Source of the DNA: Halorubellus sp. JP-L1
Lineage (GTDB): Archaea; Halobacteriota; Halobacteria; Halobacteriales; Natrialbaceae
Reading direction: 5' to 3'
DNA: 64,000 bases
Assembly: GCF_011440375.1 (NCBI RefSeq)
Contig: NZ_JAAOIR010000005.1
Coordinates: 62,001-126,000 of the forward strand
In this document: positions 1-64,000 of the stretch, piece after piece
Layout: every line of letters starts with the position of its first letter
How positions within the stretch are numbered: position 1 is the stretch's first letter
Position numbers and translations under genes: made by a program
Notes under the pieces: generated by a model
The model's database searches: none
What the model was told of the DNA's origin: nothing
What the model saw: only the letters and a program-made list of their open reading frames with translations

Positions 1-264
1 GTCGAGCGGATCGCAGCGGGCGAGCCGACCGCCGCCGACCGCGCGGAGTTCGTCGCGACCGCCGCCGGCGCCAGCCCCGGCACCGTCCGGCGGAACGACG
101 ACGCCTACCGCGAGTACCGCGAGCGCGCGCTCGACGCCGACTCCTGGGTCGGGCAAGCCATCGACGACTGGACGGATCGCGCCGACCGCGACCCCCCCGA
201 CCCCGGCCTCGGCGAGGCCGTCGAGGACGACCGCGGCGCCCCCGGCACGCCCGGTTGGGACTGA
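1..264 (+). CDS. C-terminal fragment of an unrecognised protein
   Basis: An open frame runs in from the left edge and ends at TGA 262-264, giving 87 residues of C-terminus. The visible part is highly charged, with Arg-rich and Asp/Glu-rich stretches (for example REYRERALDADSW) and a Pro/Gly-rich acidic tail ending GTPGWD. The first third (ADRAEFVATAAGASPGTVRR) could be part of a helix-turn-helix, but this is a guess. The acidic composition and haloarchaeal codon use support real coding. The start lies outside the window and I do not recognise the family. Confidence 0.6.
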   Translation, partial: VERIAAGEPTAADRAEFVATAAGASPGTVRRNDDAYREYRERALDADSWVGQAIDDWTDRADRDPPDPGLGEAVEDDRGAPGTPGWD

Positions 265-342
265 CGGAGAGCGCGCCGGCTGTCGGTTCCACGGCGTCCC
301 GTTGGAGCCATCGTTAAGAGGGCGGCCGTCCCAGTCCGAGGC

Positions 343-1272
343 ATGCGCGTGCTGGTGACCGGAGCGACGGGATTCGTCGGCGGCGAGTTGATACCCGCAC
401 TCATCGCGGCCGACCACGACGTCGTCGCGCTGGTCCGCGACCGCGAGGACTACCCGGGGACCGAGGTCGAGGTCCACGAGGGCGACCTCCTCGACCCCGA
501 GACGCTCGACGGCGCGTTCGACGACGTCGACGTCGCGTACTACCTCGTGCACTCGATGCGCTCGGGCGAGGACTTCGCCGAACGCGACGAGCGAGCGGCC
601 GAGAACTTCGTCGACGCCGCCGACGCCGCTGGCGTCGAGCGCGTCGTCTACCTCGGCGGCCTCGGCGAAGAGGGCGAGGACCTCAGCGAGCACCTCGCGT
701 CCCGGCGAGCCGTCGAGTCCGTCCTCCGGAGCGGCGAGTTCGGGTTGACGACGCTCCGCGCGGCGATCATCGTCGGCGCCGGCTCCGTGAGCTTCCAGAT
801 GATAACGCAACTCGTCGGGCGGCTCCCCGTGATGATCACGCCCCGGTGGGTGAACACGCCGTGTCAACCCATCGCCGTGAGCGACGTCGTCGGCTACCTC
901 ACGGGCGTCCTCACCCGCCCGCACACCGCCGGCGAGACCTACGAGATCGGCGGGCCGGAGGTCCTGACGTACCGCGAGATGCTCGAACGCACCGCCGACG
1001 CGATGGGGAAACGCCTCTTCGTGATCCCCGTCCCGGTATTGACGCCCCGGCTGTCTGCGTACTGGGTGTCCATCGTGAGCGACGTCCCGAAGTCCGTCGC
1101 GTACCCGCTCATCGACGGCCTGAAGAACCCCGTCGTCGTCGAGGACGACCGGCTCGCCGAGGAGATCGACGTGGCGCTGACGCCGTTCGACTCCGCGGTC
1201 CGCCGCGCGCTCTCGCGGTCCGGGAGCGGCGGCGGCAGTCCACTCCAGGGCGGGAGGCCGGGCATACAGTGA
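343..1272 (+). CDS. NAD(P)-binding epimerase-like protein (atypical SDR, NmrA/NDUFA9 type)
   Basis: This 309-residue protein opens directly with a Rossmann dinucleotide-binding motif, TGATGFVGGELI at residues 7-18, followed by the atypical-SDR features YYLVHSM near 66 and VYLGGLGE near 105. Such proteins bind NAD(P) and act on sugar nucleotides or as redox or quinone-linked chaperones; the substrate cannot be read from sequence. The ATG at 343 is chosen because the nucleotide-binding strand begins at once (MRVLVTGATG). The next gene starts within its stop codon (GTGA), so the two are translationally coupled. The coupling to a membrane protein suggests a membrane-associated role. Family assignment is firm; function is inferred. 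Confidence 0.88.
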   Translation: MRVLVTGATGFVGGELIPALIAADHDVVALVRDREDYPGTEVEVHEGDLLDPETLDGAFDDVDVAYYLVHSMRSGEDFAERDERAAENFVDAADAAGVERVVYLGGLGEEGEDLSEHLASRRAVESVLRSGEFGLTTLRAAIIVGAGSVSFQMITQLVGRLPVMITPRWVNTPCQPIAVSDVVGYLTGVLTRPHTAGETYEIGGPEVLTYREMLERTADAMGKRLFVIPVPVLTPRLSAYWVSIVSDVPKSVAYPLIDGLKNPVVVEDDRLAEEIDVALTPFDSAVRRALSRSGSGGGSPLQGGRPGIQ

Positions 1273-2024
1273 CCGAACCGGCCGACGACGCCGCCGTCAC
1301 CGAGGATACCGAGTCGGTCAGGTACGGCGACGCGTGGGTGTACGAGAGCATCGTCGGGGCGCTCCCCGGCGTCGACGTGAGTTCGTCGACCGCAATCGGC
1401 ATCCAGGTGCTCGCGTTCGAGGCCGGCGTCCTCCTCGTCGCCGCACTCTACGGGCTGTGGACGGGCGCGCTCGTCGGCACCGTCGCGGTCGCGGTCGCCG
1501 CCATCGGGAGCGCGCTCATGCTCGCCTACGCCCGCCGCATCCGCGAACTCGACGCCCCCGAGGCCTACCGGCGCCTCCTGTTCGGGTCGAACGTCGAAGT
1601 GGTACTCGGGGTGCTCGCGTTCGTCGCCGTCGTCACGCACCTGTTCGTCTACGACCCGCGCGTGGCGAGCGAGCCGCTCGTCGAGGTCCTCCTCGGCGCG
1701 GAGCCGCCCGTGCTCGCGACGTACCTGACGCTGCTCGTGCTCTGGGACGTCGTCTACCGCATCGGCACGTCGTGGTGGGCGGCCGTCGCCGCCGTCTGGC
1801 GCGCGTACGCGTTCGACTTCGACGCCGAGCGACGGCGCGCGTTCGCGAGAGTGGACGCGCTGAACGTCGCGTTCGCGGCGGTCCAGTTGCTGTTCGTGCC
1901 GTTCGTCCTCGACCGACCCGTGTTGCTCGTAGTGCTACTCGGGCACGTGCTCGCCGTCGCGACGGCGAGCGCGCTCTCGATCGGACTGACGCTCGCCGAC
2001 GGCGGCGACGCGGCCGCGACCTGA
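1269..2024 (+). CDS. Polytopic membrane protein coupled to the epimerase-like gene
   Basis: The product has 251 residues with about five to six hydrophobic helices (for example near residues 46-72, 95-115, 130-150 and two in the last 60 residues) and a short acidic N-terminus. I chose GTG 1269, which overlaps the stop of the preceding gene by 4 bases in the classic coupled arrangement. A longer reading in this frame exists, but its N-terminal part is an Arg-rich shadow of the upstream gene. I see no catalytic motif. It probably belongs to a conserved haloarchaeal membrane family of unknown function, and the coupling implies that it works with the Rossmann-fold partner. Confidence 0.8.
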   Translation: MTEPADDAAVTEDTESVRYGDAWVYESIVGALPGVDVSSSTAIGIQVLAFEAGVLLVAALYGLWTGALVGTVAVAVAAIGSALMLAYARRIRELDAPEAYRRLLFGSNVEVVLGVLAFVAVVTHLFVYDPRVASEPLVEVLLGAEPPVLATYLTLLVLWDVVYRIGTSWWAAVAAVWRAYAFDFDAERRRAFARVDALNVAFAAVQLLFVPFVLDRPVLLVVLLGHVLAVATASALSIGLTLADGGDAAAT

Positions 2025-2046
2025 CCGGGCGTGCTCCCTGCGCGGC

Positions 2047-2220
2047 CTACTCGTCCTGGAGTTCCTTGAACTGGTCGAGGAGTTCCTCGGTGGAGTCCCC
2101 GGCGTCGTACTCGACCTCCCCGTGGTAGACCGTCCGCTCGTCGTCGAAGTCCGCGTCGACGTGCGTGGACTTCTCCTCGCGGCGTTCGTATTCGTCTTCG
2201 TCGTAAGCACCCATCGACAT
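2047..2220 (-). CDS. Small acidic haloarchaeal protein (DUF5786-like)
   Basis: This is a 57-residue, very acidic protein beginning MSMGAYDEDEYERR and ending STEELLDQFKELQDE. It has no membrane segment and no cysteine. It resembles the small conserved haloarchaeal family I know as DUF5786; function is unknown. The start at 2220 is preferred because MSMGAYDEDE is the conserved beginning of the family, while the longer frame to 2280 adds a non-acidic stretch. It is convergent with the membrane protein on the left, and its promoter faces the DUF5784-like gene. Confidence 0.78.
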   Translation of the reverse strand: MSMGAYDEDEYERREEKSTHVDADFDDERTVYHGEVEYDAGDSTEELLDQFKELQDE

Positions 2221-2432
2221 GGTAACCATCGTCATGCTATGGTATGTCGATATTTGAACCTGTCGGCGGTACGGGCTCACATAGCATGGACGGGTGGGGT
2301 GCGCTACCCGAACGCGACTCGGCCGCCGGGAGTCGACACGATCGTCAAGGGAGAGCGCGATCGGCGGGGAAACGCCGTCCCCGGCGAGACGATGCCGTGG
2401 CGCTCATGTGGGAGGGGAGCGTATCGGGGAGC

Positions 2433-3449
2433 GTGGCACGCCCGCTTCGCTTCCGGTACTCGCAGGGCCGCTGGACCGACCAGCAGGTCCGCCAGCAGAT
2501 CCTCTCGCCGCTCGACGACAACCTCGGCGCGACGCTACGCACGCCGCACTACCGGCCGCCCGACGGGTGGACCGCGAACCGGTTCGAGATGGACAACGGC
2601 GACCTGGCGCTGTTCGTCTACGACGACGACGAGGCGTACTGGCTCGGGAATACGGAGACGCCGAGCACGCTCTGGCGGACCGACAAGCGCGACTGGGACG
2701 AGGTCCCGTACCCGATCCATCGGTGGGCGCAGCGCGAGCTGCTCGCGGACCTCGCGGTCGAAGCGCCGTGGACGACCGAGTACCCGCACGTCGCGTGGTT
2801 CTTCCTCCCCGTCCTGATGAGCAAGGACGGCCGCCATACGACGCGTGAGTTCCTCCACGACCACGCCTGCGGGTTCCCGGACGCCGACCCCGAGGACGCG
2901 CTCGCGTTCCTCGAACGCGTCCTGCGGACGGGCATCCTCGACGACGAACGGCACGTGATGGCGGGGAAGCTCGGGACGAGCGAGTACCTGGACCTGACGC
3001 GGATGGCGTCGGCGGTCGCGGAGTACGTCGCCGCATGGGTCCTCCACGAGGCAGGGTACGAGGTCGTTCCGGAGATCGACGTCGCCGGCGGGTACAGTCT
3101 CGACTATCGAGCCGTCGAACCCGACGGCACGAGCACCCTCGTGGAGGTGACGCGACCGCTCCCGCCCCAGGATCGCTCGGCGAACAACCCCGTCACCGCT
3201 GTCCGCGAGACCGCGCAGACGAAGACGACCGGCCAACTGGAGGCCCACGGTGGCGGCGTGACGCTGTTCGTGGACTGCTCGAGCTACCCCGACGACCAGT
3301 GGGCGGCCGTCCGCGGGGAGCGCCCGGACGTCCACCACCGGCCGGCGCTCGTCTACCGGACGCGCCCCGACGGCAGCGTCGAGGGGTACACGAAGGGCTC
3401 GGTCCCGCTCGACCTCTCGGCCATCGTCGACGTGCTCGCTACCGACTGA
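2433..3449 (+). CDS. DUF5784-like conserved haloarchaeal protein
   Basis: This soluble protein of about 338 residues contains the stretches PLRFRYSQGRWTDQQ (start), FEMDNGDLALFVYDDDEAYWLGNTE, KLGTSEYLDLTRM, and GGGVTLFVDCSSYPDDQW near the C-terminus, all typical of the family I know as DUF5784. Function is unknown. The C-terminal half, with acidic strands around EIDVAGGYSLDYRAVE and TLVEVTRPLP, resembles a restriction-endonuclease-like core; this is only an impression. GTG 2433 gives the family-like start VARPLRFRYS and has a GGGGAG just upstream; ATG 2406 is the alternative and adds 9 residues. The 3' end, including the stop, is repeated in tandem downstream. Confidence 0.8.
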   Translation: MARPLRFRYSQGRWTDQQVRQQILSPLDDNLGATLRTPHYRPPDGWTANRFEMDNGDLALFVYDDDEAYWLGNTETPSTLWRTDKRDWDEVPYPIHRWAQRELLADLAVEAPWTTEYPHVAWFFLPVLMSKDGRHTTREFLHDHACGFPDADPEDALAFLERVLRTGILDDERHVMAGKLGTSEYLDLTRMASAVAEYVAAWVLHEAGYEVVPEIDVAGGYSLDYRAVEPDGTSTLVEVTRPLPPQDRSANNPVTAVRETAQTKTTGQLEAHGGGVTLFVDCSSYPDDQWAAVRGERPDVHHRPALVYRTRPDGSVEGYTKGSVPLDLSAIVDVLATD

Positions 3450-3578
3450 TACGCACTCCGCGGGCGCTACCGACTGACGCGCACTCCGCGGGCGCTACCG
3501 ACTGACGCGCACTCCGCGGGCGCTACCGACTGATACGCACTCCGCGGGCGCTACCGACTGATACGCACTCCGCGGGGT
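3438..3578. repeat. 28-bp tandem repeat, five copies, seeded by the 3' end of the preceding gene
   Basis: The last codons and stop of the DUF5784-like gene (GCTACCGACTGA, 3438-3449) recur every 28 bp: the TGA trinucleotides lie at 3447, 3475, 3503, 3531 and 3559. Units differ only by a TGATACGC/TGACGCGC variation. The 28-bp period is not a multiple of three, so this is not a coding extension. The array then runs into about 120 bp of apparently non-coding DNA before the ORB-like box at 3702. Confidence 0.9.
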
Positions 3579-3701
3579 TTACTGTCCGTTTCCTGGGGTC
3601 GCAATGGGCTGTTTCGGCGTTGCGGTCCGTCATCCGCCCGTTCGGCGTAGGTGCTGGCCCGTGGCGATTCGGTTCTTTGCGGGTGTGGTAGGCTCTCGCT
3701 A

Positions 3702-3722
3702 ACCCCCTTTGTTTCGGGTGGA
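3702..3722 (-). other. ORB-like box far from the origin
   Basis: The bases ACCCCCTTTGTTTCGGGTGG match the reverse complement of the origin boxes at 53035 and 53316 (core CCACCCGAAACGAAGGGGT) except for one or two positions. It lies about 49 kb from the origin, in the gap before the TPR gene. It could be a functional Orc1 site, a decoy or chance. The gap 3579-3802 holds nothing else that I recognise. Confidence 0.45.
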
Positions 3723-3802
3723 GATGTCGCAGACTGCGTCGGGGTTCGCGTCGTCCGAGGGGAGCGAAGGGCTTACCCGCGTTCATCGCCAAAACCACTC
3801 TC

Positions 3803-4687
3803 ATGACCGAGGAGAACCCCGACCGCGACCACGAGTACTCCTCCGGACAGGGGTTCGACGACCCCTACGCCGAGTTCGACATCGACCCGCCCGAACTCGA
3901 CGTCGACCCGGACAAGGTCGACCCCGTGGACAGTCGCGTCGTCACGGACTTGCTCGACCGAGCGAACACGAACACCGACAGCGTCGACGCGAACGAACTG
4001 CTGGACGTCGGCCTGAACTACGTCGCCATCAACCGCTACGAGCAGGCCGTCGACACGTTCGCCCGCGTCGCCCAGTTCACGGACGACGACCGACTCGAAC
4101 AGGAGGCGTGGGTGAACAAGGGCGCGTCCCACGCGGAACTCGAGGAGTGGGACGAGGCCATCGGCGCGTACAAGCAAGCGCTGGGCATCGACGACGAGAG
4201 CGAGCACGCCGCGAGCGCGGAGACGAACCTCGCGTACGCGCTCTGGGAGTCCGGGGACGTCTCCCGGGCGCTCGAGCACGCCGAGCGCGCCGTCGAGATC
4301 GACGACCGGTTCGCGCAGGCGTGGTACAACCGCGGGTTCTTCCTCGCGGAACGCGGTCTGTCCGAGGACGCCGTGCAGAGCTTCGACAACGCCATCCGCC
4401 TCGGGATGCGTAACTCCCAGATCCTCGAGGAGAAGGCGCGGGCGCTCGAGGACCTCGGCGAGGACGAGCGCGCGGAGGAGGTCGCCGAGGAGGCCGAGGC
4501 GCTCCGCGAGACCGCCGAAGAGCAGATGGTCGAAGAGATGGGCGGCGGCGCACCGGGTGCTGGCGCGGGTGCGAACGCCCCGGACGAACTCCGCGGCGAG
4601 GACCCCCGACCGGACCCGAACGAGGACTCCCGCACGGGCTCGGGCGACGACTCGCGGGGTGGCCCCGGCGGCGGTGGTCCGCTGTGA
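3803..4687 (+). CDS. Tetratricopeptide-repeat protein
   Basis: This 294-residue cytoplasmic protein has an acidic N-terminal segment (residues 1-65) followed by about four TPR units at roughly 68-205; diagnostic stretches are NRYEQAVDTFARVAQ, EEWDEAIGAYKQALGID, GDVSRALEHAERAVEID and GLSEDAVQSFDNAIRLG. The tail (residues 245-294) is Gly/Pro/Asp-rich and probably disordered. TPR solenoids are protein-protein scaffolds; the partner is unknown. The downstream DUF424 gene begins on the last base of its stop codon, so the two form a coupled pair, an arrangement I recall from other haloarchaea. Confidence 0.88.
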   Translation: MTEENPDRDHEYSSGQGFDDPYAEFDIDPPELDVDPDKVDPVDSRVVTDLLDRANTNTDSVDANELLDVGLNYVAINRYEQAVDTFARVAQFTDDDRLEQEAWVNKGASHAELEEWDEAIGAYKQALGIDDESEHAASAETNLAYALWESGDVSRALEHAERAVEIDDRFAQAWYNRGFFLAERGLSEDAVQSFDNAIRLGMRNSQILEEKARALEDLGEDERAEEVAEEAEALRETAEEQMVEEMGGGAPGAGAGANAPDELRGEDPRPDPNEDSRTGSGDDSRGGPGGGGPL

Positions 4688-4980
4688 TGCTGCTCAGCGA
4701 ACGCGAGACCGACGAGGGCTTGCTCGTCGCGGCCTGCGACAGCGACGTCCTCGGGGAGACGTTCACCGACGGCGAGATCTCGCTGACCGTCACCGAGGAG
4801 TTCTACGGCGGCGACGAGGTGGACGCGGACGCGGTCGTCGACGCCCTCCAGCGGGCGGACGTCGCGAACCTCGTCGGGACGACGACCGTCGAGGCGGCCG
4901 TCGACGCCGGCATCGTCGACGACGCGGCGGTGCTCGCGGTCGAGGACACCCTGCACGCACAGGTTCTCCGGCTCGGATAG
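4687..4980 (+). CDS. DUF424 family protein
   Basis: This is a 97-residue soluble protein starting MLLSERETDEGLLVAACDSDVLGETF and containing EEFYGG and the C-terminal ANLVGTTTVEAAVDAGIVD helix-strand region, typical of the archaeal DUF424 family. That family has been suggested to be RNA- or translation-associated, but its role is not established. ATG 4687 overlaps the previous stop by one base; GTG 4684 is possible and adds one residue. The 3' end runs into a 34-bp tandem repeat. Confidence 0.82.
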   Translation: MLLSERETDEGLLVAACDSDVLGETFTDGEISLTVTEEFYGGDEVDADAVVDALQRADVANLVGTTTVEAAVDAGIVDDAAVLAVEDTLHAQVLRLG

Positions 4981-5063
4981 GGCGGACGCGAACGCACTCG
5001 ATCGGCTCTACGAGGGCGGACGCGAACGCACTCGATCGGCTCTACGAGGGCGGACGCGAACGC
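4980..5063. repeat. 34-bp tandem repeat at the 3' end of the DUF424 gene
   Basis: GGCGGACGCGAACGC recurs at 4981, 5015 and 5049 (period 34), with intervening ACTCGATCGGCTCTACGAG. The gene end CGGCTCGGATAGGGCGG resembles the unit junction CGGCTCTACGAGGGCGG, so the repeat appears to have started from the stop-codon region. There are about 2.4 copies. Confidence 0.85.
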
Positions 5064-5138
5064 GCCGGGTTTCTCCGTGCTGAGGACCGACCTCCGACTT
5101 TAACGTCTCGCGCCGCGTAGTCGTGAGTGGTGACACCA

Positions 5139-5735
5139 ATGCCCAAGCAGATACTGATGATCGTCGGGGACTTCGGCGAAGACCTCGAGATCATGGTGCC
5201 GTTCCAGGCGCTCCAGATGGTCGGCCACGAGGTCGACGCCGTCTGCCCGGAGAAGGAAGCCGGTGACGCGATCAAGACCGCAGTCCATGACTTCCGCGGC
5301 GACCAGACGTACCTCGAGGAGCGCGGCCACGACTTCGAGCTGAACGCGACGATGAGCGACGTCGACCCGAGCGAGTACGACGCCCTCGTCGTCCCCGGCG
5401 GTCGCGCACCCGAGTACCTCCGGACGTACGACGAAGTACTGGAGACGGTTCGGCACTTCTTCGAGGAAGACAAGCCGGTCGCGTCGCTCTGTCACGGCCC
5501 GCAGATCCTCGCCGCCGCGGACGTCCTCGACGGCTACGAGATGACGAGCTACCCAGCCGTCCAGGCCGAGGTCAAGGCCGCGGGCTGCTCGTGGGTCGAC
5601 GAGACGACGACCGACGGGAACCTCGTCACCGGCCAGGCCTGGCCCGACCACCCCGAGTGGCTCGCGCAGTTCATGGCCCTCCTCGGTGACGAGGTCACGC
5701 ACGACGACGCCGCCGTGGCCGCAGACGACGACTGA
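5139..5735 (+). CDS. DJ-1/PfpI family protein (glyoxalase III or deglycase/protease-like)
   Basis: The product has 198 residues with the class I glutamine-amidotransferase-like fold. It begins MPKQILMIVGDFGEDLEIMVP, has VVPGGRAPEYLR near 85-95, and the nucleophile elbow ASLCHGPQILAAADVL with Cys118-His119. An acidic residue near position 14-17 matches the Glu of the active site. PfpI-type proteins act as small cytoplasmic hydrolases or glyoxalases against reactive aldehydes. ATG 5139 is preferred to the in-frame GTG 5127 because the family begins within three residues of the first strand. The acidic tail after residue 185 is a halophilic addition. Confidence 0.88.
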   Translation: MPKQILMIVGDFGEDLEIMVPFQALQMVGHEVDAVCPEKEAGDAIKTAVHDFRGDQTYLEERGHDFELNATMSDVDPSEYDALVVPGGRAPEYLRTYDEVLETVRHFFEEDKPVASLCHGPQILAAADVLDGYEMTSYPAVQAEVKAAGCSWVDETTTDGNLVTGQAWPDHPEWLAQFMALLGDEVTHDDAAVAADDD

Positions 5736-5826
5736 ACCGCTCTCGGTCCTCGGTCGGCCACCGAGCCGCGCTTTTCTCGCGCGCCGGATTCGACGAGGGG
5801 CGATCGATGGCGACCGCGGCAGGCGG

Positions 5827-6144
5827 CTACTCGCCGATGACGAGCGAGTACGCGATGGCGAGCAGGCCCGTGAACTGGAGGGCGCGAACGACGAGGAGGA
5901 CGTAGTTCTGGTGGAGGAGCGAGATGACGTCGAACCGGACGAGCGCGGACCCGACGAGCGCGGTGAGGTACGCGGCGCCGAACAGGAGGATCATGCCGGT
6001 CGAGAGGAACAGCATCTGGCGGCTGCGGTCGCGGAGGACGCCGCGGAGCGCGAGCGCGGCGATGAACAGCCCGACGACCGCTGATCCGGCCGCGAGCACT
6101 AGCGTGAGGAGTTCGACGACCTGATAGGGAACGAGCGGTGCCAT
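5827..6144 (-). CDS. Small three-helix membrane protein paired with a wHTH regulator
   Basis: This 105-residue protein has three hydrophobic segments (about 10-32, 45-68 and 82-102) separated by short charged loops (LRDRSRQM and the LHQNY region). It starts 2 bp after the stop of the wHTH gene, so both are cotranscribed from the right. Pairs of an ArsR-like wHTH and a short membrane protein are frequent in haloarchaea (I recall DUF7521 for the membrane partner). A sensory or signalling role is inference only. Confidence 0.75.
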   Translation of the reverse strand: MAPLVPYQVVELLTLVLAAGSAVVGLFIAALALRGVLRDRSRQMLFLSTGMILLFGAAYLTALVGSALVRFDVISLLHQNYVLLVVRALQFTGLLAIAYSLVIGE

Positions 6145-6146
6145 GG

Positions 6147-6491
6147 TCAGAACTTCCCCCAGAGGCGCTGCAGTTCGTCGGTCGTGTCCCGGTCCATCCG
6201 CGCGACGTCGTGTTCGAGCGCGCCGTCGCGGAGACGGACCTCGAAGCGGTCGAGACTCGCGACGTAGACGGCGTCGTGGTGGCCGTCGCGTCGAGCGCGC
6301 GTCTCCTCGCGCACGAGGTCGGCGGCGTCGAGGTCGTCGACGCGACGCGACACCGTCTGGAGCGACGCGTCGCAGTCCGCGGCGAGCTCGGTCTTCGACT
6401 TCGGTTCCACGCTCGTCGCCACGAGGATGCGCTGGGCGTGCTCGTCGGCGAGGAGGTCGGCGACGGTCGACAGGTCGGCGGGGTCGGTCAT
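6147..6491 (-). CDS. Winged-helix DNA-binding regulator (ArsR-like)
   Basis: The product has 114 residues. Residues 8-70 read as a winged helix: LADEHAQRILVATSVEPKS, then the recognition helix DASLQTVSRRVDDLDAADLV and a wing with THR-like basic residues (TRARRDGHH). The C-terminal region is a short dimerisation strand-helix. Start ATG 6491 (MTDPADLS) is preferred because the longer frame overlaps the end of the neighbouring lipoprotein gene. It is followed 2 bp later by a small membrane protein gene, so it probably controls that operon, possibly in response to a membrane signal. Confidence 0.8.
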   Translation of the reverse strand: MTDPADLSTVADLLADEHAQRILVATSVEPKSKTELAADCDASLQTVSRRVDDLDAADLVREETRARRDGHHDAVYVASLDRFEVRLRDGALEHDVARMDRDTTDELQRLWGKF

Positions 6492-6561
6492 GATGCTGGT
6501 GTCGGTCGGCGGGGTCGGTTCGTACCGGTCGCTCGGTTCGTGCCCGTCGCTGGGTCGTCGG

Positions 6562-7812
6562 TCACGTAGTGCTGGCGTTCTCTGGATCATAGTGGAACAG
6601 GAGCGAGGTGCTGTGCTCGGCGTGGCGGTACGCGAACTCGACGTCGTCGCCGTCGGTCATGTCCGCGGTCGCGAACGCGAGTTCGTCACCGGGTTCGAGC
6701 GTCGACCCCGGCGCTGGCGGGTCCACGAGCGCGTCCGAGGGCTCGAAGTCGACGTGCTCGACGGGGACGGCCTCGCCCGCGTCGTGCCGGACCGTGATCG
6801 CGTCCGGGCGGTCGTCGACGCCCCACGTGACGAAGGGAAGCGAGCGGTAGTCGTCGGCGTCGTCGCCGTTCATGTACACGCTCTCGTCGAGGCGGAGCGC
6901 GACGCGCACGAACGGGTCGTCGACGGTGACGTCCACGCGCGTGGCTCGTCGGCCGCGCGTGATGCCGCTGATCTGGCGCTTGACCTCGCCGGCCGACGGC
7001 GTCTCGCCGTCGGCGAACGCGTGCTCGTGGACGAAGTACGCGGAGGACTCGTCGAACGTGAACCGCAGGCCGCTCTCGATTGCGCCGTCGAGGAGGCCGA
7101 ACGCGTCCAGGACGGTCGGTGCGGCGCCGACGTGCTCGGTGTACGCGGCGAACGTCTCGTCGACCTCGTGGCGCCGGTCGACGCGGCCCGCGCCGGCGTC
7201 CGCGAGCACGCGTGCTTTCTCGCGCCGGTTCTCGCCGCTGGCGTGGACGAGGGCGTCGTCGGAGACGGCGACGAGCCGCTCCAGGTCAGTGCGGTCGTAG
7301 ACGTCGTACCCGCGGAAGTCGTCCGCGCGCTCGTAGGTCGTGGCCGCGAGCGTCCGCTCGACGACCGATCGGTCGACGTCGGCCTCCGCGACGGTCCCGA
7401 TCGGGTCGACGCCGACGAGTCGGTCGTACGCGTCGAGCGGGTAGCCGACGTAGTCCATCGTCGACTGGGCGACGCTCCGCCCGATGTCGAACGGCCGCCC
7501 GAGCTGGGCCGCGCCGAGGTCGCCGGGCGTGACGTACGTCCAGTTCCCGTACGGGTCGTCCTCGTCGTGACCCGGTTCGTCGATCGCCGGGAGTTCGGAC
7601 ACGGCCGGGAACCACCGCCGGTAGCTGGGGGTGGCGTCGCCGCGTCTCGGCACGTCGACGTCGCCGTAGCGGATCGTTCGACTCGCCGGCGGCAGGAGGT
7701 TCGTGCAGCCGGCGCTCGCGCCGGCGGTCGCCGCGGCGAGCGCGGCGCCGCTCCGGCGCAACACCGCGCGCCGGGACCGGCCGCCCCCACCGCCACCCGT
7801 TATCTGTCGCAT
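6562..7812 (-). CDS. Tat-exported lipoprotein of unknown function
   Basis: This 416-residue protein has a twin-arginine signal (RSRRAVLRRSG at residues 12-22), a hydrophobic Ala-rich stretch and a lipobox ending GASAGC with Cys36 as the likely lipidation site. The mature part is acidic and has no transmembrane helix. It contains repeated TYERADDFRGYDVYDR/DLERLVAVSDDALVHA-type segments seen in haloarchaeal surface proteins with no assigned role. Start ATG 7812 places the RR pair properly; a start further upstream at 7836 would add 8 residues. It is predicted to sit outside the membrane, anchored by lipid. Confidence 0.8.
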   Translation of the reverse strand: MRQITGGGGGGRSRRAVLRRSGAALAAATAGASAGCTNLLPPASRTIRYGDVDVPRRGDATPSYRRWFPAVSELPAIDEPGHDEDDPYGNWTYVTPGDLGAAQLGRPFDIGRSVAQSTMDYVGYPLDAYDRLVGVDPIGTVAEADVDRSVVERTLAATTYERADDFRGYDVYDRTDLERLVAVSDDALVHASGENRREKARVLADAGAGRVDRRHEVDETFAAYTEHVGAAPTVLDAFGLLDGAIESGLRFTFDESSAYFVHEHAFADGETPSAGEVKRQISGITRGRRATRVDVTVDDPFVRVALRLDESVYMNGDDADDYRSLPFVTWGVDDRPDAITVRHDAGEAVPVEHVDFEPSDALVDPPAPGSTLEPGDELAFATADMTDGDDVEFAYRHAEHSTSLLFHYDPENASTT

Positions 7813-7918
7813 CGTGAAGGCGCGTACTCGGCCCACCGAGATATAAGCAGGGAGTGGTGGTGACGGCGCTGGAACCCGAAGAAAGATTTAACAACCGAGA
7901 TGTCAGTTCCGGTGGCCG

Positions 7919-10900
7919 TCACTCCCGGATGGAGTCGAGCACGCGCCAGGGAGAGAGCCTCGCGAACCAGGAATCGTCCGTACCGTCGGCGTCGCCGTCG
8001 GGGTCGGCGATCGGATCGTCGAGGGCGACGGCGACGGCGTCGCGGACGGGGTCCGGGCCGTCTTCGCGGAGGCGCTGGAGCGTCTCGTCGTGCGCGTCTG
8101 GCGCGAGGTGGCCGACGACGCGGACGGCGGCGGCCTGCACGCGCGGGTCCGGGTGCCAGAGTCGGTCGGCGACGCGGTCGACGTCGACGCGAGCGGCGGC
8201 GTCGGGATCGGCGCCGACGACTGTGGCGAGTGCGTAGAGTGCGGGCGCGACCACGGCCGGATCGTCATCGAGGGCGTCGTCGAGCGCGTCGTCGACGGAC
8301 GCGACGGCGTCGGGGTGCCGGTCGGCGATGCTGGCGATCGCGCGAGCGGCGGCGGCGCGGACGACGACGGCGTCGTCGTCGAGCGAGTCGACGAGGTGCC
8401 GCGGGCAGGTCGCGTCGAGCGTGCCGGCGGCGAGCGCGCCGAGTGCGCGGACCCACGGCCGGTCGTCGTCGAGCCGTCGGACGAGCGCGGTCGCCGGCGA
8501 CGGCCCCTCGCCGGACTCGCCGTCGGCGCCGGGAGACTCGACGAACGCGACGGCGTCGGCGAGCCAGTCCGAGTCGTCGCCGGTGACGGTCGGGAGCGCG
8601 TCGCGCGTGTCCGGCGAGACCGCGACGTCCGACGCGTCGATGTCCGCTAGATCGCCGAGGGCGACGCTCGCGAGTGCGACCGCCGCGCACCCGCGGACCC
8701 GGTCGTCGCCGGCCGTCGAGAGGAGCGCGGCGACGTCGGCCGCGACCGGGCTGGCGTCGTCCGGGCGGGAGAGCGCGTTCCGCGCGAGTTCGCGAGCGGC
8801 GCGCTCGCGGACCGCCGGGTCGACCGCGTCCGCGTAGTCCAGCAAGACGCCGGTCGCGCTGGTCGCGTCGGCCCGCGCCCTCGCGGCCGCGGCGAGAGCG
8901 CGCGTGGCGCGCCGGCGGACGATGGCGTCCGTACCGACGGCCGCTCCCGTGAGCGCGGGCGGGTCGGCGAGCACCGGCTCGAACGCCGCGACGCCGGCGA
9001 GCGCGAGCGTCGCCCGCGGGTCGCCCTCGGACGCTCGCTCGAGGAGGACCGAGAGCGGCGTCCGGTCGTCGGTCGCGAGGTCGGCGAGCGCGCGCACCGC
9101 CGTCGGGCGGACGGCGTCTTCGGTCACGGCCGCGAGGAGCGCGTCCGTCGCCGCCTCGTACCCGGGCGGCGAGAGGTCGACGTGCCTGAGGCCGCGGGCG
9201 GCGCGGCGGCGTTCGGCGGCCGGTTCGGTCGCGACCCCGTCGATCAGGAGCGCGACGACCGGTCGGACGCCCTCGCGTTCCGCGACGGTGGTTCGAGCGA
9301 CGGCGTCGAGCGCGCACGCGACGCACTCGCGGACCGCCGCGGTGTCGCCGAGCCCGTCGACGAGAGCGGGGACGGCGTCCGCTCGCCGGACCGCGTCCGG
9401 GGCGACCGTCGCGACCTCGCCGAGCGCGCACGCCACGCCCTCGCGGACCGCGGCCAGGGGGTCGTCGAGCGCGTCGACGAGCGCGGGGACGGCGGCGACG
9501 AGGTCGTGCGGCGTCTCGTCCGCGATGCGGACGAGGTCGGCCGCGGCGGCGGTGCGGACGGCGGCCGCGTCGTCGTCGAGTCGCGCGACGAGTCGACGGA
9601 GTGCCGGGGAGAGCTCGACGGTCGTCGCGTCGTCGGCGGCGTTGGCGAGCGCGCGAGCGGCGTGCCCGCGCACCCAGGCGTCGTCGTCGACGAGCGAGTC
9701 CGTGAGGGCGTCCACGTCCGCGTCGACCGGGCCGTCGCGGGCGACGGCGGCGAGCGCCTCCGCGAGCGGCGCGCGGACGCCCGGTTCGGTGAGCGACGGC
9801 TCGATGGCGTCGACGTGCGGTGCGACCACGCGAGGGGAGACGTCCGCGACGGCCGCGACGGCGACCGACAGGGGTTCGCGGACCGCCGGGACGTCGTCGA
9901 GGCTCGCGACGAGCGCGTCCACCACGGACTCGAGCGCGGTCGGGGTGGCGTCGGCGAGCGCGACGACGGCGCCGGCGACGGCCTCCCGGACGTCCACGTC
10001 CGCGTCCGCGAGCCCGTCGGCGAGGTCCGCGACGACCGGCGCGACGGCGTCGGCGTCCCGGGCCGCGATCTCGGCGAGCGCGGTCGCGACCGCGCGCCGG
10101 ACCTCGACCTGGCGGTCCGCGAGGTGGCGCGCGAGCGGCGTCGGCGCGTCGACGACGGCCGCGCGGTCGGTCCCCGCGACCGCGGCGAGCGCGCGGGCGG
10201 CGTCCCGTCTGACCGCTGGGTCGGTCGCGTCGAGGTGCGCGGCGAGCGCGTCCGTGCAGTCGGCGACGAGCGCGGGCGCGACCGCGGCGACGGCGGCGAG
10301 CGCGGACGTCGCCGCCCCGCTGATGCGTCGGTCGTCGTCGCCGAGCGCCGCCACGAGCAGGTCCGCGTGATCGGCGACCGCGTCCGGGTCGGTCGCCGCG
10401 ACGGTCGCGAGCGCCGCGGTCAGGCTCCGGCGGACGGTCGGCGGGGCGGCGACGGCCGCCGCCGCGACGGGCGTCGCGACGTCCGCGACCGCCGCCGGAG
10501 CACCGGATGCGAGCGACGCGAGCGCGTCCGCGGCCGCGACCGGGGCGACCGAGAGGGCGTCCGCGAGCGCGTACGCCGCCGGTGCGACCGCGGCGGGTTC
10601 GGCGTCGGCGACGGCGGCGAGCGCGCGAACCGCGGCCTCGCTCCCGGTCGCGCCGACGCCGGACGCGAGCGCCGGCGCGACCGTCGCCACGGCGGCCGGG
10701 TCGTGGTCCGCGATCGACGCGAGCGCGTCCGCCGCACCGTCCGCGGCGGCCGTGCAGTCGTCCGCGAGCGCCGCGGCGAGCGTCTCGACGTCGACCGCGA
10801 CCGCGCCGGGGTCGGCCGCGGCGAGCGTCGCCACCGCCGTCGCGCAGTGCGCGCGTACCGGCACGTGGTCGTCCTCGAAGCGTTCGAGGAGCGCGGCGCG

Positions 10901-11125
10901 GGCTCGCTTCACGTCCACCGGCGAGTCGACCGCGAGCGCGGCGAGCTGCCCGGCGGCGTACTCGCGGACGGCCGGGTCGTCCGCCGAGAGGAACGCCGCC
11001 AGTCGTTCGACGCTGACGACGACGCCGACGTCGTCCGACGCCGCGGTGGCGTCCTCGCTCGCGTCGGCCGGTGGCAGCCCCGCCTCGACCCCGCCTCGTC
11101 CCGCGTCTCCCTCCGCGCTCGTCAC
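7919..11125 (-). CDS. Giant HEAT-repeat solenoid protein (1068 residues)
   Basis: Almost the whole length is made of helical repeats of about 37-40 residues, with units such as DDPAVREYAAGQLAALA, DDAAVRTAAAADLVRIA, DDPLAAVREGVACALGEVA and DDAVVVRAAAARAIASIA. The aspartate pair, the V-R in helix B and the A-A-A-L-A packing are the HEAT/PBS-lyase type signature. I estimate more than 20 repeats. There is no signal peptide, membrane helix or catalytic motif, so the protein is probably a cytoplasmic scaffold. The gene is extremely GC-rich and low in complexity, which creates long open frames on the other strand. It stands alone, so neighbours give no hint of a partner. Confidence 0.88.
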   Translation of the reverse strand: MTSAEGDAGRGGVEAGLPPADASEDATAASDDVGVVVSVERLAAFLSADDPAVREYAAGQLAALAVDSPVDVKRARAALLERFEDDHVPVRAHCATAVATLAAADPGAVAVDVETLAAALADDCTAAADGAADALASIADHDPAAVATVAPALASGVGATGSEAAVRALAAVADAEPAAVAPAAYALADALSVAPVAAADALASLASGAPAAVADVATPVAAAAVAAPPTVRRSLTAALATVAATDPDAVADHADLLVAALGDDDRRISGAATSALAAVAAVAPALVADCTDALAAHLDATDPAVRRDAARALAAVAGTDRAAVVDAPTPLARHLADRQVEVRRAVATALAEIAARDADAVAPVVADLADGLADADVDVREAVAGAVVALADATPTALESVVDALVASLDDVPAVREPLSVAVAAVADVSPRVVAPHVDAIEPSLTEPGVRAPLAEALAAVARDGPVDADVDALTDSLVDDDAWVRGHAARALANAADDATTVELSPALRRLVARLDDDAAAVRTAAAADLVRIADETPHDLVAAVPALVDALDDPLAAVREGVACALGEVATVAPDAVRRADAVPALVDGLGDTAAVRECVACALDAVARTTVAEREGVRPVVALLIDGVATEPAAERRRAARGLRHVDLSPPGYEAATDALLAAVTEDAVRPTAVRALADLATDDRTPLSVLLERASEGDPRATLALAGVAAFEPVLADPPALTGAAVGTDAIVRRRATRALAAAARARADATSATGVLLDYADAVDPAVRERAARELARNALSRPDDASPVAADVAALLSTAGDDRVRGCAAVALASVALGDLADIDASDVAVSPDTRDALPTVTGDDSDWLADAVAFVESPGADGESGEGPSPATALVRRLDDDRPWVRALGALAAGTLDATCPRHLVDSLDDDAVVVRAAAARAIASIADRHPDAVASVDDALDDALDDDPAVVAPALYALATVVGADPDAAARVDVDRVADRLWHPDPRVQAAAVRVVGHLAPDAHDETLQRLREDGPDPVRDAVAVALDDPIADPDGDADGTDDSWFARLSPWRVLDSIRE

Positions 11126-11444
11126 CGCGTCCTCAGGGGAGAACAGGGGCGCCCACCTCGGTTACCGGCTCGTCTTCGTTCACCATCCAGCGAACCATGA
11201 TTAGATACCCAATCCCAACCACCGACAGCACTTAATCATTCGCTGTTCTCGGGGTTCTTACACCATTGAAACACCGATATAGTTCCCGGTGATTGCTATG
11301 AATTACAGACCGGTTGGTTACCACTCGCTCTCGGCCGCCGTCGCCCGCGGGCGATTCGTCGCCAGCGGTGCGACCGGCCGCACGACCGACGCGTCACGGC
11401 CGGTACCGAAGGACAATAGTTCGCGCAGGCGCTAGGCAGACCTA
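11126..11444. other. Intergenic region between the HEAT gene and sufS
   Basis: This 319-bp stretch separates two divergent genes. It is locally AT-richer (for example around 11190-11300: TTAGATACCCAATCC, CACTTAATCATTCG, GAAACACCGATATAG) and probably holds both promoters. I see no ORF with haloarchaeal composition and no RNA gene. Confidence 0.5.
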
Positions 11445-12692
11445 ATGAGTACGCAGGACGCCGACGGACTCGACGTGGCGGCCATCCGCGAGGACTTCCC
11501 CATCCTCGAGCGCGAGTTCAACGGCAACGACCTCGTCTACCTCGACAACGCCGCGACCTCGCAGACGCCCGACCAGGTCGTCGACGAGATCGCGCGGTAC
11601 TACCGCGAGTACAACGCGAACGTCCACCGCGGCCTCCACCAGCTCAGCCAGGAGGCGTCGATCGCGTACGAGGACGCTCACGACACGGTCGCCGAGTTCG
11701 TCGGCGCGAGCGGCGGCCGCGAGGAGATCGTGTTCACGAAGAACACGACCGAGAGCATGAACGTCGTCGCGTCGTCGTGGGGGCTCTCCGAGCTCGGTCC
11801 CGGCGACGAGGTCGTCCTCACGGAGATGGAGCACCACGCCGCGCTCGTCACGTGGCAGCAGGTCTGCAAGAAGACCGGCGCGGAGTGCAAGTTCATCCGG
11901 ACGACCGACGACGGCCAGCTCGACATGGATCACGCCCGCGAACTGATCGGCGAGGACACGAAGATGGTCTCGGCCGTCCACGTCTCGAACACGCTCGGGT
12001 GCATCAATCCCGTCGGCGAACTCGCCGACCTCGCGCACGACCACGACGCGTACGTCTTCGTCGACGGCGCGCAGGCCGCGCCGAACCGGCCCGTGGACGT
12101 CGAGGCCATCGACGCCGACTTCTACGCCTTCTCCGGCCACAAGATGTGCGGCCCCACCGGCGTCGGCGTCCTCTACGGCAAGCAGCACCTCCTCGAGGCG
12201 ATGGAGCCGTACCTCTACGGCGGCATGATGATCCGGAAGGTCACCTTCGAGGACTCGACGTGGAACGACCTCCCCTGGAAGTTCGAGGCCGGCACCCCCC
12301 CGATCTGCGAGGGGATCGCGCTCGGGTACGCCATCAACTACCTCGAGGACCTCGGGATGGAGAACGTCCGGCGCCACGAGGAGCGCCTCGCCGCGTACGC
12401 GTACGACCGCCTCACCGAGATGGACGACGTCGACGTGTACGGGCCCAGCCCCGAGCAGGGCCGCACCGGCCTCGTGTCGTTCAACCTCGGGGACGTGCAC
12501 GCGCACGACCTCTCCAGCATCCTGAACGACTACGCGGTCGCCATCCGCGCCGGCGACCACTGCACGCAACCGCTGCACGACGAACTCGGCGTCGCCGCCA
12601 GCGCCCGCGCGAGCTTCTACGTCTACAACACCGAGGAAGAAGTCGACAAGCTCGTCGAGGCCATCGAGGGCGCACGCGAACTGTTCGCCTGA
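11445..12692 (+). CDS. sufS: Cysteine desulfurase, SufS type
   Basis: This 415-residue PLP enzyme takes sulfur from L-cysteine as a persulfide for Fe-S cluster assembly. Visible features are YLDNAATSQTP (residues 32-42), His130 in EMEHHAALV that stacks on PLP, VDGAQAA with the PLP-contacting Asp (207), the Schiff-base Lys233 in FSGHKMCGPTG, and catalytic Cys373 in RAGDHCTQPLH. The RxGxHC context and length fit group II (SufS/CsdA) enzymes. ATG 11445 gives a normal family N-terminus. The scaffold gene sufU lies 4 kb downstream on the same strand, separated by an HD hydrolase and two propeller genes. Confidence 0.96.
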   Translation: MSTQDADGLDVAAIREDFPILEREFNGNDLVYLDNAATSQTPDQVVDEIARYYREYNANVHRGLHQLSQEASIAYEDAHDTVAEFVGASGGREEIVFTKNTTESMNVVASSWGLSELGPGDEVVLTEMEHHAALVTWQQVCKKTGAECKFIRTTDDGQLDMDHARELIGEDTKMVSAVHVSNTLGCINPVGELADLAHDHDAYVFVDGAQAAPNRPVDVEAIDADFYAFSGHKMCGPTGVGVLYGKQHLLEAMEPYLYGGMMIRKVTFEDSTWNDLPWKFEAGTPPICEGIALGYAINYLEDLGMENVRRHEERLAAYAYDRLTEMDDVDVYGPSPEQGRTGLVSFNLGDVHAHDLSSILNDYAVAIRAGDHCTQPLHDELGVAASARASFYVYNTEEEVDKLVEAIEGARELFA

Positions 12693-12793
12693 CGGCGCTC
12701 GCAGTACGTCACGACTGACGCGGACCGTCCGCGACCGTCACGGAACCGTCCGAGACCGCGTGCCTTTTCGTCGTCGCCGCCGGTCGCTCCCGC

Positions 12794-13453
12794 ATGGACG
12801 AGACTGCCGTCCGCGACGCCGCCCGCGAGTACTTCGACGGGCTGTCGCCGTGTCACGACGTCCAGCACGTCCGCCGGGTCGTCGCGACCGCGAAGCGACT
12901 CGCGGACGCGACCGAGCGCGGCGAGCACGGCCCGGCTCGCGACGTCGACCGGGACGTCCTCGTCGCCGCCGCGTGGCTGCACGACGTCGGGCGAGCGAAG
13001 GAGTCCCGCGGCGAGATCGACGACCACGCCGCGTGGGGCGCGAGCGAATCCCGTACCGTCCTCCGCGACCTCGGCGAGCGCGACGACGCGTTCCTGGACG
13101 CGGTCGCGCACTGCGTGCGCGCCCACCGGTTCTCGAACGACGTCGAACCCGAGACCCTCGAGGCCGAACTGCTCTGCGACGCGGACAACCTCGACGCGAC
13201 CGGCGCCGTCGGCGTCGCTCGCGTCTTCGCGTACGCCGGCGAGTACGGGAACACGCTCCACGACCCCGACCTGCCGCCGGCGGCCGACGACTCGCCCGCC
13301 GGCGAGACGTCGTTCAACCACTTCCACAAGAAGATCCTCGAGCTCGCGGACCGAACGTACACGCCCGCCGGTCGCGCACTCGCCGCCGACCGGCAAGCGT
13401 ACGTCGAGGAGTTCCTCGACCGCTTCGAGCGCGAAGCCCGCGGCGACGCCTGA
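12794..13453 (+). CDS. HD-domain phosphohydrolase
   Basis: This 219-residue protein carries the metal ligands of the HD superfamily: His21/His25 in SPCHDVQHVRRV, His63-Asp64 in WLHDVGR, and a later Asp in LLCDADNLDATG. The length and the CHDVxHVxRV opening fit the YedJ/YpgQ-like group of small HD hydrolases acting on nucleotides or similar phosphoesters. It is cytoplasmic. It lies 100 bp after sufS and is convergent (1-bp gap) with the propeller gene that follows. Confidence 0.88.
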   Translation: MDETAVRDAAREYFDGLSPCHDVQHVRRVVATAKRLADATERGEHGPARDVDRDVLVAAAWLHDVGRAKESRGEIDDHAAWGASESRTVLRDLGERDDAFLDAVAHCVRAHRFSNDVEPETLEAELLCDADNLDATGAVGVARVFAYAGEYGNTLHDPDLPPAADDSPAGETSFNHFHKKILELADRTYTPAGRALAADRQAYVEEFLDRFEREARGDA

Positions 13454-13454
13454 C

Positions 13455-15176
13455 TCACGCGTCGTCCGCGCCCTCGCCGTCGCTCCCGTGACCGTCGCCG
13501 TCCGTGTCATTGCCGAGGAGTCGCCAGAGTCCGAATCCCCCGCCCGCGATCGCGGTGAGTGCACCGAATCCGGGGATCGACCCAGAGTCGTCGGCGACCG
13601 TCGTTCCATCGCCGGTACTCGTCGTGGTCTCGCCCCCGCCGTCCGCCGTCGCCCCACCGTCGCCGTCCGTCGTCGCCCCGCCGGTGCCGCCAGTCGTCAC
13701 CGTGCCGGGATCGGTCGACGTGTCCGACGCGGTCGACGTGTCCGGCGCGGTCGTCGGATCCGTCGTCGTGGTTCCAGCGCCCTCGCCCCCATCGTCCTCG
13801 AGGTCGGGGAACGCGCGGCGTTCCATCGTCCGCGCCGGTTCCGCGTCCTCGCCGTCGGGCTCCGGGAACACGTAGAAGCGCGCCCCCTCGCCGGCTCGCT
13901 GTTCCTCGCGCGAGTTCCGGGGGTCAGCGTAGCTCGCCGCGACGAACCCCGATTCGACCGGTTTCGCCGCCCAGAATGCCGTCGTCTCCGGGTCGCGCCA
14001 CCCGCCGAGGAGCCGTGGATTCGCGAGGTCGCCGACGTCGTAGACGCGCACGCCGCCGCCGTACCACGACGTGTAGAGGCGGTCGCCGTCGATCCCGAAG
14101 TTGTGGGACGTCCACTGGGCGTCCTCGTCCTCGTCCGGGCCGGGCTCGGGCGGCCGGAGCACCGTCCGGAGCGCCGGCTCGCTCCCCGAGAGGTCCCAGC
14201 ATTCGATGCCGCCCGGGCCGCCGTCGCGGTCGGTCTCCTCGGCGTCCCAGGCCTCCTTCCCGACGAACAGCGCGGACGCGTCCGCGTTCGGCTGCACGTA
14301 GTGGCTGTTCCCGGGGAGTTCCCGGAACTCCGGGTCGATCTGACCGAGTCCCGCGAGGTACTCGGGGTCGTGCCCGCCCAGGCGCGCGATCGCCGACGGG
14401 TCCGTCGGGTCCGAGACGTCGACGAGCCACGTCCCCGCGTCCCAGTACGCCACGTACAGCACGTCGTCCTGGACGTAGACGTCGTGCGTCTGCCGGTAGT
14501 TCCGGCCGGCCTCGGCCCACGCGTCGTCGGCGTCCGCGGCCTTCCAGCGCGCGACCTCCTCGGGGTCGTCGTCGCGCACGTCGTATATCACGGTCGGCGA
14601 CCCCGATTCGCCGCTCCCCGTGAGGTAGACGAACTCGCCGTCTATGTACGAGTTGTGCGGCCCGAACGACGTCCCGTGGAACGCGACGCGCTCTGGGTTC
14701 GCGGGGTCGCTCACGTCGTAGAGGAAGAACCCCGAGAGGGACCCGCCGTACCCGTTCGGCCCGGAGACGAGCAGGCGGTCGCCGGACACCTTCACGTCCA
14801 TGATGGACTCCATCGGCCCCTCGCCGTCGTGCGTGAGTCCGCGCTCCTCGTACAGCACGGTCGGGTTCGCGGGGTCGCTCGCGTCGACGACGCCGAACCC
14901 GTCGACGAGCGAGCAGTACGCCGTCTCGCCGTCGTCGTCGACGACCACCTCCGCGACCCCCTGGAGGTCGAGCGCGCCGGTGGGTTCGAGCGTCGATTCC
15001 GTCCCCTCTCGGCGGGACGTAGTGCGGGCAGTGCTACCGTCGCTCGCGGTTCGGGCGGCGGGAGCGCTACTCTCGATGCGGGCATTTGCGGTGCCGACGC
15101 CGGCGGTCCCGAGCGCGGCGAGACTCGCGAGCAGGTGGCGACGACGGACGCGACTGGTGGTGGAGGGCCGTGGCAT
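13455..15176 (-). CDS. Tat-exported LVIVD-type beta-propeller with C-terminal PGF-like anchor
   Basis: The product has 573 residues. A twin-arginine signal (RVRRRHLLASLA at 9-20) is followed by a Ser/Thr-rich spacer and a repeat region with blades of the LVIVD kind: AYCSLVDGFGVVDASDPANP, GFFLYDVSDPANPERVA, VAYWDAGTWLVDVSDPTDP and GGVRVYDVGDLANPRLLG. Next comes a long Thr/Gly/Asp-rich linker, likely glycosylated, and a C-terminal SIPGFGALTAIAGGG segment resembling the PGF-CTERM archaeosortase signal. The tail after it is acidic rather than basic, which is unusual. It is probably a cell-surface protein of unknown ligand. It is the tandem paralogue of the next gene. Confidence 0.82.
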   Translation of the reverse strand: MPRPSTTSRVRRRHLLASLAALGTAGVGTANARIESSAPAARTASDGSTARTTSRREGTESTLEPTGALDLQGVAEVVVDDDGETAYCSLVDGFGVVDASDPANPTVLYEERGLTHDGEGPMESIMDVKVSGDRLLVSGPNGYGGSLSGFFLYDVSDPANPERVAFHGTSFGPHNSYIDGEFVYLTGSGESGSPTVIYDVRDDDPEEVARWKAADADDAWAEAGRNYRQTHDVYVQDDVLYVAYWDAGTWLVDVSDPTDPSAIARLGGHDPEYLAGLGQIDPEFRELPGNSHYVQPNADASALFVGKEAWDAEETDRDGGPGGIECWDLSGSEPALRTVLRPPEPGPDEDEDAQWTSHNFGIDGDRLYTSWYGGGVRVYDVGDLANPRLLGGWRDPETTAFWAAKPVESGFVAASYADPRNSREEQRAGEGARFYVFPEPDGEDAEPARTMERRAFPDLEDDGGEGAGTTTTDPTTAPDTSTASDTSTDPGTVTTGGTGGATTDGDGGATADGGGETTTSTGDGTTVADDSGSIPGFGALTAIAGGGFGLWRLLGNDTDGDGHGSDGEGADDA

Positions 15177-15293
15177 GACGTCGCATTCAGTCCGGCGACG
15201 CAAAAGCGTCGCGCTGGCTCAAACGCTCGTTTGTGCCTCGTTCGAGAGCCAGCGTGCCCGTTCGCGGAGCCAGCACCTGCTCGAGCGTCCGGG

Positions 15294-16688
15294 TCACTCG
15301 TCGTCGTCAGCGGCCGCGTCGGCGTCGTCGGTCGCGTCGGCGGGGTCCGGGAACGGTCGGCGATCCATCGTTGGGGCGGGGACCGCGTCGTCCTCGTCGG
15401 GGTCTGGGAAGACGTAGAGTCGTGCGCCGTCGCCTTGGCGCTGGGCGCGCAGCGAGTACTGTGGTTGCAGGTAGCTCGTCGCAACGAATCCCGATTCGAG
15501 TGGGCGTGCGGTCCAGAACCACGTCCGCTCGGGGTCGCGCCACTCGCCCAGCAGCAGCGGTTCTGCGAGGTCGGCGACGTCGTAGACGCGGACGCCACCG
15601 CCGTGCCAGGACGTGTAGAGGCGGTCGCCGTCGACGCCGACGTTGTGCGCCGTCCACCCCGACCCCGTGCGGTCGCCGCGGGGCGCTGGCGGACTGAGCA
15701 CCGATTCGACCGACGGCTCCACGCCGTCGACGTCGAGCGCGCGGAGGTCCCAGCATTCGATGCCGCCGGGACCGCCCTCGTGGAGCGTCGTCGGGACGTC
15801 GTGGGCTTCCTTCGAGACGAACAGCGCGGACGCGTCCGCGTTCGGGAGGACGGAGTGACTGTTCCCCGGGAGTTCGTCGAACTCCGCCGACAGTCCGTCG
15901 AGGGCCGCGAGGTACTTGGGGTCGTGCCCGCCGAGTCGAGCGATCGCCGTCGGGTCCGTCGGGTCCGAGACGTCGACGACCCACGTTCCGGCGTCCCAGT
16001 ACGCGACGTACAGCACGTCGTCCTGGACGAACACGTCGTGGCAGTTCCGGTACGTTCGCGGAACGGTCCCCCAGGCGTCGTCGGCGTCCGCGGCCGTCCA
16101 GCGCGCGACCTCCTCCGGGTCGTCGTCGTCGTGTACGTCGTAGACGACGACGGGTTCGCCGAACTCGCCGCTCCCCGTGAGGTAGACGAATTCGCCTTCT
16201 ACGAAGGCGTTGTGCGGGCCGAACTCGAGGTCCTGGAACGCGACGCGCTCTGGGTCCGCGGGGTCGCTCACGTCGAACAGGAAGAACCCCGAGAGGAACT
16301 CCGGCGGCGCGCTCGGGCCGGGGACGAGCAATCGGTCGCCGGACACCTTCACGTCCATCACCGAGACCATCCGCGAGTACGCGTCGCCGTCCGCCCGCAG
16401 GTCGCGGTCCTCGTGGACGACCGTCGGATCGAAGGGATTGCTCGCGTCGACGACCGCGAACCCGTCGCCGAGCGCGCAGTACACGGTCTCGCCGTCGTCG
16501 CCGACGACCGCCTCCGCGACCCCGTCGAGGTCGAGTCGCCCCGCTGGCTCGACGGTCGGGAACGCCCCGGGCGCGCGCCCGGCATCGCCCGTAGTGTCGT
16601 CGACGAGCACGCTCGCCGACCCGGCCGCTGCGAGTCCGGCGAGGACGCACCGCCGCGACCAGCGGCCCGATGCACCACGCTGGCTCAT
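15294..16688 (-). CDS. Tat-exported LVIVD-type beta-propeller, paralogue without the C-terminal anchor
   Basis: This 464-residue protein starts with a twin-arginine signal (GRWSRRCVLAGLAAAG). Its propeller region is closely similar to the downstream neighbour (shared stretches YVAYWDAGTWxVDVSDPTDP, SGFFLxDVSDPADPERVAF, GGPGGIECWDL, GDRLYTSWxGGGVRVYDV). It stops after the propeller with an acidic tail and lacks the Thr-rich linker and PGF motif, so it is probably secreted. Start ATG 16688 is preferred to the longer frame because it places the RR pair at residues 13-14. The pair clearly arose by duplication; the role is unknown. Confidence 0.82.
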   Translation of the reverse strand: MSQRGASGRWSRRCVLAGLAAAGSASVLVDDTTGDAGRAPGAFPTVEPAGRLDLDGVAEAVVGDDGETVYCALGDGFAVVDASNPFDPTVVHEDRDLRADGDAYSRMVSVMDVKVSGDRLLVPGPSAPPEFLSGFFLFDVSDPADPERVAFQDLEFGPHNAFVEGEFVYLTGSGEFGEPVVVYDVHDDDDPEEVARWTAADADDAWGTVPRTYRNCHDVFVQDDVLYVAYWDAGTWVVDVSDPTDPTAIARLGGHDPKYLAALDGLSAEFDELPGNSHSVLPNADASALFVSKEAHDVPTTLHEGGPGGIECWDLRALDVDGVEPSVESVLSPPAPRGDRTGSGWTAHNVGVDGDRLYTSWHGGGVRVYDVADLAEPLLLGEWRDPERTWFWTARPLESGFVATSYLQPQYSLRAQRQGDGARLYVFPDPDEDDAVPAPTMDRRPFPDPADATDDADAAADDDE

Positions 16689-16845
16689 ACGCGCCCATAC
16701 GACCGCTCGCGACAAACGTCTCCCTGTCAGGTACCGACCGGTTGACGACGTCTCCACGACGCGCCCGCGACGCGACTGCGACGGAGCCCTCGTTTCGCAT
16801 GCTGCGGAACCCTTTTGCGGCGCACGACCCTACTCGGAGGCAACG

Positions 16846-17295
16846 ATGGGACTGGGATCGGACATGTACCGACAGCAGATCCTCGATCACTACAAGAACC
16901 CGCGCAACTACGGGGAGATCGAGGAGGCGACGTTCACGCACGTCGGCGAGAACCCGATGTGTGGCGACGAGATCACGGTCGACGTCGTCCTCGAGGACGA
17001 CGACGAGACCATCGAAGCGGTCGCGTTCCGCGGCGACGGCTGCGCGATCTCGCAGGCGAGCGCGAGCATGCTCACGTCGAAGCTCCGCGGGAAGACGCTC
17101 GACGAACTCGACGAGATGGACCGCGACGACGTCATCGACATGCTCGGCGTCGACATCTCGCCGATGCGCGTCAAGTGCGCAGTCCTCGCGGAGAAGGTCG
17201 CACAGGACGGCGCCGCCATCTACCGGGGCGACATCGAGGACGTCGACGTCACGCGAACCGAAGAAGACGACGCCGACGTCCCCGACGACGCCTGA
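16846..17295 (+). CDS. sufU: Fe-S cluster assembly scaffold, SufU/IscU type
   Basis: This 149-residue scaffold starts MGLGSDMYRQQILDHYKNPRNYG, the hallmark of SufU-type IscU proteins. The three cluster- or zinc-binding cysteines are in NPMCGDEI (Cys39), GDGCAISQAS (about Cys65) and VKCAVLAEK (about 122). It would receive sulfur from SufS and assemble or relay it. The extra spacing around the second and third Cys fits SufU rather than IscU. It lacks the HPPC-lysine motif of IscU. The last 17 codons plus about 25 bp of 3' flank are duplicated downstream. Confidence 0.93.
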   Translation: MGLGSDMYRQQILDHYKNPRNYGEIEEATFTHVGENPMCGDEITVDVVLEDDDETIEAVAFRGDGCAISQASASMLTSKLRGKTLDELDEMDRDDVIDMLGVDISPMRVKCAVLAEKVAQDGAAIYRGDIEDVDVTRTEEDDADVPDDA

Positions 17296-17439
17296 CCAGT
17301 CACCTTTTCGCCCACGTTTTGCGACCCGTGAGCGATAGCGAACGGGTCGACAAAAGGTGGTCGCACGTCACGCGAACCGAAGAGGACGACGCCGACGTCC
17401 CCGACGACGCCTGACCAGTCACCGTTTCGCCCGCGTTCT
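17246..17439. repeat. Duplicated 3' end of sufU (two 75-bp copies, 119 bp apart)
   Basis: Bases 17246-17320, covering the last codons of sufU, the TGA and 25 bp downstream, recur at 17365-17439 with few differences (GAAGAAGAC/GAAGAGGAC; TTTTCGCCCACG/GTTTCGCCCGCG). The second copy includes the stop in the same context but has no start codon, so it is a non-coding duplicate. The 44 bp between the copies contain an inverted match (CACCTTTTCGCC...ACAAAAGGTGG) that could fold as a hairpin. Confidence 0.92.
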
Positions 17440-17472
17440 CCGGCAGCGATCCACGAGCGGAGAGCCGCGACG

Positions 17473-18426
17473 CTAGGCGAGTCCGTCGACGAACTCTCGG
17501 ATAGCGGCAGTGACGAATCTGGGGTCGTCGACGATGGAGCCGTGGCCGCCACCGGGAACGACGCGGACGTCGACGTCGGCGTTCAGGAGGGTGGCGGCGA
17601 GGCGCGTGGACATCTCCCTGAGGACGCCTGGTATCGCGTCGCCGTAGAGCACGAGCGTGGGCGCGGTGATGGCGGCCGGATCGAGGTCGCTGCGCGGGAA
17701 GGCGGCGCAGGCGTCGGCCGCCTTGACGAGTTCGCGGTGCGCGATGGGCGGGTCGGCGGCCATGAGGTCGAGGATGGCGTCGCCGTTCCCCGCGGAACCG
17801 GGCGCGAGCGTCTCGTAGACGCGCATCTGGAAGCGGTTCAGGGTCTCGTAGGCGACGACGCGGTCCAGCCGGGCGAGTACCTGGACGAATCCCATGACGA
17901 GGCGGCCGCGGACGCCGAGCGGCGTCGTGCTGAACGTGTCGACGAGCGCGACGCCGGCGACGTCGTCGGGGTAGGTGGCGGCGTACTGCTGGACGACGGC
18001 GCCGCCCATCGACGATCCGACGATGACGGGGCGGTCGACGTCGAGCGCGTCGAGGAGCGCGCGCAGGTCGCTCGCGTACAGGTGCATGTCGTACGACGTC
18101 ACGTCGGACCCGCCCGTGTGGCCGTGGCCGCGCGTGTCGTACGCGACGACGTCGTAGTCGTCGCCGAGGGCCGCCAGCTGGGGCGCCCAGACCGTGCCGC
18201 TCATCCCCAGCGGGTGAACGAACACGACCGGTGGCCCGCTCCCACGCCGGTAGTAAGCGGTGTCGACGTCGTTCGTCCGGACGGTCCCGCGCTCGAGGTC
18301 GTCGAGCGCGTCGAACGTCGCGAGGAAGTCGACTGATTCGGTGGCTGGCGACCCGTCGGTCGTCGCGCCGGACACGACCGCGTCGTCGGTCGACCGGTCG
18401 GGGTCCGCGGAGTGCAACTCGTCCAT
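17473..18426 (-). CDS. Alpha/beta hydrolase
   Basis: This 317-residue protein has the alpha/beta-hydrolase core: oxyanion region VVFVHPLGMSGTVW (about 68-81), GHGHTGGSD, nucleophile elbow VGSSMGGAVVQQYA (Ser near 139), an Asp in LVLYGDAIPGV and the catalytic His in VPGGGHGSIVDDP. The closest resemblance is to general esterase or lactonase enzymes (3-oxoadipate enol-lactonase-like). The substrate is unknown. ATG 18426 is chosen over the frame at 18441 because an acidic N-terminal leader follows directly. It is convergent with sufU. Confidence 0.87.
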   Translation of the reverse strand: MDELHSADPDRSTDDAVVSGATTDGSPATESVDFLATFDALDDLERGTVRTNDVDTAYYRRGSGPPVVFVHPLGMSGTVWAPQLAALGDDYDVVAYDTRGHGHTGGSDVTSYDMHLYASDLRALLDALDVDRPVIVGSSMGGAVVQQYAATYPDDVAGVALVDTFSTTPLGVRGRLVMGFVQVLARLDRVVAYETLNRFQMRVYETLAPGSAGNGDAILDLMAADPPIAHRELVKAADACAAFPRSDLDPAAITAPTLVLYGDAIPGVLREMSTRLAATLLNADVDVRVVPGGGHGSIVDDPRFVTAAIREFVDGLA

Positions 18427-18632
18427 GGGAACGATACGCACGCCCCGGGGATAACGATGTCTCGCGGACGGCGGCCCACGTCTCCGACGGGCGACGGCTG
18501 CGCTTCGTCGACCCTGACCGCGACGGCGACCGTACTTCGTCGACCCCGACCGCTACGCGTGGACGCGAGGACGCTTCAAAAACGAGGACTTCGACCGGTT
18601 CGAACGACGCCGCAGCGTGGCGACGGCCGCGA

Positions 18633-19664
18633 TTATTCCGGCTCGAGACCCTTGTCGGTGACGCGCATCACGGACTCGGCGTCCGCGAGGTTCGGCGCGT
18701 CGACGAGCCGCACGATGCGCTTGTCGTTCTTGGACTTCCGGAGGTACATCCGGAACGTCGACTTGTGGCCGAGGATGTTCCCGCCGATCGGCTGCGTCGG
18801 GTCGCCGAAGAACGAGTCCGGGTTCGACGCGACCTGGTTCGTCACGAGCACCGCGCAGTTGTAGAGGTTCCCGACGCGGTCGAGGTCGTGCAGGTGCTTG
18901 TTCAGCTTCTGCTGGCGTTCCGCGAGCTCGCCACGGCCGACGTACTCCGCGCGGAAGTGCGCGGTCAGCGAGTCGACGTTCAGGAGGCGCACCGGCCAGT
19001 CGGTGTCCTCGTGCTCCTTCGCGAGCTCCTGGGCCTTCTCCGCGAGCAGCATCTGGTGGTTCGAGTTGAACGCCTTCGCGACGTGGATCTTCTCGAGGAC
19101 GTCCTCCATGAGTTCGTCCATCGCGTCCTCGTCGTCGGGCGTCCCCTCGATGCCGCGGTCGTCCATCGTCGCCTGGATGAGTTCGTCGTCGAGTCCGCGC
19201 ACCATGTCGTCGATGCGCTCCGGGCGGAACGTGTCCTCGCTGTCGATGAAGATGACGCTCCCGCGGAGGCCGCCGTGCTCCTTGGGGAGCTGGACGTTCA
19301 CGGAGAGCTGGTGCGTGACCTGGGACTTCCCGGCCCCGAACTCGCCGTACACTTCGGTGATCGACTGGGTCTCGACGCCGCCGCCGAGCATGTCGTCCAC
19401 CTCGTCGATCTGCCAGGAGAGCTTCCCGATCTCGTTCCGTCGCTCCAGTACCTGCGCGCCGCTCTCGAATCCGCCGATGTCCGCCTGCTCGCGCGCCGCC
19501 TGCACGATGTCCGACGCGGTGGACTCGCCGACGTCCGCCTGGTTCGAGAGTTCGCCGCTCGCGGCGACGGCGACGCCCTGGAAGGACGTGTAGCCTGCGT
19601 CGCGGAGCTTGTCTGCCGTTGCCGGACCCACACCCGGGAGTTCTTCGAGGTCTGCGTCTACCAT
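18633..19664 (-). CDS. radA: DNA repair and recombination protein RadA
   Basis: RadA (343 residues) is the archaeal Rad51/RecA orthologue that forms filaments on single-stranded DNA. It has the N-terminal helix-hairpin-helix domain ([22 protein letters not shown]), the polymerisation region [11 protein letters not shown], Walker A GEFGAGKS (107-114), the Walker B-type strand [17 protein letters not shown], and L2 [22 protein letters not shown]. No intein is present, unlike in some haloarchaea. ATG 19664 lies 25 bp from a TATA box, so the message is probably leaderless. Confidence 0.97.
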
Positions 19665-19688
19665 ACACGCTACTGGCGCGGGAAGGGG

Positions 19689-19694
19689 TATAAA
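19689..19694 (-). promoter_or_regulatory. TATA box of radA
   Basis: TATAAA on the plus strand reads TTTATA toward radA. Its near edge is 25 bp from the start codon, the spacing expected of a leaderless haloarchaeal transcript. Between this box and the next gene (19923) there are about 230 bp without a supported gene. Confidence 0.7.
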
Positions 19695-19922
19695 CCCTCG
19701 TTAACAGGAGAGTGAAAGTGAAAACGCGGATAGGGAACCCGTTCGTCGAGGGGTCGACGCGAGGATTCAAACGAGAAGAACAGATTCGCCACTGGACAGC
19801 GACGTGCCACAGCGATCAGCGAGGGCGGCGCGATTCGCGCGCGGGCGGCGCCCACGCGGAGTGGAGACCGACGACGGGAGAGAATGGGCCGAAGTGGCGG
19901 GAAGAGTGCCCTCGAAAGCCGC

Positions 19923-20129
19923 CTACTTCTGCGTGATCTTGAGGGACCCCCAGAGAAGGAAAATGACGGGGGCGAGAAAGCCCTCGACGAACCCGGGGAG
20001 GACGAACGACCGGGTGCCGAGAAAGTCGGCGATGGCAGAAGTGAGGAGAGCGAGTCCGGCACCGACGAGAAGGAGCGACAGGCAGTTCTCAGCGAGGGAA
20101 TTGGCTTCGGGGAAGACGTCGAGCGACAT
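19923..20129 (-). CDS. Small two-helix membrane protein downstream of pspAB-like gene
   Basis: This 68-residue protein has two hydrophobic segments (about 16-37 and 44-62: LSLLLVGAGLALLTSAIADF and FVEGFLAPVIFLLWGSL) and a basic end KITQK. It starts 3 bp after the stop of the PspAB-like gene, which strongly suggests coexpression. I do not recognise the family. A membrane partner is plausible because the neighbour belongs to an envelope-stress family. Confidence 0.65.
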   Translation of the reverse strand: MSLDVFPEANSLAENCLSLLLVGAGLALLTSAIADFLGTRSFVLPGFVEGFLAPVIFLLWGSLKITQK

Positions 20130-20132
20130 CGC

Positions 20133-20759
20133 TCACTCCCAAGGGTGGCGACCCTCCCGCTCGGGCCAGTAGGGGTACCAGTACTCCTTGTCGGGTTCGA
20201 TGCCGAGTTCCGTCCCGAACTGACTCTCGAGCTTGAACTCGACGCCGCTGTCGCGCTCGCTCGTGCCGTTCGGCACGAACGGGTAGTACGCGCCGCGGCG
20301 GAACGAGTACACCCAGTACGCGTGCTCGGGTTCGGTGCCGTCCCCATCGACGTTCTCGAACGCGAACAGCGCGGCGAGCAGTCGCGACCCGTAGTCGCGC
20401 TCGACGAGCGTGTCCGCGGCGAAGTGCACGCTCGTCACGAGGTCCTCGGGGTCAGTGTCGTCGTGGAGGACGACCCAGTTGTAGCCGTGGCTGTCCTCGT
20501 GGAAGTCCGCCTCGGTGCCGGTCTCCTCGCCGCCGGCGTCGAGGATCGCCTTCACCTCGTCGACGGTGTCGGCGAAGTCCGTGCTGTCGACGTCCGCGAA
20601 ACAGAGCGCGGCGTCGCCCGTGGACTCCCATCCGAGTTCCGCGCCCATCGTGATGTACGCCGTACTCATCCCGAAGAGGTCCTCCGGGTCGGCGCCCCGC
20701 GAGGCGTCCGCCTCGGCGCGCGACCCCAGCACCGCACGTAGCGAATCCAGCAAGCCCAT
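20133..20759 (-). CDS. pspAB: PspA-associated protein PspAB-like
   Basis: This 208-residue acidic protein starts MGLLDSLRAVLGSRAEADASR and contains DPEDLFGMSTAYITMGAELGW, HEDSHGYNWVVLHDD, and RRGAYYPFVPNGTSERDS, which I associate with the PspAB family found near pspA and htpX in archaea and actinobacteria. It is thought to act in phage-shock-type envelope stress; no reaction is known. Start ATG 20759 (MGLLDSLR) is the conserved family start. Its upstream region faces the repeated elements at 20859-21068. Family assignment is from memory of conserved segments. Confidence 0.68.
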   Translation of the reverse strand: MGLLDSLRAVLGSRAEADASRGADPEDLFGMSTAYITMGAELGWESTGDAALCFADVDSTDFADTVDEVKAILDAGGEETGTEADFHEDSHGYNWVVLHDDTDPEDLVTSVHFAADTLVERDYGSRLLAALFAFENVDGDGTEPEHAYWVYSFRRGAYYPFVPNGTSERDSGVEFKLESQFGTELGIEPDKEYWYPYWPEREGRHPWE

Positions 20760-20858
20760 GCTCGAACGTGGCACCCCAGGCATCTTTGCCCTGACGGACG
20801 CCGGCGGTGGCGTCGGTCGGAACGCGATGACCGCGATCGAGCGTCCGATGCTATCGTT

Positions 20859-21068
20859 CTTTAAGTCAGTCTGGTCTCAATGGGTCATAGTGAGGCAGTG
20901 GACGCCGGCCCGCGGCGTCCTTCTCCGCGCAACCATTCGTCTTCGAGCAGCCGCTTCGTCGCCGAGCAACTACTTCGTCGACGGGCGACGACGCGACGGT
21001 CGCGCTCGGGCAGGGTCCCCGGTCGACCTTTAAGTCAGTCTGGTCTCAATGGGTCATAGTGAGGCAGT
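20859..21068. repeat. Two exact 41-bp direct repeats, 169 bp apart, each followed by a GC hairpin
   Basis: Bases 20859-20899 and 21028-21068 are identical. Each begins CTTTAAGTCAG (a TATA-like TTTAAG), contains CTCAATGGGTCATAGTGAGG, and is followed by a GC-rich inverted repeat: GGACGCC (20900-20906) with GGCGTCC (20914-20920) after copy 1, and GCCGCCCGGCGGC at about 21073 after copy 2. They fill the 474-bp divergent gap between the pspAB-like gene and the gene at 21234. Short open frames starting at the shared ATG (20880, 21049) are Arg-rich and unlikely to be proteins. Confidence 0.85.
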
Positions 21069-21233
21069 CGGCGCCGCCCGGCGGCGTCGTTCGTTCTCCG
21101 ATGGACTCGTCCGCCAGCGTCGGGTTCGCTCGTCGCTCCGGACCGAGAGGCGCGTCGAGAGACCCCCCGAGGACGCAGGTGCGTGGTTCCAGAAGCGTTG
21201 ACTTTTCATACTGGAACGCCGTTACCGATACTA

Positions 21234-22088
21234 ATGGCAGCGAGTGCGATAGATGCGATCAGGCAGCCCGAGTACACGGGCGAGAATCGGTGCATGGCGT
21301 GCACGGCGGTCAACGGCGTGCTCGCGGTTGCGTTCGCGGGCGCCGTGGGCGCCGGGGCGGCCGCCGCGAGCGCAGAACCGTTCGTCGCCGCCGGAGCAGC
21401 GGGCGCCGTCCTCGCGCTCTCCACGGCGAGCATCTGGCTCCGGGGCTACCTCGTCCCCGGCACGCCCGAACTCACCAAGCGGTACATGCCCGAGTGGCTG
21501 CTCGCGTGGTTCGGGAAAGCGCCCGCAGACGCGAGCGGCCTCGACGGCGCGAGCGACGCCGTCGACCCGAGCGAGGTCGAGGTCGACCCCGAGCGCGTCC
21601 TCCTCGACGCCGGCGCCGTCGAACCCTGCGAGGACGTCGACGACCTCTGCCTGAGCGACGCGTTCGCCGACGCCTGGCAGACCGAGATGGACGCCATCGA
21701 CGACATCCAGGTCGAGGACGCACTCGCCACGTTCGGGTTCGACGACAGCGACTACGAGCTGAGCCGGCGCGACGACGCCGTCCTCCTGAACCGCGGCCCG
21801 CACCGCATCGGCCAGTGGCCGAGCGAAGCCGCACTCGTCGCCGACGTCGCCGGTGCGCGCGCACTCGCCGACCGCTATCCGGACTGGGCGGACATGCAGC
21901 CCGTCGCCAAGGGTCGCGTCCTCAACGGTCTCCGCGTCTTCCTCGAGACGTGCCCGGACGGCTCCGCCGCCGAGTTCCGCGAGGACACCGTCGAATCCTG
22001 CTGCTCGAGCTACGACGTCGTCACCGTCGAATGCGCGGGCAGCGGCGAACGCCTCTTCGAGCAGCGCGTCGACGACCTCCCCGCCTGA
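21234..22088 (+). CDS. Membrane-anchored protein of unknown function
   Basis: This 284-residue protein starts MAASAIDAIRQPEYTGENRCMACTAVNG, followed by two hydrophobic helices (about 24-48 and 52-72), and then an acidic soluble domain facing the cytoplasm or exterior. The soluble part has several cysteines (CEDVDDLC; ESCCSSYDVVTVEC) that could bind metal or form disulfides. ATG 21234 is preceded by an AT-rich CTTTTCATACT at about 30 bp, a plausible TATA region. I recognise only a general haloarchaeal family pattern, not a function. Confidence 0.75.
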   Translation: MAASAIDAIRQPEYTGENRCMACTAVNGVLAVAFAGAVGAGAAAASAEPFVAAGAAGAVLALSTASIWLRGYLVPGTPELTKRYMPEWLLAWFGKAPADASGLDGASDAVDPSEVEVDPERVLLDAGAVEPCEDVDDLCLSDAFADAWQTEMDAIDDIQVEDALATFGFDDSDYELSRRDDAVLLNRGPHRIGQWPSEAALVADVAGARALADRYPDWADMQPVAKGRVLNGLRVFLETCPDGSAAEFREDTVESCCSSYDVVTVECAGSGERLFEQRVDDLPA

Positions 22089-22133
22089 GACCGAGGACCG
22101 GTTCCGACCCCGAGGACGGACCGTTCCCGGGCT

Positions 22134-22155
22134 TGAAAAGTAGGAGCGCTTTTCA
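22134..22155. promoter_or_regulatory. Perfect 7-bp inverted repeat before the acyl-CoA dehydrogenase gene
   Basis: TGAAAAG (22134-22140) and CTTTTCA (22149-22155) form a perfect inverted repeat with an 8-bp spacer, ending 22 bp before the start codon. The position overlaps where the TATA box should be, so it could be an operator that blocks transcription. No regulator gene is next to it. Confidence 0.5.
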
Positions 22156-22177
22156 CGAGGTAGACCGCAGTGATCGT

Positions 22178-23341
22178 ATGCTCGATTACGTCGGACTGGA
22201 GGCGGACCTCGGCGAGGAGGAACGCCTCATCCGGAACACGGCACGTGACTTCGTCGAGGACCAAGTGCAGCCCGACATCGCCGACCACTGGGAGGCGGGG
22301 ACGTTCCCGATGGACGTCATCGGCGAGATGGGCGATCTCGGCTTCTACGCACCGAACCTCGACGGGTACGACCTGCCGAACGTCAGCGAGAAAGCGTACG
22401 GGCTCCTCATGCAGGAACTCGAGGCCTGTGACTCCGGCATCCGGTCGATGGCGAGCGTCCAGGGCGCACTCGTCATGTACCCGATCTTCGCGTTCGGGAG
22501 CGAGGCCCAGAAGGACGCGTGGCTCCCGAAGCTCGGTCACGGCGAGGCCGTCGGCTGCTTCGGCCTCACGGAGCCGAACCACGGCTCGAATCCCTCCGCG
22601 ATGGAGACCCACGCCGAAGCCGACGGCGACGGGTACGTCCTGAACGGCTCGAAGACGTGGATCACGAACTCCCCGATCGCGGACGTCGCGGTCGTCTGGG
22701 CGAAGGACCGCACCGACGACGACACCCCCGTGCGTGGGTTCCTCGTGGAGACCGACAAGGCGGGTGTGACGACGAACAAGATCGAGGACAAGCTCTCGCT
22801 CCGCGCGTCGGTCACGGGCGAGATCGCGCTCGACGACGTGCACGTGGACGCGGACGACGTCCTCCCCGGCGTCCGCGGCATGAAGGGCCCGCTGGCGTGC
22901 CTCACGCAGGCTCGCTACGGGATCGCGTGGGGCGCGGTCGGCGCGGCGATGGACTGCTTCCAGACCGCCCTGGAGTACTCGACGGACCGCGAGCAGTTCG
23001 GACAGCCCATCGGCGGGTTCCAGCTCCAGCAGCGCAAGCTCGCAGAGATGGCGACCCAGATCACGACCGCGCAGTTGCTCGCGCACCGCCTCGCGGACCT
23101 CAAGGAACGCGGCGACCTCCGCCCCCAGCACGTGTCGATGGCGAAGCGCAACAACGTCCGGATGGCTCGCGAGACCGCGAAGACGGCCCGCGAGATGCTC
23201 GGCGGGAACGGCATCACGGGCGACTACTCGCCGATGCGGCACATGGCGAACATCGAGACCGTGTACACGTACGAGGGCACGCACGACATCCACACTCTCA
23301 TCCTCGGCGAGGACCTCACCGGAATCGCGGCGTTCGAGTAG
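22178..23341 (+). CDS. Acyl-CoA dehydrogenase, glutaryl-CoA dehydrogenase-like
   Basis: This is a 387-residue flavoenzyme. The family motifs are CFGLTEPNHGSNP (127-139), WITNSPIADV (161-170), RYGIAWGAVGA (246-256), REQFGQPIGGFQLQQRKLA, and MLGGNGITGDY. The catalytic base is Glu366 in TYEGTHDIHTLILG. The sequence RSMASVQ with Arg89 matches the arginine that binds the glutaryl carboxylate in glutaryl-CoA dehydrogenases, and RYGIAWG and YEGTHDIH are also typical of that group. It would oxidise and decarboxylate glutaryl-CoA to crotonyl-CoA in lysine or aromatic degradation. The substrate is inferred; the family is firm. Confidence 0.93.
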   Translation: MLDYVGLEADLGEEERLIRNTARDFVEDQVQPDIADHWEAGTFPMDVIGEMGDLGFYAPNLDGYDLPNVSEKAYGLLMQELEACDSGIRSMASVQGALVMYPIFAFGSEAQKDAWLPKLGHGEAVGCFGLTEPNHGSNPSAMETHAEADGDGYVLNGSKTWITNSPIADVAVVWAKDRTDDDTPVRGFLVETDKAGVTTNKIEDKLSLRASVTGEIALDDVHVDADDVLPGVRGMKGPLACLTQARYGIAWGAVGAAMDCFQTALEYSTDREQFGQPIGGFQLQQRKLAEMATQITTAQLLAHRLADLKERGDLRPQHVSMAKRNNVRMARETAKTAREMLGGNGITGDYSPMRHMANIETVYTYEGTHDIHTLILGEDLTGIAAFE

Positions 23342-23475
23342 CGTCGCAGGCGCTGCGGGAACGTTTGTATCGTCTCGGCTATCGGGTGTGGTCGTTGGCG
23401 TCGGGTGAACCGTGGTTGCTGGCGGTGTCGACCGGAAGCCGGAAGGACGGAAGCGGGAAGGGCGGCAGGGGGGTG

Positions 23476-23664
23476 CTAGTCGAGGTACTGCTTGGCGAGG
23501 AGGCCGGCGAGCGACAGGACGCCGACGGTCATGAGGCCGTAGTAGACGGCGTCGCCGGCGGTCGGGACGAGGAAGTAGGCGGCGCTCCCGAGGAGGGCCG
23601 CGACGACGACGAGCGCGAGGACTGCACCGTCGATGCTGCCGCCGAAGTCGATTGTCGTTGTCAT
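23476..23664 (-). CDS. Small two-helix membrane protein, candidate partner of the halocin-like gene
   Basis: This 62-residue protein begins MTTTIDFGGSIDG and has two hydrophobic helices (about 13-31 and 38-57) separated by a short loop (VPTAGDAVYY). It starts 25 bp after the stop of the Cys-rich precursor gene and reads in the same direction, so it is probably cotranscribed. Small membrane proteins next to bacteriocin precursors often act in immunity or export; here this is inference from position only. The 134 bp between it and the dehydrogenase gene hold nothing else that I can support. Confidence 0.65.
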   Translation of the reverse strand: MTTTIDFGGSIDGAVLALVVVAALLGSAAYFLVPTAGDAVYYGLMTVGVLSLAGLLAKQYLD

Positions 23665-23689
23665 AACTGTAAGTTGAGACGTCAGTTAC

Positions 23690-24574
23690 TTAGTTGCAAT
23701 GGACGCACCCGGTGCAGGCGTACCCGGTGCCGCCGCACATCGCCATGATGCAGAGTGCACAGCCGGGTCCGACGGCGGAGCAGGACGCCATGCAGGCGCC
23801 ACAGCCGCCGGTCGCCATGAGGCACCGCCAGCACCAGTCCGGGCCGCACTTGCCGTTGTGGTTGGCGATGGAGATGCCGTCGTCGTCGCTGTCTGACGTG
23901 GTCGAGTACGAGAAGGCGTCGACGTCGGATTCGGTGTAGATGCTGCCGCCCGAGACCTCGACGGTGCGGACGTCGTCGTTCTCGTCGATGTACTTGAGGA
24001 CGAACGCGTTCGCGGCGGACGACGCGTAGGCCGAGACCGTCTCGGGGTCGAGGTCGAGGTCGTCGAGCATCGTGCGGAGTTCGCGGTCGGTCGCGACGCG
24101 CGTGAGGACGACGTCGTCGTCGAGTCCGGTGAGGATGGCGGAGCGTTCGTTCGGGAGCGATCGGTGCTCGTCGGGGAGCAGGCCGCGTGCCCGGACGTCG
24201 TCGAAGCGGAACGCTGCCTCGGTGGTGCCGGTCTCGTGAACGCCGTACGCGATGCTCCCCACCTGTGTCGGGACGTACGTGACGTGTATCGTGACGTCCT
24301 GGTTGGACTTCGTGGTGCTGGCGGCACGCTTCGAGAGGACCTTCGGGGAGCCGAGTTCGTCCAGGATGGACTGGACTTTCGAGTCGTCGAGTGCGGCCTC
24401 GACGTCTTCGTCGGTCGCTCGCCCGGGCGGGGTGGCAGTGGCGGTGCCAGCGGCGGCGGTGCCAGCGGCGGCGGTGCCAGCGGCGACGGCGCCACCGGCG
24501 ACGCTCATCTGCTGGAGGAACTTTCGTCGAGTACCGGATACGTCTTCGAACGTGGAAGTTCTGTCGTCCGTCAT
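23690..24574 (-). CDS. Tat-exported precursor with a 12-cysteine C-terminal peptide (halocin C8-like)
   Basis: The product has 294 residues in three parts. Residues 13-48 are a twin-arginine signal (TRRKFLQQMSVAGG) with an Ala/Gly/Thr repeat (GTAAAGTAAAGTATA). Residues 55-235 form an acidic middle domain. Residues 240-294 form a Gly/Cys-rich end with cysteines at 243, 248, 251, 258, 261, 265, 272, 275, 280, 287, 290 and 293. This layout matches halocin C8 precursors, where the N-terminal part gives immunity and the Cys-rich end is cut off as the antimicrobial peptide. Start ATG 24574 is preferred; 24604 is an in-frame alternative. A TATA-like TTTTAAT lies at about 24604-24611. No dedicated protease or transporter gene is adjacent. 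Confidence 0.78.
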   Translation of the reverse strand: MTDDRTSTFEDVSGTRRKFLQQMSVAGGAVAAGTAAAGTAAAGTATATPPGRATDEDVEAALDDSKVQSILDELGSPKVLSKRAASTTKSNQDVTIHVTYVPTQVGSIAYGVHETGTTEAAFRFDDVRARGLLPDEHRSLPNERSAILTGLDDDVVLTRVATDRELRTMLDDLDLDPETVSAYASSAANAFVLKYIDENDDVRTVEVSGGSIYTESDVDAFSYSTTSDSDDDGISIANHNGKCGPDWCWRCLMATGGCGACMASCSAVGPGCALCIMAMCGGTGYACTGCVHCN

Positions 24575-24851
24575 GTTGCGTTCGGTGATGTCCACCGGGA
24601 ACAATTAAAACCAGTGAAAGTAATATAATTTTTATATTTTAGAGTTCGTCCGAAGAGTGTCGAGGTATCCGTCCCGAACTGAGCGTCACAGTTTTAGTAG
24701 ATAATCTGCGCGGTGTGTTCGGGCTCGAAACAAAATCAGTGACCCCGACATCGCTCGTCGTTCCAGTCCAGTCACGGCAGCCGGGGGCGAGCGACCGCTG
24801 TCGGTCGCGACGCCCCGAACGCACTTCGGTCCACGGGCACTCGTTGGAGTG

Positions 24852-25841
24852 ATGCGCGACGGCGTCGAGCGGGCGTTATCGCGTGCGTTCCCGGAGCGTG
24901 CGGTGGCGGAGACGTCGCGGGTATCGGGGTCCGACCGCCCGGGGAACGAGACGGTGCGCGTGCGGTTCGCCGACGACGTGGTGGCGTTCCTGAAGGTCGC
25001 GGTCGACGGCGGAGCGACGGCGCGCGAGCGGCTGTCGCGGGACGCGGCGGCGACGCGGTACGCGCGCTGGAACGCGGACGTCCGCGTCCCGGAGGTCCTC
25101 GCGGTGGATGCGTCTGGGACGCCCGCGTACGTCGCGACCGCGGCGCTGTCCGGGACGGCGATCGCGACGGACTGGCCGGTCGACTCGACGGTGGCGCGAG
25201 CGACGGTACTGCGCGCGGTCGGGCGAGCACTCGCTGGCGTGCACGCCGCCGCCGACTTCGACGAGCACGCTCGAATCCGCGGGGGGAGCGACGACGGAGA
25301 GCGCCTGGACCTGGAGCCCGGACCGTGGTCGACGGTGCTCGAGGACGCGATGACCGCACGCGCCGACGCGCTGTTCGCGGACCGGTTCCGGGACCGACTC
25401 CCGGACGTCCTCGCAGCCGTGGACGCGGCGAGCGACGGCCTCGACGCGGCGCCGGCGACGCTCGTCCACGACGACCCGCGGCCCGAGAACTGCCTCGTCG
25501 ACTCCGACGGCCCCGGGCTCGTGGACTGGGAGACCGCGCTCGTCGGCGACCCGGCGCTCGACCTCGTCCGCGCCGAAGCACAGTACGTCGAGCGCGCGGC
25601 CATCGCGGACGCGGACGGCGGCCGATTGCGGCGCGCGCTCCGCGCGGGCTACCGCGACCACGCCGGCCGACTCCCGGACGGGTTCGTCGAGCGTCACCCG
25701 CTGTACCGCGTCGTGACGTTCCTCGACGCGGTGCGGACGTTCGAGCACTGGGCGCCGGACGCGAGCGAGGACGTCGACGACCTGGCGGCGTGGGTGCGCG
25801 GCGAACTCGACGTGCGACTGGACGCCGTCGACGGCGAGTAG
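24852..25841 (+). CDS. Aminoglycoside phosphotransferase-family kinase (APH/choline-kinase fold)
   Basis: This 329-residue soluble protein has the kinase-like catalytic loop LVHDDPRPENCLV (His-Asp-Asp and the metal-binding Asn) and the second metal site LVDWETALVGDPALDLV. The N-lobe strand RFADDVVAFLKVAV carries the ATP-contacting Lys. These are features of APH/choline-kinase fold proteins that phosphorylate small alcohols or sugars; resistance function is not implied in an archaeon. The start could be GTG 24849 or ATG 24852; the latter is chosen. It is divergent from the halocin-like gene across an AT-rich gap (24575-24850). Confidence 0.86.
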   Translation: MRDGVERALSRAFPERAVAETSRVSGSDRPGNETVRVRFADDVVAFLKVAVDGGATARERLSRDAAATRYARWNADVRVPEVLAVDASGTPAYVATAALSGTAIATDWPVDSTVARATVLRAVGRALAGVHAAADFDEHARIRGGSDDGERLDLEPGPWSTVLEDAMTARADALFADRFRDRLPDVLAAVDAASDGLDAAPATLVHDDPRPENCLVDSDGPGLVDWETALVGDPALDLVRAEAQYVERAAIADADGGRLRRALRAGYRDHAGRLPDGFVERHPLYRVVTFLDAVRTFEHWAPDASEDVDDLAAWVRGELDVRLDAVDGE

Positions 25842-25882
25842 GTCCCGTCCGCGACCCCCGAAGTGGTCGCGTCGACGCGGGG

Positions 25883-26254
25883 TCAGTCCCGTGATGGTGG
25901 TTTCTTCGACCGGACTCGCCCGAACCAGTCGCGGTGGTCGGCGACGAACCGATAGACGGGGTCGCGGACGCGACTGCGTGCACCCTCCGGGAGCGTCGCG
26001 AACGCGCGAGCGGCGGTTCCCTCGGTCGTGTCGAGGTGCGTGGCGACGAACTCCGCCGCCTCGCCACAGGAGTACGTGTCGTCGCCGTCGAAGACGTGCA
26101 TGCAGTCCTCGTACTCGTCGGGGAGCCGCTCGCGTTCCGCGGGCGACAGCTCCGAGAACCCCAGGAGGTGAAAGTAGCCGTGAACGTCGGCGTACTCCGC
26201 ACTCCACGTGCAGAACCCGCAGTCGTCGTCGTACACGATCGTCGGACGGCTCAT
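25883..26254 (-). CDS. DCC-type thiol-disulfide oxidoreductase-like protein (DUF393)
   Basis: This is a 123-residue protein with the defining DCC motif near its start: IVYDDDCGFCTWSAEYA, where Cys12 and Cys15 would form the redox pair. Later stretches (GFSELSPAERERLP; YSCGEAAEFVATHL) fit the DUF393 family. A role in thiol redox is inferred from the CxxC. ATG 26254 gives the normal family start. The gap 26255-26528 has no gene and carries the pcn promoter. Confidence 0.82.
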   Translation of the reverse strand: MSRPTIVYDDDCGFCTWSAEYADVHGYFHLLGFSELSPAERERLPDEYEDCMHVFDGDDTYSCGEAAEFVATHLDTTEGTAARAFATLPEGARSRVRDPVYRFVADHRDWFGRVRSKKPPSRD

Positions 26255-26495
26255 GACCGCTCCTACGCTCGGGGGCTTCAAGAGCGCCACGACCTCGGCC
26301 TCGGCGACTCGTTCGTGGCGCGGACGCCGGCCCGTTCCCGGCGCCGTCGGCGACCCGTTTCTGGCGCCGACCGCGACCGCCTCCGGGTTCCCGTAGCCGA
26401 CCGCTTCCATCGTCGTCCGCGGGCCGTCGCGACCGGGCGCGCTGGCGGCCGCGAACGCCGCGCGCGCCCCAAGCCCGTGCATCGGAAAGGGTGTC

Positions 26496-26501
26496 TTTTT
26501 A
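26496..26501 (+). promoter_or_regulatory. TATA-like box of pcn
   Basis: TTTTTA lies 28-33 bp before the PCNA start codon within an otherwise GC-rich region. The spacing implies a leaderless or nearly leaderless message, usual for haloarchaea. Confidence 0.6.
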
Positions 26502-26528
26502 GGGGTCGGTTTCGTACGACGAGACAAT

Positions 26529-27272
26529 ATGTTCAAGGCCATCGTGAGCGCGGATACGCTCAAGACGACGCTCGATTCCGTGAGCGTCCTGGTGGACGAG
26601 TGCAAGATCCACCTCGAGGAGGACGGCCTCGAGATCCGCGCCGTCGACCCCGCGAACGTAGGCATGGTCGACCTGGACCTTTCAGCTGACGCGTTCGAGT
26701 CGTACGAGGCCGACGGCGGCCTCATCGGCGTGAACCTCTCCCGGCTCGAGGACATCGCTGGCATGGCCGACGCCGGCCAGCTCGTCAGTCTCGAGCTCGA
26801 CGAGGAGACGCGCAAGCTCCACATCCAGATCGACGGACTCGAGTACACGCTCACGCTCATCGACCCCGACTCGATCCGCCAGGAACCGGACATCCCGGAC
26901 CTCGACCTCGCCGCAGAGGTCGTCGTCGAAGGGAAGGACATCAATCGCGCCGTCAAGGCCGCCGACATGGTCAGCGACCACATCGCACTCGGCGTGAACG
27001 GCAGCGACGAGTTCTTCTACATCGACGCCGAGGGCGACGCGGACGACGTCCACCTGGAACTCACGCGCGACGACCTCATCGACCTCTCCGCCGCCGACGC
27101 ACGCAGCCTGTTCTCCCTGGACTACCTCAAGGACATGGACAAGGCCATCCCGAAGGACGCGGAGGTCACGATGGAACTCGGCGAAGAGTTCCCCGTGAAG
27201 ATGCACTTCGACATCGCCGAGGGCATGGGCCACGTCACGTTCATGCTCGCGCCCCGCATCCAGTCGAACTGA
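26529..27272 (+). CDS. pcn: DNA polymerase sliding clamp (PCNA)
   Basis: This 247-residue protein forms the homotrimeric ring that holds polymerases, ligase and FEN1 on DNA. It starts [26 protein letters not shown] and shows the two-domain PCNA fold: [13 protein letters not shown] in the first domain, the interdomain connecting loop around [14 protein letters not shown], and the second domain ending [15 protein letters not shown]. The strongly negative outer surface is typical of haloarchaeal PCNA. It lies about 26 kb left of the origin, near radA. Confidence 0.97.
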
Positions 27273-27329
27273 TCGACGGTCGATTCTCGCGGTTCTCCTC
27301 TCGACGACGCGGACTTCGGTAGCGCCGGG

Positions 27330-27767
27330 TTAGTCCTCGGCCGCCCAGGTCGCGCGTTCGGCGGCGGTGTAGCCGGCGACGCCGGTGGCGAGCGAGCCGA
27401 TTGCGGTGAAGGCGACGAGGGCGACGAGGAGGCTCTGGTCGTCGCCGTGACGGAGCGCGTGCATCGCGGCCCCGGTACCGAGGAGGATGGTCGCGGTCGC
27501 AGCGGCGGCGAGTGCGGCACGGCCGTAGTCCCGGAACATGACGGCGGCGCCGCCGAAGTATCCGGTGGCGAGCGCGAAGTGGGCGCCGGCGAAGAACGCG
27601 GCCATCGCGTAGAAACCCGCCGGGAGCAGTATCGCGAACTGGCCGCCGACGCCGAGGACGGTGACGAGCGCGACCCGCCGGACGCCGAACCGGGCGACCG
27701 CGGCGTACGTCGGCGTGGTCGGCCACTCCGGGTTCGACCACGCGCGCAACGACTGGAGGACGGCCAT
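27330..27767 (-). CDS. Four-helix membrane protein of unknown function
   Basis: This 145-residue protein is mostly hydrophobic with about four helices (30-50, 55-78, 85-105 and 118-138) and a soluble N-terminus MAVLQSLRAWSNPEWPTTPTY. No catalytic motif is visible. ATG 27767 is chosen because the upstream part of this long frame is Arg-rich shadow sequence. It is convergent with pcn. Confidence 0.68.
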   Translation of the reverse strand: MAVLQSLRAWSNPEWPTTPTYAAVARFGVRRVALVTVLGVGGQFAILLPAGFYAMAAFFAGAHFALATGYFGGAAVMFRDYGRAALAAAATATILLGTGAAMHALRHGDDQSLLVALVAFTAIGSLATGVAGYTAAERATWAAED

Positions 27768-27861
27768 GCGTTCTCGTACTGCTCGGTGGAACAAAAAGCT
27801 ATCACTCGTCGGTTCAGTCGCAACACAAACCACTAAATCGCTCGTTCGTGTTCGTCGGCGC

Positions 27862-28068
27862 ATGGACACGATGCTCGTCAGAGCGGGTGCACTGCTCGCG
27901 GTGGTCGGCGGCACGCTCGCGGTGTACGACTCGATAGTCGCCGCCATCGGCGAGCCGGGCGTCTCCATGGCCAGCGGGCTCCTCATGCTCGCCGCGAGCG
28001 CCATGATGACTATCGGGTGGGTTCGTGAGGCGGGGTCGACCGAGCCGGCAGGTAGTACGAACGAATAA
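27862..28068 (+). CDS. Small two-helix membrane protein
   Basis: This 68-residue protein starts MDTMLVRAGALLAVVGG, with helices at about 6-26 and 36-53 and a polar tail ending GSTEPAGSTNE. Its composition suggests a real but unassigned protein. An AT-richer stretch (AAAAAGCTATCACTCG, AACCACTAAATCG) 30-60 bp upstream may hold its promoter. Confidence 0.55.
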   Translation: MDTMLVRAGALLAVVGGTLAVYDSIVAAIGEPGVSMASGLLMLAASAMMTIGWVREAGSTEPAGSTNE

Positions 28069-28561
28069 CCGAGACCGAACCCGTCCCCGGGCCCTCCCTG
28101 CCGCTCTCGCGGTCGTTCAGTTGCCGGGGGACGCACTCGGACTGCTCGACAAATCGTCGTTCTACCTGCTCTTCGCGTTCTGCGTGAGTTTCGCACTGGA
28201 TGGGTTCCTCTACGCGAACCGCGCGAACCTCTGAACGCCCGTCGCGAGGGTCGTCCGCCCGGCATGGTGAGGCGCGCGAGCCGGCCGCGTCGTCGAGCCC
28301 GCAGCGGCGAGACGGCGCGGGTCGACGCGTGCGAGGGACGAGTGCGACGACGAACGCAGAGAGTCGTCGCACGAGTCGGTTGGGGAGGACGAGGCGCGGT
28401 GCGGTCGCGGTGGCGTCGCGGGGCGGCCCCACAGGCACCGGCTGTCGGCGCAGTCCCGTGGTTCGCGCCCGTGACCAGCACCGTCGATACCACCGAACCC
28501 CCACTCGTCATCCCCGCAACACCGTCGTGAATTGCCCGCGGTTGCCACCCCCACGGTAGAA
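28069..28561. other. Intergenic region, possibly with a decayed membrane-protein fragment
   Basis: Within this 493-bp gap, bases 28112-28234 read in frame as a short hydrophobic segment (LLDKSSFYLLFAFCVSFALDGFLYANRANL) ending at TGA 28232-28234. It has no good start codon of its own; the only in-frame GTG, at 28025, lies inside the preceding gene. It may be the remnant of a membrane-protein gene or chance. The rest, 28235-28561, shows no supported feature. Confidence 0.4.
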
Positions 28562-29167
28562 TCAGACGCGCCTGTCGATGACCGCCTTCGCCGCCTTCGC
28601 CTTCTCCTTCCAGCCGTAGCCCTGCTCGTGGACGTGCCGCTTCGACGCCACGAGTTCCTCCGGCGATTCTTCCTCGAACCCGCCGCGCTGCCACGTCCCG
28701 GATTCTTTCAGCCAGTCGACGACCTTCTCCTTCGTCTCGGGCCACGTGAGCCCGATCATCTCGTAGTACGCGACCATCGCGAACACGCTGTTGTCGTGCG
28801 CGCCCGGCACGCTCCCTTCCTCGTAGATCGTCTTCACGGGATCGTGGGGCGGATGCGCGAGTCGCTCGCGGTACTCGTCGGGGGTGACGAGTTCGAGGAC
28901 TTCGCGACCGCTCTCGTCGGTCGTCTCGTCGACCCTGCGCGTCGTCTGCAGTTCCTGGAGGACGGCCTGGTGGAGCGAGTCCCAGTCGCCGTGCGCGGCC
29001 GCCCGCAGTTCGTCCTCGCCCTTCGCGCCGTCGGCGAGCGCGGCGACGACGTCGGTGTACGCCTTCTCGACGTCGAACCACGGCGTGCCCGTGAACTTGC
29101 AGTCGAAGTCGTGGAGGTCGTTCGTGCTCCGACAGCCCGGGCACGGGTACTTGAAGTAGCGCGCCAC
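28562..29167 (-). CDS. Conserved haloarchaeal protein with N-terminal cysteine cluster
   Basis: The product has 201 residues. The start MARYFKYPCPGCRSTNDLHDFDC carries three cysteines (9, 12, 23) that could bind zinc with a nearby His. The rest is mostly helical and acidic with conserved-looking segments such as TGTPWFDVEKAYTDVVAAL, EEGSVPGAHDNSVFAMVAYYEMIGLTWPETK and EQGYGWKEKAKAAKAVIDRRV. I do not recognise the family. A nucleic-acid-related role is possible from the zinc-ribbon-like start but is not supported further. Confidence 0.7.
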   Translation of the reverse strand: MARYFKYPCPGCRSTNDLHDFDCKFTGTPWFDVEKAYTDVVAALADGAKGEDELRAAAHGDWDSLHQAVLQELQTTRRVDETTDESGREVLELVTPDEYRERLAHPPHDPVKTIYEEGSVPGAHDNSVFAMVAYYEMIGLTWPETKEKVVDWLKESGTWQRGGFEEESPEELVASKRHVHEQGYGWKEKAKAAKAVIDRRV

Positions 29168-29223
29168 GAGCCACGAGTAGCGGCCGCTGGCCTATGAGCG
29201 TACCGCTCTCGGTCGCGAGGGAG

Positions 29224-30585
29224 CTAGCCGGCGGTCGCGCGCTCGCGGCGCTCGCGGCGCGCGACCACGACGAGCGCGGGGACGAGGAGGATTGCGCCGG
29301 CGACGAACGGCGACCAGCGCGCGCCGAACTCGTAGAGCCCCGCCATCACGGGCGGCCCGACCGTTCGGCCGAGGCTGCCCGCGCCCTGCGTGACGCCGAA
29401 CGCCGACCCCTGCTCGGTCGCGCTCGCGCTCCGGGAGACGAGCGCGCCGAGCGCCGCCGACAGCAGGCCGTTCCCGAGCGGGACGAGTGGCAGCAGGAGG
29501 ACGAGCGCGACGACGCCGGGCGCGAGCCCACCCACGGCGAGCGCGGCGAACCCACCGATGTCGGGCGTGAACGGGAGGACGGCCGCGCCGACGGCGAGGA
29601 CGCCGAGGCCGACGACGGCCATCCGCCCGTCCCCGATGCGCCGGGAGACCCGCGGGACGAGCCCGCCCTGGACGACGACGCCGAGCACGCCGATGTACGT
29701 CAAGAACGCCGCCGCCTGCGGTTCGACGAACCCGAAGACGTCCGCGAGCCACGGGATGAACGCGACCGTGACGCCGGAGAACGCGACGTTCACGAGGAAG
29801 AACGCGACGACGAGCCCGCGAAGTCGGTCGTCGGCGAGCGCGGCCCGGAACTGCGAGACGAGCGTCGTCGGCGCGGGCCCGCCCGTCGGGGCGTCCTCCG
29901 GGACCGCATCGGTCTCGCCGCCGCCGTCGTCGCGGATGCTCGCCGGATCGGGGAGGAATCGCCACGCGACGGCGGCGCCCGCGAGCGAGATCGCGGCGGC
30001 GGCGAAGCTCGGCATCGAGAACCGCGTCACGGGCACGAACCCGGGGAGGACGCCGCGCGCGAGCTCGAGGACGGCCGGGCTGGCGAGGACGCCGCCGAGC
30101 GCGGGCCCGACGATGAACCCGACGCTGAACGCCGCGCCGAGGACGCCGAGCGCGCCCGCGCGGTCCGCCGGGGGCGTGATGTCGGCGACGTACGCCTGCG
30201 CCGTCGCGATGTTCCCGCCCGCGGCGCCGGCCCCGATCCGTGCGACGAACACGAGCCAGAGCGCACCGGCGACGCCGAACACCGTCCACGCGACCGCGCC
30301 ACCGAGCAACGAGACGACGATGACGGGCCGTCGACCGTACCGGTCACTGATCCGGCCGAGGAAGGGCGCGCTCGCGAACTGCGCGAGCGAGTACGACGCC
30401 GCCAGCAGCCCGATGAAGACGTCGTTCGCGACGAACGACCGCACGTAGAACGGCAGGATGGGGATGACGATCCCGAACCCCAGGAGGTCGAGCACGACGA
30501 CGAACACGATCACCGCGAACGCGCGTCGCCGACGCTTCGGGACGTCGGCGAACCGGGCGCTCGCGGCCGCCGCTGGCGCGGACAT
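29224..30585 (-). CDS. Major facilitator superfamily exporter (DHA1/TetA-like)
   Basis: This 453-residue protein has 12 predicted helices. The loop 2-3 signature GRISDRYGRRPVIV (about 77-90) and the helix 4-5 region ARIGAGAAGGNIATAQAYVADITPPADRAGALG match drug:H+ antiporter-1 MFS proteins. The first helix, FGIVIPILPFYVRSF, is also typical of TetA relatives. A central acidic cytoplasmic loop (about 210-235) separates the halves. Multidrug or metabolite export is inferred from family. Confidence 0.92.
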   Translation of the reverse strand: MSAPAAAASARFADVPKRRRRAFAVIVFVVVLDLLGFGIVIPILPFYVRSFVANDVFIGLLAASYSLAQFASAPFLGRISDRYGRRPVIVVSLLGGAVAWTVFGVAGALWLVFVARIGAGAAGGNIATAQAYVADITPPADRAGALGVLGAAFSVGFIVGPALGGVLASPAVLELARGVLPGFVPVTRFSMPSFAAAAISLAGAAVAWRFLPDPASIRDDGGGETDAVPEDAPTGGPAPTTLVSQFRAALADDRLRGLVVAFFLVNVAFSGVTVAFIPWLADVFGFVEPQAAAFLTYIGVLGVVVQGGLVPRVSRRIGDGRMAVVGLGVLAVGAAVLPFTPDIGGFAALAVGGLAPGVVALVLLLPLVPLGNGLLSAALGALVSRSASATEQGSAFGVTQGAGSLGRTVGPPVMAGLYEFGARWSPFVAGAILLVPALVVVARRERRERATAG

Positions 30586-30709
30586 ACTCCAAGCCGTCGG
30601 GGAGCGAGCCCATAACGGCTTGGTCGAACGCGGCGGTCTCAGCCAGTTGCGAGACCGCGACCGAGGCGGTCTCGGTGGCGGTCGTCGTGGACCATTTGAC
30701 GGCCCGGCG

Positions 30710-31255
30710 TCAGGTCGTGGGGTCGACGTCCATCACGTCGAGGTCGGCGTCGTCGGGGACGAGCGAGTCGTCGATCGCTTCGAGTTCGTCGACGGCAGCC
30801 GTCACGTGAAAGAAGTCCGGCCTCTCGAACGCGTCGTCCGTCGACCACGCGTACCGAACGGTCCGGTCGGGGTCGACCACGAACACTGCTCGCTTCGGGA
30901 CGCCCCGGTGCCCCTGGTGTTCGTCATACCGGACGCCGAACGCGTCGGCAACGCTCGCGTCATAATCGCTGAGCAGCGGGAAGTTCAGATCGTGCGCGTC
31001 CGCGAACGCCGTGTGCGAGTGCGTGCTGTCCCCGGAGACCGCCCAGACGTCGAGTCCGGGCGTGAACTCGAACCACTCCGCGTCCCTGATCGTGCACAGT
31101 TCGGTCGTACAGACCGGACTGAAGTCGAATGGGTAGAACAGGAGGAGCACGGCGCGACCGTCGTCGGTGCTCTCCTGAAGGCTGTACGTGTCGGTCGTCC
31201 CCTCGGTCACCCCCGGAAGCGCGAATTCGGGCGCATCGTTCCCAACTGTTAGCAC
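30710..31255 (-). CDS. Peroxiredoxin (BCP/AhpE-like)
   Basis: This 181-residue thiol peroxidase starts MLTVGNDAPEFALPGVTEG, with the active-site region LLLFYPFDFSPVCTTELC: peroxidatic Cys49 preceded by P47, and a second Cys54 five residues later, the spacing of BCP-type enzymes that resolve within the same helix. AVSGDSTHSHTAFADAH and RAVFVVDPDRTVRY complete the thioredoxin-like fold. It reduces hydroperoxides in the cytoplasm. The acidic C-terminal extension is halophilic. Confidence 0.92.
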   Translation of the reverse strand: MLTVGNDAPEFALPGVTEGTTDTYSLQESTDDGRAVLLLFYPFDFSPVCTTELCTIRDAEWFEFTPGLDVWAVSGDSTHSHTAFADAHDLNFPLLSDYDASVADAFGVRYDEHQGHRGVPKRAVFVVDPDRTVRYAWSTDDAFERPDFFHVTAAVDELEAIDDSLVPDDADLDVMDVDPTT

Positions 31256-31341
31256 ACCAAAAAGATGGCCTCGATAACGTATAAGCGCTCACCCAACGGC
31301 GGCGAACCGACCGCGATGAGGACTCCCGGTGGAGCGGCCGG

Positions 31342-32418
31342 TCAGTCGAGCCACTCGATGACGGTCGCCGCCCACGTGTAGCCGGTGCCGGCGGCGAGGA
31401 AGAGGACGACGTCGCCGCCTTCGAGTCGCGGCGGGTCGCTCGCGAGTGCTTCCTCGACCGCGAGCGCCTGATCGACGCTCTGGACGTGCCCGTACTCGTC
31501 GAGGTAGTAACTGGCAGTCGAGACGTCGACGCCGAGTTCGTCGAGGAGGTACTCGTGGAACGACCGCTTCATGTGCGTGACCGCGACGAAGTCGAGGTCG
31601 CTCCGGTCGTACCCGCTCGCGTCGAGCGCGTCGTCCGCGACGTCGAGGTAGTTCTGCAGACTCACCTCTCCGAGCCGTTCCTTCATGCCCTCGGGGTCGG
31701 GGACGTCGAGCGTGTGCATCGGCTCCTCGGCGTCGACGGTCTCGCGACTCGGCGGGTGCTTCGACCCGCCGGCGGGCATGACGACGTCCATCGAGAACGA
31801 GCCGTCCGTGATCGCGGCGGACTCCCGGACGAGCGCGCGAGCGCGCTCGCTCGCCGGGCGGTCCGCGGCCACGTCGGTGTCGGACGCCGGCTGCGAGGCC
31901 GTTTCCACCACGAACGCGCTCGCGCCGCTCCCGAAGTTGAACATGAACGACGAGCGCTCGTTCCCGTAGTCGACGAGGTCCTCCTCGCGGCTCGCCGCGA
32001 CCAGCAGCGCGCGCTCCACGTCGCCCGCGCGGATCTGCGCGGCGACCTGCCGCAAGGCGATCGGAGCGCCCGCACAGAGCGTGTAGCTCTCCGTCGCGTA
32101 CGCGTTCCCGGCGCCGATGCGGTCGGCGACGTTCGCGGCCGCGGACCACACGACGTGGTCCTTGTACTCGCTCCCGTGGTAGCACACGAGGTCGAGGTCC
32201 GCGGGGTCGAGGTCGGCGTCCGCGAGCGCGCGCTCGGCCGCCTTCGCGCTCATGTCCGTCGCGTGGTCGTCGTCGCTCGGACAGACGCGCTTCTCGCGCA
32301 ACCCCATCTTCTCGACGACGACGTGCTCGGGGATTCCGGACGCGTTCGCGATCTCCTCGCCCGTGACGACCTCGTCGGGGACGTACGTTCCGAGGCCCGT
32401 GAGTGCGACCTCAGTCAT
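31342..32418 (-). CDS. Ketosynthase III/HMG-CoA synthase-like thiolase-fold enzyme
   Basis: The product has 358 residues. It starts MTEVALTGLGTYVPDEVVTGEEIA, with the nucleophile Cys115 in ESYTLCAGAPIAL, His in VAVTHMKRSFHEYLLDELG and a C-terminal VVLFLAAGTGYTWAATVIEW. It is 3-oxoacyl-ACP synthase III-like, a Claisen-condensing enzyme that uses acyl-CoA. Its start overlaps the stop of livM by 8 bp, placing it as the last gene of the Liv operon, so it probably modifies the CoA ester of the imported substrate. The exact reaction is not identifiable. Confidence 0.85.
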   Translation of the reverse strand: MTEVALTGLGTYVPDEVVTGEEIANASGIPEHVVVEKMGLREKRVCPSDDDHATDMSAKAAERALADADLDPADLDLVCYHGSEYKDHVVWSAAANVADRIGAGNAYATESYTLCAGAPIALRQVAAQIRAGDVERALLVAASREEDLVDYGNERSSFMFNFGSGASAFVVETASQPASDTDVAADRPASERARALVRESAAITDGSFSMDVVMPAGGSKHPPSRETVDAEEPMHTLDVPDPEGMKERLGEVSLQNYLDVADDALDASGYDRSDLDFVAVTHMKRSFHEYLLDELGVDVSTASYYLDEYGHVQSVDQALAVEEALASDPPRLEGGDVVLFLAAGTGYTWAATVIEWLD

Positions 32419-33916
32419 CACCGCCCTCCGCGTCGGCGTCCGCACTCGCGTCCGCGGGCCGAGCGCCGTCCGCCCACCGCTTGATGCGGGCGGCGGTCTG
32501 GTCGGCGACGGTCCCGCCCATGCGGTCCCGGAGCGTGCCGAGCAGGCCGTTCGGGACGTACAGCACGAACAGCACGAACACGAGCCCGACGTAGAGCTCG
32601 GCGTGCCCGTTCAGGAACGTGTCGACGGCCTCGCCGACGGTGACGCCACCGACGGTCTCCGTCGCCATCGTCCCGTCGCCGAGCGTCTCCTGGAGCCACG
32701 GCAGGAGCCCGCCGCCGCTCCCCGTCTTCGAGAGGAACTCCTCGATGCTGATGTGGAACAGCCGCCCGAAGATCGGGCCGGCGAGCGTCCCAAATCCGCC
32801 GATGACCGACGCCAGCAGGGCGTCGCCGGCGACGAGGAAGTACAGCGAGTTCTCGGGGCTCACCGACCGCCGGAAGCCCGCGAACAGGCCGCCGGCGATC
32901 GCGCCGAAGAACGCGCTCATCGCGAACGCCGCGAGCTTCACCTTGTAGACGTCGTACCCGATGGCGCGAGCGCGCTCCTCGTTCTCGCGGATCGCGATCA
33001 TCACGCGCCCGAACGGCGAGTGGATGATGCGCTGCATCGCCGCGTACCCGAGGAGAGCGATCAGGCCGACCATGTAGTACGACACCTCGGTCCCGCCGAG
33101 GTCGACGGTGACGTCGATGAACCCGAGGAAGTCGAACCCGAGCTTCGCCATGTCCAGCCCGTACACGACCGAATCGCCCTGGAGCTGGCCGATCGCGAGG
33201 TTCAGCGAGTCGACGAACGGCACACCGACCTCGAACCCCTCGGGGTGGTCGAGGACCGCGACGCCGTCCCGGGGGTTCTCGCCGACGAAGTTCCACGACC
33301 CGAACAGTACGTACAGGATCTGACTGAACCCGAGCGTGATCATCGCGAAGTACACGCCCGACAGCCGGAACGAGACGAGGCCGACGAGCACGGCGAGGAC
33401 GGCGGCGACGACCGCCATCAATAGCAGCGTCACCATGAACGGCGTCTGGCTCCCGAGCAGCGGGAGCTTCCCGTTCGCGACGAGGATGACGCCGTACGCG
33501 CCGAGGCCGTAGAACGCCGCGTGCCCGAACGACAGGTAGCCGGTGTACCCGGAGATGAAGTCGAAGCTCGCGGCGAACAGCCCGAAGTAGAAGATCGCGA
33601 CCATCGTCTCCACGCGCGGGAGGACGGCGACCGCGGACAGCGCCCAGTACTCGGGCGCGTCCGCCAGCACGGGGACGACGGTGTACGTCGCCGGGTTCGT
33701 GAAGAACGCGTGCACGAACGGGTAGAGCGCGAGCACGACGAGGACGGCGACGTGCGCGGCCGTCGACCGCGCGTACCGCGCGAACGCGGAGTCCTCGCCG
33801 AACACTCTCGCGACGGTCCCGCCGATGAACCCCTTCCGCGTCGGGCTCGCCGCTGGCGGCGCGTCCTCGGTCGCGCCCTCCGCGGGCGACGTCTCGCCGC
33901 CGTCCGCTACGTGCAC
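32411..33916 (-). CDS. livM: Branched-chain-type ABC transporter permease LivM
   Basis: This 501-residue inner-membrane permease has about ten hydrophobic helices and the family stretches GYLSFGHAAFYGLGAYG, SFRLSGVYFAMITLGFSQI, and the cytoplasmic EAA-like loop with RIIHSPFGRVMIAIRENEERARAIGYDVYKVKLAAF. It pairs with LivH to form the channel. An acidic N-terminal leader and C-terminal tail (WADGARPADASADADAEGGDD) extend it beyond bacterial LivM. GTG 33916 is the only reasonable start. An additional hydrophilic insert between about 205 and 265 is longer than usual. Confidence 0.9.
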   Translation of the reverse strand: MHVADGGETSPAEGATEDAPPAASPTRKGFIGGTVARVFGEDSAFARYARSTAAHVAVLVVLALYPFVHAFFTNPATYTVVPVLADAPEYWALSAVAVLPRVETMVAIFYFGLFAASFDFISGYTGYLSFGHAAFYGLGAYGVILVANGKLPLLGSQTPFMVTLLLMAVVAAVLAVLVGLVSFRLSGVYFAMITLGFSQILYVLFGSWNFVGENPRDGVAVLDHPEGFEVGVPFVDSLNLAIGQLQGDSVVYGLDMAKLGFDFLGFIDVTVDLGGTEVSYYMVGLIALLGYAAMQRIIHSPFGRVMIAIRENEERARAIGYDVYKVKLAAFAMSAFFGAIAGGLFAGFRRSVSPENSLYFLVAGDALLASVIGGFGTLAGPIFGRLFHISIEEFLSKTGSGGGLLPWLQETLGDGTMATETVGGVTVGEAVDTFLNGHAELYVGLVFVLFVLYVPNGLLGTLRDRMGGTVADQTAARIKRWADGARPADASADADAEGGDD

Positions 33917-33956
33917 GCGGTCGTTCGCGTCGTCCGACGGCGCGGAGCCGGTGGGG

Positions 33957-35012
33957 CTAATGGCCCCCCACCTCCTGGACGCCGTAGAGCCCCTGTGGCT
34001 TCACGACGAGGACCGCGACGAGGATCGCGAACACGACGACCTCCGGCAGCCAGCTCATCGTGACGAGGACGTTCTGGAACCACCACGTCATCGTCGCGTC
34101 CGCGAGCCCGACGACGAGCGCCGCGACGACGGTGCCCTTGAACGTCCCGAGGCCACCGACGATGACGACGACGAACGCCGGCAGGAGCGCCTCCGCGCCG
34201 ACGGTGACGCTCGCACCCCAGCCGGGGTCCCACATGAGGAGCGCGCCGGCGACGCCCGTGAGGCCCGCACCGATGCCGAACACGACCGTGAACACGCGTC
34301 GGACGTCGATGCCGAGCGCCTCCGCCATCTCCGAGTCCTCGCTGCCCGCGCGGATGAACAGCCCGTACCGCGTGCGGGTGAGGAACAGCCAGACGGCGGC
34401 GACGACGACCACGCCCAGCACGATCTCGAAGAGATCCATGCCCTCGACGGTCAGCCCGAAGTACGTGTGGTTCTCGCGGAACCAGTCCGGCCTGGTCCCG
34501 AGCGCCTCCTGCCACGCGCTCCGGGGCTGGAGCCCGTAGAAGTCCACGATCATCCGCACGACCTCGTCGATGACGAGCGTCAACCCGAACGTGAGCAGGA
34601 TCTGGTAGAGCGGCGGCCGGTCGTACAGCGGCCGGATGAGCTTCGTCTCGACGACGCCACCGAGCGCGGCGACGGCCGCGAACGCGACCACGACCGCGAC
34701 GAAGAACAGCGCCACGCGCGTCGCGATACTGTCGCCACTGCTCACGACGAGCACCATCACGAGGCCCGCGACGTACGCGCCGACGATCGTGAACGACCCG
34801 TGCGCGAAGTTCAGGACGCCCATCAACCCGAAGATGAGCGTCAACCCGACCGCGAGCAGCGCGAACACCGCCGCCTTCGCGAGCCCGTCCACGAGGACGC
34901 CCGCGAGATTCGACGGCGAGAGGAACTCGACGAAGTCCCCGACGATCGCCACGATCGGGACGCCAGCGAGTCCGTCGAGGAACGCCGCGAAGACGACCGT
35001 CGCGACGTCCAT
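33957..35012 (-). CDS. livH: Branched-chain-type ABC transporter permease LivH
   Basis: This 351-residue permease has eight or more helices and the family sequence LLAVGLTLIFGLMGVLNFAHGSFTIVGAYVAG. The EAA-like loop reads RYGLFIRAGSEDSEMAEALGIDVRRVFTVVFGIGAGLTGVAGAL, followed by the channel-lining segment VVVIVGGLGTFKGTVVAALVVGL. The start at 35012 overlaps the livF stop (TGATG), so it is coupled. It forms the translocation pore with LivM. Confidence 0.9.
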   Translation of the reverse strand: MDVATVVFAAFLDGLAGVPIVAIVGDFVEFLSPSNLAGVLVDGLAKAAVFALLAVGLTLIFGLMGVLNFAHGSFTIVGAYVAGLVMVLVVSSGDSIATRVALFFVAVVVAFAAVAALGGVVETKLIRPLYDRPPLYQILLTFGLTLVIDEVVRMIVDFYGLQPRSAWQEALGTRPDWFRENHTYFGLTVEGMDLFEIVLGVVVVAAVWLFLTRTRYGLFIRAGSEDSEMAEALGIDVRRVFTVVFGIGAGLTGVAGALLMWDPGWGASVTVGAEALLPAFVVVIVGGLGTFKGTVVAALVVGLADATMTWWFQNVLVTMSWLPEVVVFAILVAVLVVKPQGLYGVQEVGGH

Positions 35013-35776
35013 CACGCTAGATACCTCCGGATGCGTTCGTCGTCGGCGGTCACGCCCTCGGTACTCCCGCTCTCGACGACGCGTCCGTTGTCGACGAGGT
35101 AGAAGCGGTCCGCGAGGTCCATCGCGAGCGGGAAGTTCTGCTCGACGAGCAGGAGCGATGCCTCCTCGCTGACGCGCTGTAGGGCGTCCGCGACCGTCTG
35201 CACGATCTGGGGCGCCAGCCCCTCGCTCGGCTCGTCGACGAGCAGGAGGTCGTTCTCGCCGACGAGGCCGCGCGCGATCGCAACCATCTGCTGCTGGCCG
35301 CCCGAGAGGTCGCCGGCCTTCCGGTCGCGGTGCTCGCGGAGTTCCGGGAACGTCTCCAGGGCCTCCTCGAGCTTCGCGTCGACCCGCTCGGCTTCCTTGA
35401 CCGCGACGCCGACGTTCTCCGCGACCGTCAGCTCCTCGAACATCCGCCGGTCCTCGGGAATCCACCCGACGCCGCGGTGCGCGAGCTCGTGCGTCGGCTC
35501 GCCCGTGACGTCCTCCCCGCGCAGGCGAACCGTGCCTTCGCGCGGCGGCGTCAACTGGAGTGCGGCGCGGAGCGTCGTCGTCTTCCCGACCCCGTTCCGG
35601 CCGATGAGCGCGACCGTCTCCCCGCGGTCGACCGCGAGACTCACGCCCTCGAGGACGTGGCTCTCGCCGTAGTACGCGTGCACGTCCTCCATCTCGAGGA
35701 GCGGCGCGTCCTGCGGCTCGCCGTTCTCGACCGAACTCGGCGACGCCGCGTCGTCGCTCCCGTGCTCGGCGCTCAC
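35012..35776 (-). CDS. livF: Branched-chain-type ABC transporter ATPase LivF
   Basis: The product has 254 residues. An acidic leader of about 28 residues precedes the nucleotide-binding domain: Walker A GRNGVGKTT (about 58-66), Q-loop near LQLTPPREG, signature LSGGQQQMVAIARGL, Walker B LLLVDEPSEGLAPQIV and the switch His replaced by Gln in LLVEQNFPLAMDLADRF. That Gln is normal for LivF. The C-terminus IRRYLA is also family-typical. It works with LivG to power uptake. It overlaps livG by 4 bp. Confidence 0.92.
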   Translation of the reverse strand: MSAEHGSDDAASPSSVENGEPQDAPLLEMEDVHAYYGESHVLEGVSLAVDRGETVALIGRNGVGKTTTLRAALQLTPPREGTVRLRGEDVTGEPTHELAHRGVGWIPEDRRMFEELTVAENVGVAVKEAERVDAKLEEALETFPELREHRDRKAGDLSGGQQQMVAIARGLVGENDLLLVDEPSEGLAPQIVQTVADALQRVSEEASLLLVEQNFPLAMDLADRFYLVDNGRVVESGSTEGVTADDERIRRYLA

Positions 35777-36621
35777 GCCGCACCACCGCCGGCCGTGGCC
35801 GCGTCGTCGTCGCTCCCCGCGTCGTCGCCGGCACTATCGCTTGCAGTCACATCGTCTTCGCTCCCGTATCCACCGAGGTACGCCTCGCGGACGCGCTCGT
35901 CCGCCCGGACCGCTTCCGGCTCGCCGTCCGCGATGAGCGCGCCGCGATGCAGGACCGAGATGCGGTCCGCGAGGTCCATCACGACGTCCATGTTGTGCTC
36001 GACGAGCAGGACCGCGTGGTCCTGCGCGATGTCCCGGATCAGCTCGACGACGTCGTCGACGCTCTCGCTCGACACGCCGGCAGCCGGTTCGTCGAGCAGG
36101 AGCAAGTCCGGGTCGCCCGCGAGCGCGATCGCGAGCTCCAGGCTGCGCTTCTCGCCGTGACTCAACGCCTGCGCCGGCCGGTCCGCGAGCGCGCCGAGGC
36201 CGACGCGGTCGAGGATCGCCGCCGCCTCCTCGTGGTACGCCTCGAGGCCGTCGGCGTGCCGCCAGAACCGGTGCGTGTCCGACCCGTGCGCTTGCGCGGC
36301 GACGCGGACGTTCTCGCGCACCGTACTCGTCGGGAAGATATTCGTCACCTGGTAGGATCGGTGGATGCCGGCCTGGGCCGTCTCGTGCGTGTTCAGGCCC
36401 GTGACGTCCAGCCACTCGCCGTCGTCGCGGAACTCCACGGTCCCAGCAGACGGCGCGAGCGACCCCGTCAGGAGGTTGAAAAAGGTCGTCTTCCCCGCGC
36501 CGTTCGGGCCGATGAGCGCGACGGTCTCGCCAGTCGACAGCGAGAAGTCGACGTCGTCCACGGCCGTCACGCCACCGAAGTGCTTCTCCAGCCCGTGCGT
36601 TCGCAGTAGTTCCTGCCCCAT
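35773..36621 (-). CDS. livG: Branched-chain-type ABC transporter ATPase LivG
   Basis: The product has 282 residues with Walker A GPNGAGKTTFFNLLTG (about 39-54), the LivG-specific insert IHRSYQVTNIFPTSTVRENV, a signature reading LSHGEKRSLELAIAL, Walker B LLLLDEPAAGVSSESV and His in LLVEHNMDVVMDLADRI. The C-terminal 30 residues are a low-complexity Asp/Ala tail. In bacteria the signature is LSYGQQR; here LSHGEKR is acceptable. It is 4 bp from livJ and cotranscribed. Confidence 0.92.
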   Translation of the reverse strand: MGQELLRTHGLEKHFGGVTAVDDVDFSLSTGETVALIGPNGAGKTTFFNLLTGSLAPSAGTVEFRDDGEWLDVTGLNTHETAQAGIHRSYQVTNIFPTSTVRENVRVAAQAHGSDTHRFWRHADGLEAYHEEAAAILDRVGLGALADRPAQALSHGEKRSLELAIALAGDPDLLLLDEPAAGVSSESVDDVVELIRDIAQDHAVLLVEHNMDVVMDLADRISVLHRGALIADGEPEAVRADERVREAYLGGYGSEDDVTASDSAGDDAGSDDDAATAGGGAA

Positions 36622-36625
36622 CGGC

Positions 36626-38044
36626 CTACAGCGAGCAGTCCATGCTTCCCCGCGGGATCGTCGTCTGGTCCTTGTCGACGCGAGCGACCGGCGCGCTCGG
36701 CTGGATGCTCGCCCCCCAGTACTCCGACCACTGGTCCTCGGTCGGGACCGGGTACGCGACCGTCATCTCCGACCGCGCCTGGTTGTTGTACTCCTGGTAG
36801 ATGTACCCGTTCTCGCCCTTCGGCGTGTCCGTCACCGTCATCCCACTCATCGCGTCCACGAGGTCGACGCCGTCCGTCGACCCCGACGCCTGCACCGCCT
36901 GATGGAACGACGACGCCGCCGTGAACGTCCCCGACGTGAACAGGTCCGGGACCTTCCCGTATGCGGACGTGTACATGTCGACGAACGCCGAGTTGATCTC
37001 GTTGTCGTACTGGTTCCAGTGATAGCGCGTCGTGAACGGCCCGATCTTCGCGTCGCGGACCTTCTGCTCGGTGAGTTCGCCGTCGATGAGGTTCTCGAGG
37101 AGCCCCCCGACGACCGAGTTCGTGATCTCGGTCGCGAACCCGCCGAAGATGCGGACGTCGTAGTTCGCACCCGCGGTCATGAAGTTCGGGAGCGTCGCGA
37201 CCGTGAACCCGCCGACGACGCCCTGTGCGCCCGCGTCGACAGCCTGCTGGAACAGGCCGTCGAACTCGTCGTACCCCTGCGGGACGAAGCGCTCGCCGAC
37301 GATCTCGACGTCGTTGGCCTCCAGGACCTCCCGGTAGTTCTGGACGACCGCGCGACCGAACGAGTAGTCCGCACCCATCAGGAACACGCGCTCGACGTCC
37401 GTCTCCTCGGCGACGTACTTCCCGCCCGACCGCGCGTCCATCGCGGTGTTCTCGTTCGCGCGGAACACCTGCGGCGAGCACGTCTGTGCGCTCGACGTGA
37501 TGCTCGCCGACGCCGCCGGCCCCGCCATGTACGGGATGTCGACCTCGCTCGTGTTTATCACGGTGTCGACGACGCGCTGTGCGGCCGCCGAACTCGAGCA
37601 CCCGAACAGCGCGTCGACGCCCTCGTCCTGCGCGAGGTTCGTCGCGACGGTCTGCGCGCGGTCCGCGGAGAACTCGGTGTCGCGGAACACGAGCTCCCAC
37701 GTCACGTCCCCGTCCTCGACCGTCGTCGTCCCCTCCGAGACGCCCGTCAGCGGGTCGCTATCGGTCTTGTACGCGAGCCCCGACAGGAACCCCCAGATTG
37801 ACTGCATCCCGTAGTACTGGAGGTCGCCGCTCATCGGCTGCATCACGCCGATCTTCACGGTCCCGCTCGCTGAGACGTCCGCCTGCGTCGTCGTCTGCCC
37901 GGTCGTTCCACCGCCGTCGGTCTCCGTACCGCCGTCGGTCGCCGTCTCCGTTCCGTTCCCCGTAGTACACCCGGCGGCGCCACCGATTCCCGCCGCGGCG
38001 ATCGCTCCCAGCATCCGTCTTCGTGACACGTGCACGCGACTCAT
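36626..38044 (-). CDS. Branched-chain-type ABC transporter substrate-binding lipoprotein
   Basis: This 472-residue extracytoplasmic protein has a twin-arginine signal (VSRRRMLGAIAAAGIGG), lipobox with Cys26 (GGAAGCTTG) and a Thr/Gly-rich linker before the periplasmic-binding fold: VKIGVMQPMSGDLQYYGMQ, LAQDEGVDALFGCSSSAAAQRV, VERVFLMGADYSFGRAVVQNYREVL and VDAGAQGVVGGFTVATLPNF. It is the type I fold of the LivJ/urea/amide-binding group. Since the downstream genes encode acyl-CoA chemistry, the ligand could be a carboxylate rather than an amino acid. It is the first gene of the operon. Confidence 0.9.
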   Translation of the reverse strand: MSRVHVSRRRMLGAIAAAGIGGAAGCTTGNGTETATDGGTETDGGGTTGQTTTQADVSASGTVKIGVMQPMSGDLQYYGMQSIWGFLSGLAYKTDSDPLTGVSEGTTTVEDGDVTWELVFRDTEFSADRAQTVATNLAQDEGVDALFGCSSSAAAQRVVDTVINTSEVDIPYMAGPAASASITSSAQTCSPQVFRANENTAMDARSGGKYVAEETDVERVFLMGADYSFGRAVVQNYREVLEANDVEIVGERFVPQGYDEFDGLFQQAVDAGAQGVVGGFTVATLPNFMTAGANYDVRIFGGFATEITNSVVGGLLENLIDGELTEQKVRDAKIGPFTTRYHWNQYDNEINSAFVDMYTSAYGKVPDLFTSGTFTAASSFHQAVQASGSTDGVDLVDAMSGMTVTDTPKGENGYIYQEYNNQARSEMTVAYPVPTEDQWSEYWGASIQPSAPVARVDKDQTTIPRGSMDCSL

Positions 38045-38085
38045 GACAGGAACACTGTGGCACGCACAGCGGCAAAGATTGCGAC

Positions 38086-38099
38086 GTTAACGTGTTAAC
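38086..38099. promoter_or_regulatory. Paired GTTAAC boxes upstream of the Liv operon
   Basis: GTTAACGTGTTAAC, two GTTAAC palindromes 2 bp apart (8-bp centre spacing), lies 42-55 bp before the substrate-binding protein start. A related ACATGTTAAC occurs at 42561-42570 before the MaoC gene, and GTTAATGTGCTACCGTTAC follows the HTH start at 38971. It could be a regulator site or a TATA-like element. Confidence 0.5.
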
Positions 38100-38120
38100 A
38101 TCAGCCCAGCGACTCGTCCA

Positions 38121-38212
38121 CCATCGTCGAATCGACTCCGCCAGCGTCGAATCGACTCCGCCAGCGTCGAATCGACTCCGCCAGCGTCGAATCGACTCCG
38201 CCAGCGTCGAAC
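38121..38212. repeat. 20-bp tandem repeat between the HTH gene and the Liv operon
   Basis: The unit CCAGCGTCGAATCGACTCCG occurs at 38121 (one change), 38141, 38161 and 38181, with a partial copy from 38201. The period is not a multiple of three. The central CGAATCGACTCCG contains a short inverted element (CGAATCG), so each unit could be a protein site, but no function is indicated. Confidence 0.9.
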
Positions 38213-38232
38213 TCGCGTCCGTCGACATCGGA

Positions 38233-38281
38233 GTCCGACACGGTCGTCGAGTTCGGCGTCCGACTCAGTCGTCGAGTTCGG
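38233..38281. repeat. 25-bp duplication of the 3' end of the HTH gene
   Basis: Bases 38258-38281 (last codons and stop of the HTH gene on the minus strand, GAACTCGACGACTGAGTCGG) are repeated at 38233-38256 with three changes; the stop context TGA becomes CGT in the copy. The copy lies downstream of the stop. Confidence 0.82.
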
Positions 38282-38969
38282 AGAGCGCGTCGACGACGCG
38301 CTCGACCATCTTCCGCTCGCCGCGGCGGAGGTTCTTCGACACCGCGGGCTTGGAGACGTCGAACTCCTCGGCGAGGTCGCCGAGGTTCGTCTGCCGCGGA
38401 CTCTCGAAGTATCCGCCGCTGGCCGCGGATTCGAGCGTCTGGCGCTCCACGTCCGAGAGATCGCGGCAGCCGTCGACGAGCGTCATCGCCGCCGCCGCGT
38501 TCTGCACGACGTCGTTCATCTGCGGGAGGGTCACCTCGTCGCGCTCGACGACGTCGAACTCGTTGTCCTTCTCGAGTTCGCTGAGCGTCCCGTCGGCCTT
38601 CGACGCCTGGTCGAAGCCGACGTGCCACGTCTCCGAGCCGTCCGCGATGTAGAACGGCCCCGTGATGTAGCCGTCGTTCCCCCGAATCGTCCCCATCGCC
38701 TCGGTCTCCCCCATGACGGTCTTGAGGTGCGCGACGTCGTCGCGCTTCGCGAGGAGGTCGACCTCGTGCATGTTGTCGTGCGTCTGGAGCGCCGACAGCC
38801 CGTTGTCGAGCGCGCCGCGGTCGGCGGCCTCGACGACCATCCGACACTCGAGTTCCTCGGCGACCGGGTGGAACTCCCAGTGCGCGGCAGCGAACTCGAC
38901 GTCGTGGTCGGTCGTGGTGTCGATGAACGGGCAGTCGTACTGCTCCATATCCATCGCGAGGTCGATCAT
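38265..38969 (-). CDS. Bat-like HTH transcriptional regulator (HTH_10 family)
   Basis: The product has 234 residues. The N-terminal two thirds form the sensor-like region of bacterio-opsin-activator relatives (EFHPVAEELECRMVVEA). The C-terminal HTH_10 domain starts LSDVERQTLESAASGGYFESPRQTNLGDLAEEFDVSKPAVSKNLRRGERKMVERV, with the typical LT/QxE...A...GYFE/YP opening (written here in part only). It probably regulates the adjacent Liv operon or the acyl-CoA genes. ATG 38969 is chosen; the longer frame contains an Arg-rich shadow. No PAS or GAF domain is visible. Confidence 0.87.
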   Translation of the reverse strand: MIDLAMDMEQYDCPFIDTTTDHDVEFAAAHWEFHPVAEELECRMVVEAADRGALDNGLSALQTHDNMHEVDLLAKRDDVAHLKTVMGETEAMGTIRGNDGYITGPFYIADGSETWHVGFDQASKADGTLSELEKDNEFDVVERDEVTLPQMNDVVQNAAAAMTLVDGCRDLSDVERQTLESAASGGYFESPRQTNLGDLAEEFDVSKPAVSKNLRRGERKMVERVVDALSELDD

Positions 38970-39157
38970 GGTTAATGTGCTACCGTTACACAAGCATCGT
39001 CGCGTTCGTTCATAAGCGTTTTCTTCCAGATGACCGGGGCGAAGCGTACGAACTCGACGCGAAGCTTTGGTTTCCAAGTCCCAGTCGACGACCGCGGACG
39101 CGACCATCGACGCGAGTGCCGCCACCACTATCCGGCCCGACCGCGAACCGCCGCCCG

Positions 39158-39961
39158 ATGCCGACCGACCACGTCGCCGTCGGCGTCGACGCAGCCCCCG
39201 ACGGCTGGGTCGCCGTTCGAATGCGCGACCACGAGTACGAACGAGTCGACCACTACACGGACGACGAAGCCACGGAGAGCGCGTTCCGCGACCTCTGGGC
39301 GGACCACGCCGACGCGGACGTCGTCCTCGTCGACGTCCCCATCGGACTCCCCGAAGATATGGCTGCCAGAGCGCCCGAGCGCGAAGCTCGAAACCGCCTG
39401 GGAGCACGGTCCCGGAGCGTGTTCAACGTCCCAATCCGTCCGATCCTCGAATCCGAAACGTACGCGGACGCGAACGCAACGCAGAAGGACCGCGAGCAGG
39501 ACGGCCGGGGGCTGATGAAGCAGACGTTCAACGTCGTCCCGCGCATCCGCGAGGTCGACGAAGTGCTGCGGGCGAGCGACCTCGACGCGACCCAGGACGT
39601 CGTCCGCGAATCCCACCCCGAGGTCTGCTTCTGGGCGCTCGACGACGAAGCGCCGATGACGTACTCGAAGACGGGGCACCCGGCGGCCGCGCACTGGGAG
39701 CGCGTCGGCGTGCTCGCGTCCGTCCACGCGAACGACCCCCTCCACGACGACGAGGACGCGTTCCACGACGCGCTCGCGACCGCCGGAAACGAACTGCTCG
39801 GGTGGGACGGGCCAGCGCTCTCGAACGACGACCTCCTCGACGCGTTCGCGCTCGCGGTTACCGGAAGCACGCTCACCGGCGACCTGCAGACGCTCCCCGT
39901 CGAGCCGGTCACGGACGACGAAGGGCTGCGGATGGAGATGGCGTACGCGACACTGCCGTGA
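39158..39961 (+). CDS. DUF429 family protein (RNase H-like fold)
   Basis: The product has 267 residues. It starts MPTDHVAVGVDAAPDGWVAVRM with the first acidic residue of an RNase H-like core (VGVDAAP), then VVLVDVPIGLPEDMAARAPEREARNRLGARSRSVFNVP, RESHPEVCFWAL and DDLLDAFALAVTG with a final acidic residue. These features define DUF429. Nuclease activity is proposed for the fold but not shown. ATG 39158 matches the family start; the upstream frame is Arg-rich. Confidence 0.87.
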   Translation: MPTDHVAVGVDAAPDGWVAVRMRDHEYERVDHYTDDEATESAFRDLWADHADADVVLVDVPIGLPEDMAARAPEREARNRLGARSRSVFNVPIRPILESETYADANATQKDREQDGRGLMKQTFNVVPRIREVDEVLRASDLDATQDVVRESHPEVCFWALDDEAPMTYSKTGHPAAAHWERVGVLASVHANDPLHDDEDAFHDALATAGNELLGWDGPALSNDDLLDAFALAVTGSTLTGDLQTLPVEPVTDDEGLRMEMAYATLP

Positions 39962-40009
39962 GGATTCGATCCGTCCACGTGACTCCATCGCGCGGACTCG
40001 AATCGACGC

Positions 40010-41671
40010 CTACGCGCCCTCGCCGAACCGCTCCTCGATTGCGCCCCGGTCGATCTTCGACGGGCCGCTCGTCGGCATCTCGTCGACGAACGCCAGGTGC
40101 GCGGGTATCTTGAACCGCGCGAGCTTCCCGTCGCAGAACGCCTCCAGGTCCGCGAGCGTCAACGATTCGTCTCCCTGCACGACCGCCTTCCCGACCTCGC
40201 CCCACGTGTCGTCGGGGACGGGGACGACGACGACGTCGTCGACCTTCGCGTGCTGGCTGAGGACGTCCTCGACCTCCGCCGGGTAGACGTTCTCGCCGCC
40301 CGAGACGAACATCTCCTTCTTCCGGCCCTCGATGTGGACGTAGCCGTCCGCGTCGACCCTGGCGAGGTCGCCCGTCGACACCCAAGCCGGTTCCGCGCCG
40401 CCGTCGTCGGCCTCGCCATCGGCGTCGTCCGTCCCGTCGCGAGCGCCGAACGTCGCTCTCGACTCCTCGGGCGCTCGCCAGTAGCGGTCGCCGGCGTGCG
40501 GGCTCGCCAGCTCCAGTTCGCCGACCGCGCCCTGGTCGCGCTCGCGGCCGTCGTCGTCGACGACGCGCGCGTCGACGTGCATCGCGGGCACGCCGACGCT
40601 GTCGGCCTTCTCGCGTGTCCAGCCCTCGGGCATCGCGAAGTTGTTCGGCCCGCACTCCGTGAGGCCGTACCCCTGCGAGAGGTCGACGCCGCGATCCCAC
40701 CACGCCTCCATGACGCTCTGCCGGCACGGGCCGCCGCCGGACTTCGCGAACCGCAGCGTCGAGAGGTCCGCCTCCGCCCACCCGTCGGCCGCCGTCATCA
40801 TCCGCAGGACGGCGGGGACCGCGACCAGCACGGTCGCGTCGTCCTCGTCGACGATCCCGAGCACCTGCTCGGCGTCGAACTCGCGCGCGATCACGACCTC
40901 CGCGCCGAGGTGGAACAGGGGGACGGTGAGGACGTTCCATCCGCCCGTGTGGAACATCGGGAACACCATCGGCGTCACGTCCTCCGGGCGCAGCCCCCAC
41001 GCCGTGATCGTGTTGAACGAGTTCCACGCGATGGAGCCGTGCGTGAGCACCGTCTCCTTCGGCGTCCCCGTCGACCCGCCCGTGTGCAGGAACACGTGCG
41101 CGTCGTCCATCCCGAGGTCGGGACCGTCGAACGCCGAGGTGTCGTCGGGAACCGCCTCGTCGAAGGCGTCGTACCGCGAGTCGCCGAGCCCCAGGACGGG
41201 GCCGTCGTAGTCGCAGGCGTCGTGGGCGAGCGCCGCCGCGACGTCGTCGTCGAACGCACCCTCCACGACCACGAGCGACGGCGCGACGTCCTCGAGTAAC
41301 TCGGCGAGCTCGCGCTCGGCGAGCCGGTGACTGAGCGGCGCGAGCACGCCCCCCGTCTTCCCCGTCGCGAAGAACAGGTCGACGAGCGCGGGGCGGTTCC
41401 GGGAGACGACCGCGACACGGCCGCCGACCGCAGCCTCGCCGACCGCGTCTGCGTTCGGTGCAGATTCGGCGGCATCGCTGTCCGCACTGACGCCGTGCGC
41501 GGCGAGCAAGCGCGCGGTCGCGTTCGCGCGCTCGTCGAGTTCGCGGTACGTGAACGCCTCGCCCGTCGTCGCGTCCCGCAACCCGACCGCGTCCGGCGAC
41601 AGCCGCCGACGGCGCGCGCTCCAGTCCCCCACCCAGTCGTACGGCCGCGACCCGTGCCCGTGGACCGTCAT
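40010..41671 (-). CDS. AMP-forming acyl-CoA synthetase
   Basis: This 553-residue ligase activates a carboxylic acid to acyl-AMP and then acyl-CoA. It has the P-loop HTGGSTGTPKETVLTHGS (196-213), the A5-type motif GYGLTECGP, the hinge motif STGDLARVDADGYVHIEGRKKEMFVSGGENVYPAEVEDVL and the A10 lysine region PTSGPSKIDRGAI. The substrate pocket is not readable by eye, but the context (hydrolase, MaoC hydratase, ABC importer) suggests a fatty or aromatic acid. An acidic insert around residues 65-80 is halophilic. It overlaps the upstream hydrolase by 4 bp. Confidence 0.9.
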   Translation of the reverse strand: MTVHGHGSRPYDWVGDWSARRRRLSPDAVGLRDATTGEAFTYRELDERANATARLLAAHGVSADSDAAESAPNADAVGEAAVGGRVAVVSRNRPALVDLFFATGKTGGVLAPLSHRLAERELAELLEDVAPSLVVVEGAFDDDVAAALAHDACDYDGPVLGLGDSRYDAFDEAVPDDTSAFDGPDLGMDDAHVFLHTGGSTGTPKETVLTHGSIAWNSFNTITAWGLRPEDVTPMVFPMFHTGGWNVLTVPLFHLGAEVVIAREFDAEQVLGIVDEDDATVLVAVPAVLRMMTAADGWAEADLSTLRFAKSGGGPCRQSVMEAWWDRGVDLSQGYGLTECGPNNFAMPEGWTREKADSVGVPAMHVDARVVDDDGRERDQGAVGELELASPHAGDRYWRAPEESRATFGARDGTDDADGEADDGGAEPAWVSTGDLARVDADGYVHIEGRKKEMFVSGGENVYPAEVEDVLSQHAKVDDVVVVPVPDDTWGEVGKAVVQGDESLTLADLEAFCDGKLARFKIPAHLAFVDEMPTSGPSKIDRGAIEERFGEGA

Positions 41672-42519
41672 GCCTCTGCGTCCCCGACTCCGTTCCCGGC
41701 CTCGTCCGCCGCCTCGATGCGGTCGACGTGCGCCCGGAGGCCGTCGGTCACGGCGTCCGGTTCCTCGACGAAGAACAGGTGCGAGCCGCCCTCGTACAGT
41801 TCCAGGTCGCTTTCCGGGAGGTGCTCGTGGACCTGTCGACCGTTCTCGACGGGTAGCACGCGGTCGCCGGTGCCGTGCAGGACGAGCGCCGGCACCTCCA
41901 CCTCGCCGAGCCACGGCGTCGAGTCGAACGCCAGCACCGCCTCCGCCTGCATGTTCCGCGCCGCGTCGCTCGCGTCCGACGCCAGGCGCCAGTCGACGAC
42001 GTCCTCGATCAGGTCCCGATTTCCGGTCCAGAACGACTCCGTCATCGCCGGCCGCATCTTGTGCCTGATCGCTTCGCGCTCGTCCGCGTCCGCTGGCACC
42101 GAGAACATCCGCGCCTGCGTCTCCTCCGGGATGGGGACGGACTCCGGACCGCCGTGGCTCGTACACAGGAGCGTCAGCGACGTCGCGCGGTCGTAGTCGC
42201 GAGCGTACCGCTGCGCGGTCATCCCACCCATGCTCGCGCCGACGACGTGCGCCGACTCGACGCCCTCCGCGTCGAGCACGGCCTCCAGGTCGCTCGCGAA
42301 CGCCGCGATCGAGTACGCCCCGGGATCCTCGGGCGCATCGCTCTCGCCAGTCCCCCGGTTGTCGAACGCGATCGTCCGGTACGCCGAGAGGCGCTCGCGC
42401 TGGAACCGCCACATCCACCGCCCATAGCCCAGTCCCTCGCAGAACGCGACGACGGGCGCGTCCGGCGGCCCGTCGACGTCGTACGCGATACCCACTCCAT
42501 CGTTCCGAACCCGTGGCAT
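41668..42519 (-). CDS. Alpha/beta hydrolase coupled to the acyl-CoA synthetase
   Basis: The product has 283 residues with VVAFCEGLGYGRWMWRFQRERLS, the element FDNRGTGESDAP, nucleophile Ser in VGASMGGMTAQRYARDY, Asp in VLHGTGDRVLPVE and catalytic His in EGGSHLFFVEEP. It resembles 3-oxoadipate-enol-lactonase-like hydrolases. ATG 42519 gives the start MPRVRNDGVGIAYDVDG, typical of the family. The stop overlaps the ligase start in an ATGA, so both are coexpressed; it may hydrolyse an ester or thioester of the ligase substrate. Confidence 0.87.
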   Translation of the reverse strand: MPRVRNDGVGIAYDVDGPPDAPVVAFCEGLGYGRWMWRFQRERLSAYRTIAFDNRGTGESDAPEDPGAYSIAAFASDLEAVLDAEGVESAHVVGASMGGMTAQRYARDYDRATSLTLLCTSHGGPESVPIPEETQARMFSVPADADEREAIRHKMRPAMTESFWTGNRDLIEDVVDWRLASDASDAARNMQAEAVLAFDSTPWLGEVEVPALVLHGTGDRVLPVENGRQVHEHLPESDLELYEGGSHLFFVEEPDAVTDGLRAHVDRIEAADEAGNGVGDAEA

Positions 42520-42607
42520 ACCATCACAGTCAGCCACGAGCACCCTGAATCTCCTGATTTACATGTTAACCCGATAGGCTAATTGCGACCGAGTAACAGG
42601 GACGTAC

Positions 42608-43105
42608 ATGCCAGTTGCGTCCGTCGGCGACACCGCCGGCGCCACGAAGACGATCACGCGAACGGACATCGAAGCGTACGCCGACCTCGTCGGCGACACG
42701 AACCCGATCCACGTCGACGACGACTACGCCGAAGCCACAATGTTCGACGGCCGCGTCGCCCACGGCATGCTCTCCGCCGGCGTCGTCTCCGCCGCCCTCG
42801 CCGACCTCGCGGGCGACGTCGTCTACCTCTCCCAGGACCTCCAGTTCGAGGCGCCCGTCCACCCCGGCGACACCGTCACCGCGACCGCAGACGTCGTCGA
42901 GGACGTCGGAAACGACCAGCTCCGCGTCCAGACGACCGTCGTCACCGGCGACGACACCGACGAGCCGACGACCGTCCTCTCCGGGGACGCCATCGTCATG
43001 AGCGTCCCCCACGATCCCCAACCGGCCGAACCCGAGTCTACCGGCTCCGAATCCGAACCGGCCGATTCCGAATCCGAGCCGGAAGCCGAGACCTGCGACG
43101 ACTGA
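42608..43105 (+). CDS. MaoC-like (R)-specific enoyl-CoA hydratase
   Basis: The product has 165 residues. The hot-dog fold hydratase motif is present: YADLVGDTNPIHVDDDYA with catalytic Asp30 and His35, then FDGRVAHGMLSAGVVSAALADL. The tail after about 130 is a long acidic Glu/Ser/Pro repeat (STGSESEPADSESEPEAE). It would add water to trans-2-enoyl-CoA. It is divergent from the hydrolase-ligase pair and shares the gap carrying ATGTTAAC at 42563. Confidence 0.9.
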   Translation: MPVASVGDTAGATKTITRTDIEAYADLVGDTNPIHVDDDYAEATMFDGRVAHGMLSAGVVSAALADLAGDVVYLSQDLQFEAPVHPGDTVTATADVVEDVGNDQLRVQTTVVTGDDTDEPTTVLSGDAIVMSVPHDPQPAEPESTGSESEPADSESEPEAETCDD

Positions 43106-43141
43106 GTGCCAGGTTCCACTCGAAACCGTCTCCCCACTTTT

Positions 43142-43288
43142 CGACCGACACCGAGCGAGTACCGACCGACACCGAGCGAGTACCAGCCAACATCGAGCGA
43201 GTGCCGACCGACACCGAGCGAGTGCCGACCGACACCGAGCGAGTACCAGCCAACATCGAGCGAGTGCCGACCGACACCGAGCGGTTAC
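43142..43288. repeat. 21-bp tandem repeat, seven units of two types
   Basis: Units of 21 bp end in GAGCGAGT. Type A reads (A/G)CCGACCGACACC, type B reads ACCAGCCAACATC. The order is A A B A A B A, so a 63-bp higher-order unit is visible. The array follows the stop of the MaoC gene (43105). It is open in one frame (period a multiple of three, encoding (V/T)P-T-D-T-E-R), but lacks a start signal or haloarchaeal acid bias, so I call it non-coding. Confidence 0.88.
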
Positions 43289-43328
43289 TGACCGTGGATT
43301 CACCGGTTTCGAGACCGCGTCGTGGACC

Positions 43329-44438
43329 TCAGCGGTCGTGCCGTCGTTCCTCCTCGTGCTCCGCGTCCGGCGGCCGTGCGTCGAACGGCCCCACGAACAG
43401 CGTCGACCGCGACAGCGTCGCCAGCCGGAACACGTACGCGATCAGTAGCGTGAACGGCGCCAGCGCCACCGTCACCGCCGCACTCACGAACAATAGCTGC
43501 GCGTCGACGACCCACACCTGCCCCGGGAACACGTCCGGCGCGTACACCTGCGACGCGACGTACGACGCCACGACCGCCGGCAACCCCACGTACAGGAGCG
43601 CCTGGGACAACCCGATGTACTCCTCGCGCAAGTACACCGTCTTCATGTACTCTCGCGCCACCGTGAAGAACTCGAACAGGTCCTCCAGGTCGTCGAACGC
43701 TTCGTCCAGAGACTCGAACTCCTCACCGGGATCCGCCGGTGCAGACGCCTGCACCAGCCCGTGTAACTCCCGCACCGACCGCACCTTCTCCGTGATCGCA
43801 AACCGCAGCGACGCCGAGACGACGTCGAACTCCCCGAACTCGCTCGCCTCGACCAACTCCCGGACCGCCGCCGCCTCCGCGACGACGTCCCGCACCAGCA
43901 AGCTCGTGCGCTCGGCCAGCTCGCCGTCCTCGCCGTCGTACCGGCTCACCGCCGTCTCGAGTTCGGACGAGGACTCCGCGATCTCCGCCAGCAGCAGGTC
44001 GAGGAACGTCGACGCCGACGCCGGACTCACCCGCACGCCCGTGAGCTCCGCGACCTGCTCGCGCAACTCCACGGACTGCTCGTAGCGCTCGCGCTGCTCG
44101 CCGACCGGCCCCAGTCCCGGCGACAGCACGAGCTGGTTGATCGAGAGCACGATCACCACGACCGAGACGATCGACTTCATCAACTCCACGAGCACGCTCC
44201 CCGGCGACACGCCCGTCGTCAGGAACGACTCGACGCCCCCCGGCCCGAACGTCCCAGCGAACAGGATCGTCGCAAACACTCCCGACAGGAGTAAGGCAGT
44301 CACGAGGACGCGGTCGGCGTCCAGGAGGAACCATCGCTTCGCCGACAACCACCGTCGCCCCAGCGCGCTCTGGGGCGGCCGCACGTCCGTCGCGTCGTCT
44401 ATCTTGCGGATCGGCTCCGGTTCGCCGTCCTCGCGCAT
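43329..44438 (-). CDS. Membrane protein with cytoplasmic helical domain, unknown function
   Basis: This 369-residue protein starts MREDGEPEPIRKIDDATDVRPPQSALGRRW. Two helices come near 45-65 and 82-108, then a long helical acidic cytoplasmic region (110-270, e.g. SVELREQVAELTGVRV, FDDLEDLFEFFTVAREYMKTVY) and two more helices near 285-340. The C-terminus DARPPDAEHEEERRHDR is charged. The architecture resembles signalling or bestrophin-like channels only loosely. No conserved motif was recognised; length and start are reliable. Confidence 0.75.
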   Translation of the reverse strand: MREDGEPEPIRKIDDATDVRPPQSALGRRWLSAKRWFLLDADRVLVTALLLSGVFATILFAGTFGPGGVESFLTTGVSPGSVLVELMKSIVSVVVIVLSINQLVLSPGLGPVGEQRERYEQSVELREQVAELTGVRVSPASASTFLDLLLAEIAESSSELETAVSRYDGEDGELAERTSLLVRDVVAEAAAVRELVEASEFGEFDVVSASLRFAITEKVRSVRELHGLVQASAPADPGEEFESLDEAFDDLEDLFEFFTVAREYMKTVYLREEYIGLSQALLYVGLPAVVASYVASQVYAPDVFPGQVWVVDAQLLFVSAAVTVALAPFTLLIAYVFRLATLSRSTLFVGPFDARPPDAEHEEERRHDR

Positions 44439-44500
44439 CGTACCCGAACCCAGTACCAAGGGCGGCTTTAGTAGCCGGTACGTACCGCACCGAGTCCACG

Positions 44501-44596
44501 GTCGAGCAGCCGTGCAGCCGTGCGACCGTGCGGCCTGCAGCCGTGCGGCTGTGCGGCCGTTGGACTGTGCGGCCGTTGGACTGTGCGGCCGTGCGG
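44501..44596. repeat. Degenerate GTGCGGCCG repeat after the methyltransferase stop
   Basis: The 16-bp unit TGTGCGGCCGTTGGAC occurs twice in tandem (from about 44551), preceded by shorter CAGCCGTGCGGCC variants. It lies immediately downstream of the stop of the methyltransferase gene (minus strand). No protein with acidic composition is encoded. Confidence 0.78.
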
Positions 44597-45277
44597 CTAC
44601 GGGGCGACGCCGACGGTCAGCAGCGTCCCGTACTCGCGGTAGCGCTCCGTCATCGCCTCGCGCGTCTCCCAGTCGTCGGAGGGGAACTCGCTCTCGTCGG
44701 GGATCTCGATGTCGCGGTCCGGAATGGTGTCCTGCTCTGCGACGACGAAGCCCGCGTCGCGGAACGCCGCACGGTACTCGTCGCGACTCCACCGCGTCAT
44801 CTCGACGCCAATCGAGTCCTGCCAGTCGTGACTGTGGACGTTCTCCTCGTAGTAGTTCACCGCACAGTAGAACGTCCCGCCCGGTCGCAGCACTCGCCCG
44901 ACCTCCCGGAGCGTCTCCTCGGGGTCGCTCGCGTAGTAGAACGCTTCCATCGTCCAGACGTGGTCGACGCTGTCGTCCGCGAACGGCAGACTCCCGAAGT
45001 CCCCGACGACGTACCCGACGTCCGCGTCGTCCGTGTACCCGCGCGCGTTCCGCGTCATCTCCGGCGACCCGTCCAGCCCGTACACCCGGCCCGCGTCGTC
45101 GGCGTCCTTCAACGCACGTCCGGCGTACCCGCTCCCGCAGCCCAGGTCGAGGACGACGTCCCCGGCCTCCACCGGCATCCGCGCCAGCGCGTGCTTCGCC
45201 GTGTGCCAGTGTCGGTCCTCCATGCCCTTGTCGCGGCCGTCGGCCGCCCACGCGTCGAACTCCTCGCGAACGCTCAT
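44597..45277 (-). CDS. SAM-dependent methyltransferase (class I)
   Basis: The product has 226 residues. Motif I is VVLDLGCGSGYAGRAL (42-57), then VYGLDGSPEM, FADDSVDHVWTMEAFYYASDPEETLREVGRVLRPGG, and AFRDAGFVVAEQD. This is the type 11 methyltransferase fold; the substrate is not predictable. ATG 45277 (MSVREEFDAWAADGRDKGMED) is favoured over the longer frame. There is no obvious operon. Confidence 0.87.
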   Translation of the reverse strand: MSVREEFDAWAADGRDKGMEDRHWHTAKHALARMPVEAGDVVLDLGCGSGYAGRALKDADDAGRVYGLDGSPEMTRNARGYTDDADVGYVVGDFGSLPFADDSVDHVWTMEAFYYASDPEETLREVGRVLRPGGTFYCAVNYYEENVHSHDWQDSIGVEMTRWSRDEYRAAFRDAGFVVAEQDTIPDRDIEIPDESEFPSDDWETREAMTERYREYGTLLTVGVAP

Positions 45278-45344
45278 GGTCGACTCCAGACGCGCCCCCG
45301 TCAAAACCCGTTCGCTCCAGCACTCGCTCGATCCAGGCCCGGCA

Positions 45345-45430
45345 AAGTTACCCCACGCAATCTGACGAAGTTACCCCACGCAATCTGACGAAGTTACCCC
45401 ACGCGATTCGACACAGTTACCCCACAGTTG
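45345..45430. repeat. 23-bp tandem repeat
   Basis: The unit AAGTTACCCCACGCAATCTGACG starts at 45346, 45369 and 45392, with a degenerate copy from about 45414. It lies between the divergent methyltransferase and DUF2391-like genes, a position where promoters are expected. The units could act as binding sites, but no regulator is indicated. Confidence 0.85.
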
Positions 45431-45541
45431 GAACGGGGGCGTTCGAATCGGTTCGAGTCGATTCGAGTCGGTGCGAGTCGGTTCGGGGGACGTCGCCCCG
45501 TTCCCCGAGGGTTTTTCTACGGCGGCGGCGTCGCTCGCGGC

Positions 45542-45994
45542 ATGGTCGGCCGACGGAAGCGGTACGCGCTCGCCGACACCGCCCAACAGCTCGTCGGCGG
45601 GTTCCTGCTCGCGGGCCCGTTCGTCGTCACCGAGGAGGTCTGGGTACTCGCGTCGAACATGACGGTCCTGCACGCACTCGTCACCACCGGCATCGTGTTC
45701 GCGATCGGGTACGGCGCGCTCTACAAGGCCGACGACGAACGCGACCCCGACCAGGAGGCCGAAGTCGCCGGCATCCCCGTCCGATTCGTCTCCCTGATGC
45801 TCGTCGCGTTCGGCTCCGTCACCATCCTCGCGCTCGCGTTCTCCGCCCCCACGACGTTCCTCGTCGGCGAAGACGCGATCCTCGGCGAGACCGCACCGAG
45901 CACGATGGACCTCGCGACGAACACGCTCAAGGCTGTGAGCGTCGGCGCCATCTTCAGCGTCGTCGGGGCCGCCACCGCCGACAGCGTCTTCTAA
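45542..45994 (+). CDS. Integral membrane protein (DUF2391-like)
   Basis: The product has 150 residues with four helices (about 12-30, 40-58, 78-98 and 128-148). It starts MVGRRKRYALADTAQQLVGGFLLAGPFVVTEEVW, matching the family I know as DUF2391. Function is unknown. Fragments of its 3' end (GCCGACAGCGTC) recur loosely after its stop at about 45996-46050, so the duplication tendency is present here too. Confidence 0.76.
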   Translation: MVGRRKRYALADTAQQLVGGFLLAGPFVVTEEVWVLASNMTVLHALVTTGIVFAIGYGALYKADDERDPDQEAEVAGIPVRFVSLMLVAFGSVTILALAFSAPTTFLVGEDAILGETAPSTMDLATNTLKAVSVGAIFSVVGAATADSVF

Positions 45995-46155
45995 ACGCCG
46001 ACAGCGCCGACGGCGCTATTTGAGCCCCGAAACCGGCGACAGCGTCTGCCGCACGTTGTCGCAGGGAGCAGTCGTCGCGTCCCAGCCATCCCGTGCTAGC
46101 GAACCGCAAGCGGGCACCCGAACGCCTAAGTCTATCCCGCCGGTTCCACCCGACT

Positions 46156-46734
46156 ATGGACTACACCCTCGCCGTAGACGGGACCGAGGACACCATCCCC
46201 GGAGGCACAGGCATCCTCCTCGTCCACCCGTCGACAGGCGAAACCGACCGCATCGACACCGACTTCCTCCGCGACGACACCGACCACTTCCTCGTCATCT
46301 CCACGCGAACCACCGCCCGAGAAGTCCGACAGAAACTCGACTACTACGACGTCGACGAAGACAAGGCCGTCATCCTCGACACGCTCAGCGTCGAGCGCGG
46401 CTACTCGCGACGCTCCAGCGACAACGTCCACTACGTCTCCGCGCCCGACGACCTGGACGGCATCGTCGAGCAAGCCGAACGATTCCTGCAAGCGTACGAC
46501 GGCAAACTCCGCCTCAGCGTCGACTCCATCACCGAACTCGCGTACTACGCCGGCGAGGAACAGACCGAGGACGCCGTCGGCCGCCTGCTCGACCTCCTCG
46601 CGGAGTACGACGCCGTCGGCCTCTTCCACCTCTCCGAAGAAGTCCACGACGACGACGTCGTCGCCTCCTACCGCGACCGCTTCGACGTCGTCGTCGACCT
46701 CGACGTCGACGGCAACGTCGAACTCACCGACTGA
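46156..46734 (+). CDS. RecA/KaiC-like domain protein without Walker A (DUF7090-like)
   Basis: This 192-residue acidic protein starts MDYTLAVDGTEDTIPGGTGILLVHPSTGETDRIDTDFL. It resembles a KaiC-type fold in which the P-loop has been lost (no GxxGxGK[TS]); strands HFLVISTRTTAREVRQKLDYYDV and RLSVDSITELAYYA correspond to the Walker B region. I recall the family as DUF7090. It is probably regulatory. The following pyrophosphohydrolase gene starts 18 bp after its stop. Confidence 0.68.
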   Translation: MDYTLAVDGTEDTIPGGTGILLVHPSTGETDRIDTDFLRDDTDHFLVISTRTTAREVRQKLDYYDVDEDKAVILDTLSVERGYSRRSSDNVHYVSAPDDLDGIVEQAERFLQAYDGKLRLSVDSITELAYYAGEEQTEDAVGRLLDLLAEYDAVGLFHLSEEVHDDDVVASYRDRFDVVVDLDVDGNVELTD

Positions 46735-46752
46735 CCGAATCGGTTCTACATC

Positions 46753-47148
46753 ATGTCCGACAACACCGATAGCGACCGCGACGAGTACGTCGGCGAGTAC
46801 GATAAGCTCGTTCGCGACGACATCCCGTCGGTCGTCCGCGAGGACGGCAACAAACCGGTGACCCGGCGCGTCGACGGCGACGAGTACGAGCGCTACCTCG
46901 CCGCGAAGCTCGTCGAGGAAGCGACGGAGTACGCCGCCGCGCTCGGCGACGACAACGACACCGAGGCCGACGACGAGGACCCGATCTCGGAACTCGCGGA
47001 CGTCCACGCCGTCCTCGACGCGATCGTCGCCGCCAGCGACCACTCGACAGAGGCCGTCGCGGCCAGGGTCAGAGAGAAAGCGAGCGACCGCGGCGGGTTC
47101 GCGGACGGCGTCGTCCTCGAACGCATCGTCGCCGGCGACGACGACTGA
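46753..47148 (+). CDS. MazG-like nucleoside triphosphate pyrophosphohydrolase
   Basis: The product has 131 residues. EYDKLVRDDIPSVVREDG opens the family, and the metal-binding helix pair is KLVEEATEYAAALGDD (EExxE) and ISELADVHAVLDAIVAA (ExxD). These are the all-alpha NTP-PPase (phosphoribosyl-ATP pyrophosphohydrolase-like) features. It would remove pyrophosphate from abnormal NTPs or act in house-cleaning. The start ATG 46753 fits; a 10-residue acidic leader precedes the fold. Confidence 0.87.
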   Translation: MSDNTDSDRDEYVGEYDKLVRDDIPSVVREDGNKPVTRRVDGDEYERYLAAKLVEEATEYAAALGDDNDTEADDEDPISELADVHAVLDAIVAASDHSTEAVAARVREKASDRGGFADGVVLERIVAGDDD

Positions 47149-47192
47149 GCGAACGTCGCCGACGACGACCGAACTCGAGACGCCCGTCGCGG

Positions 47193-48023
47193 TCAGTCCT
47201 CGAGCGCGTCGAACGTCTTCGCCGCCCACTTCACCGCGAACGGCGCGCCGCGCTCGCGGTACGCATCGGTGTCGAGTGCCGCGAACGGCGACGGCACTGT
47301 CAGGTCGTGCTTGATCGCGCTACAGGCGAGTTCCGCGGCGTCCGCGAATTCGGTCTCGCCGCGCGCGACCTCCCGCGGCAGGCCCTCCAACCGCGTGGAC
47401 AGGTGCTCGCCCGCGTCCACCCACGCCTCCCCGAGATCGGCGCGCTCGTCGTCCGCCTCCGTCCACTCCAAGAACGCGTCCCGCGAGTGCAGGCCGAGCC
47501 AGCCCTCGTACAGCGCGTTCGCGAGCTGATAGGTCGCGTTCGGGCCGAGCGACGTCGCCGCCGCCAGCTCTCGGTACGCCGGGCCGAAGAACGGCAGGAA
47601 GTGCTCGGGCGCAGCCGCAACGCCCTCGACGTCCGCTCGCGCAGCCGATGCCTCCACGCCCAGTTCGACGAGTGCCTCCGCGACGAGGAAGTCCACGAAC
47701 GACGCAGGCGACCCCTCGACGCGAGCCTTCACGATCACGACCGGCGGCGTCGTCTGGCGTGTCCACGTCACGCTTCCGTCGCCTGGCATCCCGACCGTGA
47801 AGTCGCCACCAGCGAACCGCCGGAGGAGCGCGGGCGCGTCCTCGGGCAGCCACTCGTCGGGGTACGTCGACGGCTCCAGGGCGTCGACGAGCAACCCGAG
47901 GTCCTCCGCTTGCGCCGGCGGCAGCGTCTCGAAGTCGCCGTCCGCGTCGAGACACCGGGCGCTCGGCGCCCACGTCGCCCGGACGCGTTCCACGGCCGGC
48001 GACAGCGAGCGGTCGGAGAACAT
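47193..48023 (-). CDS. Conserved haloarchaeal protein of unknown function
   Basis: This 276-residue soluble protein contains PSTYPDEWLPEDAPALLRRFAGGDFTVGMPGDGSVTWTRQTTPPVVIVKARV, PEHFLPFFGPAYRELAAATSLGPNATYQLANALYEGWLGLHSRDAFLEW and a C-terminal APFAVKWAAKTFDALED. No catalytic motif is evident. I associate it with the haloarchaeal family DUF7089. It starts 4 bp after the stop of the micro-protein gene, so the two are likely coexpressed. Confidence 0.72.
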   Translation of the reverse strand: MFSDRSLSPAVERVRATWAPSARCLDADGDFETLPPAQAEDLGLLVDALEPSTYPDEWLPEDAPALLRRFAGGDFTVGMPGDGSVTWTRQTTPPVVIVKARVEGSPASFVDFLVAEALVELGVEASAARADVEGVAAAPEHFLPFFGPAYRELAAATSLGPNATYQLANALYEGWLGLHSRDAFLEWTEADDERADLGEAWVDAGEHLSTRLEGLPREVARGETEFADAAELACSAIKHDLTVPSPFAALDTDAYRERGAPFAVKWAAKTFDALED

Positions 48024-48027
48024 CCTG

Positions 48028-48117
48028 TCAGGTCGACAGCGTGACGGCCATCAACGATAGCGCGAGCACGGCCGACACGCCGACGGTCACGAGTACGATC
48101 TTCGTAGCATCGCTCAT
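48028..48117 (-). CDS. 29-residue single-span membrane micro-protein
   Basis: A short frame ATG 48115-48117 to TGA 48028-48030 encodes MSDATKIVLVTVGVSAVLAL followed by SLMAVTLST. It is one hydrophobic span with a single Lys, polar at both ends, exactly the layout of haloarchaeal micro-membrane proteins. It is placed 4 bp before the start of the gene at 47193-48023. It is too short for routine gene finding. I judge it real because of the ideal hydrophobic pattern and spacing. Confidence 0.6.
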   Translation of the reverse strand: MSDATKIVLVTVGVSAVLALSLMAVTLST

Positions 48118-48256
48118 GCACGCATCGTCCGACCGCTCGGGCTTACCGTTTTCGAACCTCCTGCCCGACCAGCGTCCGGCGACCGCCAGGTCGCCGGTTC
48201 CGTCCTGATGCGTCTACGCGTGCTCCTGCCCGAATAGTAGACGGCGACCGCGATGG

Positions 48257-49801
48257 CTAGCCGGATGCGTCCGCGCCGACGTCGGACGCTCGCGCGATGG
48301 CGCGCCACGCCCCGGACTTGAAGCGGACGGCGTTCACTACGGCGCGAAAGTGCATGTCCAGCAGGATTGCCGCGTACACCGCCGGGACGCCGAGGCCGAT
48401 GCCGGGCGTGAACCCGACGCCGAGGATGCCGACGGAGAGCGTCGCCGGGAGCGCGAGGAACACCACCGGGAGCTTCAGGAGGTACGTGCCCGCGAGCGTC
48501 CCGTAGAACGGCCACGTCGTGTCGCCGGCGCCGCGGAGGCCGCCGCGCATCGTCCGCGACACCGCGAACGCGCCGACCCCGAGTCCGAACACGCGCACGA
48601 ACCTGACGGTGTCCGCGACGTGCTCGGACCCGAACGCGAGCGAGATCGGGCGCGCGAGCACGACGAGTACGACCGCGATACACAGTTGGGTGGCCAGTGC
48701 TACGCGGAGCGTCGCCCACCCCGCTGCCGCCGCGCCGTCCCCGTCGCCCTCGCCGACGCGCTGCCCGACGAGCGTGCTCGCCGCCGTCGAGTACCCCCAC
48801 GCCGGCATCATCGCGAGCAACATCACGCGCCGCCCGATCGCGTACGCTGCGAGCGTTCCCGTCCCGAACGCGCCGAGGACGAACAGGAACGGGAACCGGC
48901 CGAACGTCCGCGACAGCCGCGTCCCAGCGAGCGGCAACCCAACGCGGACGACCTCGCGCGCGATCGACGAGTCCCACACGTCGCCGCCGGCCCCGCTCGA
49001 AACCCCAGGAGCGTTCGAGCGGCCCGGGAGTGGGAGGCGGCCCGAAAGCGGGAGGCTGCCCGGGAGTGGGAGGCGAACCGGGAACCGCGACGTCGACAGG
49101 AGCACGAGGAACACGCCCGCGGCGAGCACGTTCGCTGCGACCGTCCCCCACGCTGCCCCCGCCACACCCATCGGCTCCACGGGGCCGAGCCCGAAGATGA
49201 GGACCGCGTTCAGGCCGATGTTCGTCGGGAGCGTGAGGAGTCGGACGTACATCGGCGTTCGCGTGTCGCCCGCGCCGGCGAGCGCGCGCGCCGCGGTCAT
49301 GCTCCAGAACCGGAACGCGACCGACAGCATCACGATCCGGAGGTACGTCGCACCCATCGCGGTCACGGTCTCGTTCGGCGCGAGCACGGCGACCAGTGGC
49401 TCCGCGTACACCCACGCGACGGCCGTCATCGGGATCGAGAACGCGAGCGACAGCCACAGCGACACCGCGACCGTCGTGTTCGCCCGCCCGAACTGCCCGG
49501 CGCCGACGAACCGCGACACTGCACTGATCGTGCCGCTCGTGAGCGCGAGCGACAGTCCGAACGGGATGAAGTAGTACTGGAAGCCGAGTTCGAGCGCCGC
49601 GACTGCGGACGCGCCGACGGCCTGCCCGACCATCAGGAAGTCCGCCGTCCGCAGGAACGTCCGGAGCGCGCCCGTCACCATCACGGGCAACGCCAGGTCG
49701 AACGCCTCGTCGCCGTGCTCGCGGTCCACGATACCGAGCCGCGCGAGCAACGCCGGGAACGCGAACGCGATGCGGCGCGCTCCCTCACGGAGCCGACCCA
49801 T
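48257..49801 (-). CDS. MATE family efflux transporter
   Basis: This 514-residue transporter has 12 helices in two repeats: ALPVMVTGALRTFLRTADFLMVGQAVGASAVAALELG in the first half and GLPLAGTRLSRTFGRFPFLFVLGAFGTGTLAAYAIGRRV in the second, typical of MATE proteins that exchange Na+ or H+ for organic cations. The loop between the halves contains an unusual repeat (RLPLPGSLPLSGRLPLPGR) coded by three 18-bp units at about 49020-49080, which probably came from slippage. The start at 49801 gives a short basic cytoplasmic N-terminus. Confidence 0.91.
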   Translation of the reverse strand: MGRLREGARRIAFAFPALLARLGIVDREHGDEAFDLALPVMVTGALRTFLRTADFLMVGQAVGASAVAALELGFQYYFIPFGLSLALTSGTISAVSRFVGAGQFGRANTTVAVSLWLSLAFSIPMTAVAWVYAEPLVAVLAPNETVTAMGATYLRIVMLSVAFRFWSMTAARALAGAGDTRTPMYVRLLTLPTNIGLNAVLIFGLGPVEPMGVAGAAWGTVAANVLAAGVFLVLLSTSRFPVRLPLPGSLPLSGRLPLPGRSNAPGVSSGAGGDVWDSSIAREVVRVGLPLAGTRLSRTFGRFPFLFVLGAFGTGTLAAYAIGRRVMLLAMMPAWGYSTAASTLVGQRVGEGDGDGAAAAGWATLRVALATQLCIAVVLVVLARPISLAFGSEHVADTVRFVRVFGLGVGAFAVSRTMRGGLRGAGDTTWPFYGTLAGTYLLKLPVVFLALPATLSVGILGVGFTPGIGLGVPAVYAAILLDMHFRAVVNAVRFKSGAWRAIARASDVGADASG

Positions 49802-49900
49802 CGAGAGTCACGGTCGTCGCTACCGACCCCACTCTCTTACCGATTACGTCCACCGAACGAGCGTCGACGAACTGCGACTCGCCCGCCACCTTATCAGCAT

Positions 49901-49925
49901 CTCCAGACGAAACGAAGGGGTATCG
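49901..49925 (+). other. ORB-like box outside the oap operon
   Basis: CTCCAGACGAAACGAAGGGG followed by TATCG matches the ORB next to orc1 (54449-54474) at nearly all core positions. It lies in the 390-bp gap between the MATE gene and oapC, 3.1 kb left of the central ORB pair, in the same orientation as the orc1-proximal box. Confidence 0.65.
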
Positions 49926-50052
49926 CTGGTGAGTGACCACCCCCTCTCGTCCAGCGCGACGCGGAGAATTTCAATTTCGTAACAAGAAACGGTTCTAGAA
50001 CAGGAAGTCGCTTCGATACAGAAGATGGTCGACCCGGATTCCCGGACGAACA

Positions 50053-50145
50053 GGCGACCTCGACTCGCGGCGGGCAGGCCCCGACTCGCGGCGGTCAGTC
50101 GACCTCGACTCGCGACGGCGCACAGGCCCCGACCCGCAACGGGCC
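50053..50145. repeat. Degenerate CGACTCGCGGCGG repeat
   Basis: Four related units (CGACCTCGACTCGCGGCGGGCAGGCC and variants) of alternating 20-24 bp lie just downstream of the oapC stop (minus strand). They show no ORF with acidic composition. Confidence 0.7.
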
Positions 50146-50191
50146 GTAGTCCTGTCTCGTGCCGGTGCTCGGTCCGAATTCTGGCGAATCG

Positions 50192-51220
50192 TCAGTCCGG
50201 GCTGGCGTCGCCGCGCCAGGACTCCGGGACCTCGATGACGTACCGGCCGTCCTCCTGGAGCGAGATGATGTACTCCTCGCGGTCGTACAGCTCCATCAGG
50301 TTCAGTTCGTACTTCCCGGGATCGAGCACTTTGATGCTCTCGAACTGGCTGTTCAGCTCCTCGCGGAGCTCGTCGAGGTCCGGCGAGTCCTCGTCCGGCT
50401 CGCTCGCCACGTCGCCCGCACTCTGTCGCTCAGGGATGCTCGAGGACCCCCGCGACGGCGGGCGGTCCGCGCGCTCGGAGGCGTCCACTTCACCCGGCGA
50501 CGCGCCCCCAGCGTCGGGCGTCTCGTGACTCGGCAACTCGTCCGGCGACACCACGTCCGACCGCGCCGACCGCTGCGCGTCGTCCTCCGTCTCGTTCATC
50601 TGCGCCGTGATGCTCGAGTCGTCCTCCGCCGACGCCTCCGCGCCTCCAGCGTCCACAGACGCCTCCGCGCCTCCAGCGTCCACAGACGCCTCCGCACCAC
50701 CAGCGTCCACAGACGGCGACGTCTCGGTCCGCGACCCCGACGCGTCCTCACGGCGCCGCGCCTTCTCCGAGGGCGTGTCGTACGCCTCCGTCCCCGACTT
50801 CGGCCACGATCCTTCGTTCGACGCCGTCGACTCCGACGACGTCGACGACGCGCTCGACTGTGACGCGTTCGACTGCGACGCGCTCGCTTGCGACGTGTTC
50901 TGCTGCGATGCGGGCGACTTCGATGGCTCGTCTGTCGACGGGGACGACGAGATTGGGTCCGTCGCACTCGAAGCGTCCGCGGACTCGCCACCGCGACCGA
51001 CGAGGTCGCGGACCGTCGACGCCGCACGACTCATCGCACCCGCCGACTCCTCCCCGCCCGACGACTCCGCGGTCGCAGTCGCGCCGCTCTCCGCGCCGAC
51101 GTCGACCGCGTCAGCCGGCTTGAACTGGAACTTGTTACCCCCGCAGTCCGGACACCCCGACAGCATCTCCTTCGAGCCGTCCGGGAACGTCCGACTACAC
51201 TCCGTGCACTGATGAGGCAT
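50192..51220 (-). CDS. oapC: Origin-associated Zn-ribbon protein OapC
   Basis: The product has 342 residues. The N-terminal zinc ribbon reads MPHQCTECSRTF...LSGCPDCGG (Cys5, 8, 23, 26). A long Ser/Ala/Asp/Glu-rich central part (40-280) is probably disordered and contains the in-frame repeat SVDAGGAEA three times (27-bp units at about 50625-50716). The conserved C-terminal domain is DELREELNSQFESIKVLDPGKYELNLMELYDREEYIISLQEDGRYVIEVPESW. It is third in the oapA-oapB-oapC operon that flanks the major origin of haloarchaea. Its molecular role is not known. Confidence 0.9.
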   Translation of the reverse strand: MPHQCTECSRTFPDGSKEMLSGCPDCGGNKFQFKPADAVDVGAESGATATAESSGGEESAGAMSRAASTVRDLVGRGGESADASSATDPISSSPSTDEPSKSPASQQNTSQASASQSNASQSSASSTSSESTASNEGSWPKSGTEAYDTPSEKARRREDASGSRTETSPSVDAGGAEASVDAGGAEASVDAGGAEASAEDDSSITAQMNETEDDAQRSARSDVVSPDELPSHETPDAGGASPGEVDASERADRPPSRGSSSIPERQSAGDVASEPDEDSPDLDELREELNSQFESIKVLDPGKYELNLMELYDREEYIISLQEDGRYVIEVPESWRGDASPD

Positions 51221-51606
51221 TATTTCCGGGAGACCAGCGCGCTGATTACCGTCTCGTCCTTGTGCAACGTCTCGATCTGGTTCGCCGGGCCGATGACCGT
51301 CAACTTCGACGTCTCCTCTCGACCCATGATCCGACCGAGGATACCCGTGTCACTCGTCTTCGACCGCGGGTACGTCTCGATCTCGATCCCGTTGAACTCG
51401 TCCGGACTGATCTCCGTCATCGTCACCTCGATCAACTTCGACTCCTCGTCCGGCGACAACCCATCCTCGAGGATGACGATCTTTCCGTCGCGAACGCCGT
51501 CCAGGATCATCCGTATCTTCTCCATGCTCGCCAGGCCGTCCATCCGCTCGGCGCTGATGAGGTCGATCTGGACGCCGTCGCCGTCTGATGCTTTCGCTTC
51601 AGGCAT
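51220..51606 (-). CDS. oapB: Origin-associated protein OapB (DUF2073)
   Basis: The product has 128 residues. GVQIDLISAERMDGLASMEKIRMILDGVRDGKIVILEDGLSPDEESKLIEVTM and the final TVIGPANQIETLHKDETVISALVSRK are the DUF2073 pattern. It overlaps oapC by one base and starts 6 bp after oapA, so the three are translated together. In archaea DUF2073 is repeatedly paired with the Era-like GTPase. The function is unknown. Confidence 0.9.
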   Translation of the reverse strand: MPEAKASDGDGVQIDLISAERMDGLASMEKIRMILDGVRDGKIVILEDGLSPDEESKLIEVTMTEISPDEFNGIEIETYPRSKTSDTGILGRIMGREETSKLTVIGPANQIETLHKDETVISALVSRK

Positions 51607-51612
51607 ACACGG

Positions 51613-52254
51613 TCACCCGAAGTACTCCGCTATCTTGTCGTACACTTCGTCCATATTGTTACCCTCCAATGCCGACAGCGGCACCGTCTCGTGCTGCGGG
51701 AACGCGTTCCGGATCCGCTGCGTGCTCGAACCCTCGAGGTCGATCTTGTTCGCGAAGATGAGCACGGGGAGGTCGCGGCTCTCGATGATCCCGATGAGCA
51801 TCGTATTCACTTGCGTGAACGGATCCTCCGTCGAATCCAGCACGTAGATGACGCCGTCGACATCCTCGCGAAGCCAATGCATCGCCTCCGCGACGCCCTC
51901 GGTGGCCTCACGGCTGCGTCGGACGGCGTCGTCCTTCTCCATCTCGTAGTCGAGGAACTCCTCGTAGTTCACCTTCGTCGTCACGCCCGGCGTGTCGACG
52001 ATGTCGATACTCACCGACTTCCCGTCGCGCTCGATTTCCACGTTCTCCTTCCGACGCGCTCGTCGCGTCTCGTGAGGGATGTGGCTCTCCGGACCGATCG
52101 CGTCCCCGGTCCAGTCTCGAGCGATTCGGTTCGCCAGTGTCGTCTTGCCTGCGTTCGGCGGTCCGTAGATGCCGATACGCTTCTGTTCGTCCTCCGAGAA
52201 GAGGCTGTCCGTAACCCGTTGGAGGCTGTCTTTGAGTCCTGATAGCAGTCCCAT
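51613..52254 (-). CDS. oapA: Origin-associated Era-like GTPase OapA
   Basis: The product has 213 residues. G1 is GPPNAGKTTLANRI (about 31-44), G3 is DTPG (87-90), G4 is NKID (about 168-171) and G5 SALEG. The N-terminal amphipathic stretch MGLLSGLKDSLQRVTDSLF may bind membrane. This Era-like small GTPase is first in the operon and transcribed away from the origin. Its promoter must lie in the origin region, so its expression may be influenced by origin activity. Its role in replication is not established. Confidence 0.92.
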   Translation of the reverse strand: MGLLSGLKDSLQRVTDSLFSEDEQKRIGIYGPPNAGKTTLANRIARDWTGDAIGPESHIPHETRRARRKENVEIERDGKSVSIDIVDTPGVTTKVNYEEFLDYEMEKDDAVRRSREATEGVAEAMHWLREDVDGVIYVLDSTEDPFTQVNTMLIGIIESRDLPVLIFANKIDLEGSSTQRIRNAFPQHETVPLSALEGNNMDEVYDKIAEYFG

Positions 52255-53034
52255 CCTAGTCTATCCTCCCGTCCGCGTTCGATTGTGTGTGTAGCACACG
52301 GCTCTCGCCTCGCGATTCGACGGGCGCCGGGCCCGCGTCGACGGGGTGCGTTCCAGCGGCCCGCGTGGGAGCCTAGTCGGGGCCGTGGCGACGCCGTCGA
52401 AGCGCGCGGCATCTGCCCGGCGAGTCAGGGAGATCCCCAGACGTCTCGGGCATGGACGGCGCGTGCTTGCGCGACGATTTGCGTGCGTCTGGACGTACTA
52501 CCGCACTGGATTCACTTAAGCCTGTGTCAGACATGGAAGTAAGACATCATTAACTCCGATTGTTTCGAGTGGAATCACTCCTGTTCAGCTCGGCTTCCCG
52601 CCGGACGAGACTCGGAGGCATGAACGGGTCGAAACGCGACTCTACCGGAACCACCACTGTTTCGACTGGAGTGGTACGACGGGTTTACTTCGCGAAAGAT
52701 CGTGCTACGAAATTCTCTTCCGAGATTGGCTGTCAATGGACGAGAACGACTCGATGACCCCGACCGACCATTCTGAGAAACGCCGCTGACCGGTTCGGCT
52801 CTCTCACTCGGATCGCCTGACAGCCGTGACGGTACTAGTCGGTCGCTGGCGTCGAGGAAGGAGACGGTACAGGTCGACTCTCAACACCCACCCGCGCTCC
52901 GGACGAATTCGTTCCCGACCACTTTCTCGTTCCCGACCCCGTTTGACTATGAGACGGAAACAGATGTGGCCTGTCGGCCTCCTCAACTCTGGGAAGGGAA
53001 CGAATGTGGCGTGTTGACGATTCGACACTGGGAG

Positions 53035-53062
53035 CCCCCCACCCCTTCGTTTCGGGTGGAAC
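53035..53062 (-). other. Origin recognition box, left member of the inverted pair
   Basis: CCCCCCACCCCTTCGTTTCG followed by GGTGGAAC is the near-perfect reverse complement of the box at 53316-53345. It includes the G-rich tail (GGGGTGGGGGG on the minus strand) that distinguishes long haloarchaeal ORBs from mini-ORBs. It points its G-rich end away from the AT-rich segment. Confidence 0.9.
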
Positions 53063-53147
53063 TCGTGGGTGGGTGGGGGTGCGTCGTGGGAGGTAGCGGT
53101 GTTTCGGGTGCCGGTCGGGAGAGTCGACGTGGACGGGGGAACACGTA

Positions 53148-53272
53148 TTGGAAGTTCTTCTAGAGTTTTCTAGAAGAACCGAACAACTTCCTAGATAACT
53201 AGAATAGAAACAGACAGATAGGCTGTTTTGTTTGGTTTACGGATATGGTTATACTACTTCCCACTTAGTCCT
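53148..53272. other. AT-rich unwinding segment with a 26-bp perfect hairpin
   Basis: Between the inverted ORBs the sequence becomes AT-rich (for example CTAGATAACTAGAATAGAAA at about 53191 and TTTTGTTTGGTTTACGGATA at about 53226). At 53154-53179 there is a perfect inverted repeat: GTTCTTCTAGA, four bases, TCTAGAAGAAC. This is the expected duplex-unwinding element; the palindrome could be a protein site or an extruded cruciform. Confidence 0.82.
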
Positions 53273-53315
53273 TCCGGAGCTAGAGACCCCCTCCCCCACC
53301 CCACACCCACAACCC

Positions 53316-53345
53316 GTTCCACCCGAAACGAAGGGGTGGGGGGGT
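53316..53345 (+). other. Origin recognition box, right member of the inverted pair
   Basis: GTTCCACCCGAAACGAAGGG continued by GTGGGGGGGT is a full-length ORB with the G-rich extension, 254 bp from the left box in inverted orientation. A weaker partial box (CTCTTCGAGTGGAACGG, about 53373-53389) follows it. Confidence 0.9.
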
Positions 53346-53630
53346 CCCGACCCCACCATCGACATCCATCCCTCTCTTCGAGTGGAACGGCACCCCGACC
53401 CGAATTCGCTCTGGCAACCCCCAGTAGATCCCCGAGACGAGATACCATACCACTCGACTTCCAGCTGCACCGACGACGGGTTCGGTCGTACAGTCGACAC
53501 CTTCCTCACCGTTCGCCGCTCTCCGCGCTGGGTCCAACAGGAGATCGACCGAATCCATCGGAAGCCGATCGAGTTGATCGGAAGGCAACCGGATCGATTG
53601 AGGCCGAGATTCACCTCGACTTGAGCACAT

Positions 53631-53695
53631 CGACCCGGCCCGACTCGACCGGACCCGACCCGACTCGACCGGACCCGACCGGACCCGACTTGAGC
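53631..53695. repeat. GACCCGACTCGACCG repeat in the origin
   Basis: Short overlapping units (CCCGACTCGACCGGA and CCGGACCCGACCGGA) are repeated about five times. The pattern produces spurious ORFs in this region. It has no resemblance to ORBs. Confidence 0.75.
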
Positions 53696-53783
53696 CGAAC
53701 CCATCTCCTCGACACCTGTGATACCGGTCTAATCCAGGAGGATCCGTTTCTCTCGATTGCGACCACCGAACGTGACGAACCGA

Positions 53784-53804
53784 ACCCCCTCGTTTCGACT
53801 CTAC
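53784..53804 (-). other. ORB-like box with altered core
   Basis: ACCCCCTCGTTTCGACTCTA matches the ORB on the minus strand, but the CCAC/CCAG end is degenerate (TAGAG). It lies between the central pair and the orc1-proximal box. Confidence 0.5.
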
Positions 53805-53948
53805 CGACGTCTCTCACCAGCGTTCCAGCGAAGCGTCGATGTCGAGTTGCATCCGAAGGGGACGTCCTCGCTCCCGTTCAGTGGACGCGGTGGGCCCGCG
53901 ATAGGCTCTACAAACCTGATCGACCGATGATCACCTCTCTCGACCGTA

Positions 53949-54012
53949 TCCCGTTTCGTCTGTGGACTGTCTTCCGTTTCGTCTATGGACTGTTTCCCGT
54001 TTCGTCTCGACC
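53949..54012. repeat. Three 23-bp repeats CCGTTTCGTCT-TGGACTGT
   Basis: CCGTTTCGTCTGTGGACTGT at 53951, CCGTTTCGTCTATGGACTGT at 53974 and CCGTTTCGTCTCGACC at 53997 have a 23-bp period. The core CGTTTCG(T)CT resembles the central part of the ORB (CGTTTCGACTGGA), so these may be a cluster of mini-ORBs. Confidence 0.7.
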
Positions 54013-54448
54013 CGCTCTCTACGGTTCGACAGAGAACGGGTCGACTGAGTCGTCTCGACCTGAAATGGTCGATTGAGGGGAACGTGGCGAGCACCGATGC
54101 CCCGCCGTCCAAAGAATTAGAAACGATGGTCACCTGCGTTCGCGCGTAGCGTGCGATAGTACCTATTAGAGCTATACGGTGGTTTTCGGGCGGCAACGCT
54201 TGGCTGTGGGTCGTTCTCCCCTCGTCTGCTCGCGTCGGTTCCGAAGCGAACGTGGCTGCTGGCCAGGGCGGCGGAGCGTGGTTCGGTCGTGACTCGAGGT
54301 GCGACCTGGTGGGGAAGGAGCAACTATTAAGTACCTCCTCTTCATCTGGTTCGTCTGCATCAACTGGACGTTTCGCGAACGTACGATCGAGAGAATACCT
54401 CCCGTTCGGGGTTCTCTACGGCCGCACTCTCCGAATGAACGGCGCGGA

Positions 54449-54474
54449 CTCCAGTAGAAACGAAGGGGTATGGG
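54449..54474 (+). other. Origin recognition box at the orc1 start
   Basis: CTCCAGTAGAAACGAAGGGG followed by TATGGG ends 3 bp before the orc1 start codon. Orc1 binding here would cover the initiation region of its own leaderless gene, so it may both mark the origin and repress orc1. Confidence 0.88.
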
Positions 54475-54477
54475 AAT

Positions 54478-55971
54478 ATGTCCAACGACGACGCCGATAC
54501 GGCGGACGAGCAACGACGGGAGGACCGCGACTTCGACGTGGACCTCGACGAGGTCGTCCTCGACGAGGGCGACGACGAGGAGTCGACGGGCCTGTTCGAC
54601 GACTTGCTGAGTGGCGAACCGATCTTCGAGAACAAGGAAGTGCTGCGGCCGTCGTACACGCCACACGAACTCCCTCACCGAAAGGAGCAGATCAACAAGA
54701 TGGCGACCATCCTGGTCGCCGCGCTCCGTGGCGAGACGCCGTCGAACATCCTCATCTACGGGAAGACCGGGACGGGGAAGACCGCGAGCGCGAAGTTCGT
54801 CAGTCAGGAACTCGAGTCGACGAGCCAGCGCTACGACGTGCCCTGCGAGGTCGAGTACATCAACTGCGAGGTCACCGACACCCAGTATCGCGTGCTCGCA
54901 CAGCTCGCGAACAAGTTCATCGAGCAGAACGAGCAGTACATCGACGGTCGCGTCGAGGAACTCGAAGAACTCCTCGAGGCCGTGGACGAGGAACGGCCCT
55001 CGGAGGTGCTGCCGGAGACCGAGTTCGATTCGACGGAGGAAGTGGAGGACCGCATCGAGTCGTTGCTCGCGGACAAGGAGGAGTTCGAGGAGGTCCCGAT
55101 GACGGGGTGGCCGACGGACCGCGTGTATAGCGTGTTCTTCGACGCGGTCGATTACCACGAGCGCGTGGTCGTCATCATGCTCGACGAGATCGACAAGCTC
55201 GTCGAGAAGTCCGGCGACGACACCCTGTACAATCTGTCGCGGATGAACTCGGAGCTCCAGAACTCGCGGGTCTCCATCATGGGGATCTCGAACGACCTGA
55301 AGTTCACGGACTTCCTGGACCCGCGCGTGAAGTCGAGTCTCGGCGAGGAGGAGATCGTGTTCCCGCCGTACGACGCAAATCAGTTGCGGGACATCCTCCA
55401 GCATCGCGCGGACGTGGCGTTCAAGACGGAGGCGCTCACGGACGACGTCATCCCGCTGTGTGCGGCGTTCGCGGCCCAGGAGCACGGGGACGCGCGGCGG
55501 GCGCTCGACCTGCTGCGGACGGCGGGCGAGCTCGCCGAGCGCGACCAGGCGGAGGTCGTCGACGAGGCGCACGTCCGGAAGGCTCAGGACAAGATCGAGC
55601 TCGACCGCGTGGTGGAGGTGGTGCGGACGCTCCCGACGCAGTCGAAGCTCGTCCTGTTCTCGATCATCAGCCTGGAGAAGAACGGCGTGCACAACATCAA
55701 CACGGGCGAGGTGTACAACATCTACAAGCGCCTCTGCGAGGAGATCGACGCGGACGTCCTCACGCAGCGGCGCGTGACGGACCTCATCAGCGAACTCGAC
55801 ATGCTCGGGATCGTGAACGCGGTCGTGGTCTCGAAGGGCCGCTACGGCCGGACGAAAGAGATCTCGCTGTCGGTCCCGATCGACGAGACGGAGGCGGTCT
55901 TGCTCTCGGATTCGCGCCTCGGCGACATCGACGACGTCCAGCCGTTCGTGCAGGCGCGCTTCGACAACTGA
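54478..55971 (+). CDS. orc1: Replication initiator Orc1/Cdc6
   Basis: This 497-residue AAA+ initiator binds ORBs and recruits MCM. Walker A is GKTGTGKTASAK (95-106), Walker B VVIMLDEIDKL (231-241), sensor 1 near MGISNDLKFTDFL and sensor 2 in GDARRALDLLRTAGELA. The C-terminal winged helix begins near TQSKLVLFSIISLEK and ends PIDETEAVLLSDSRLGDIDDVQPFVQARFDN. An acidic insertion at about 155-205 (RVEELEELLEAVDEERPSEVLPE...) is longer than in non-halophilic Cdc6. The adjacent ORBs make it the cognate initiator of this origin. Confidence 0.97.
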   Translation: MSNDDADTADEQRREDRDFDVDLDEVVLDEGDDEESTGLFDDLLSGEPIFENKEVLRPSYTPHELPHRKEQINKMATILVAALRGETPSNILIYGKTGTGKTASAKFVSQELESTSQRYDVPCEVEYINCEVTDTQYRVLAQLANKFIEQNEQYIDGRVEELEELLEAVDEERPSEVLPETEFDSTEEVEDRIESLLADKEEFEEVPMTGWPTDRVYSVFFDAVDYHERVVVIMLDEIDKLVEKSGDDTLYNLSRMNSELQNSRVSIMGISNDLKFTDFLDPRVKSSLGEEEIVFPPYDANQLRDILQHRADVAFKTEALTDDVIPLCAAFAAQEHGDARRALDLLRTAGELAERDQAEVVDEAHVRKAQDKIELDRVVEVVRTLPTQSKLVLFSIISLEKNGVHNINTGEVYNIYKRLCEEIDADVLTQRRVTDLISELDMLGIVNAVVVSKGRYGRTKEISLSVPIDETEAVLLSDSRLGDIDDVQPFVQARFDN

Positions 55972-56013
55972 GCGCGGACGACTCGTCCACCGACAGCAAG
56001 AGACGGATGCAGT

Positions 56014-56078
56014 CGGCGTCTGGCCGCATCGGTGTGTATTCACGTCGGCGTCTGGCCGCATCAGCATCTGGTCGCATC
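56014..56078. repeat. CGGCGTCTGGCCGCATC repeat, three units
   Basis: CGGCGTCTGGCCGCATC occurs at 56014-56030 and 56046-56062, followed by AGCATCTGGTCGCATC at 56063. The array lies just downstream of orc1, before the ORB-like box at 56108. Confidence 0.8.
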
Positions 56079-56107
56079 GACGTTCGCGGTTCGAGGCTAC
56101 TGGTCGT

Positions 56108-56132
56108 TCTCAAGGCGAAACAAAGGGGATGC
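56108..56132 (+). other. ORB-like box between orc1 and sec11
   Basis: TCTCAAGGCGAAACAAAGGG followed by GATGC keeps the GAAAC-AA-GGGG core of archaeal ORBs but has lost the CCA(C/G) side. It lies 2.8 kb right of the central pair, in the short gap between the convergent genes orc1 and sec11. Confidence 0.5.
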
Positions 56133-56220
56133 AATTCCAGCAGACGGCAAGGCAATTACCGACGTTTCGTATGGAAGGAAATCGGCGCCGGAAGGGTCTC
56201 CCTGAAGGGGATCGACGTGG

Positions 56221-57393
56221 TTAGCGGCGCGTGGCGAAGACGGTGGCACCGGCGAGGCCGAGTGCGCCGAGTCGCGCGAACAGCTCGGTGCTCGACCCGA
56301 GGGGCGTCGGGCCGGTGAGGGCGAGCTTTGCGAACTGGAGACGAATCCAGCCGAGGAGGGGGACGCGGACCTCGGCTTTGCCGCGGACCCATTCGTCTTT
56401 GACGATGGTGCTCTGGTCGCCAACTTGGTCGTACGTCGGGTTAGCGTCGCCTTTCGTGATGAAGCCGTCGTAGGGGGCGGGACACATGTCCCGTGGGACT
56501 TCCGCGCAGGAGTCGACGCCGCCGAGGTACGCGGGGTCGGCGTCCTCGACCCAGTTCTCGCCTTCCTCGACGTAGAATTGCGCGCGATGAATAATGGGGG
56601 TACGTCGGTCGTCGCCGTAGGGACTGTAGACGACGACGTCGCCCTGGCTGCCGAACTTCGAGTAGCCATTCGCCGCGTTCGCGGATTCGTACGTCGAGAT
56701 GCCGGTGTCCTCGACGCCGCTCTGGGGCACGTACCGGTCTTCGTCGACGATGAACACGAGGTCGCCCTTGGACATGTGGGGTTCCATGCTCCCGCTCTCG
56801 ACGGCGACGAGCGGCGGCCAGATGCCGGAGATCGCGAACAGTACGAGACCGATGACGGCGACCGCTGCGACGCTGGAGAGGACGTCGCGGACCAGTACGA
56901 CGGCGCCGTTGTGCGTGTTCATGAACCACGTGTAGAGGCCGTCGTCGGCGATGGTCGGCTGGTCGTCGCCGGTGGTGCGTGCGGGTGGTTTCTCTGGCGC
57001 GGTGCGTTCGCCGAGCGTCGATTCGGCGTCGGCGGTCGAAGCGGCTGAGTCTGTGTTGCTGGTCGCGGCGACAGAACCGTCCGTTGCAGTCGTAGCGGCC
57101 ACGTCGCCGTCGGATTCGTCGACGTCTCTCGCACGCTCGCCCTCGACCCCGTCGACGACCGTCGCATCGTCGTCGTCAATGGGGTCGCTCCTGGTAGTTG
57201 CGTCGTCGCCTGCGGGAGGGGCGTCGTCGGCGGCGTGGGTGTCGTCGTCGGCAGCGTGGGTGTCGTCGTCGGCGGCGTGGGTGTCGTCGTCGGCTGTGGT
57301 CCAGTCGTCGGGCCAGCCGTCGGGACGGTCGTCGGCCTCGGTGGGTGTCCCGTCGGCGTCGTCGCCCCTGTCGTCGGGGTCGTGCCCGGTCAT
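56221..57393 (-). CDS. sec11: Signal peptidase I, Sec11 type
   Basis: This 390-residue membrane protease removes signal peptides. A long acidic, probably disordered N-terminal extension (1-150) includes three DDDTHAA repeats (21-bp units at about 57231-57292). A helix at about 171-190 is followed by catalytic Ser202 in SGSMEPHM, His269 in TPIIHRAQ and the aspartates of FITKGDANPTYDQVGDQS (Asp316, Asp326). The His in place of Lys is the Sec11/archaeal type. A C-terminal hydrophobic helix (GLAGATVFATRR) may anchor it. It is next to orc1, as I recall from Haloferax. Confidence 0.93.
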   Translation of the reverse strand: MTGHDPDDRGDDADGTPTEADDRPDGWPDDWTTADDDTHAADDDTHAADDDTHAADDAPPAGDDATTRSDPIDDDDATVVDGVEGERARDVDESDGDVAATTATDGSVAATSNTDSAASTADAESTLGERTAPEKPPARTTGDDQPTIADDGLYTWFMNTHNGAVVLVRDVLSSVAAVAVIGLVLFAISGIWPPLVAVESGSMEPHMSKGDLVFIVDEDRYVPQSGVEDTGISTYESANAANGYSKFGSQGDVVVYSPYGDDRRTPIIHRAQFYVEEGENWVEDADPAYLGGVDSCAEVPRDMCPAPYDGFITKGDANPTYDQVGDQSTIVKDEWVRGKAEVRVPLLGWIRLQFAKLALTGPTPLGSSTELFARLGALGLAGATVFATRR

Positions 57394-57510
57394 CTTGGTC
57401 GAGGTTGCAGCGCGCCGGGAATGAACCTTCTGTCTCGGGTCGTCGCGGTGGCGGGTGTCGAGGTCGGTCGTTCCGCTATGCTTTTGCCCGCCGGTGCGCT
57501 TTCGAGTGGT

Positions 57511-59187
57511 GTGCCACAGGAGGCGCCGGCGCGCGTGGTTCGCGAACTGGCGAGCCGCGGCTACAACGCCGAGCGCGAGGCGGTGACCCTTCTCTCGCGG
57601 ACGGACGATTCGGGTGCGGCCATCGAGCGCGTCGTCGACGCGCTCGACGCGGACGTCTTGAAGGTGACGCGCGAGGACGTCGAGGGCGCGCTCGGCGACA
57701 CCGGTGGGAGTGCGCGACCGGGTGCTGGCGATGCCGGCGGTAGTGCGCGACCGGGTGCTGGCGGCGTCGACGGGGATGCGCGAACCGATGCTGGGAGCGA
57801 TGACGCGGCGACCGCAACCGCGACGGACGGGACCCCATCCTCCCCGCCGGAAGACCCCTCCGTTTCGACTGGACCGATTCCGGAAGACGCGGGCGGAGCG
57901 AGTGCGAGCGACTCGTCGATGGAGGGCGCTCCAGTCGAAACGAAGGGGGTTGGGTCGTTCGAGCGGACGGTCGACGAGGCGTTGCGGGAAGTCGAGATCG
58001 CGGGCGACGTCACCGGTCACTCCACGGGAACCGGCGCGTACGAGGACTTCGTGTCCGTGTTCCGCGACCGCTACGACCGCCTCGGGAGCAAGCTCCGCGG
58101 GCGCGTCAACCACAGGCCGACGGACAGCATCGAGGACATGGTCGGCGGGAGCGACGTCGGCCTCGTCGGGATGGTCAACGACGTCCGGTCGACGAAGAAC
58201 GGCCATTGGATCGTCGAACTCGAGGACACGAACGGCGTCTTCCCGTGTCTCGTCACGAAGGACCGCGACCTCGCGGACCGCGTCGACGAACTCCTGTTCG
58301 ACGAGGTCGTCGCGATCGAGGGGTCGCTCAGCGACGACGGCGGCATCGTCTTCGTCGACTCGCTGTACTTCCCCGACGTTCCCCGCACGTACAAGCCGAG
58401 TACGGCCGACCGCCACGTGCAGGCGGCGCTCGTGAGCGACGTCCACGTCGGCAGCCAGGAGTTCCTCGCGGACGCCTGGACGCGATTCACGGACTGGCTC
58501 CACACCGAGGAGGCCGAGCACGTCGAGTACCTACTGATCGCGGGCGACATGGTCGAGGGCGTCGGCGTCTACCCGAACCAGGACGAGGAACTCTCGATCG
58601 TCGACCTCTACGAGCAGTACGAGCGCTTCAGCGAGTACCTCAAGCAGGTCCCGGGGGACATGGAGATCGTGATGATTCCGGGGAACCACGACGCGGTCCG
58701 GCTCGCGGAACCGCAGCCGGGGTTCGACGACGACCTCCGCGAGATCATGAGCGCGCACGACGCGCGCATCGTTGGGAACCCCTCGACGGTGACGATCGAG
58801 GGCGTGAGCGTCCTCATGTACCACGGCGTGAGTCTCGACGAGGTCATCGCGGAGTTCCCCGAGGAACAGGCGAGTTACGACGAACCGCACAAGGCGATGT
58901 ACCACCTCCTGAAGAAGCGTCACGTCGCGCCGCAGTACGGCGGGCACACGCGACTGGCGCCCGAGGACCAGGACTACCTCGTCATCGACGACGTCCCCGA
59001 CGTCTTCCACACCGGGCACGTCCACAAGCTCGGGTACGGCAAGTACCACAACGTCCTCGCGATCAACTCGGGATGCTGGCAGGCGCAGACGGACTTCCAG
59101 AAGTCCGTGAACATCGACCCCGACTCGGGGTACGCGCCGATCCTCGACCTCGACACGCTAGACGTCACCATACGCAAGTTCACGTAG
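57511..59187 (+). CDS. polD1: DNA polymerase D small subunit (DP1, 3'-5' exonuclease)
   Basis: This 558-residue subunit gives proofreading to replicative PolD. Residues 1-60 are the N-terminal helical domain (VPQEAPARVVRELASRGYNAEREAVTLL). Residues 63-150 are a Gly/Ser/Ala/Pro-rich linker with two GGSARPGAG units. An OB-fold lies at about 200-290. The calcineurin-like phosphodiesterase domain has DVHVG (310-314), GD (345-346), GNHD (391-394), YHGVS with His438 and FHTGHVH (499-505). All metal ligands are present. GTG 57511 matches the family start; ATG 57478 is an alternative. The linker contains two ORB-like boxes. Confidence 0.95.
   Translation: MPQEAPARVVRELASRGYNAEREAVTLLSRTDDSGAAIERVVDALDADVLKVTREDVEGALGDTGGSARPGAGDAGGSARPGAGGVDGDARTDAGSDDAATATATDGTPSSPPEDPSVSTGPIPEDAGGASASDSSMEGAPVETKGVGSFERTVDEALREVEIAGDVTGHSTGTGAYEDFVSVFRDRYDRLGSKLRGRVNHRPTDSIEDMVGGSDVGLVGMVNDVRSTKNGHWIVELEDTNGVFPCLVTKDRDLADRVDELLFDEVVAIEGSLSDDGGIVFVDSLYFPDVPRTYKPSTADRHVQAALVSDVHVGSQEFLADAWTRFTDWLHTEEAEHVEYLLIAGDMVEGVGVYPNQDEELSIVDLYEQYERFSEYLKQVPGDMEIVMIPGNHDAVRLAEPQPGFDDDLREIMSAHDARIVGNPSTVTIEGVSVLMYHGVSLDEVIAEFPEEQASYDEPHKAMYHLLKKRHVAPQYGGHTRLAPEDQDYLVIDDVPDVFHTGHVHKLGYGKYHNVLAINSGCWQAQTDFQKSVNIDPDSGYAPILDLDTLDVTIRKFT
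57854..57954. other. Inverted pair of ORB-like boxes inside polD1
   Basis: ACCCCTCCGTTTCGACTGGA (57854-57873) and CTCCAGTCGAAACGAAGGGG with trailing GTTGGG (57929-57954) are inverted to each other, 55 bp apart, matching the origin boxes at almost all core positions. They encode DPSVSTGP and APVETKGVG in the disordered linker of PolD1, where almost any sequence could be tolerated. They are 4.6 kb from the central ORB pair. Confidence 0.75.
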
Positions 59188-59272
59188 CCCGTCGATTCGC
59201 TGGACGTCACCATCCGCAAGTTCACGTAGCCCGTCGATTCGCTGGACGCACTCGTCCGCGAGTTCGCCTGAC
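59161..59272. repeat. 42-bp tandem repeat of the polD1 3' end including the stop codon
   Basis: The last eight codons of polD1 and its TAG recur twice: copies begin at 59161, 59203 and 59245 (period 42 = 14 codons). All copies keep the reading frame, with stops TAG at 59185, TAG at 59227 and TGA at 59269. The second copy encodes PVDSLDVTIRKFT, the third the diverged PVDSLDALVREFA. Confidence 0.92.
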
Positions 59273-59284
59273 GAATCACTCCGT

Positions 59285-59779
59285 TCAGGCCGGTGAAAGC
59301 CGATAGCGGACGGTCTGCTGGCCGTCGAACCGCGGGCCGGCGCCGTCGCTCTCGAACCCGGCGCGTTCGGCGGCGGTCGCGACGTCGCCCTCGTCGTCGG
59401 TCACGAGCAGTTCCACGCGCATCCCCTCGGTCTCCGCGAACCGGACCGGTTCGGCGAGCAGGCGCTCGCACGCTTCCGGGGTCCCGTCGATCTGGGTGAC
59501 GTGCACGACGTCGTTCCGGACGTCGAAGCTCACGAACCCGACGACGTCGTCCGAGTTCACGTCGTTGCCGTCGGCAGTGGGGTCCGTCGCGTCCGGGTTC
59601 TCGTCCGTCGCGCCGGGACTCTCGGCTGTCGCGGCCGGGTCCTTGTGCGTCGCCTCCGCGTCGCGTTCGGCGACCCGGACGGTCCGGTCGTGAACGATGT
59701 TCCGCATGACGTCCGCCGGGGCGTCGGCGATGGCTGCCATCGCTTCGGCGTCCGCTTCGACCGCGTCGCGTACTCGCAT
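59285..59779 (-). CDS. GNAT-like N-acetyltransferase
   Basis: This is a 164-residue protein. It starts MRVRDAVEADAEAMAAIADAPADVMRNIVHDRTVRVAE, the first strand and helices of the GNAT fold, then DVVGFVSFDVRNDVVHVTQIDGTPEACERLLAEPVRFAETEGMRVELLV and GFESDGAGPRFDGQQTVRYRL. An acidic disordered insert (about 45-75, KDPAATAESPGATDENPDATD) splits the domain. Acetyl-CoA-dependent modification is inferred; the motif A glycines are weak. GTG or ATG one codon upstream is possible. Confidence 0.72.
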   Translation of the reverse strand: MRVRDAVEADAEAMAAIADAPADVMRNIVHDRTVRVAERDAEATHKDPAATAESPGATDENPDATDPTADGNDVNSDDVVGFVSFDVRNDVVHVTQIDGTPEACERLLAEPVRFAETEGMRVELLVTDDEGDVATAAERAGFESDGAGPRFDGQQTVRYRLSPA

Positions 59780-59968
59780 CATCGGGTGCTAACGAACCCC
59801 ACGACCATAACTCCCCGCGCCCGCGTCGTCGACGGGTCCCGATCGGTGGCGTATCGGAGACCGGCAGTTCTTTCCCCGGAGGACAGGAGTTATCTCGCGG
59901 CGCGGGGTAGGGTGGATCATGACTCTTCGATACGCCGTGCTGACGGGCGACCGCTGCGAGGTGACCGG

Positions 59969-61147
59969 ATGCGCGTAGTCGCGAAGTTCGGCGGGACGAG
60001 CCTCGGGAGCGGCGACCGCATCAACCGGGCCGCGGACTCCATCGCGGCGGCGGTCCGCGAAGGCCACGAAATCGCGGTCGTCGCGAGCGCGATGGGGAAC
60101 ACGACCGACGAGCTCTTAGAGGAGATCCAGTTCGACGTGGACGAGCTCGACCGGGCGGAGATCGTGTCGATGGGCGAGCGGACGTCCGTGCGGATGCTGA
60201 AGGCCGCGCTCGCGTCGCGCGGCGTCGAAGCGAAGTTCTACGAACCGGGCGTCGACGACTGGCCGGTCGTGACGAACGCCTCGGGCGAGGTCGACGTGGA
60301 GGCGACGACCGAGCGCGCGGCCGCGGTCGCGGCGGACCTCGACGCCGTCGTCCCGGTCATCACGGGGTTCCTCGCGGAGGGCCCTGACGGCACCGTCACC
60401 ACGCTCGGGCGCGGCGGGAGCGACACGACCGCGGTGATGCTCGGGAAGTACATGGATGCGGACGAGGTCGTCATCGTCACCGACGTCGAGGGCGTCATGA
60501 CGGGCGACCCGCACGTCGTCGAGGGCGCGCGGAACGTCGGCCAGATCTCCGTCGACGAACTCCGGAACCTCTCCTTCCGGGGGGCCGAAGTCGTCGCACC
60601 GTCCGCGCTCTCGTACAAGGAGGACGACCTGGACGTCCGCGTCGTCCACTACCAGCACGGCGACCTGCTCGCGGGCGGGACGCGCGTCACCGGGAAGTTC
60701 CAGAACCTCGTGGACATGCGCGAGACCCCGCTGGCGTGCCTCACAGTCGCCGGACGCGCGATCCGGAACCAGACGGGCGTGTTCAGCACGCTCAGCAAGT
60801 CCCTCTCGGATTCCGGCGTCAACGTCGACGCGGTGTCCTCGGGGATGGACTCCGTGACGTTCTACGTCGACGAAGTCGAGGCCGAGCGCGCGGAGAACAT
60901 CCTGCACCGCGAGGTCGTCGACGAAGAGCACCTCTCCTCGGTCACCGTCGACGACGACGTCGCGGTCGTCCGCGTCACCGGCGGCGAACTCCCGAACCAG
61001 CCGGGCGTCATGGCGGCGATCGTGAACCCGCTCGCGGACGCGAACATCAACATCCACGACGTCATGACGTCGGCGACGAGCGTCGCCATCTTCGTCGCGT
61101 GGGACGACCGCGAGGAGACGCTCGAACTCGTCCAGGACCGGTACTGA
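59969..61147 (+). CDS. lysC: Aspartate kinase
   Basis: The product has 392 residues. It starts MRVVAKFGGTSLGSGDRINRAAD (KFGGTS motif) and has VSMGERTSVRMLKAALASRG, VITGFLAEGPDGTVTTLGRGGSDTTAVMLGKYMDADEVVIVTDVEGVMTGDP and FRGAEVVAPSAL. Two ACT domains follow (about 255-392: VAGRAIRNQTGVFSTLSKSLSDSGVNVDAVSSG and VTGGELPNQPGVMAAIVNPLADANINI), expected to bind feedback amino acids. It phosphorylates aspartate for threonine, methionine and lysine synthesis. The start matches the family. Confidence 0.96.
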   Translation: MRVVAKFGGTSLGSGDRINRAADSIAAAVREGHEIAVVASAMGNTTDELLEEIQFDVDELDRAEIVSMGERTSVRMLKAALASRGVEAKFYEPGVDDWPVVTNASGEVDVEATTERAAAVAADLDAVVPVITGFLAEGPDGTVTTLGRGGSDTTAVMLGKYMDADEVVIVTDVEGVMTGDPHVVEGARNVGQISVDELRNLSFRGAEVVAPSALSYKEDDLDVRVVHYQHGDLLAGGTRVTGKFQNLVDMRETPLACLTVAGRAIRNQTGVFSTLSKSLSDSGVNVDAVSSGMDSVTFYVDEVEAERAENILHREVVDEEHLSSVTVDDDVAVVRVTGGELPNQPGVMAAIVNPLADANINIHDVMTSATSVAIFVAWDDREETLELVQDRY

Positions 61148-61539
61148 CCATCTTTTTCCCGCTCGGGTGTCCTCGCTCGCTCCGCTCGCTGCGGACACCG
61201 CTCGCGGCAAAAACATGGGTGAAAAAGGCCGGACGACTCGCTCCCTGCGGTCGCTCGCGTCCGGTGAACCGCCTCGCTCGCAGTCGCTCGCTCGGCGGAC
61301 GCACTGGCGTTCGGCCGTTCACGCGAAAGCTCTCCCCTCAACGAGCGAGCGGGGCGATTGCCCCCGAGCGAAGTAGGGGAGGTAGTTTACCCGGCTTTAC
61401 AAATGCTGATTTCCGGCGTGTCCAGATCTCGATCCAATCCTGGACGCTCGTCTCGATGAAAGAACTGTTAGGTACGTCTGCGTATTGGTCAAACCTCGAC
61501 AAGAAGAAGGCTTATTTTATTACCACATTACCACTCTGT
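61148..61539. other. Intergenic region with a composition change
   Basis: The first half (61148-61380) is very GC-rich with CGCTCGCTCCGCTCG-type inverted motifs but no gene. From about 61385 the sequence becomes AT-rich (TTTACCCGGCTTTACAAATG, TTATTTTATTACCACATTACC), and a TATA-like TTATTTTAT lies 20-28 bp before the start of the lipoprotein gene. Confidence 0.55.
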
Positions 61540-61935
61540 ATGAATGTTCCCTCCACTCTATCTCGCCGTGACGCACTCCGCATTGGTGCAGTCATCATTA
61601 CAACGGCAACAGCTGGCTGTGGCTCCTCTCCAAAATCGGATTCCACTGGACTCGTTCTCCACAGTGCGCTTGATGTCGAGACACGGGTAATGGTAACTGT
61701 AACTAACGCTGATCGGGACGAACCAATCCTTAATTCAGAGATTGCGACTGTTTCTGGTGGAGATCAAGTAGTTGTGAGTGACGACATCCCCCGACAGAAC
61801 GGTCATGTAGTCACCGTATCTGTAGATATTGACAATCAGCCCTCTAATCAGTTAGAGTGGGAGCAAGTCAGTGAACCACTTCATGTCGTTATTCACCGGG
61901 GTGACATTGTATTTACTGTTGAACCGCCGGGTTAG
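61540..61935 (+). CDS. Orphan Tat lipoprotein with atypical low-GC composition
   Basis: The product has 131 residues. The signal MNVPSTLSRRDALRIGAVII has a twin-arginine motif (SRRDALRIG) and a lipobox TATAGCGS with Cys27. The mature part (VETRVMVTVTNADRDEPILNSEIATVSGGDQVVVSDDIPRQNGHVVTVSVDID) looks like one beta-sandwich domain. Its codons use A/T in third position far more often than neighbours (AATTCAGAG, GTTGTGAGTG), and its protein is less acidic. It is probably horizontally acquired. It is a family of unknown function. Confidence 0.72.
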   Translation: MNVPSTLSRRDALRIGAVIITTATAGCGSSPKSDSTGLVLHSALDVETRVMVTVTNADRDEPILNSEIATVSGGDQVVVSDDIPRQNGHVVTVSVDIDNQPSNQLEWEQVSEPLHVVIHRGDIVFTVEPPG

Positions 61936-62619
61936 CGACTACCAGTCCAGCCTGTACTGAGCGATTCGTGAGTCCCCTGTCTCTACAAGTCATTGACGAG
62001 GTGAAATACGTTCCCTGGCGCTTTGATCTCCCCCGTTCGCTCGACCCGCCGCGACCGCACCGCAGCCACCCCTCCCCAGCCGACTCGCTCGCCGACTCCC
62101 TCCGGTCGTCGCCTCGTTCCTCCAGCGTGAGACCAAGCTCTCACTGGCTCCCGTTCGCTTCACTCGCGGGAACCTCGCGCAGTATCGACGCAGTCGCGCT
62201 CCCCTCGGCTCGCGGCCTTCGGCCGCTCGCCACCGAGGCGACGGAGTCGCCTCGCTTCGCTCGCGCGACTGCGACACCGCGCGCCAGTCGGAGCTCTCGT
62301 GTTCGATTGGAACACGCTCTCACGCTCGATTCGACCGCTAATTTCGGCCGCGAGCAGCGCGCGCAGTTCCGCGTGCGTTGCGAGCAGGGGGAGGGTAGGC
62401 GCGGTGCGGTCGCGGTGGCAGAGTCGTCATGGGGGCAGTGCGGTCACGGTGGCAGAGTTGTCGCGGTGGCAGTGCGGTCGCGGGCGAGGGATGCCGGCGT
62501 CGCGATGGGTCGTCTGTCCCGACGCCCGGTTCCAGTATCAGGCACTCGCGTACAGTAGTGTGCGTCGTCGGTCACGTGCCGTCAACAATCTTGTTCGGGG
62601 TTCCGGCCCTCTCTAGGGT
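61936..62619. other. Intergenic region between the lipoprotein and tnaA
   Basis: Here 684 bp have no gene I can support. The part 62030-62300 is GC-rich with repeated TCGCTCGC-like motifs. At 62399-62482 a degenerate repeat of GGTGCGGTCGCGGTGGCAGAG units occurs (about four copies of 17-26 bp). The tnaA promoter probably lies in the AT-richer CAACAATCTTGTTCGG stretch near 62583. Confidence 0.5.
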
Positions 62620-63963
62620 ATGGTCAGGTACAAGTCGAAGATGGTCGAGCGCATTCACTTGCCGGCGCGCGAGGAACGAGAGCGGAACCTCGCGGACGCG
62701 GGCTACAACGTCTTCAATCTGGACGCGCGCGACGTCTTCGTCGACCTCCTCACGGACTCGGGAACGGGAACGATGACGGACTCGCAGTGGGCGGCGCTGA
62801 TGCGCGGCGACGAGGCGTACGCGGGCAGTCGGAGCTTCGAGGAACTCGAATCCGCGGTCGCGGACGTCATGGGGTTCGAGCACGTCGTCCCCGCGCACCA
62901 GGGTCGCGGGGCGGAGAACGTCCTCTACTCGGCGCTGCTCGACTCTGGCGACGTCGCGCTGAACAACACGCACTTCGACACGACGCGAGCGCACGTCGCG
63001 AACCAGGGCGCGGACGCCGTCGACTGTCCGGTCGACGAAGCGCACGACCCGGACGCCGACGCCGACTTCAAGGGGAACTTTTCCGTCGAGAAGGCCCGCG
63101 AGTACGTCGACGAGCACGGCGCGGATTCGGTACCCGTCGTCATCCTCACGATCACGAACAACTCCGCGGCCGGCCAGCCCGTCAGCGTCGAGAACACGCG
63201 CCGAGCAGCCAACTTCGCCGACGAGATCGACGCGACGTTCGTCCTGGACGCGTGCCGGTTCGCGGAGAACGCGTACTTCGTCACCGAACGCGAGGACGAG
63301 TACGCCGACGCGACGGTTGCCGCGGTCGCGCGCGAACAGCTGAGCTACGCCGACGCGATCGTGATGAGCGGGAAGAAGGACGGCCTCGTGAACATCGGCG
63401 GGTTCGTCGCGACCGACGACGACGCGCTCTACGAGCAGACGAAACAGCTCGGGATCCTCTACGAGGGCTTCCCGACGTACGGCGGAATGGCGGGCCGCGA
63501 CGTCGCCGCGATGGCAGTCGGCCTCCGGGAGGCGGTCGAACCCGGATACACCGAGGACCGCGTCGGGCAGGTGCAGGCGCTCGGCGAGGCACTCGCCGCG
63601 CGCGGCATCCCCGTCTTCGAACCGATCGGGGGGCACGCCGTCTACCTCGAGGCGAACGCGTTCCTCCCGCACCTCGACCGCGAGGAATTCCCCGGCCAGT
63701 CGCTCGTCTGCGAGCTCTACCGCGAGGGCGGCGTGCGCGCGGTCGAACTCGGCGAGCTCGCGTTCCCCGCCGCCGACCGACCCGAACTCGTCCGTATGGC
63801 CGTCCCCCGACGCACCTACCACCGGGAGCACGTGGAGCACGTCGTCGACACCGTCGCCGCCGTCCACGACCGCCGCGACGACGTGACGGGCCTCGAGATC
63901 GTCGACGAACCCGAAATGGCGGAGATACGCCACTTCACCGCCGAACTCCAGCCCGTCGAGTGA
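62620..63963 (+). CDS. tnaA: Tryptophanase
   Basis: This 447-residue PLP lyase splits L-tryptophan to indole, pyruvate and ammonia. Visible features are YNVFNLDARDVFVDLLTDSGTGTMTDSQWAALMRGDEAYAGS (the beta-eliminating lyase N-terminus), PAHQGRGAENVLYSALL, VLDACRFAENAYFV and the Schiff-base lysine in VMSGKKDGLVNIGG (Lys253, by analogy to the second Lys of the bacterial SAKKD). The context YGGMAGRDVAAMAVGL is also typical. It could act as a tyrosine phenol-lyase, but the sequence and its position near this origin in Haloferax favour tryptophanase. Confidence 0.93.
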   Translation: MVRYKSKMVERIHLPAREERERNLADAGYNVFNLDARDVFVDLLTDSGTGTMTDSQWAALMRGDEAYAGSRSFEELESAVADVMGFEHVVPAHQGRGAENVLYSALLDSGDVALNNTHFDTTRAHVANQGADAVDCPVDEAHDPDADADFKGNFSVEKAREYVDEHGADSVPVVILTITNNSAAGQPVSVENTRRAANFADEIDATFVLDACRFAENAYFVTEREDEYADATVAAVAREQLSYADAIVMSGKKDGLVNIGGFVATDDDALYEQTKQLGILYEGFPTYGGMAGRDVAAMAVGLREAVEPGYTEDRVGQVQALGEALAARGIPVFEPIGGHAVYLEANAFLPHLDREEFPGQSLVCELYREGGVRAVELGELAFPAADRPELVRMAVPRRTYHREHVEHVVDTVAAVHDRRDDVTGLEIVDEPEMAEIRHFTAELQPVE

Positions 63964-64000
63964 CCGAACCACGCGAGATGGCTCGGTGGCATCACTCGCC

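Follow-up and report, generated by a model that had tools for sequence, protein, structure and literature searches.

Few halocin genes are known, and most halocins have not been fully sequenced according to the authors of a review (PMC11509114). Halocin H4 and HapP (HFX_0892) of Haloferax mediterranei are secreted as precursors that an extracellular subtilase activates, and for halocin C8 no dedicated protease is known (PMC12893001). The window analysed here, a stretch of 64,000 nucleotides from Halorubellus sp. JP-L1, carries a gene whose product has the same three-part layout as the halocin C8 precursor ProC8, a resemblance that an earlier note on this DNA had correctly recognised. We consider it likely that the protein belongs to a separate, new family of halocin C8-like pre-pro-peptides with a putative antimicrobial activity.

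The open reading frame of 294 residues contained all the parts that had been read from it, namely a Tat signal, an acidic middle domain and a tail of about 55 residues with 12 cysteines (Table 1). The precursor was located within the span originally given (23476-24611), although the upper end of that span takes in upstream sequence. The twin arginine corresponds to residues 16-17, and TIGR01409 scored 16.0 bits on the protein, just under the 16.7 cut-off. The middle domain showed a pI of 4.2 and zero cysteines, and the 55-residue tail a pI of 7.6. The 62-residue two-helix membrane protein described in the earlier note was also present, beginning 25 bp past the precursor stop. The precursor had a third-position GC of 0.88 and the small open reading frame one of 0.94, as expected in this genome, so that both look like real genes, and together they form a coding two-gene unit.

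Table 1. Features of the precursor locus (positions in the window)
Feature	Position	Strand	Remarks
Precursor gene	23690..24574	-	294 aa, ATG start; Tat signal, acidic middle domain and Cys-rich tail
Twin-arginine signal peptide, about residues 1-48	24431..24574	-	RRKFL motif
Acidic middle domain, residues 50-239	23858..24427	-	putative pro-domain, possible immunity part
Cys-rich tail, residues 240-294	23693..23857	-	predicted disulfide-zipped hairpin peptide, about 5.4 kDa
62-aa two-helix membrane protein	23476..23664	-	two hydrophobic segments; candidate immunity protein
AT-rich TATA-like stretch upstream of the precursor	24615..24645	-	read from the sequence; possible promoter
Interval whose flanks sit 283 bp apart in the sister species	23353..24811	.	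sister species: Halorubellus salinus GX3
Two-helix membrane protein with CxxC and CC...C motifs	21234..22088	+	unannotated; relatives near precursors elsewhere

The AlphaFold2 model of the middle domain (residues 51-210) was alpha+beta, with pLDDT values mostly of 85-98, while four helices were predicted in the tail (245-254, 256-268, 272-279 and 284-293) with moderate confidence (pLDDT about 50-80). Comparison of the model with the PDB and with viral structure libraries, in which the middle domain dominated the searches, returned no confident match (best Z 5.4), and PDB sequence searches gave no relevant match.

A protein search of 391 haloarchaeal genomes returned about 24 full-length homologues with 26-32% identity, and a profile search added further members, giving a patchy distribution over 39 of the 391 genomes by our own count of matches extending beyond the signal peptide. 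The succession of Tat signal, middle domain and Cys-rich tail was constant in all the homologues found, and in none did the tail form part of a metal-binding enzyme, the finding that would have spoken against the original proposal. R16 and R17 were invariant in 24 homologues, as were G106, E165 and five cysteines in the core alignment, with five further cysteines nearly invariant. The occurrence of many full-length haloarchaeal homologues sharing one layout and keeping 10 of the 12 tail cysteines places the precursor beyond chance. Pfam and NCBIfam scans of family members gave no convincing match except to Tat-signal models, and scans of genome contigs with the precursor alone or with an alignment (A5) returned nothing. 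The family itself is well supported, and none of the Pfam and NCBIfam models, TIGR04449 and PF22862 included, covers it. In one genome two members stood in tandem; they shared 93% identity in the middle domain and 45% in the tail, where ten cysteines were kept. Haloferax larsenii JCM 13917 (L091, 5867-12983) carried four members, distributed over both strands of a segment of about 7 kb. Other divergent subfamilies combined a Tat signal with an 8-Cys tail (L118, L121 and L128; L114 and L117), the Cys spacing being near palindromic in L118 and less so in L114.

The pairing of the tail cysteines was then deduced from their pattern of loss. Forty-two tails were aligned and 39 were analysed after removal of one frameshifted, one duplicate and one truncated sequence. 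The number of cysteines was even in all 39, and three pairs were gained or lost jointly, 248-290, 258-280 and 265-272 (Fisher 6e-10, 3e-7 and 1e-5, respectively); after clustering at 60% identity (33 clusters) these values became 2e-8, 4e-6 and 2e-4. The lone exception for 248/290 (L122) proved on inspection to be an alignment shift, and no other variable pair showed linkage among the 39 tails. The linked cysteines are nested, with position sums of 537-538, and the spacing is near palindromic across the family (median shuffle p 0.014), the window protein by itself giving a non-significant value (p 0.14). Even counts, loss in fixed pairs and near-palindromic spacing together predict a hairpin closed by six nested disulfides, the topology of which is well supported; pairs 243-293, 251-287 and 261-275 would follow from the nesting. 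The positions of the tail helices in the AlphaFold2 model, of moderate confidence, place the hairpin turn at the centre of this ladder.

TIGR04449 (halocin_C8_dom) was taken as the marker of the halocin C8 family. The search against halocin C8 profiles that had been proposed for the tail was negative with this model, which matched neither the window protein nor 24 family members nor any protein of the genome itself. PF22862 (Hac8_like_N), which matches 15 of 21 halocin C8 relatives, matched none of 24 members at E 0.1. When profiles of the two groups were compared, whole and by domain, only the signal peptides aligned. The tails gave a profile P of 0.06 against 0.03-0.04 for reversed controls, in agreement with the original remark that the tail sequence is not that of halocin C8. 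The middle domains gave 0.025 against 0.15, with no convincing homology. The precursor is therefore built like that of halocin C8, but the profile comparison, being without homology, does not make it a member of that family.

The halocin C8 relatives themselves lose Cys 3 together with Cys 8 (L048) and Cys 4 together with Cys 7 (L043, L044), as nesting predicts, and these few paired losses suggest a nested connectivity in halocin C8 too; a limited literature search found no published disulfide connectivity for this peptide. The model of L042, whose tail we take to match the halocin C8 sequence, showed four tail helices round a central loop, the middle domain beginning with strand, helix, helix and sheet, and a structure search with this model returned weak cystatin-like matches only (best Z 5.7). 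Members of the precursor family and halocin C8-type genes co-occurred in 13 genomes against 4.3 expected (p 6e-5), and in two loci (L083, L090) the two genes were about 10 kb or less apart.

A small membrane open reading frame (up to 130 aa) was detected downstream of 12 of 52 family genes against 9 of 347 controls (p 8e-7), a ratio that is only approximate, given the simple ORF caller behind the control, and about three quarters of the family genes showed none. Among halocin C8-type loci, 11 of 28 had a downstream membrane ORF with at least two helices. The suggestion of a membrane partner was thus borne out as a recurrent pattern of the family, whereas the protein of the window is itself an orphan, and its candidacy as a member of a conserved partner family was dropped on finding a single clear relative away from any precursor. 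This relative, about 47% identical (L033, 1477-1644, minus strand), lies next to a hisH-like gene, with no halocin-like precursor there, and may be an orphan immunity gene.

In the sister species Halorubellus salinus (G239, L168) the flanking genes are 91% and about 80-82% identical and are separated by 283 bp instead of 1460, the precursor and the small membrane ORF being absent from the corresponding site; a divergent family member was found on another contig of that genome. Part of the 283-bp intergenic region is taken up by imperfect repeats of the acyl-CoA dehydrogenase gene's 3' end, and blastn pieces of window positions 23318-23363 match three places in it.

The membrane protein encoded at 21234-22088 belongs to a family of unannotated haloarchaeal membrane proteins, with at least 157 relatives, that combine a QPEYTGENRCxxCT motif, two helices and an ESCC...C motif. 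Relatives were found near family precursors in L082, L083, L091, L110, L117 and a Haloferax larsenii plasmid (L177), and beside halocin C8-type genes in L049, L141 and L136. About 7 of 80 sampled relatives had a halocin-like precursor within 6 kb, where a rough estimate of the chance expectation would be well under one, and copies near precursors clustered in the tree (9 changes against 13.2 expected, 0/500 shuffles). The link of this gene to the precursor of the window is uncertain, since precursors are absent from the surroundings of most copies and the sister species carries the gene while lacking the precursor.

In line with the earlier note, the start sequences of the neighbouring ORFs pointed to no dedicated gene for processing or transport. 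Its further suggestion of an undescribed maturation route did not find support: subtilases with RR-type (Tat-type) N-termini number at least six in the genome, and no dedicated protease is known for halocin C8 either (PMC12893001), so a new route is unnecessary. The motif [VI]x[TA]Q was considered as a cleavage site and rejected, as it is about 13-fold enriched before the first cysteine but confined to 17 of 54 members, the window protein not among them.

A family member (WP_258303480.1, gene KU306_RS16960) was also found on plasmid pHl5678-1 of Haloferax larsenii NCIM 5678 (NZ_CP078064.1; positions 5995-6876 of locus L177), a strain listed as the producer of halocin HA3 (PMC11509114). The predicted peptide of 5-6 kDa does not fit the 13 kDa reported for this halocin, and the same plasmid carries a halocin C8-type gene (record position 149273-149485), so that WP_258303480.1 is a lead to the HA3 gene and not its identification.

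In the model that we propose, the Tat system would export the folded precursor, as its RR signal suggests, with the acidic alpha+beta middle domain folding and masking the tail, and perhaps conferring immunity as HalI does for halocin C8. The tail would consist of two helical arms zipped by 243-293, 248-290, 251-287, 258-280, 261-275 and 265-272. An extracellular protease, possibly one of the cell's own subtilases, would cut the linker near residues 228-242 and free a peptide of about 5-6 kDa, stable, hydrophobic and near neutral, which would inhibit competing haloarchaea, probably at the membrane, while the downstream small membrane protein would protect the producer.

This halocin-like reading is favoured by the layout, the paired loss of cysteines, the downstream membrane ORFs and the empty site in the sister species, and also by the diversified tandem tails, the co-occurrence with halocin C8-type genes, the neighbour family common to both and the member on the NCIM 5678 plasmid. 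The absence of halocin C8 homology, the roughly three quarters of genes lacking a detected small membrane ORF, the misfit with the mass of HA3, the second candidate in NCIM 5678 and the moderate confidence of the tail model count against it. The strongest competitor, which we regard as unlikely, is a secreted peptide, stabilised by disulfides, that serves a purpose other than killing, for instance signalling, mating, adhesion or protease inhibition. The anatomy alone is no proof of killing, and inhibitors of the BLIP-like, Ivy and cystatin-like kinds are among the middle domain's weak structure matches, none of them significant (best Z 5.4). However, presence and absence at a conserved site, diversified tandem tails, recurrent membrane ORFs and neighbours common with halocin C8-type genes resemble bacteriocin loci.

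Tat export, the many CxxC motifs and the four predicted helices might equally recall the Tat-exported, Cys-lined four-helix copper-storage proteins, and the tail would then be an extracellular metal-binding module, a copper or zinc store or sensor. We judge this improbable, because the cysteines are always even in number and are lost in fixed nested pairs, which disulfides fit better than metal clusters do, and no metal-protein family was matched. A lanthipeptide or another thioether-modified peptide appears very improbable. Lanthipeptides do occur in archaea (PMC10105419), and the Cys-rich core is C-terminal as such a peptide would have it, but the precursor is a folded Tat substrate instead of a short leader, the cysteines appear to co-vary with cysteines and not with Ser/Thr, and a partial check of the neighbours, from their start sequences, revealed no evident modification gene.

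If the halocin-like reading is correct, the family supplies candidates in 39 of the 391 sampled haloarchaeal genomes, where few halocin genes have been at hand, and offers a concrete disulfide map that can be checked by mass spectrometry; for the known HA3 strain it adds one candidate among others. More tentatively, halocin C8 and the precursor family might form one large, fast-evolving superfamily of Tat-exported pro-peptides with nested-disulfide hairpin toxins, diverse small membrane immunity proteins and a common, undescribed CxxC membrane partner (QPEYTGENRC...ESCC), a possibility to which we give somewhat less than even weight.

Saposin-like antimicrobials such as NK-lysin have nested C1-C6, C2-C5 and C3-C4 disulfides and a helical bundle folded over on itself. 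The predicted nested pairing in a helical tail resembles this arrangement, a likeness that we treat as a lead only: SapB was not among the matches listed in Pfam scans of either the precursor family or the halocin C8 relatives, and the tail gave no saposin fold match in searches with whole models, dominated by the middle domain. With halocin H4 and HapP of Haloferax mediterranei the family would share a secreted haloarchaeal precursor and, as proposed here, activation by an extracellular subtilase, but HapP frees an N-terminal fragment and not a Cys-rich tail. The closest resemblance is to ProC8. The two differ in Cys spacing, in tail length (55 aa against 76 aa in ProC8) and in the second alpha+beta part of the window precursor's middle domain, and the precursor matches neither TIGR04449 nor PF22862, with no profile similarity clearly above the controls. 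Both, however, carry a Tat signal, an alpha+beta middle domain opening with two helices and a C-terminal Cys-rich helical peptide for which paired losses suggest nested Cys pairing; for neither is a dedicated transporter evident, downstream membrane ORFs recur in the family and follow many of the halocin C8 relatives, and a neighbour family is held in common.
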